From contig MGQK01000033.1 in the NCBI GenBank assembly GCA_001797815.1, forward strand, positions 22,840 to 45,788: a DNA stretch of 22,949 nt. The letters are read 5' to 3'. A model generated the notes under the pieces. That model saw only the letters and a list, made by a program, of their open reading frames with translations. It searched no databases and was not told where the DNA came from. Positions 1 to 22,949 of the stretch are shown in pieces; the stretch's first letter is position 1; each line of letters begins with the position of its first letter. This DNA is from Deltaproteobacteria bacterium RBG_13_61_14. Its GTDB lineage: Bacteria; RBG-13-61-14. The translations under genes and the position numbers were made by a program.

Positions 1-2
1 CG

Positions 3-572
3 CCCGGCGACAGCGCCCTGGGTCTGAACATCGCGGCCCTCAACCTGGTGGGCCACGATATCCTGCTCGACCCGGCCAAAGACGTCAACCAATCCTGCGC
101 CATTGTCTATCATGCCAAGACCGAGGTGGGCCGGTCCGCAGTGGTGATCTGGGGTGGAGGCGCGCCCAAGAACTTCCTGCTCCAGACCGAGCCCCAGCTC
201 CAGGAGATCCTGGGTTTCCAGATCACCGGCCACGACTACTTTGCCCAGGTCACCGACGCCCGCCCCGATACCGGCGGGCTTTCCGGCGCCACCCCGGCGG
301 AAGCCGTTACCTGGAACAAGATTGACCCGGACATGCTCTCCCACGCGGTGGTCTGCTATGCCGACTCCACCATCGTCATGCCCCTGGTGGTGGCTTACCT
401 GCAAGCCAAGGGGATCAAGCGCAAGCCCCGGCGGTTGATGCGCCGGCTGGATGGACTGGTCGAGCACCTGCGCACCCAATACCTGCGGCGCAAGGATTTG
501 ATCGAAGGCAAGCTCAACGCCAAGACCATGGCCGCGGTGCTGAAAGGCCGCAAGGGGAAAAAGAAGAAATGA
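3..572 (+). CDS. Deoxyhypusine synthase-like family protein, C-terminal part
   Basis: The 5' end is cut off by the window; the open frame runs from base 3 with no need for a local start, and 189 residues are visible. The segment WGGGAPKNF matches the GGGxPKN motif of bacterial DHS-like proteins, whose Lys corresponds to the residue that forms the enzyme-imine intermediate in eukaryotic deoxyhypusine synthase. Further family signatures are the DPxxDVN segment near the start and GGLSGATPAEAV. The Rossmann-like NAD- and spermidine-binding fold is known for the family. Bacteria lack eIF5A, so true deoxyhypusine synthesis is unlikely; polyamine chemistry of the homospermidine type is a family-based guess. 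The protein ends in a strongly basic Lys/Arg tail. Family assignment is firm, substrate is not. Confidence 0.85.
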   Translation, partial: PGDSALGLNIAALNLVGHDILLDPAKDVNQSCAIVYHAKTEVGRSAVVIWGGGAPKNFLLQTEPQLQEILGFQITGHDYFAQVTDARPDTGGLSGATPAEAVTWNKIDPDMLSHAVVCYADSTIVMPLVVAYLQAKGIKRKPRRLMRRLDGLVEHLRTQYLRRKDLIEGKLNAKTMAAVLKGRKGKKKK

Positions 573-582
573 GCTTCCCGGC

Positions 583-708
583 ATGAAGCTTTTTCGCCTG
601 ACCGACACTCTCACCCAGGTCCAGGCGCGGGTCGCGGGCTACTTCAATACCTGCCCCGGCGTGATCCTCACCGACACGCGCCGGGCTGAGCAAGGGAGGG
701 GACCATGA
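583..708 (+). CDS. Possible 41-residue ORF coupled to the URO-D gene
   Basis: An ATG 10 bases after the DHS-like stop opens a 41-codon frame that ends in TGA at 706-708, overlapping the next start in the classic ATGA arrangement. No clear Shine-Dalgarno sequence precedes it, and the product, which begins MKLFRLTDTL and contains one Cys, resembles nothing I know. It could be a real small protein or just a chance frame that lets ribosomes arrive at the next gene. Without homologues I rate it low. Confidence 0.25.
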   Translation: MKLFRLTDTLTQVQARVAGYFNTCPGVILTDTRRAEQGRGP

Positions 709-1817
709 CGGGTAAAGAGCGGGTGCTCACGGCCTTGAACCTGAAGGAGCCTGACCGGGTGCCGGTCTGGGAAATGGCTTACAACGAGCCTTCGATCGTG
801 GGCATTGCCCGGCACTTTGTGGACCCGGCGAATCTGCCGGAGCCCAAGTTCATCCTGGACATGACGCCGGGGGAAGTCTTCCGCCTGATTGGAGGTTTGA
901 TCGCGTTCATCAAGGGTCTGGACCTGGACGGCACCACCGCGGTCAGCACCGCGCCCCGCCAGCGCCTGGACCAGGACCACGTGCGCGACGCCTTCGGGAT
1001 TGTTTATCACATCGGGGGCAACGTGGGCGAGCCTTACCCGGTGGACGGTCCGATCCATGAACCCTCGGACCTTTCCCGCTACCGGATGCGCGAGCCGGCG
1101 GAAGGCGATTACACCATGCTCCGCGTCCTGCGCCAGGCCCTGCCCGACGTGGCCATCGCCTGGCATGCGCCGGCCACTTTCAAGATCGCCTGGGGCCTGC
1201 GCGGGAGTATCCAGCAATACCTGATGGACTATTTGCTGGACCCGGACCTGGCCCATGCTTTAGCGCGGCTGGCCACCGACTACTGCATCGCGAACATCAC
1301 CCGGGGCTTGGACCTGGGCGCGGACTTCGTCATCCTGGAGGGCGACCTGGCCCATAACCCGGGCCCGCTGATGAGCCCGAAGCATTACGGCGAATTCATC
1401 CAGCCCTATCACGCGGAAATCTGCGCCGCGGCGCACCGGCTGGGCAAGAAGATCGTGAAACACTCCGACGGCAAACTCACCGCGCTGCTGCCGCATCTGC
1501 TCGACGCCGGCTTCGACGGCATCCACCCGATCCAGCCCCAGTGCATGGATATTGCCGAGACCAAGCGCTACCTGGCCGGCCGGGCCTGCGTGCTCGGCAA
1601 CATTGACTGCGCCTTCCTGCTCCCCTTCGGGAGCGAGGCCGAGGTGGAGGCCGCGGTCCAAGAGACCATTGCCCGGGCCGCACCCGGCGGCGGCTACATC
1701 CTCTCCTCTTCCAACTCCATCCACCCGGGCTGCAAGCCGGAAAATTACCTGGCCATGGTCCGGGCCGCCCGCAGATGGGGAAGCTATCCGATCGCGGTCG
1801 TCGAGCCGCTTCGCTGA
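705..1817 (+). CDS. Uroporphyrinogen decarboxylase (URO-D) family protein, methyltransferase-like
   Basis: The protein has 370 residues, the usual size for this TIM-barrel family. The N-terminus MTGKERVLTALNLKEPDRVP is the standard opening of URO-D family members related to MtaA/CmuA corrinoid methyltransferases. The start is supported by GGGAGGGG just upstream. In MtaA-type enzymes a zinc site uses an HxC pair and a later Cys. Here the equivalent segment reads KHSDGK (His253, Asp255), so the first Cys is replaced by Asp, while a Cys is present at position 343 in HPGCKPEN. No haem-synthesis genes are nearby, so a role in haem synthesis is unlikely. Methyl transfer or a related reaction in the catabolism of small molecules is more plausible, but the substrate is unknown. 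Confidence 0.85.
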   Translation: MTGKERVLTALNLKEPDRVPVWEMAYNEPSIVGIARHFVDPANLPEPKFILDMTPGEVFRLIGGLIAFIKGLDLDGTTAVSTAPRQRLDQDHVRDAFGIVYHIGGNVGEPYPVDGPIHEPSDLSRYRMREPAEGDYTMLRVLRQALPDVAIAWHAPATFKIAWGLRGSIQQYLMDYLLDPDLAHALARLATDYCIANITRGLDLGADFVILEGDLAHNPGPLMSPKHYGEFIQPYHAEICAAAHRLGKKIVKHSDGKLTALLPHLLDAGFDGIHPIQPQCMDIAETKRYLAGRACVLGNIDCAFLLPFGSEAEVEAAVQETIARAAPGGGYILSSSNSIHPGCKPENYLAMVRAARRWGSYPIAVVEPLR

Positions 1818-1820
1818 AGG

Positions 1821-1835
1821 TTGGGCATGCCCCAA
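1821..1835 (+). terminator. Weak hairpin after the URO-D gene
   Basis: TTGGG, a CATGC loop and CCCAA form a short hairpin 4 bases after the URO-D stop. There is no immediate T-tract (the first run of Ts is about 20 bases on), so it may only be an RNA-stabilising hairpin or chance. Confidence 0.2.
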
Positions 1836-1860
1836 ACTTCCCTGAGCCGGCCTGATTTTC

Positions 1861-1888
1861 TTGACAAAGCCAAATGACTTGATAGAAT
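1861..1888 (+). promoter_or_regulatory. Sigma-70-like promoter for the DsbA-like gene
   Basis: A perfect TTGACA at 1861-1866 is followed after 16 bases by TAGAAT at 1883-1888 (5 of 6 matches to the -10 consensus). It lies 31 bases before the start codon at 1919 and upstream of the ribosome binding site AGGAAAGGA. It would drive the DsbA-like gene and the outer-membrane protein gene behind it. Confidence 0.6.
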
Positions 1889-1918
1889 GACGCCCAGATT
1901 CAGGAAAGGAGTAATTCG

Positions 1919-2680
1919 ATGGAAAGCAAAACCACCATGATTATTGGCGCCATTGTCCTCTTCCTCGCCGGCTTCTTTATCGGCCAACTGACCGGCGGGG
2001 CTTATAAGAAGAGCGGCCAGCCAGTGCAAGTGGTCTTGGCGGACGGCAAGAGCCTGGACGTCCGCTTGAACGAGATTTACGACGCCGCGGCCGGCGCCAA
2101 GAAGACCTTGGATGATCTCACCAAGGGTCGTCAACAACAGCGCCGGGGTCCCAAGGAGGGGGAGCAATACAATTTTGATCTCAGCAACCATGTCCCGCGC
2201 GGCAACCCGGAGGCCAAAGTGACCATCGTCGAGTTCTCCGACTTCCAGTGCCCCTATTGCCAGCGGATGGCCAACAGCCTGGAAGAGATCCTCAAGGAAT
2301 ATCCCAACGACGTCAAGCTCTACTTCAAGCACCGCCCTCTCAACAGCATCCATCCCCATGCTCAAGGCGCGGCGGAAGCCGCGTTCGCGGCCGCAGCCCA
2401 GGGCAAGTTCTGGCAGATGCACGATGTCATCTTCAAAAACCGCGCCGCCCTGGACCAGGCCAGCCTGGAAAAATACGCGGCCGAGATCGGCCTGGACATG
2501 AACAAATTCAAGGCCGCCATGCAGGATCATGCCTACAAGGACCAGGTGGACAAAGACGCCAAGGAAGCCGAGCAATACGAGATTAACAGCACTCCCACCC
2601 TCTTCATCAACGGCTACTACGTCCAGAATCCCAGCCCGGACGTGGTTAAGGCCCAGATCGAAGCGGCCCTCAAGAAATAG
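1919..2680 (+). CDS. DsbA family thioredoxin-fold protein, membrane anchored
   Basis: The product has 253 residues. Residues about 6-24 form one hydrophobic segment, which is an N-terminal anchor or uncleaved signal. A charged linker of about 60 residues follows, then a DsbA-like thioredoxin domain from about residue 95. The redox motif CPYC is at 111-114, preceded by VEFSDFQ, and the cis-proline loop is seen as STPTLFING near the C-terminus. It should act on the periplasmic face as a thiol oxidase, isomerase or reductase for exported proteins. The start is well supported by AGGAAAGGA and a promoter. The next gene begins 8 bases later, so the two are probably co-transcribed. No DsbB or VKOR partner is visible in the window. 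Confidence 0.9.
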   Translation: MESKTTMIIGAIVLFLAGFFIGQLTGGAYKKSGQPVQVVLADGKSLDVRLNEIYDAAAGAKKTLDDLTKGRQQQRRGPKEGEQYNFDLSNHVPRGNPEAKVTIVEFSDFQCPYCQRMANSLEEILKEYPNDVKLYFKHRPLNSIHPHAQGAAEAAFAAAAQGKFWQMHDVIFKNRAALDQASLEKYAAEIGLDMNKFKAAMQDHAYKDQVDKDAKEAEQYEINSTPTLFINGYYVQNPSPDVVKAQIEAALKK

Positions 2681-2688
2681 TTAGTCGG

Positions 2689-3585
2689 ATGCGGCCGCTC
2701 AGCTTGGTCCTTTGCATGGCCCTGGGCCTCGGGGGGGCCTTCTCCGCTCTCGCCCAGGATTACCCGGCGCGGGAAGTGGATCGCCCCCTGCTCATGACCC
2801 GGGGCCTGATGGAAATGGACGCAGAGGTTTTTTCCTTCTCCGCCCAATCGGTCTGGGACAACCACGGTGATTTGGTGGACGCGCCCGGAACTTACCAGCT
2901 CACCCAAATCGGGGTGCAGCTCAAATACGGCATCCTGGATTCTCTGCAATTGGCGCTCGACTTGCCTTACCTGACCGGACACATCCACGAGGCCGAAGGC
3001 TCCGGCTTCGGCGACGTGGCGGGCGAGGTCGGCTTGCGCTTCCTGCATCGGCCCGAGCTGCTGGAGACCGCGGCCTTGTTCCGGGTTTCCTATCCGACCG
3101 GGCTGCACGACCACAGCCATGACATCATCAATACCGAGCTGGTTCAGACCGATTGGATCACGGGCGATCCGGGCTGGGATCTTTATCCGGGCCTGGCCGC
3201 CAAGTTGTTCCGCAAGAACTGGGCCCTGGAGGGTCGGGGAGAATATTGGTTCCGCTTGCAGGGCGAGGTGGCGCAGGACGTCCTTCTGTTCAGCGGGACC
3301 GCGAACCTGGACCCGGGTGACGGCTTCTTTCTCCAGGCTGCCGGCCTCTACCAGGTTCTGGACTGGCTGGTGCTCCGGGCCGGCGTGGAATACACCTCCT
3401 TGGCCCAGGATGTTCTCGACCACGACAAGCTGGGCAACGATTCCCAGCTCTTGCTGGCGAAACCCTCGGTCCTGATCCAGTTCAACCGGGAGTTTGACGC
3501 CTATGGCGGCTTCGGCTACACCGTTTTGGGCAAGAACACCGGCTACGGGTTTCCCTGGTTCTTCGGCATCCGCGCCCGGTTTTGA
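2689..3585 (+). CDS. Predicted outer-membrane beta-barrel protein
   Basis: The 298-residue product starts with a clear Sec signal peptide (basic start, hydrophobic core, likely cleavage after SALAQ). The rest is rich in alternating strands with aromatic residues, for example QLTQIGVQLKYGI and LQLALDLPYLTG, and it ends in Phe (IRARF), the terminal signature recognised by the BAM machinery. The layout recalls the small outer-membrane 'transporter' families related to phenol-degradation MetA proteins, but I cannot name the family with certainty. It begins 8 bases after the DsbA-like gene with only a weak ribosome binding site, which suggests coupled translation. A possible link is that the DsbA-like protein helps its folding, though I see no Cys in the mature part that would need it. 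Confidence 0.6.
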   Translation: MRPLSLVLCMALGLGGAFSALAQDYPAREVDRPLLMTRGLMEMDAEVFSFSAQSVWDNHGDLVDAPGTYQLTQIGVQLKYGILDSLQLALDLPYLTGHIHEAEGSGFGDVAGEVGLRFLHRPELLETAALFRVSYPTGLHDHSHDIINTELVQTDWITGDPGWDLYPGLAAKLFRKNWALEGRGEYWFRLQGEVAQDVLLFSGTANLDPGDGFFLQAAGLYQVLDWLVLRAGVEYTSLAQDVLDHDKLGNDSQLLLAKPSVLIQFNREFDAYGGFGYTVLGKNTGYGFPWFFGIRARF

Positions 3586-3602
3586 GCTGGGGGCCTGAGC
3601 TG

Positions 3603-3945
3603 GGGGTCAGTGCTAAACTTTAAACTTAAGGGCAAGGAGCCAAACGGCGGGGTGGGGAAGCCGAAACGGACGATGGTTCAGATCAGAGGAGGGGAATCTT
3701 CTTTCTGACGGTCTCAGGAAGATGCACCTCATTTCCGGAAAGGAATCAGGATTGACGGGCCCGATCCGCCGTGCTCTCTGGGGCCCTTCTGATTTCTGAG
3801 CTCCATTAATTACGCTGCTGAGCGCTTACCAAGGGAGCGCCTAAAACCGGAGAGATGGAGCCGATGATCGGGGAGCATGGTCTGCTTATTTGGTGAAGTG
3901 CTGGTAAGCGAAGAGCAATTAAATTTAAAGTTTAGCACTGACCCC
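3603..3945. mobile_element. MITE-like element with 22-bp perfect inverted repeats
   Basis: The left end, GGGGTCAGTGCTAAACTTTA plus two more bases at 3603-3624, is the exact reverse complement of 3924-3945. The 343-bp unit has no convincing ORF. A nested inverted pair lies inside: CGCTTACC at 3823-3830 and GGTAAGCG at 3903-3910. From memory, termini of this GGGGTCAG type surround IS200/RAYT-like transposase genes and their non-autonomous derivatives in environmental genomes; that is recollection, not something tested here. No target-site duplication was seen. The element fills nearly all of the otherwise gene-free stretch 3586-3969. Confidence 0.55.
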
Positions 3946-3969
3946 AATCCCAATCCCAAGGAGGCGGAG

Positions 3970-4530
3970 ATGAGAATCATTGGTCTGGCCGGCAGCCCGC
4001 GCCAGGGCGGCAATTCCGAGCTTTTGTTGGACGCGCTCCTGGCCGGCGCAGAGTCCCGGGGCGCGGAGGTGGAAAAATACACTCTGAACCGCCTCAGCAT
4101 CCGCGGCTGCCAGGCCTGCTACGCCTGCGCCAAGACTGGGAGGTGCAAGCAGCGGGACGACATGGACCGGCTTTTGCCCGCGCTCCTGGCCGCCAAGGTC
4201 TGGGTCTTTGCCTCCCCGGTGTATTGGTGGGGACCCTCGGCCCAGCTTAAACTCGCCCTCGACCGCATGTTCCCCTTCTGCCACCCGCCCCTCCTGGGCC
4301 GGGTCCAGGGCAAGCAAGCTGTCCTTATCACCGCCTCCGAGGACAAGCCCGCGGCCGCGGCTCCGCACCTCCGCGGCATGATGCGCGAGGCCATGAATTA
4401 CCTGGGCGTCGAATGGGCCGGCGAGCTCCTGGTCCAGGCCTATAAAAAAGGCGAGGTTAAAAACAACCCCGCTGCCCTCGCCAAGGCAAGAAAACTGGGA
4501 CAAAAGCTCGCTTTGGGGTCAGGTCTTTAG
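3970..4530 (+). CDS. NADPH-dependent FMN reductase / iron-sulfur flavoprotein-like
   Basis: The protein has 186 residues in a flavodoxin-like fold. The FMN phosphate loop is GSPRQGGNS at residues 8-16, and ASPVYWWGPSAQLK at about 81-94 is the second flavin-contact segment typical of the NADPH-dependent FMN reductase family. Cysteines 47, 50, 53 and 59 (CxxCxxCx5C) match the compact cluster motif of archaeal Isf-type iron-sulfur flavoproteins, so a [4Fe-4S] cluster is possible. The start at 3970 has AAGGAGGCGG in front of it; an upstream in-frame ATG at 3877 would begin inside the mobile element and is rejected. The last residues (GSGL) and the TAG stop are encoded by a repeat terminus (4515 onward), so the native C-terminus may have been replaced. 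Likely role: a small cytoplasmic redox carrier or quinone/flavin reductase. Confidence 0.85.
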   Translation: MRIIGLAGSPRQGGNSELLLDALLAGAESRGAEVEKYTLNRLSIRGCQACYACAKTGRCKQRDDMDRLLPALLAAKVWVFASPVYWWGPSAQLKLALDRMFPFCHPPLLGRVQGKQAVLITASEDKPAAAAPHLRGMMREAMNYLGVEWAGELLVQAYKKGEVKNNPAALAKARKLGQKLALGSGL

Positions 4531-4560
4531 TTTTTAGTTTTCATTACTAAATAAATAATG
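4515..4560. repeat. Second GGGGTCAG-type repeat terminus
   Basis: GGGGTCAGGTCTTTAG at 4515-4530 shares its first eight bases and general AT-rich continuation with the end of the element at 3603. It runs into CATTA...TAATG (4542-4546 and 4556-4560), a short inverted pair. No opposite end was found, so this is probably a remnant or a solo terminus. Confidence 0.4.
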
Positions 4561-4607
4561 TGGAGGTTTGGAGATCAAGTCGAACCCTGGAGGCGGCGGT
4601 CCGTGCC

Positions 4608-4630
4608 GGGCGGGTTCGCCCCCTGTTTTT
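4608..4630 (+). terminator. Candidate rho-independent terminator after the flavoprotein gene
   Basis: GGGCG (4608-4612), loop GGTT, CGCCC (4617-4621), then CCTG and a run of five Ts at 4626-4630. The stem is short but G+C-rich. It lies between the flavoprotein gene and the oppositely oriented acyl-CoA dehydrogenase gene, where a terminator is expected. Confidence 0.4.
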
Positions 4631-4667
4631 CCAGCTTGCCGCCCTGCCCTCCTGCGGTGGCCGCGCG

Positions 4668-5969
4668 CTAGGGCCGCGCAAAGTCGGTCTCCCAGGCGTC
4701 CTCAATCAGGGCCAGGCGGTTGATCTGGTTGGTGCCTTCGTAGATCTGGTTGAGGCGAGAGTCGCGCATGGCTTTTTCCACCCCGTGGCCGTGCAGGTAG
4801 CCGTGGTCGCCCATCAGCTCCATGGCCTTGTGGCAGATGGCAAAAGCCGTGTCCCCGGCAAAGCACTTGGCCGCGGCGCTCACTCCCTGGAAGGGCAGCC
4901 GGTAGCGGCCGCAATGCCAGACCAGGGCCCGGGCCGCGGTCAACTGGATAGTCATCTCCGCCAGCTCGATCTGCACGTCCTGGTAATCGGCCAGGCGCTT
5001 GTTGCCCAGCCGGGTGGCGCGGCAGAACTCGAGGCAGCGCTCGAGCGCGCCGCGGGCGATCCCCACCGCGATCGCGCCCACCGCCGGCCGGGAGTAGTTG
5101 AGGGTGTTGCGGTTCAGCGCCCATCCGCTCCGCTCCGGTCCGATCCGGTGGTCCTCCGGGACCAAGACGTCTTCCAAGATCAGCTCGGTCGCGTCGCCGG
5201 CCTTCTGCCCCATCTTCTTTTCCCGCCGGCCCCGGGAAAAGCCTTTCATGGGCGATTCGACCAAAAAACAGGTCCAGCTCTCGACCCCTTCGTTCTCCAG
5301 GGCGGCGAAGAAGGTGATATAGGACGCGATCCCGCCGTCGCTGATGAAGCACTTGCGGCCGTTCAGGAGGTATCCGCCCGGGGCCTTTTTCGCCCGGCTC
5401 AGGATCCGCGCCCGGGCCGCTCCCTCGGTCTCTTCCACGTCCGAGCCGGCGCCCGGCTCGGTGATGGCAAAAGCCGCGGCGATGTTCTCGCCCGCGCGGA
5501 TGCGGGAGTAGATCCGGCGGAGCCAGTTGAAGCCGGTCCAGGTGCCGGAGAGTAAGAGCGGCGCCATGCCCAGGTCGTGGGCCAAGAGCATGAGCGCCAT
5601 CCCGCCGCAGGCGGCGCAGAATTCCTCGGCCTTGAGCGCGGTCGCAAACAGGGGCGAGGGCATGGAAGCGAGGTTGAGCAGCTTGGCCGTGCCAAAGGGC
5701 CATGGTAAAAACTCGGTCTGGAAGCCCCGGCGGGCGGCCTCGTGCCAGAGCGGCCAGGGATCGAACTCGGCCAGGTGTTTGTCCACCTCGAGCGCACGCG
5801 GCCGGATGAACTGGTCGGCAAAGTTCTTGTAGAGCCGGCGTTGCCGGGCCAGGGGCCAGGGCAGGGTCTCCGTCTCTTCCTGCCAGAGGTCGCCCTCCCG
5901 CTCGGCCACCAGGCGCCGGCCGATCAAGGACAGGTTCTGGCTGGCTTGCTTCATATGGGTGGGGAGCAT
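4668..5969 (-). CDS. Acyl-CoA dehydrogenase, catalytically complete
   Basis: The 433-residue protein is an acyl-CoA dehydrogenase with about 40 extra N-terminal residues. The FAD/substrate segment AFAITEPGAGSDV is at about 166-178, and the C-terminal catalytic motif IYEGTNQINRLAL carries Glu411 at the position of the general base of medium-chain acyl-CoA dehydrogenase. The preceding MELMGDHGY segment is also standard. The start at 5969 has GGAGG at the right distance. It follows the paralogue at 5971-7140 with a single base between stop and start, so both are made from one mRNA. Electrons would pass to ETF, whose genes are not in the window. The specific acyl-CoA is unknown; no CoA ligase, hydratase or thiolase is nearby. 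Confidence 0.9.
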   Translation of the reverse strand: MLPTHMKQASQNLSLIGRRLVAEREGDLWQEETETLPWPLARQRRLYKNFADQFIRPRALEVDKHLAEFDPWPLWHEAARRGFQTEFLPWPFGTAKLLNLASMPSPLFATALKAEEFCAACGGMALMLLAHDLGMAPLLLSGTWTGFNWLRRIYSRIRAGENIAAAFAITEPGAGSDVEETEGAARARILSRAKKAPGGYLLNGRKCFISDGGIASYITFFAALENEGVESWTCFLVESPMKGFSRGRREKKMGQKAGDATELILEDVLVPEDHRIGPERSGWALNRNTLNYSRPAVGAIAVGIARGALERCLEFCRATRLGNKRLADYQDVQIELAEMTIQLTAARALVWHCGRYRLPFQGVSAAAKCFAGDTAFAICHKAMELMGDHGYLHGHGVEKAMRDSRLNQIYEGTNQINRLALIEDAWETDFARP

Positions 5970-5970
5970 C

Positions 5971-7140
5971 TTATCCCTCCTGGATCATCTGGGCGAGGAT
6001 CGCCCGCAACTCCCGGGGCGCTCCGCCCGCGCTCTTCAGCACCGAGACATCGCGCAGCCGCTTTTCCATGCGGTAGTCCTCCATGTAACCGTATCCGCCG
6101 AAGATCTGGAGGCAGTCGGTGACCGCGCCGGCCGCGGCGGGCATGATGATGAGCTTGGCCCGGACCGCCTCCCGGAACCGGACTTCGGCGTGGCCTTCGG
6201 CTTGGCAAGCGCGGGAAACGCCGGCCTGGCAGGCGGCGATGCGGGCGTCGGATTCGGCCAGCAGGGTTTGCATGGCCGGGTGGGCGATGATCAAGTCCCC
6301 GCCCTGGTAGCGCTCGCCGGCATACTGCCGGGCCGAGGCCAGGGCCCCGCGGGCGATGCCGGCGGCGATGGCCGAGAGTCCGATCAGGTTGAGGCGAAGC
6401 TGCTCGAGCACCGCCTCGCGGTTCGGGACCTGGAAGCGGAGCAGAAGGCTGCGGTCGAGCTTGACCCGGTCGAAGCGCAGGTGCTCTAGACCGGCCGCGC
6501 GCAGACCGGCGCGGGCGCCGGCGTTACGGGCTTGCAGGCCCTTGGCATCGGCCGGGACCAGGAAGCAGGTCCAGTCGCCGTTGGCGGCGGACCGGGCGAA
6601 GACGAGATAAGCTTCGGGCCGGCCGGCGCTGTAAACAAAGGTCTTTTCACCCGAGAGCTCGAAGCCGTCCCCCGCCTCGCGGGCCACGGTCTCGACCGCC
6701 GCCGGCGCCGCCTGAAGCGGCTCGCGCAGGGTGAAGAGGCCCGGAATGCCGAAGGCTTCGGAAAAAGCCGCGGCGACATTCTCCGGCGCGCTCGGCGGAT
6801 TCTCCGCCCGGAGCAAGGGCAAGGTCCCCATGCCCTGGGCGTGGAAGCACATGGCCACCCCGCCGCAAACCACGGCCAGTTCTTCGAGCAGCATGGCCGA
6901 GACCGCAGGTCCGTGGGTCAGGGTCTGGCTGCCCCAGATGCCGGTCTCGCGTCCCGCGGCCTCGGGCCGGGGCGAGGCGAGCAGACCGGCCTCTTGGCCT
7001 TGGTGGAGGATGGCCGGGAGCATTTCCAAATTACCGTCCGGAGATTCATGGGCCAGCATCGGCGCGATGGTTTTTTTGGCAAACGAGGCGGCCATCTCCC
7101 GGAAAGCGGCCAGTTCCTCCCGGCTCAGTTGTTCGCTCAT
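5971..7140 (-). CDS. Acyl-CoA dehydrogenase paralogue with degenerate active site
   Basis: The 389-residue protein has the acyl-CoA dehydrogenase fold, including the mid-domain GDGFELSGEKTFVYSAG and the C-terminal FGGYGYMEDYRMEKRLRD. Two key places are altered. The usual TEPxAGSD segment reads REPLQAAPA (from residue 139). The catalytic YEGT motif reads SAGGAPREL, with Gly372 where Glu belongs. The alternative base position of isovaleryl-CoA dehydrogenase, one turn before the AIAAGIARGAL segment, holds Asn and the nearby conserved Arg is Leu. So it probably does not dehydrogenate on its own. It ends one base before the intact paralogue, and AAGGAG precedes its ATG. Heteromeric acyl-CoA dehydrogenases such as mycobacterial FadE26-FadE27 combine one active and one inactive chain, which is the likely arrangement here. 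Confidence 0.85.
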   Translation of the reverse strand: MSEQLSREELAAFREMAASFAKKTIAPMLAHESPDGNLEMLPAILHQGQEAGLLASPRPEAAGRETGIWGSQTLTHGPAVSAMLLEELAVVCGGVAMCFHAQGMGTLPLLRAENPPSAPENVAAAFSEAFGIPGLFTLREPLQAAPAAVETVAREAGDGFELSGEKTFVYSAGRPEAYLVFARSAANGDWTCFLVPADAKGLQARNAGARAGLRAAGLEHLRFDRVKLDRSLLLRFQVPNREAVLEQLRLNLIGLSAIAAGIARGALASARQYAGERYQGGDLIIAHPAMQTLLAESDARIAACQAGVSRACQAEGHAEVRFREAVRAKLIIMPAAAGAVTDCLQIFGGYGYMEDYRMEKRLRDVSVLKSAGGAPRELRAILAQMIQEG

Positions 7141-7234
7141 TTTAGTAGCGCTCCTTGGTTAGAGTTAGGATTTACGGTAGCAGACTTATTGAGCCAATCC
7201 AACCGCCTCTCCCCAAAAGCGAAGGAGGCTCGGC

Positions 7235-9205
7235 CTACTCCTCATATTCGCCCTCTTCACTCGTGGCGTACTCCGGAAACCATTTCTTTTCATCCGCCTC
7301 TTTTCCCAACTCGGTTTGGGAACAGCGCTTGACCAGGGCTTTGTAATAGCGGTCAGCGGCAGCGGGGTCTTTGTATTTAAGCCATGAGCCGGCGTCGCAG
7401 AGCCGGGCCGCGGTTTCGTCCGACTGGTCGGGCATGAGCTGGACCGCGGCCCAGGCATGGTCGGCCGCGAGGTAGCGCCAGTAGCGGCGGTCTTCGACGT
7501 GCTCGGCCGGCGGGCCGGTGTCCGACCCGGGTGGATTGCCGTTGCCGAACAACTCCTCACCTTGTTGGCGCGCGATCTCGAATGCTTTCCAGAAAGACTC
7601 GGCCCGCTCCGCCGCCGGAAGCTTGGAATTGGCGCCGGTGCGGATGGCTGCAATATAGTCATCGAGTGCCTTCTGCAATTCCTCCGGATAGTAAAGCCGA
7701 GCGTCTTTCCAATAACCTTTTCGGGTCAGGCGTTGGGCCAAAAGGCGTGATATCATCCCATCTCCGGGCCCGTGGCTGTCCACATAGGCCTTGAGCTCGT
7801 CGACGCTAAAGTTCTCCTGGGCGACCGTCATCGCCTCCGGCCAATACGCCCCTTGGAGGAGCGCATCCAACGCTTCGGGGTAATGTTTGAGGTTGAATTG
7901 GAGGATACCCAGTTCTCCCCGGATCCGATCCGGTTCTCCAACTCTCTGGACCGGCACGATATAGTAGACATTCTCTTCGTAGTCGGGCCGGCTGTCCTCC
8001 AGGCTGTTTTGAGGCGAGTTCTTCGTCATCAGTCCGGAGAGGATTTGCGCGGCCTCTTCCAGCTTTCCTGCCCTGGTGAAAAGTTTGGCTTGCAGGTAAC
8101 GGGCGATAATCGCATCGGCCGGCGCCCGGTCAATCCAGCGCTGGGCCAGGTCGAATTGGCCGCGGTTGTAAGTCACCCAGGCCAGGCGGTCCGCGCCGGG
8201 TATGTCCTTGATCGCCACGCTCTCCGCCGCTTCCAGCCAGGCCTTGATCTCGTCTTCGACAATCGTCCAGTTGGGACCGCAGCAACAATCCGAGAGAATG
8301 CAGGCGTTGATCACCTGGCGCGAAATCGGATCGGCCGCGGCCTTGCGGATGGCCTCGGGTCCCGCGTTGAAAATCAGCCGCACGGTGATCTGCAGCGAGC
8401 GGGCCGCCCGCCACTCGAACGCGGCATACTGGGTCAGGTAAAGTTTCATGGCCTCGTTGAACTGGCCGCGATCCAGCGCGGCCCGGGCTTGCTCACCGTA
8501 GCTGGCTACGCGGAGGCCCAGCGAGTCCGCGTAGCCGGATTCGGCCAGTGATTGCACTTTCTGATACCACTCCTGCGCCTTGATTGGGTCCCTGCCCATC
8601 CATGAGCGACCGAGCATATACGCCGCCCAGGTGGACCGGTAATGGCGCTTTTCCTCGGGCAGTTTCAAGAGCTTTTCCCAGGCCTCGCCGGCCTTTTCCG
8701 CCTCGCCCCGGTAAAAGGCGATCGCGCCCTGAAAGTACAGGGAGAACTCGGGCGGCAGATTTTCCGAGACCTCCAGCGCTTCGAGCTCTGGCGCCGGTGC
8801 TCCCTCGGGGTGTCTCTCGGTCCAGTTGCGGAGGGCGGACTGGTAGCGGTTCAAGGCCTCGCGCAAGACTTTCTGCTTGGCCAGGAGTTCCTTTTGCTGG
8901 TCCTCGGGAACGGCCATTTTCTTCAGCGCTTCCCCCAGCTCTTTGATGTCGGCCTGATCGGTGTTAAGGACCTCCGGGGGGCTCCATTTAGACTCCCCTA
9001 GCCGGAATTTGGGAGTGACCAGGGAGGTGATCTGGTCAATCTCCTCTCGAAATCGGGCCCGGGGCGCGGCCACGACATCGTCCACGCCTTCCAATTTCAG
9101 CTCCACCGGCAACGGCGGCGCACACGCATAGGAAAGATGCGAAATCAGCATCGCGGCCACGGCGGCTCCGGCCAGGCAGAGCTTAAGGGCTGAGCGGTGA
9201 GACAT
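7235..9205 (-). CDS. Exported TPR-like protein paired with DUF3142
   Basis: I chose the ATG at 9205 (656 residues) because GGAGGTGG stands directly upstream and a signal peptide follows at once; a longer frame from 9280 would lie wholly inside the preceding gene. Residues 1-28 form a signal sequence ending LSYAC; the Cys at 28 could be a lipoprotein attachment site, though the lipobox is imperfect. The rest is helical with TPR-like units, for example around 195-220, 245-262 and further on (GKLEEAAQILSGL, HYPEALDALLQGAYW). An unusual CCCGP segment is at 307-311. The start overlaps the DUF3142 gene by 23 bases. Function is unknown; a periplasmic scaffold or partner of the DUF3142 protein is inferred from coupling alone. 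Confidence 0.7.
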   Translation of the reverse strand: MSHRSALKLCLAGAAVAAMLISHLSYACAPPLPVELKLEGVDDVVAAPRARFREEIDQITSLVTPKFRLGESKWSPPEVLNTDQADIKELGEALKKMAVPEDQQKELLAKQKVLREALNRYQSALRNWTERHPEGAPAPELEALEVSENLPPEFSLYFQGAIAFYRGEAEKAGEAWEKLLKLPEEKRHYRSTWAAYMLGRSWMGRDPIKAQEWYQKVQSLAESGYADSLGLRVASYGEQARAALDRGQFNEAMKLYLTQYAAFEWRAARSLQITVRLIFNAGPEAIRKAAADPISRQVINACILSDCCCGPNWTIVEDEIKAWLEAAESVAIKDIPGADRLAWVTYNRGQFDLAQRWIDRAPADAIIARYLQAKLFTRAGKLEEAAQILSGLMTKNSPQNSLEDSRPDYEENVYYIVPVQRVGEPDRIRGELGILQFNLKHYPEALDALLQGAYWPEAMTVAQENFSVDELKAYVDSHGPGDGMISRLLAQRLTRKGYWKDARLYYPEELQKALDDYIAAIRTGANSKLPAAERAESFWKAFEIARQQGEELFGNGNPPGSDTGPPAEHVEDRRYWRYLAADHAWAAVQLMPDQSDETAARLCDAGSWLKYKDPAAADRYYKALVKRCSQTELGKEADEKKWFPEYATSEEGEYEE

Positions 9206-10475
9206 GCAATTCCACCTCCGTCTCTCGGTCAAAACGTAGCCAGCCGATTGGCTGTCTCTGGTCCGGACCGATTCGGGCAACGGTCGAGCCGGGGATACCG
9301 CGCAAGGCGACCCGGCTCGGCCCTCGCTCGATCAGCCGAAACCCGCTTAGGGCGTCGCCCGCTAAGAGCCGGGCGTTTTGCCAGCTTACCAGAACCTCAA
9401 CTGGAGTCAAAGCCTCGGTCTCACCCTTGTTGACCAAGTCAATATCCACCAGGCCGGGCTCAATGCTTCGCGTCTCGGCCCGGAGTAGCTCGCGCGGCGG
9501 CCGACCGTCCATGACCGCGGCCAGGGTCGGCCAGGGCCAGTTCAGCCGGTCCGAGGGTGTGGGCAGCCGATACCAGATAATGCCCGTCAATTCCTCCGGC
9601 CGGTCCGCGGCCAGCTTGCGGACCAGGGCGGCCATCTGACCCGGGTCCGACTCCACCCTGCGGACCTCGGCCCCGTGCGGCCAGGCCAGGGCCGGGCCCT
9701 CTGCGGAAAAACCGATATATTTTCCCTGTCGGTCGAAAGCCACGAGATAGCTGTAGGTCGGGAGCGCCAGCCGAAAGGGCTTACCGAAGCGCGCCGCTTC
9801 TTTGACCCACTTCCAAGTAACGCTTGGATCGCACAAGGTCAAGGATGTATCCGAATTCTTGGGCGGGGAGAACCAGTGGACCTGGAGCACGTAGCCACCC
9901 GCGGCCTCGATCAGATCTTGAAACTCCCTTTGGTGAAGCCAACTGGGCAAGACCGTAATGGTCACCGGCACCGGCGCGACCTTTGAGCGGATGGCTTCCA
10001 TCCACCAGCGGTAGCCTGAAAGCTTGGACTCGGCGCAGTCGAAGTCGAGTTGAAGTTCCTGGACATCGAGTTGCGCTTCCCGGGCCTCCGCGATGAGCGA
10101 CGCGGCCAGGTCGGTTAACATGGCCAGGGGCTCTCCCTCTTTATCGAACGGCCCCGCATACGCGCCGATGCGGAGCGCCAAGCCGACCGGGATACCGGCC
10201 GAGCGCAGCGCTTCGTAGTCTATCGGGATGCGGACAATAGTCGATTGATGATTCTGCCATGAAACTTCTGCGGCCAGGACCACCATCCCGGAAAGCTTAG
10301 GCGTCGCGGCCTGAACCGCCTGACGGACATTATCGTTCCAGGCCCTTTGCCAGAGGTAAGCTTGCTGCGGTAGGGGTTTTTGCGCGCGGGGGTAGAGGCG
10401 GAGGCCAATCCTCCAACCCAGCGCGATGGCAAGAAAGGCGAGCACAACGAGCGGAATGGCAAGGAGACGCTTCAT
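9183..10475 (-). CDS. DUF3142-containing protein
   Basis: The product has 430 residues with a membrane anchor or signal segment at about 4-20. It then shows the features I associate with DUF3142: a YLWQRAWNDNVRQAV segment near residue 40, LQLDFDC at 141-147 followed by a Ser/Tyr/Trp-rich stretch (KLSGYRWWMEAIR), and VTITVLPSWL. The acidic LDFD end of a strand suggests a TIM-barrel-like or glycosidase-related fold, with a C-terminal beta-rich part from about 320. It overlaps the following TPR-like gene by 23 bases, so the two are translationally linked. The biochemical role of DUF3142 is not known to me. The ATG at 10475 is preceded by AGGAAG at an acceptable though long distance. Confidence 0.75.
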   Translation of the reverse strand: MKRLLAIPLVVLAFLAIALGWRIGLRLYPRAQKPLPQQAYLWQRAWNDNVRQAVQAATPKLSGMVVLAAEVSWQNHQSTIVRIPIDYEALRSAGIPVGLALRIGAYAGPFDKEGEPLAMLTDLAASLIAEAREAQLDVQELQLDFDCAESKLSGYRWWMEAIRSKVAPVPVTITVLPSWLHQREFQDLIEAAGGYVLQVHWFSPPKNSDTSLTLCDPSVTWKWVKEAARFGKPFRLALPTYSYLVAFDRQGKYIGFSAEGPALAWPHGAEVRRVESDPGQMAALVRKLAADRPEELTGIIWYRLPTPSDRLNWPWPTLAAVMDGRPPRELLRAETRSIEPGLVDIDLVNKGETEALTPVEVLVSWQNARLLAGDALSGFRLIERGPSRVALRGIPGSTVARIGPDQRQPIGWLRFDRETEVELHVSPLSP

Positions 10476-10552
10476 TCGCAGGGCGATCTTCCTAATTGGA
10501 ATTGGAGTGAGCAGAGGCCCGGCAATCGATTCCTTAGGAAGAGTTCAGGCTA

Positions 10553-11014
10553 TCACTTCTGCGACCACTTGCACAGGAACTCCCACTGCTCCATGCTCTC
10601 GGTGAGCCGGCCGGCCTGGCGGAGGTTGTGCAAAGATTCTTCCATGCTCAGGTCCAGGAACTCCATGAGCAGCGCGCCGATCACGGTGGCGGTGCGGCCG
10701 ACTCCGCCCTGGCAATGGATCAGGATCGCTTCCTTCCGGGCAAAAGCCTCCTGCACCTTGGCCCGGATCGCCTCCATGTCCTGATCCGAGGGCGCGTGTC
10801 CGTCCAGCAACGGCACGTGGTGAAATTGAAAATGAGCCAGGTGCGAGTCCGGGACCTCCAGAGCCTGCTCGGTCAGGTTGAGGATGTGGCGGATGCCCTG
10901 CTCGCGCAGGAAGGACAAGTCCGCGCCCAGGTTGCCGTAACGGCCGGGCCGGGCCGAGCCGGCGATCTTGCCGTCCAGGTGCCAACTGAATCGAAGCGCT
11001 TTACCGATGTCCAA
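10553..11014 (-). CDS. Dual-specificity protein tyrosine phosphatase
   Basis: The signature HCQGGVGRTAT carries the catalytic Cys101 and Arg107 (CX5R), and Asp71 in VPLLDGHAP fits the general-acid loop. The N-terminal FSWHLDGKIAGSARPGRYG is typical of the small bacterial and CDKN3-like group. It would hydrolyse phospho-Tyr/Ser/Thr or another phosphoester in the cytoplasm. The start is uncertain. I take TTG at 11014 (153 residues), which follows GGAAAGGAAAGGA; a longer in-frame TTG at 11059 would put repeat-derived sequence (TPCPPAS) at the N-terminus. It lies 77 bases ahead of the DUF3142 gene on the same strand, which may mean shared transcription but no shared function is evident. Confidence 0.85.
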   Translation of the reverse strand: MDIGKALRFSWHLDGKIAGSARPGRYGNLGADLSFLREQGIRHILNLTEQALEVPDSHLAHFQFHHVPLLDGHAPSDQDMEAIRAKVQEAFARKEAILIHCQGGVGRTATVIGALLMEFLDLSMEESLHNLRQAGRLTESMEQWEFLCKWSQK

Positions 11015-11051
11015 AGTTCCTTTCCTTTCCCCAAAGGAGGCAGGGGGGCAG

Positions 11052-11091
11052 GGTGTCAAGGTGTCAGGGTGTCAGGGTGTCAAGGTGTGGG
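11052..11091. repeat. Tandem 8-bp repeat, GGTGTCA(A/G)
   Basis: Four full units of GGTGTCAA or GGTGTCAG run from 11052 to 11083, followed by a diverged fifth, GGTGTGGG. The array stands between the GH172 and phosphatase genes and reaches into the possible N-terminal extension of the phosphatase. Confidence 0.7.
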
Positions 11092-11110
11092 ACAGACATT
11101 CCTGTCTGTC
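11091..11110. repeat. 20-bp hairpin palindrome
   Basis: GACAGACA (11091-11098), loop TTCC and TGTCTGTC (11103-11110) form an 8-bp perfect stem. It directly follows the tandem repeat and lies just downstream of the GH172 stop. It lacks a T-tract, so termination would not be of the intrinsic type. I recall similar ACAGACATTCCTGTCTGT elements dispersed in environmental genomes, which makes a mobile REP-like repeat the likelier reading. Confidence 0.55.
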
Positions 11111-11124
11111 AACCGTGAACCATT

Positions 11125-12810
11125 CTACCAGATTTCCCGGTTTTTCAAATCGAGCGCCGGCACATTGTCGGTCGCGCCGGGCGCGGCATACCAATAGCTG
11201 ACCGATTCCATGTCCACTACGGTCTTCTGGTGGTGGAGGAGTTCCAGGTCGAACTGGATGGATTTCTCGAAGGGGATGTCGTCCAGGATTTGCCAGCGGT
11301 ATTGGGAGGTGGTGTCATAGCCGGGCATCAGTTTTGAAACCGGGACCCAGGCCTTGGGGATGAAGAGGGTGGACATCTGAGGGATCACCAGCCACACCCG
11401 CGAGGGCTTGGGCACGCCGTGATAAGCATGGGCAAAGCGGAAGTATTGCACGCACCAGGCATAGCCGAAATAGTCCTCGGTGCCGGTGCCGAAGATGGAA
11501 GGGAAACTCTCGCCGTCCACGTAAACCTTCTCGTCGCCCTCGCCCCACCAGTAATGCTCGAGGTGGTTGCGGACGTTGAGCTCGGTGCCCACGTAGCGGC
11601 CCGGACCGGTGGCGGAGAGCAGGGTGAGGTCGGATTCGGGACGAGTGGAAATGCGCTCCCAACTGCGGTAGCCGGCGTGGAAGTAGAGAGAGTCTTTGCC
11701 CCAATCCCAATCGGCGTGGGTGGCTCTCACTTTAAAATCGGCAGTTTCCCCGGATTGATTAATGATAGTGATTTGAGCGCTGTTTCTGAAGGGCATGACC
11801 CAGCGGCTGGTGAGCTTAACGCTGTTCTCAATTTTTTCCACCGCGAGAGGGAGTGAATTGTAGGGCACTATCCCCGGCGCCGACCCGAAAAATTCTCCAA
11901 GCGGACTTTGCACCTGCGGCTTATCGGCCTCATCAAAGTTGATTTCAAGCAGGGTCTGGCCGATTACATCTTCAAAATTTTTATCAGAGTCGGTCTTAAC
12001 AGCGATGGTTAACTCATAGATAGCCCGGGATCCTGATAAGTCCATGTTAAAAGATTCGCCGGGCTTGAGTTCTTGGAATTTCGACATCTCGCTAATCAGT
12101 ATTGTTTTGGGAAAAGCTGTCTTGGGAATTAGAAGCCGGGAAGAAGTTTCCTCTACTTTATCTATGATAGTCGGCAACTTTTCCCAGGAAAAGGTCTCGA
12201 CCAGGGTTCCTGTAGAGAACGTGCGGACATCCACGTGGTAATACATGAGCGGCGCGGTTTCGCGGTCCTTGCCGTCGGGGAAGGCGACGGTGACTTTGCC
12301 GCCGTTTTGGAAAGGGATGGGGAGGTAAAGGTTGTAGCCGAAGTTGCGCTTGTCCGAAAAGACGGAGGGCAGGCCGCCTTTCAGGCCGTCGAGGAGGTCT
12401 TTGCCTTTGGCCTCGATCACCGGCTCTTCCCCGCCGTCCAGATAAACCCGCCAAATGCGCTTGCCGGCGTTGGCCGACCACATCCGCACGATCGCGCCCG
12501 GGCCTTCCACTTCCGCCATCACCCATTCGGTCCCTCGCGGGCTTTGTTCTTTGCAAAGGTAATTGCCAATATCGCGGTTGGCGAACCAGTCAATTTTCTC
12601 TCCGTCCTCGATCCGGGACTTGCGGTCATAGCTCGAGAACTGGATGAGTCGGGTCCCGGCCGGCGCCTGTCGGGCCAGGCGCGAGAGGTCGGTCATTTCC
12701 TGCAACAGCGACTCCTCGGTGACAACCGGAAAAGAGCCATCCTGGGCCAGGGCCAGCCCGGGCCACGCCAGGCCCGCTGCCACTATCCATCGAATCAGCC
12801 AGGGTTTCAT
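11125..12810 (-). CDS. Secreted GH172 (DUF2961) family glycoside hydrolase
   Basis: The 561-residue protein has a Sec signal peptide (residues 1-22, ending ALA before QDG) and then the DUF2961 double jelly-roll region. Diagnostic segments are VEGPGAIVRMWSAN near 101 and the C-terminal WWGEGDEKVYVDGE followed by FGTGTEDYFGYAW. Glu424 and Glu445 lie 21 residues apart, the same spacing as the two catalytic acids I recall for characterised GH172 enzymes. Those act on alpha-D-arabinofuranosides or difructose dianhydrides. It is expected to work in the periplasm or outside the cell on an oligosaccharide; the substrate here is not known. No transporter or other carbohydrate-active gene is adjacent, so it looks like a single-gene unit with its own promoter. 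Confidence 0.85.
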   Translation of the reverse strand: MKPWLIRWIVAAGLAWPGLALAQDGSFPVVTEESLLQEMTDLSRLARQAPAGTRLIQFSSYDRKSRIEDGEKIDWFANRDIGNYLCKEQSPRGTEWVMAEVEGPGAIVRMWSANAGKRIWRVYLDGGEEPVIEAKGKDLLDGLKGGLPSVFSDKRNFGYNLYLPIPFQNGGKVTVAFPDGKDRETAPLMYYHVDVRTFSTGTLVETFSWEKLPTIIDKVEETSSRLLIPKTAFPKTILISEMSKFQELKPGESFNMDLSGSRAIYELTIAVKTDSDKNFEDVIGQTLLEINFDEADKPQVQSPLGEFFGSAPGIVPYNSLPLAVEKIENSVKLTSRWVMPFRNSAQITIINQSGETADFKVRATHADWDWGKDSLYFHAGYRSWERISTRPESDLTLLSATGPGRYVGTELNVRNHLEHYWWGEGDEKVYVDGESFPSIFGTGTEDYFGYAWCVQYFRFAHAYHGVPKPSRVWLVIPQMSTLFIPKAWVPVSKLMPGYDTTSQYRWQILDDIPFEKSIQFDLELLHHQKTVVDMESVSYWYAAPGATDNVPALDLKNREIW

Positions 12811-12851
12811 TCTTCGGGTCCTTGTTCTAGAGTATTGCTTCAGTTGGTCGC

Positions 12852-12881
12852 ATCATAGCAGAGCCGGCCGGATCGGATCAA
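12852..12881 (-). promoter_or_regulatory. Candidate promoter of the GH172 gene
   Basis: Read on the minus strand, TTGATC (12881-12876) is followed after 18 bases by TATGAT (12857-12852), which is preceded by TGC, giving an extended -10. It sits 42 bases before the GH172 start codon, in the 148-bp divergent gap shared with the RND gene. I saw no equally good promoter facing the RND gene. Confidence 0.5.
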
Positions 12882-12958
12882 GAATTCCGGCGGCATCGGC
12901 TTATGCTAGGATGATTTGACCGGCCGCGACGGCAGAATCATCGGAGGGAAATTAGAAA

Positions 12959-15295
12959 GTGGAACGCTACATCCGCTGGGCGCTCCGGTTCCGGTTCATG
13001 ATCTTGGGTCTGATGGTTTTAATCACCATCGGATCCGGTTTCATCATCTCCCAAGGGGTGATCGCCACCTCGATGACCAACTTCCTGGGCGAGACCCCCA
13101 AATACGCCGACTACCTGGCCCGGGTTAAACAGTTCAGCAACGACGAGATCATCGTCATCGCCTTTGAAGACGATCACCTGCTTTCCCGGCCGAGCCTGGC
13201 CCGGCTGGAAAACGCGGTCCAAGAACTGGGGCGACTGGCCGAGGTCCGCCGGGTGTCCAGCTTGCTGGAAGTGCCTGACCTAAAAGTCAACCAGGGCGCG
13301 CTTTCCTGGGAGACCTATGCGGACAAAGCCCGGCGCGACCCGGCCCGCGCCCCCGAGCTCTTGACCGAGCTCCGCGCCGATCCTTGGGCCGGCGGCCTCC
13401 TGGTCTCGCGGGACGGCCGGCAGGGGAGCGTGATCATCGAGCTGCAACCCGATCCCCTTCGCAGCACCGAAATCTATCCGGCGCTGATCGAACAGGTCAT
13501 GGCGACTTTTGAGCAGGCCGGGTTCGAGCGCGGCCGGCTGCACCGCACCGGCATGATCGCGGTGCTGGCCGAGATCATCAACCAGACCCGGTTCAACATC
13601 GCGCGCCTCTTTCCCATCGTCTGCGGGGTTTTGCTGCTTACCGTGCTCGTTCTCTTCCGCCGCTTGTGGCCGGTGGTCATTACCGCGGTGGTGGCCCTGG
13701 TCGGGGTGATCTGGACCATGGGCTTCGCCGTCGGCCTGTTTAAGAATATCAACTTGTTGATGGCCATGGCCCCGGTCTTCATCATGATCGTTTCTTTCTC
13801 CGACGTCATTCATCTCTGCAGTTCCTATCTCCTGGAACTGGGCAAGGGTCAATCCAAGGACCAAGCTATTTTCAAGTCCGCCTCGGAGGTGGGTCTGGCC
13901 TGCTTCTACACCTCGCTCACCACCTTCGTGGGATTTGCCGCCATCGCCTTCGTGCCCACTCCCATCTCCCGTCAACTGGGGATTGTGCTCGGCTTCGGGG
14001 TGGCGGTGGCGCTCCTGATCGCGTTGACCCTGACCCCCATCCTTTTTTCCCTGATGCCCCAGCCCAAGCCCTGGCGAATCGGGACCACCTCCCGGGTCCA
14101 GGGTCTTCTTGATCGCGCCCTGAGAGTCATCGCCCGGACCGGCCGGCGCTGGCCCAAAGCCACGGCGGCCGTTTTCGCGGTGGTGATCGTGTGGTCCCTG
14201 GCCGGCATCCCCCGCTTTCATTTCGAGACTGATTTTGTCCGGCGTTTTGCCGAGGACAACCCCCTCATGCAGGATGAGCGATATTTCGCCGAACACTTTG
14301 CCGGGACCAACTACCTGGACGTCTTCATCGAGACCCCGGAGCCGGACGGACTGCTCGATCCCCTGCTGTTTGCGAAAGTGGCCGAGTTCCAGCGCGGGCT
14401 CAAGGATTTTCCCGAAGTGGACAAGGCCATCTCCCTGGTGGATGTGATTGAAGTCTTGCATGCGCAAATCCACGCGGGCGATAAGGAAGCCGGCGCTTTG
14501 CCCGACACCCGCCCGGCCCTGTCCGAAGACCTGTTCCTGCTGGAAATGTCGGATGAGGCAGGGCTGGAGCGAATGGTGGATGAGGACCGCCGGACGTTGC
14601 GCCTGGCCGTGCACATTCTGGAGGACGGGGTCCTGGCCTCGTATCGAGCCGGGGAGAAAGTTAGAGCCCGGGCCGAGGAAGTTTTGCCAAGCGACGTCCG
14701 GGTGGAGGTCTTGGGCTTGAATTATCTTCTGGGCGAGTGGTTCGACAAGGTCTGGGCCGGTCAGAAACGGGGCTTGATTTTTTCTTTTCTCGCCATCATG
14801 GCCATGATGGCCTTCATGCTCCGCTCGCTCTCCGCCGGCTTCTGGGCCATGGTTCCCAATGCAATCCCGCTTCTCGCCATCGCCGGCTATATCGGGTGGT
14901 TCTGGGACCAGGCTGACACCGACACGATCATTGTCTTCATGGTGGCCATCGGGATTGCGGTGGACGACACCATCCATTTCCTGATGCGCTATCGTGCGGA
15001 ATTAAATAGGACGGGCAAAGTGCAGGAAGCGGTCGAGCAGACCTTCCATTATTCCGGCCGGGCCATTGTCATGACTTCGGTGATCCTGGTGCTCGGCTTC
15101 GCGCCTTTCGCCCTCTCCGATTACTTCACCACCCGCATCATGGGCACCCTGATGCCCGCGACCCTAGTGATCGCCCTGGCCGCGGACCTGTTCCTGATGC
15201 CGGCCATGATCCATCTCGGCGCTTTCCGCGCCTTGGGCCGGAAGCAGCTCCAAGCCCCTGCAGACCACACCGGTTCCGCCCGCGAGCGCGGATGA
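12959..15295 (+). CDS. RND superfamily / MMPL-type exporter
   Basis: The 778-residue protein shows the duplicated RND layout. A first membrane segment at about 13-32 is followed by a periplasmic domain of about 180 residues, then a group of membrane helices containing the sterol-sensing-like segment VFIMIVSFSDVIHL. The second half repeats this and ends with GIAVDDTIHFLMRYR, a signature of the HAE3/MMPL branch. The size (half of a classical AcrB-type pump) also fits that branch, whose known members move lipids, hopanoids or other hydrophobic molecules. Translation starts at GTG (12959) with GGAGGG ten bases upstream. It overlaps the following flavodoxin/ferredoxin gene by four bases. No membrane-fusion or outer-membrane channel gene accompanies it. 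Confidence 0.88.
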   Translation: MERYIRWALRFRFMILGLMVLITIGSGFIISQGVIATSMTNFLGETPKYADYLARVKQFSNDEIIVIAFEDDHLLSRPSLARLENAVQELGRLAEVRRVSSLLEVPDLKVNQGALSWETYADKARRDPARAPELLTELRADPWAGGLLVSRDGRQGSVIIELQPDPLRSTEIYPALIEQVMATFEQAGFERGRLHRTGMIAVLAEIINQTRFNIARLFPIVCGVLLLTVLVLFRRLWPVVITAVVALVGVIWTMGFAVGLFKNINLLMAMAPVFIMIVSFSDVIHLCSSYLLELGKGQSKDQAIFKSASEVGLACFYTSLTTFVGFAAIAFVPTPISRQLGIVLGFGVAVALLIALTLTPILFSLMPQPKPWRIGTTSRVQGLLDRALRVIARTGRRWPKATAAVFAVVIVWSLAGIPRFHFETDFVRRFAEDNPLMQDERYFAEHFAGTNYLDVFIETPEPDGLLDPLLFAKVAEFQRGLKDFPEVDKAISLVDVIEVLHAQIHAGDKEAGALPDTRPALSEDLFLLEMSDEAGLERMVDEDRRTLRLAVHILEDGVLASYRAGEKVRARAEEVLPSDVRVEVLGLNYLLGEWFDKVWAGQKRGLIFSFLAIMAMMAFMLRSLSAGFWAMVPNAIPLLAIAGYIGWFWDQADTDTIIVFMVAIGIAVDDTIHFLMRYRAELNRTGKVQEAVEQTFHYSGRAIVMTSVILVLGFAPFALSDYFTTRIMGTLMPATLVIALAADLFLMPAMIHLGAFRALGRKQLQAPADHTGSARERG

Positions 15296-16371
15296 TGTTC
15301 CACAACGTCGTCATCTACTTCACCAGCGGCACCGGCAATTCCTATCGCGCCGCGGTCTGGGCCGGCCAAAGAGCGGAAGCGGCCGGGGCCGGGGTTCGCG
15401 TGGTCGGGATCGAGCAAGCCCAGCCGGAAGCGGAGAAGCTCAGCGGAAGCGGGAGCTTGCTGGGAATCGTGATGCCCACCCACGGCTTTATCGCGCCCTG
15501 GCACATGATCAAGTTCGCGGCCCGCCTGCCCCGCGGCCAAGGCGCCCAGGCTTTTTGCATCGCCACCCGGGCCGGGTTAAAGCTGGGACCGGTGTTTACG
15601 CCCGGCATCAGCGGCTCCGGCACCTTCCTCATCGCGCTCCTGCTCGCGCTCAAGGGCTATTCGGTCCGGGGAATCCTCAGCCTGGATATGCCGTCCAACT
15701 GGACCAGCCTGCACCCAGCTTTATCTCCGACCAGCGTGGGAGCCATCATCGCCCGGGCCGAGCCGCGCGTGGCGCAGTTCCTGACCCGGATCCTTTCCGG
15801 CCGGCGGAGCTGGTTCACTATCAGCAACCTTTACGAGCTGCTTTGGGCTGTCCTGCTTTTTCCGGTTTCGCTCGGATATCTGAGCGTGGGCCGGGTCGGG
15901 TTGGCCAAACTGTTCTTCGCTAATTTCCAGTGCAACGGCTGCGGGATCTGCCAGGACAGCTGTTCGCTCCAGGCCGTGCGACTGCGGGGCCGGAAAAAGC
16001 CCTGGCCTTTCTGGAGCTACCACTGCGCCAGCTGCATGCGCTGCATGTCTTATTGCCCGCAACAAGCCATCGAGGCCAGTTGGACCTGGGCCGCGCTCCT
16101 GTTCTGGCTGGGCTCGGCCTCGACCACGACTTACCTACTGGCCCGGGGGAGCGAGTTCGTTCCCGGGCTAGCCCAGCTCGGCGACTCCTGGCTCAAGTGG
16201 ATCCTCTACGCGGTCTATTGCGACGCCGCCTACCCGTTGACCTATTATCTCTTCTACGCGCTGGTCCGGATTCCTCTCCTGAATAAATTTTTCAGCTACA
16301 CCACTCCCACCCGCCTTTACCGGCGTTACCGCGAGCCGCAGACAAAATTGAAAGAACTGGCCAAAAAATAG
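15292..16371 (+). CDS. Flavodoxin/ferredoxin fusion with membrane segments (EFR1-like)
   Basis: The 359-residue protein starts with a flavodoxin-like domain whose phosphate loop TSGTGNS is at 11-17. A hydrophobic stretch at about 181-198 follows, then two ferredoxin clusters: Cys214, 217, 220, 224 (with Ser instead of the usual Pro after the last Cys) and Cys245, 248, 251, 255-Pro. A second hydrophobic part (about 263-285) and a further membrane-like region near 300-325 follow. This is the architecture of EFR1-type proteins with added helices, so it is probably an electron-transfer protein at the inner membrane. The start ATG (15292, with another at 15295) overlaps the RND stop, implying coupled translation. 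Its electron donor and acceptor are unknown. Confidence 0.8.
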   Translation: MMFHNVVIYFTSGTGNSYRAAVWAGQRAEAAGAGVRVVGIEQAQPEAEKLSGSGSLLGIVMPTHGFIAPWHMIKFAARLPRGQGAQAFCIATRAGLKLGPVFTPGISGSGTFLIALLLALKGYSVRGILSLDMPSNWTSLHPALSPTSVGAIIARAEPRVAQFLTRILSGRRSWFTISNLYELLWAVLLFPVSLGYLSVGRVGLAKLFFANFQCNGCGICQDSCSLQAVRLRGRKKPWPFWSYHCASCMRCMSYCPQQAIEASWTWAALLFWLGSASTTTYLLARGSEFVPGLAQLGDSWLKWILYAVYCDAAYPLTYYLFYALVRIPLLNKFFSYTTPTRLYRRYREPQTKLKELAKK

Positions 16372-16392
16372 GGGCAGGTATAAGCCTGCCCC
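16371..16392. terminator. Hairpin between convergent genes, member of a dispersed palindrome family
   Basis: GGGGCAGG (16371-16378), loop TATAAG and CCTGCCCC (16385-16392) form a perfect 8-bp stem beginning at the last base of the flavodoxin/ferredoxin stop codon. It lies in the 44-bp gap before the convergent creatininase-family gene and could stop transcription in either direction, though T-tracts are missing. The TAGGGGC...GCCCC outline is shared with the palindrome at 20554. Confidence 0.5.
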
Positions 16393-16415
16393 TGCGCGGT
16401 CCCGGCAATCGCAAA

Positions 16416-17393
16416 TCAATACGCCGGCCAGGCGATGCAGTAGAGGTGCTTGCCCCCTTTTTGGAGCGGCCCTTTCAAGTAGGCCTGCAATTCCTTGTCC
16501 GTGAACCGCTGGGTCACTTTTTCGACCGGCGGCAGCTTGCCCACCGGCCACTTCTGCATAATGTCATGGAACAGTTTCTCCAGGTAATCGAGCAGCGCCT
16601 CGACCCCCGGCATCGCCTTGCTCGCCTTGGCCCGCGTGGACTTGCCCACGCAGCCCTCCGGGAACTGGGCGATCTCGATCGGCCCGAGCCCCGCGTGCGC
16701 ATACCAGGGGATGGGGAGCTGGTAAAGGTTCCCCGCCTTGTCCACGTGGCCCGGAGGCATAAACCCGGTCGGCTCGGTGTCCACCGCGTCCTTCATCTTG
16801 ATCATCTCCGGGAAGAGCGCGAGCGAGAAGCTGGTCTCCACCTCGTCGCCGTGGACAAAAGCCGTGTCAAACGGGCCGCCGTGAGCCTTGTCCTTGCAAA
16901 ACTGGGGGATGGCATAATACCAGTTCAGGTTCACGAACACGCCCGGCACCTGGAAACGCTTGGTGAAACGGTGGATGGCGGTGGGGATCACGTATTCCTG
17001 GCCGTGGCCGTTCAAGAGAATCTGCTTGCGGAAGCCCGCATTCCAGAAACCCGCCATCACTTGTGAAAGATTGGCGGTGAAGGTCTCCTCGTCAATCGGG
17101 ATGGTGCCCGGCATGCCGATATGGTGATACGGGTGCGAGCCATACCAGATCGGCTGGGCCACGGTGCAGCCCACCTTCTTGGCCACCGCCTCGGCCATGC
17201 GCGTCACTAAAAAGGTATCCTCCCCGTAGCAGGCGTGCGGCCCGTGCGCCTCGGTCGAGCCTACCGGGATGATAATCAGGTCACATTTCTTCAGCCGCGC
17301 CGCCGCCTCTTTCATGGTCATGTTCTGGAAATACACCCCGCTCGCCCGGTCCAAATGACCGCCCTTGGGCGGAAGTTTCCATTTTTTCGCCAT
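16416..17393 (-). CDS. Creatininase-family hydrolase, similar to 3-dehydro-scyllo-inosose hydrolase
   Basis: The start at 17393 is set by AAGGAG eight bases upstream (325 residues); an upstream in-frame ATG at 17429 has no such site. The creatininase metal-binding segment GSTEAHGPHACYGED is at 45-59 (Glu48, His50, Asp59), followed by LLNGHGQE near 127 and HGDEVETS at 181-188. The overall pattern (GGHLDRASGVYFQNMTMKEA at the start, DKAGNL..PIPWY and a terminus close to YCIAWPAY) matches my memory of proteins annotated as 3-dehydro-scyllo-inosose hydrolase, the ring-opening step of the Thermotoga-type inositol pathway (IolN). The family is certain; the substrate is inferred. It is separated from the dehydrogenase/isomerase genes by the AT-rich cassette, but all share the minus strand. 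Confidence 0.8.
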   Translation of the reverse strand: MAKKWKLPPKGGHLDRASGVYFQNMTMKEAAARLKKCDLIIIPVGSTEAHGPHACYGEDTFLVTRMAEAVAKKVGCTVAQPIWYGSHPYHHIGMPGTIPIDEETFTANLSQVMAGFWNAGFRKQILLNGHGQEYVIPTAIHRFTKRFQVPGVFVNLNWYYAIPQFCKDKAHGGPFDTAFVHGDEVETSFSLALFPEMIKMKDAVDTEPTGFMPPGHVDKAGNLYQLPIPWYAHAGLGPIEIAQFPEGCVGKSTRAKASKAMPGVEALLDYLEKLFHDIMQKWPVGKLPPVEKVTQRFTDKELQAYLKGPLQKGGKHLYCIAWPAY

Positions 17394-17500
17394 GATCTTC
17401 ACTCCTTTCAAAATCATAAACTTAAGCAATCACCTAAAACTTAGGATATAGCACTTCAAATAAGATCATTGCTAATTTTAGAGGGAGGCTAAAATAATAA

Positions 17501-18058
17501 TTAATCAATATGAATTTCCATCTGATTGCACGAAAGCAAACCGTTTGACAAAGCGGTTTTCTCAAGATCCTCATTCCAACTATAAGGAATTGAATTAAAA
17601 CCATTTGTTAATGCGTCATCAAGCACCTCGACGAGCCTCGAAATACGATGCTTTCTCTTGGAAATTAATTCTCTTTGATTAATCATAATATTAAGCGTCC
17701 TGCCGCGAAGTGATTCAAGGAGAATATAGGGGTGATCCTTAAATTTTAATAGATAAAATTGTAATAGATACTTGACTTGGCATCGTGCTGAGCGAGAAAA
17801 TATGGGTCCATGTTCAATTTCTGCAGTTAGGGGTTCAAGCTGATAAGATTTAATTTTTCGGAGCGCTGGAATCTCTTCTAACAATTCACGCTTAGCAGTT
17901 TTTTTCCTGTTACCTCTATCTTGTGGCCCTTCATGCCCACCAATGAAATTAAGGTCTTTCCAGCGAGAATCTCGTCGCATAATGAACCATTCTTCATTTG
18001 ATATTTTAAGCTTGATTATTACAAAGGTGCATTTAGAAATCTTCGGTTGATTACTCAT
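17501..18058 (-). CDS. Nudix-fold hydrolase of the cassette
   Basis: The protein has 185 residues. A Nudix box is recognisable from GGH (40-42) to RELLEE (57-62), with the metal-binding Glu58, Glu61 and Glu62 present. The spacing between the first Gly and Arg57 is two residues longer than the canonical GX5EX7REUXEE, so it belongs to a variant group; the GGH opening recalls COG4112-type MutT-like phosphoesterases. It presumably cleaves a nucleoside-diphosphate-linked or phosphate substrate, which is unknown. Its ATG overlaps the stop of the upstream kinase-Nudix gene by four bases, with GGAGG upstream inside that gene, so the two proteins are made together. Codon use is AT-rich like its partner and unlike the host genes. 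Confidence 0.65.
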   Translation of the reverse strand: MSNQPKISKCTFVIIKLKISNEEWFIMRRDSRWKDLNFIGGHEGPQDRGNRKKTAKRELLEEIPALRKIKSYQLEPLTAEIEHGPIFSRSARCQVKYLLQFYLLKFKDHPYILLESLRGRTLNIMINQRELISKRKHRISRLVEVLDDALTNGFNSIPYSWNEDLEKTALSNGLLSCNQMEIHID

Positions 18059-19374
18059 TTATATCCTCCAACATTTTCTATGATTGTTCGGGACCAGCTT
18101 TCTAGACCTAGTTTTTCCTGATTTGATCTAATCTCTTTCATTTCATCAAAATTGCCAATAAGACCGTGGCCTCTTCTTTTCCTGAATTCCCTATTGATAA
18201 AATCCATTGCGGTTAAAGGATTGCCAATGTTGATTTCATATATTACACCTAAGTGTTGATTACTGCTAGGAAGTTCACGATCCCAGCAAAAGCCAAGGTG
18301 TTTGACAGGGAATACGCGACTCAGAAATAAATACCTGGCTATATGATCCTGTAAGGTATTTTTAATGATTTCAATAGTGCCAACTCCCTCCCGCTTGGTG
18401 ACATGACAGCCCTGCCATATGGTGGTCTTTCCATACAGTCTATACTTGGGATCCATCTCTTTTCTTTGGAATAAAAGTACTTTTCCCTCATATTTGAGAA
18501 TTCCGCAGGGAATAATTTGAACGTAGTCAGGATTGGCTTCGGCTATCTCTCTTCTCATGAAGCTTCCATATGTGGCGAGGCAGCTATTTATATTATAAAC
18601 TTTATCCTTATCAAATGCTCCGCCACCATTTAATGGCAAAGTCTCAATTTCCTGCCTCGGAACTACTAGAATCTCTGGGTTAAGAAAGCCTTCTAAGCAT
18701 TCGAGCACCTTTTTGGCAAGATCAATATTGGATTGTCTAAGTTGATGGCCAGTTGTTTGATGAGAAATAACAGCGTAAAATTTGGATCCGTAACGCTTAA
18801 GTGCTTGCTGAACGGACTCGGTTATCGCTAATAACATTGCGGGAGTCATTATAGTTCCGAGTTTTTGAGTAATATGTTGGCCATTTTCTCTTGCGATGGC
18901 TTCTTCAGAGGATACACTCATTACAACTGCCAAATCTATGAGAGATCGCCAACGTTCGAGTAACAAAAACGCCTCAATTGTTCTAGCTTCATCCGCAGTT
19001 ATTTCACCACGATTTTCTTGTAGCGTCATCCATACCAAAGTATCGAATATACCACGATCAATGATGATTATATCCGTTTCAGTTTCAACTTTCGATAGCA
19101 ATTCAGCCAACATTGAAGCAGCGCACCAAGTATTGAAGAAAAGATGCCCTTTCATCGGGATAGGACAAACCGCCGCGCGCTCAGTAAGGACGTGGACCCT
19201 AAATCCGTACCGAGATAAAAAGTGCCGAATCGCTTCGCTCGATGTGCTTTTACCAGACTTAGGTGTGCCGGCAAACTCAATTACAAACGACCGAGGCGCA
19301 TAAATGAGAAGTGATCGAAGTCTTTCGGCGAGTGCCTCTAAAGATTTCACTTCCTGTTCAACATCCATATTCAT
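18055..19374 (-). CDS. P-loop nucleotide-kinase-like domain fused to a degenerate Nudix-fold domain
   Basis: The product has 439 residues. The N-terminal half (about 28-235) is a P-loop kinase: Walker A GTPKSGKS at 36-43 and IIIIDRGIFD at 103-111, where the DRG triplet resembles the DR(S/G) motif of thymidylate and deoxynucleoside kinases. The C-terminal half (about 283-420) resembles a Nudix fold, including GILKYEGKVLLFQRKE and IWQGCHVTKREG. Placed against the neighbouring Nudix protein at identical spacing, its catalytic box reads NTLQDH where the partner has RELLEE, so hydrolase activity is probably lost and the domain may sense a ligand. AGGAGG lies 14 bases before the ATG, farther than usual. 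What the kinase phosphorylates is unknown. Confidence 0.65.
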   Translation of the reverse strand: MNMDVEQEVKSLEALAERLRSLLIYAPRSFVIEFAGTPKSGKSTSSEAIRHFLSRYGFRVHVLTERAAVCPIPMKGHLFFNTWCAASMLAELLSKVETETDIIIIDRGIFDTLVWMTLQENRGEITADEARTIEAFLLLERWRSLIDLAVVMSVSSEEAIARENGQHITQKLGTIMTPAMLLAITESVQQALKRYGSKFYAVISHQTTGHQLRQSNIDLAKKVLECLEGFLNPEILVVPRQEIETLPLNGGGAFDKDKVYNINSCLATYGSFMRREIAEANPDYVQIIPCGILKYEGKVLLFQRKEMDPKYRLYGKTTIWQGCHVTKREGVGTIEIIKNTLQDHIARYLFLSRVFPVKHLGFCWDRELPSSNQHLGVIYEINIGNPLTAMDFINREFRKRRGHGLIGNFDEMKEIRSNQEKLGLESWSRTIIENVGGYK

Positions 19375-19402
19375 GGCAGCTTGAGCTTCCTCCTAGTCCT
19401 TA

Positions 19403-19431
19403 ATGTTAGCATCTAAAACAGATACAAGCAA
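19403..19431 (-). promoter_or_regulatory. Candidate promoter of the cassette
   Basis: On the minus strand TTGCTT (19431-19426), a 17-base spacer and TAACAT (19408-19403) preceded by TGC form an extended -10 promoter of modest quality, 28 bases before the kinase-Nudix start. It would let the cassette be expressed independently of the dehydrogenase gene upstream. Confidence 0.35.
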
Positions 19432-19459
19432 TGACAACCTTTGCTTTGCCCATCGGTTG

Positions 19460-20533
19460 CTAGGGATGAATCACCACTTTGATCGCGCCGCCTTCGCGGC
19501 CGACAAAGGTTTTGATCCCTTGGTTGATTTCTCGCAACGGGAACCGGTGCGTGATCAGCGGGCCGGCTTTGACCCGGCCGTCGGCCAAGAGCGGCAGCAC
19601 CCTTCTCAGGCTCCAGTCGCCCTCGGCCTTGCCCCCGGCCAGGGTCATATTCCACTGCACCACCTTGTTCAGGTTGATCGGGATGTCGCCCTGGTAAATC
19701 CCGATCAAGGCCACCCGGCCGTTCTTGCGGGTGAACTCCACCGCGTCCTTGGCGGCTTCAGCCGTGCCCGCGCATTCGATGACCAGGTCCGCGCCCACGC
19801 CGTTCGTGAGACTAAAGACCTCTTTCACCACATCCTGCTTCTTGATGTTGATGGTTATATCCGCCGCGCGCAGTTCCACGCCCAGGTCCAGCCGCTCCTG
19901 CCGGGTGCCGGTCAGGATCACCCGGCCGGCGCCCTCGGCCTTGACCAGTTGAGCAGCCATCAGCCCGATGGGCCCGGGGCCGGAGACGACCACGGTCTCG
20001 CCCACCCGCACGCCGCCGATCCGGGTGATGCCGTATTGGGCGGTGCCGGCGGTGGTGATCAAGGTGGCCTCGTCAAAGGAGAGCGACTCGGGGATGCGGT
20101 GGAGCGTGTTGACGTGGTTGACCGCATATTCGGCATAGCCGCCGTTGACGGTGAAGCCGTAGTGGCGGTGGCCGGCGGCCAGGTTGCCGTAGTTGAGGCA
20201 GGTGGTGTAGAAGCCCCGGATGCAGTTTTCACAATGGCCGCAGCCCTTGTGCGGCTCGACCGCCACCCGGTCTCCCACCTGGTAATCCGCGATGCCTTCG
20301 CCCAAAGCGACAATCGTTCCTGCATACTCGTGGCCGGGGATATACTGGCCAAAGGGCGGGTTGTTCGGCCAGCCGTGAGCCACGATCTTGGGGTCGGTCC
20401 CGCAGATGGCGCAGGCCTGGACCCGGATCAAGACCTCGTCCGGGCCCGGCCGCGGCACCGGCATCTCGGTTACCCGCAGGTCATTGTAACCGAACATCAC
20501 CGCGGCTTGCATGCGATCAGGGATTTTTGCCAT
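19460..20533 (-). CDS. Zinc-dependent alcohol/polyol dehydrogenase (MDR family)
   Basis: I take the ATG at 20533 (357 residues) because AAGG stands eight bases upstream; longer frames run through the palindrome at 20554. Catalytic zinc ligands are Cys44 (AICGTD) and His68-Glu69 (GHEYAG). The structural zinc cysteines are 98, 101, 104 and 112, and the NAD(P) site is GPGPIG at about 185-190. This is a medium-chain dehydrogenase close to the sorbitol/threonine dehydrogenase group, oxidising a secondary alcohol of a sugar or cyclitol. It is the third gene of a minus-strand set with another dehydrogenase and an isomerase, so a catabolic step such as oxidation of inositol or an inosose is plausible but not proven. 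Confidence 0.88.
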   Translation of the reverse strand: MAKIPDRMQAAVMFGYNDLRVTEMPVPRPGPDEVLIRVQACAICGTDPKIVAHGWPNNPPFGQYIPGHEYAGTIVALGEGIADYQVGDRVAVEPHKGCGHCENCIRGFYTTCLNYGNLAAGHRHYGFTVNGGYAEYAVNHVNTLHRIPESLSFDEATLITTAGTAQYGITRIGGVRVGETVVVSGPGPIGLMAAQLVKAEGAGRVILTGTRQERLDLGVELRAADITINIKKQDVVKEVFSLTNGVGADLVIECAGTAEAAKDAVEFTRKNGRVALIGIYQGDIPINLNKVVQWNMTLAGGKAEGDWSLRRVLPLLADGRVKAGPLITHRFPLREINQGIKTFVGREGGAIKVVIHP

Positions 20534-20553
20534 TCTCATCGCCTTGATTGATC

Positions 20554-20581
20554 GTAGGGGCACGGCATGCCGTGCCCCTAC
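20554..20581. repeat. Perfect 28-bp palindrome
   Basis: GTAGGGGCACGGCA (20554-20567) is followed at once by its exact reverse complement (20568-20581). It occupies most of the 52-bp gap between the dehydrogenase and isomerase genes. The GTAGGGGC...GCCCCTAC outline links it to the hairpin at 16371 and, from memory, to a palindrome type found in many copies in environmental and cyanobacterial genomes. Confidence 0.75.
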
Positions 20582-20585
20582 CGTG

Positions 20586-21437
20586 TCATTCAATTTTGAT
20601 GCCCAAATCCTTGAGCAATTGTTTACTCCAGGCCAGACTTTCAATGATCATCTTCTGCGACTCCTCGGCCTCTTCCCAGCCCTCGGTCTCATACGAAAGC
20701 ACGCCGTCGTAACCCGCCTGACGCAGAATCTCGACTTCTTCCTTGAGCTTCACCTCGCCCCGGCCCAGGATGACCGCATTGCGGCCGACCACGTCCTTGC
20801 AATGCACGTGCCGCACCTTGCCCGCCACCGGCCTAAGCACGGCCAGCTCGTCGCCCCGCTCCGCCTGGTCAAGCTTCCACTCGAAGCCCTTGTGCGTGGT
20901 GCCCACGTAATCGCCCCGGTGGGGATTGGCAGTATCGAAGTTGACGCCGAGCCAAGGCGAGGGCGCGAGCGCGAGGATCTTCGAGAGTCCTCCCGGCGAA
21001 AGCGACAGGGAACCGTGCGGCTCTATGGCCAGATAAACTTTGCACTTCTCCGCCGTTTGCGCCAGCCGCTCGAGTTTGGGTTTCAAAATGTTCAACGCCT
21101 CGGCCTCGCTCATGCCGGCCGGCAATCGGCCCTCGCCGGTCGCGACCACCGGCACCCCGGCCGCGGCCGCGAACTCCAGGGAATGCCGCAGGTCGTCCTC
21201 CGCGGACGATTCGGAGATCAACTCCCGGTGCGAGCCGATGCAGGAGATGGCGAAGAGGCCATGGCCCAACACCCGGTCGCGGAACTGGATCGGGTCGTGC
21301 CGGTCGGTGCGCACGTGGTCGCACCAGGAAAGGTTGGCCTCGACCTCCACGTATTTATAGCCGGCGCGGGCGATCCGCTCCAGGGCCACATCCAAACTGT
21401 ATTTCCGAAACGCAACGGTATTGCACCCGATCTTCAT
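20586..21437 (-). CDS. Sugar phosphate isomerase/epimerase family protein (TIM barrel)
   Basis: The 283-residue protein belongs to the AP-endonuclease-2-like TIM-barrel family. Expected metal ligands are visible at the strand ends: Glu139 (AIEPHG), Asp168 (NFDTANPH), the HVH of RHVHCKD (210-212) and Glu250 (SYETEG). Members interconvert keto sugars or dehydrate inosose; in the Thermotoga inositol route a member of this family (IolO) epimerises 5-keto-L-gluconate. The present protein is not an obvious close copy of that enzyme. It stands between two Zn-dehydrogenases on the same strand. The stretch just before its ATG is a TGAAGGG-type repeat, which supplies the GAAGG ribosome binding site. 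Confidence 0.85.
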   Translation of the reverse strand: MKIGCNTVAFRKYSLDVALERIARAGYKYVEVEANLSWCDHVRTDRHDPIQFRDRVLGHGLFAISCIGSHRELISESSAEDDLRHSLEFAAAAGVPVVATGEGRLPAGMSEAEALNILKPKLERLAQTAEKCKVYLAIEPHGSLSLSPGGLSKILALAPSPWLGVNFDTANPHRGDYVGTTHKGFEWKLDQAERGDELAVLRPVAGKVRHVHCKDVVGRNAVILGRGEVKLKEEVEILRQAGYDGVLSYETEGWEEAEESQKMIIESLAWSKQLLKDLGIKIE

Positions 21438-21478
21438 CCTTCACTCTTCACCCTTCACACTTCAGCCTTCACCCTTTA
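21433..21478. repeat. Imperfect TGAAGGG-type short tandem repeat
   Basis: Read on the minus strand, the segment is made of about six variants of GTGAAGG or TGAAGGG. It spans the end of the 388-residue dehydrogenase gene (its last codon and TGA stop) and the whole 31-bp gap up to the isomerase ATG. Confidence 0.7.
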
Positions 21479-22635
21479 CGCTTGTTGGTCATATCAAAGA
21501 CAACCTTAAGCGCTTTTTCTCCCAGGGAAAATTCCAGCGCCTTTTGCGCCTGTTCGAGCCGGAACTTATGGCTGGTGAACTTTTTCCAGGGGAATTGCTT
21601 TTGGTAGCGGAGCATCATTTTCATGGTCCGGTAGTATTCGGAATTGGGGTGGTTGGTGTTGCCGATCAGGAGCACGTTCTTGGCGGCCAGGTGCCGGTGG
21701 ACGTTGATCGTGGTCTCGCCCGAGTCCACGAAGTTGCCGGCCTCGAGGTAGGTGCCGCCCCGGCGCAAGAGATCCAGGCCTTCGGGCACCACCGTAGCCA
21801 GGCCGGTGGTCTCGATCACCATGTCCGCGCCCCGGCCGTCGGTCAAGTCCCGCACGATCGAGAGCCGCTCTTTGAACGTGGTCTTGTTCACGTTGACCAA
21901 AGTGTCGGCCCCGAATTCCTTGGCCAGCTTCAGCCGAAAGTCCGAGGTATCGAGCGCGATGATCTCGCCGGCCCCGAGCACCCGGGCCTTGATCAGGTGG
22001 GCGATGCCCATGGCGCCCACGCCCTGGATGAGCACGGTGTCCATCAGGCCGAAGCCGCGGGAGGCGAACTCCATGTAGCCCTTGGCCCGGTCCACGTTGT
22101 TGGTCACGGTCATCAGCTCGATGTTCACGGCCACGTCGGCCGGCATCTCCTCCGGCACCTTGTAAACGAACGAGCCGGGGAAGATATACATGGATTCGGC
22201 CCAGCCGCCGGTGAGGTGGGGCCACCGGTCGGCCCGGAAATAGACGCCGTAGGTCTTGTTGTGCGCGCAATAGGGCCAGCCGAACACGTGCCGGCAGTAA
22301 TAGCACTTGCCGCAGATGATGTTGGGGCACATGGTGACCCGGTCGCCGACATGGAGCGGCCGGCCGTCATAGTCAGCGTAAGGGCCGTTCATCTCCACGA
22401 TCCGGCCCACGTTCTCGTGGCCCTTGACGCAGGGGAAGACGCCGCGCTGCTCGGCCTCGGTGCCGGCGTAGAGGATCATTTCGCCCTTGAAGGCGTGCTT
22501 GTCCGTGCCGCAGATCCCGGACATCTCCATCTGGAGGATCATAGCGCCCCGGCGGGGCTTGGGCAGAGGGAATTCCCAGACCTCCATCTTGCCGGGCGCC
22601 ACCATGACCGCGGCTTTGACTGTTTTCGCGGACAT
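21469..22635 (-). CDS. Zinc-dependent dehydrogenase (MDR family)
   Basis: The 388-residue enzyme has catalytic zinc ligands Cys42 (SGICGTDKH) and His73-Glu74 (KGHENVG). The structural zinc cysteines are 108, 111, 114 and 123, so the last spacing is one residue longer than in the other dehydrogenase. A nucleotide-binding turn, QGVGAMG, follows. GAGGAGG lies nine bases before the ATG. It is the first gene of the minus-strand catabolic set and is divergent from the KDPG aldolase gene. I recall similar dehydrogenases beside 3-dehydro-scyllo-inosose hydrolase genes, which suggests oxidation of a cyclitol or sugar acid, but it is clearly different from the Thermotoga scyllo-inosose 3-dehydrogenase sequence I remember. 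Confidence 0.88.
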   Translation of the reverse strand: MSAKTVKAAVMVAPGKMEVWEFPLPKPRRGAMILQMEMSGICGTDKHAFKGEMILYAGTEAEQRGVFPCVKGHENVGRIVEMNGPYADYDGRPLHVGDRVTMCPNIICGKCYYCRHVFGWPYCAHNKTYGVYFRADRWPHLTGGWAESMYIFPGSFVYKVPEEMPADVAVNIELMTVTNNVDRAKGYMEFASRGFGLMDTVLIQGVGAMGIAHLIKARVLGAGEIIALDTSDFRLKLAKEFGADTLVNVNKTTFKERLSIVRDLTDGRGADMVIETTGLATVVPEGLDLLRRGGTYLEAGNFVDSGETTINVHRHLAAKNVLLIGNTNHPNSEYYRTMKMMLRYQKQFPWKKFTSHKFRLEQAQKALEFSLGEKALKVVFDMTNKRKG

Positions 22636-22679
22636 GCGAGAGGACCTCCTCGCGGGAAAGAAAACCCCGGCGCGGTTTC

Positions 22680-22711
22680 ATCATAGTCAAAATCGCTAAA
22701 AATTGCTAGTA
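22680..22711. promoter_or_regulatory. Divergent promoter region
   Basis: The 123-bp gap is AT-rich in its middle. On the plus strand TAGTCA (22683-22688), 17 bases, TAGTAT (22706-22711) could serve the aldolase gene. On the minus strand TATGAT (22685-22680) could be the -10 of the dehydrogenase operon. Matches are moderate, and no clear operator palindrome was found. Confidence 0.3.
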
Positions 22712-22758
22712 TCTGCCAGGTGCGAAACCGGATCAAATTGAGGCAAAGCGAGGGACCC

Positions 22759-22949
22759 ATGCAGCTTCCCAAGTTTAAGCAGTTGCCGATCATCGGGATC
22801 GTGCGGGGTGCGAGCACCGAACAACTTTTGTCCGTGGTGGAAGTGGCGCTGGCGGCCGGGTTGCGCACCCTCGAGGTTACCCTCAACCGGGTCGAAGCCG
22901 TGGCCCAGATCGAGCGGCTGCGCCGGGATTTTGGCCCCGGCCTGGAACT
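22759..22949 (+). CDS. eda: KDPG/KHG aldolase, N-terminal part
   Basis: Only 63 residues are visible before the window ends. The opening PIIGIVRG and the segment LRTLEVTLNR are hallmarks of the class I 2-keto-3-deoxy-6-phosphogluconate aldolase, the latter holding the active-site Glu; the Schiff-base Lys lies beyond the window. The enzyme splits KDPG into pyruvate and glyceraldehyde 3-phosphate, the last step of Entner-Doudoroff and hexuronate routes. GAGGG precedes the ATG. Its divergent position next to dehydrogenase and isomerase genes fits a pathway that turns a cyclitol or sugar acid into KDG/KDPG. Confidence 0.85.
   Translation, partial: MQLPKFKQLPIIGIVRGASTEQLLSVVEVALAAGLRTLEVTLNRVEAVAQIERLRRDFGPGLE

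Follow-up and report, generated by a model that had tools for sequence, protein, structure and literature searches.

An AT-rich kinase–Nudix cassette in a sugar-type operon: a possible, hitherto undescribed antiviral or nucleotide-signalling module

Two overlapping genes, here called A and B, form an AT-rich cassette in the 22,949-nucleotide stretch of the Deltaproteobacteria bacterium RBG_13_61_14 genome that we analysed (the window), and they belong to a rare, previously unnamed family that combines a kinase fold with a TM1382-type Nudix domain. In the clade of the window, and only there, the Nudix domain fused to the kinase in A has lost its active-site residues, and a second Nudix protein, B, with an intact motif is encoded directly behind it. 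It is possible that the cassette acts against viruses or in nucleotide signalling as a module not described before. As the best overall explanation we tentatively favour, with a little less than even confidence, an acquired accessory kinase–Nudix module with a nucleotide-based role in conflict with phages. If it is such a conflict module, it would add a kinase-plus-Nudix route to nucleotide-based bacterial immunity; if its role is metabolic instead, it would represent a family of mobile nucleotide enzymes that has no name and is absent from today's libraries of defence systems and protein families. In the former case, the appearance of a second Nudix protein where the fused one lost its active site is a built-in natural experiment, which gives a short list of residues for separating the making, reading and erasing of a nucleotide.

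Site and composition of the cassette

Both open reading frames of the cassette (17430-19440) lie on the minus strand, and the stop codon of A overlaps the start codon of B (Table 1). This arrangement, with a GGAGG ribosome-binding site upstream of B, agrees with the first-pass annotation, which had proposed a co-translated module. The same annotation had described the two genes as far richer in AT than their neighbours, and the GC profile bears this out: the GC content is 0.400 in the cassette versus 0.622 in its flanks, and 500-bp windows across 17501-19500 range from 0.37 to 0.46, with all remaining full windows of the stretch at 0.54-0.71. No Rfam or tRNA features were found in the window.

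The cassette interrupts a same-strand sugar-type operon with the order dehydrogenase, isomerase, dehydrogenase, A, B and creatininase-family gene. A genome from the same taxonomic order, G002, has the identical four-gene arrangement without the cassette (identities of 87, 76, 83 and 45%, respectively); there the zinc alcohol dehydrogenase gene directly precedes the creatininase gene, and about 93 bp separate the two at the empty site. The difference most likely reflects an insertion in the lineage of the window, or else a loss in G002, insertion being favoured because the cassette is AT-rich and because of its placement in the family tree. Its nearest relatives are found in Alphaproteobacteria, which, together with the empty site and the base composition, fits the earlier proposal that the cassette was acquired. 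The creatininase gene is much less similar to its counterpart than the other operon genes are, so a replacement of that flank is possible. The cassette ends showed neither a target-site duplication nor a common word longer than 7 bp, and no recognised defence gene lies near the cassette within the window.

Table 1. Features of the cassette and its flanking genes (window coordinates)
Feature	Coordinates	Strand	Evidence or remark
Creatininase-family gene, host operon, flank outside the cassette	16416..17429	-	Likely start 17393; 45% identical to G002
Gene B, Nudix protein, 185 aa	17501..18058	-	ORF; AF2 pLDDT 85; Nudix-fold matches
Nudix box of B, GGHEGPQDRGNRKKTAKRELLEE, catalytic REXXEE intact	17873..17941	-	Conserved in 6/6 B sequences
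ATGA overlap of A stop and B start, 4 bp, letters TAAATGAG	18055..18058	-	Sequence; suggests translational coupling
Gene A, P-loop kinase domain fused to degenerate TM1382-type Nudix, 439 aa	18055..19374	-	ORF, AF2, Foldseek/VIA, 33 genome relatives
TM1382-type Nudix-fold domain of A, residues 233-435, predicted inactive	18070..18678	-	VIA; box lost
Degenerate Nudix box of A, GCHVTKREGVGTIEIIKNTLQDHIARYL	18328..18411	-	36-row alignment
Kinase domain of A, residues 28-230, thymidylate-kinase / deoxynucleoside-kinase fold	18685..19293	-	VIA
DRGIFD motif, residues 106-111	19042..19059	-	Invariant residues in 19 family members
Walker A GTPKSGKS, residues 36-43	19246..19269	-	Invariant residues in 19 family members
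Zinc alcohol dehydrogenase, host sugar operon, flank outside the cassette	19460..20644	-	83% identical to G002

Kinase and Nudix domains of A and B

The AlphaFold2 model of A reached a pLDDT of 87. When its residues 29-230 were compared with thymidylate kinases by VIA, Z was about 18 and the rmsd 2.5-2.8, with 177-186 residues aligned at 13-19% identity. By sequence, no Tmk model in Pfam or NCBIfam reached significance for A, and the PHROG thymidylate kinase matches were weak (E 0.03 and 0.29); phrog_761 was reached by 9 of 19 relatives. The Pfam family AAA_28, which we take to cover NadR-type kinases, also matched A weakly. MeaB, FtsY and APS-kinase were rejected as identities of A, their weak matches reflecting P-loop similarity only. 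The residues G36, P38, K39, G41 and K42 of the Walker A motif are invariant among 19 family members, as are N81 and the residues D106, R107, G108 and D111 of the second motif. Thus A resembles thymidylate and deoxynucleoside kinases in its fold over residues 29-230, its Walker A and its DR motif, but differs from Tmk in its fused Nudix domain and in carrying DRGxFD and FNxW, which presumably stand in place of the Tmk signatures. Based on this fold, and on the association of relatives with dCMP deaminase, nrdEF and TIR genes (see below), we infer that the substrate of the kinase domain is a nucleoside or (deoxy)nucleotide.

The C-terminal half of the A model (residues 233-439) aligned by VIA with TM1382 (PDB 3e57) at Z 20.4 and an rmsd of 2.4 over 178 residues, and phrog_8902 is its match in the sequence libraries. 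A shares with both the Nudix fold and the signature R..(A)E......Q; unlike them, it has lost the whole RExxEE motif, and the known members that we encountered are stand-alone, unfused proteins. In the 36-row alignment the Arg and all three Glu of RExxEE are gone from the box of A, and the His of GGH is retained. The box reads GCHV...QDHIARYL and so departs from the Nudix consensus GX5EX7REUXEEXGU, with all catalytic residues lost. Outside the box, R275, E279, Q286, H324, H374 and W427, which are conserved across the family, are retained throughout the clade of the window wherever the sequence reaches. The Nudix domain of A is therefore predicted to be catalytically inactive, and because its box is dead we rejected the idea that A is simply an enzyme with both kinase and Nudix hydrolase activity. 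For B, Foldseek returned Nudix proteins with modest TM-scores. The first-pass annotation had seen a kinase-like domain fused to a Nudix fold, plus a separate Nudix protein; structure prediction (AF2) and fold comparison confirmed both folds, but the fused Nudix domain lacks the catalytic motif, and REXXEE is kept in B alone.

Distribution of the family and loss of the Nudix box

About 40 relatives were found across many phyla, all of them rare and patchy. A search for close relatives with an alignment of the kinase domain gave 33 loci from many phyla, each confirmed by tblastn (all loci in this text are numbered with the prefix L); the alignment combined the kinase domain of the window with synthetic variants, which served solely to force degenerate motifs, and the confirmation used real sequence. 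The initial degenerate alignment search had given no confirmed match, and scanning viral contigs with the single sequences of A and of B gave none either. B in particular was not found in viral contigs, nor by tblastn against plasmids and phages. In whole-genome sampling, the full-length protein was present in 1/329, 2/347, 2/288, 1/297, 2/296 and 2/150 genomes of six groups, counts that each take in the centre genome. Weak matches to residues 5-64 in Myxococcota and rhizobia turned out to be other P-loop proteins, and L132 and L133 to be a different kinase family. In 28 of 29 loci the unit is AT-richer than its own flanks.

The A+B clade, comprising the window and L011-L016, is monophyletic (support 96/97). 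All seven of its members have a degenerate Nudix box, whereas the box is intact in 25/25 readable relatives without B; the box of L034, read apart from the 36-row table, is intact as well. In relatives without B the kinase and Nudix domains are fused (most phyla) or encoded by adjacent genes (Chloroflexota and one Actinomycetota). The first-pass annotation had proposed to check whether the pair is conserved, and it is indeed kept together within this one clade, B following A in all six members whose contig extends that far. Among whole genomes, B occurred only in this clade, in five besides that of the window and in a decayed Bradyrhizobium copy. It was absent from 17 whole genomes that carry an intact-box A, nor did it turn up in a further 114 genomes from one class of Myxococcota. 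Throughout the genomes searched, B never occurred without A, and the order was always A then B. Because box loss and the presence of B trace back to one evolutionary event rather than to repeated ones, we attach no significance test to their association. In the kinase half of A, the Nudix half of A and B, dN was 0.29-0.57 and dS was saturated, values that agree with purifying selection acting on each of the three.

Several observations accompany these loci. The decayed Bradyrhizobium copy (L042:7923-8487), which misses parts of both genes, and the intact Afipia copy (L011) adjoin the same carboxylase gene. In Afipia, a DUF4160 and DUF2442 gene pair lies directly upstream of A+B (L011:7202-7703).

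Gene neighbourhoods and candidate functions

Many of the loci come from metagenome bins, and we used a simple ORF scorer to call the neighbouring genes. In L019, L020, L039, L074, L129, L138 and the viral L009, a gene for a membrane protein lies directly upstream of the kinase gene, usually overlapping it; these partners, recognised by hydropathy, fall into several, mostly unrelated groups. In a Clostridiales bin (L043:6774-9350), a 2TM-iHKD protein, a dCMP deaminase and the kinase–Nudix protein are encoded in this order just downstream of a serine recombinase. A cluster in the Acidobacteriota genome G1141 (L130:3968-8593) encodes a CAP12-TIR-iHKD fusion, a kinase-only relative, a TIR protein, a ThsB-like TIR protein and a SLOG-patatin protein, and looks like a multi-effector conflict system with the kinase in its middle. 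The kinase relative there is divergent, with a poor P-loop and without a Nudix domain; the iHKD domains of L130 and L043 align (E 4e-9). Two units lie on IMG/VR contigs. In L138 (4286-6377), a membrane protein and a kinase–Nudix protein are encoded on the strand opposite to phage head genes, between portal-side genes and the gene for the terminase large subunit (gene names assigned by eye), and in L009 (3706-5636; the same element is in L010), genes for an HD-domain protein, a one-TM protein and a kinase-only relative stand in a row. Furthermore, L016, a member of the clade of the window, lies near AbiEi/AbiEii, L019 adjoins a type IIG restriction-modification gene, and L035 adjoins a HerA-like gene. 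A PADLOC scan of 68 neighbour proteins matched few defence families. Most Chloroflexota loci showed no context pattern.

The membrane, TIR and iHKD partners, the viral cargo and the AbiE, restriction-modification and HerA-like neighbours provide circumstantial support for a conflict role. Against it count the sugar-operon site, the nuo-operon loci described below, the lack of a PADLOC match and the fact that no membrane or TIR effector was found alongside genes of the A+B type; moreover, it is divergent family members that show the strongest conflict contexts. In the conflict role that we favour, the kinase domain would phosphorylate a nucleoside or (deoxy)nucleotide, and the Nudix domain joined to it would ancestrally have hydrolysed the phosphoanhydride so formed. 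In the clade of the window the cutting activity would have been handed over to B, the dead Nudix domain of A being retained as a ligand-binding (sensor or regulatory) domain or as a docking site for B. A would then make or read an unusual nucleotide once phage infection perturbs the pools, and B would remove that nucleotide, acting either as an off-switch or by nucleotide depletion. The membrane or TIR partner of the relatives would be the effector, and enzymes of the A+B type would act directly on the nucleotide pool. A more specific proposal, which we regard as rather doubtful, is a new nucleotide-signal immune family in which a Tmk-fold enzyme encoded by the system itself writes the signal, the fused Nudix domain erases it and membrane-pore or TIR effectors respond, the clade of the window having split reading (by the pseudo-Nudix A) from erasing (by B).

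A role in salvage or pool sanitation, in which an unusual (deoxy)nucleoside monophosphate would be the substrate charged by the kinase and the Nudix proteins would clear damaged or unwanted triphosphates, would make the cassette an accessory metabolic pair without a defence role; we consider this unlikely. Stand-alone TM1382-type Nudix genes lie beside nrdE/nrdF on a Bacillus plasmid (L003:559-6450), where a dCMP deaminase gene is also present, and in a Lysinibacillus phage (L006:1-3642). That these relatives of the Nudix domain of A lie in nucleotide-metabolism clusters that are phage or phage-like speaks for salvage, as do the coupling of the unit with a dCMP deaminase in L043 and the sugar operon around the window copy. 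The same holds for three Verrucomicrobiota (L022, L024 and L026, about 6200-10380), whose kinase–Nudix gene sits between nuoG and nuoH (names by eye). Fixed housekeeping loci, which the first-pass annotation had held to speak against its defence idea, were found solely in this one subclade. However, the family occurs extremely patchily, as AT-rich insertions at unrelated places, and has membrane, TIR and iHKD partners, and the loss of catalytic residues in A does not sit easily with an enzyme that only carries out two-step salvage.

A metabolic toxin–antitoxin or addiction pair, in which A makes a toxic nucleotide and B destroys it, thereby stabilising the carrier DNA, would suit the tight overlap and constant order of the two genes, the restriction of B, among the genomes searched, to those with A and the loss of parts of both genes from the decayed Bradyrhizobium copy. 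We nevertheless judge it improbable: no mobile-element hallmark was seen around the A+B loci, and in most relatives kinase and Nudix form a single protein, an uncommon layout for such a pair. It is very improbable that the unit is a phage-spread counter-defence that rebuilds a nucleotide cofactor, for instance by NAD salvage, since its carriage on the viral contigs L009 and L138, the AAA_28 match and the precedent of phages encoding NadR-type kinases and NadM-Nudix fusions (PMC9503650) are set against a fold comparison that favours thymidylate or deoxynucleoside kinases, the lack of an adenylyltransferase partner and the L130 relative, whose gene stands next to those of TIR-type effectors and looks like a member of their cluster.

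The conflict role was further considered against characterized systems. CBASS Cap12 and Thoeris ThsB, with their TIR, SLOG and iHKD components, resemble the L130 cluster in which a divergent kinase relative is embedded, but the window cassette carries none of those effectors. The Kongming components KomA, KomB and KomC are an adenosine deaminase, a HAM1-like protein and a SIR2 protein, and none of these types was recognised by eye in the cassette or among its neighbours in the window. Kongming (KomABC) uses a deoxynucleotide monophosphate kinase and non-canonical dITP as an immune signal (PMC12948488); unlike the cassette, which encodes its own kinase, it depends on that of the phage. It shows that such nucleotide chemistry can serve immunity, as an analogue of the cassette and not as a system to which the cassette belongs. 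In PADLOC 2.0 no model matched A or B at E values up to 1, and membership in PDC-S07 was rejected, the best family-wide PADLOC match (7e-4) covering the Nudix motif only. The earlier statement that no named system contains this pair held up in PADLOC, NCBIfam, Pfam and the open-licence literature. Stand-alone relatives of the A Nudix domain were also present in about 17% of the sampled Verrucomicrobiota genomes.
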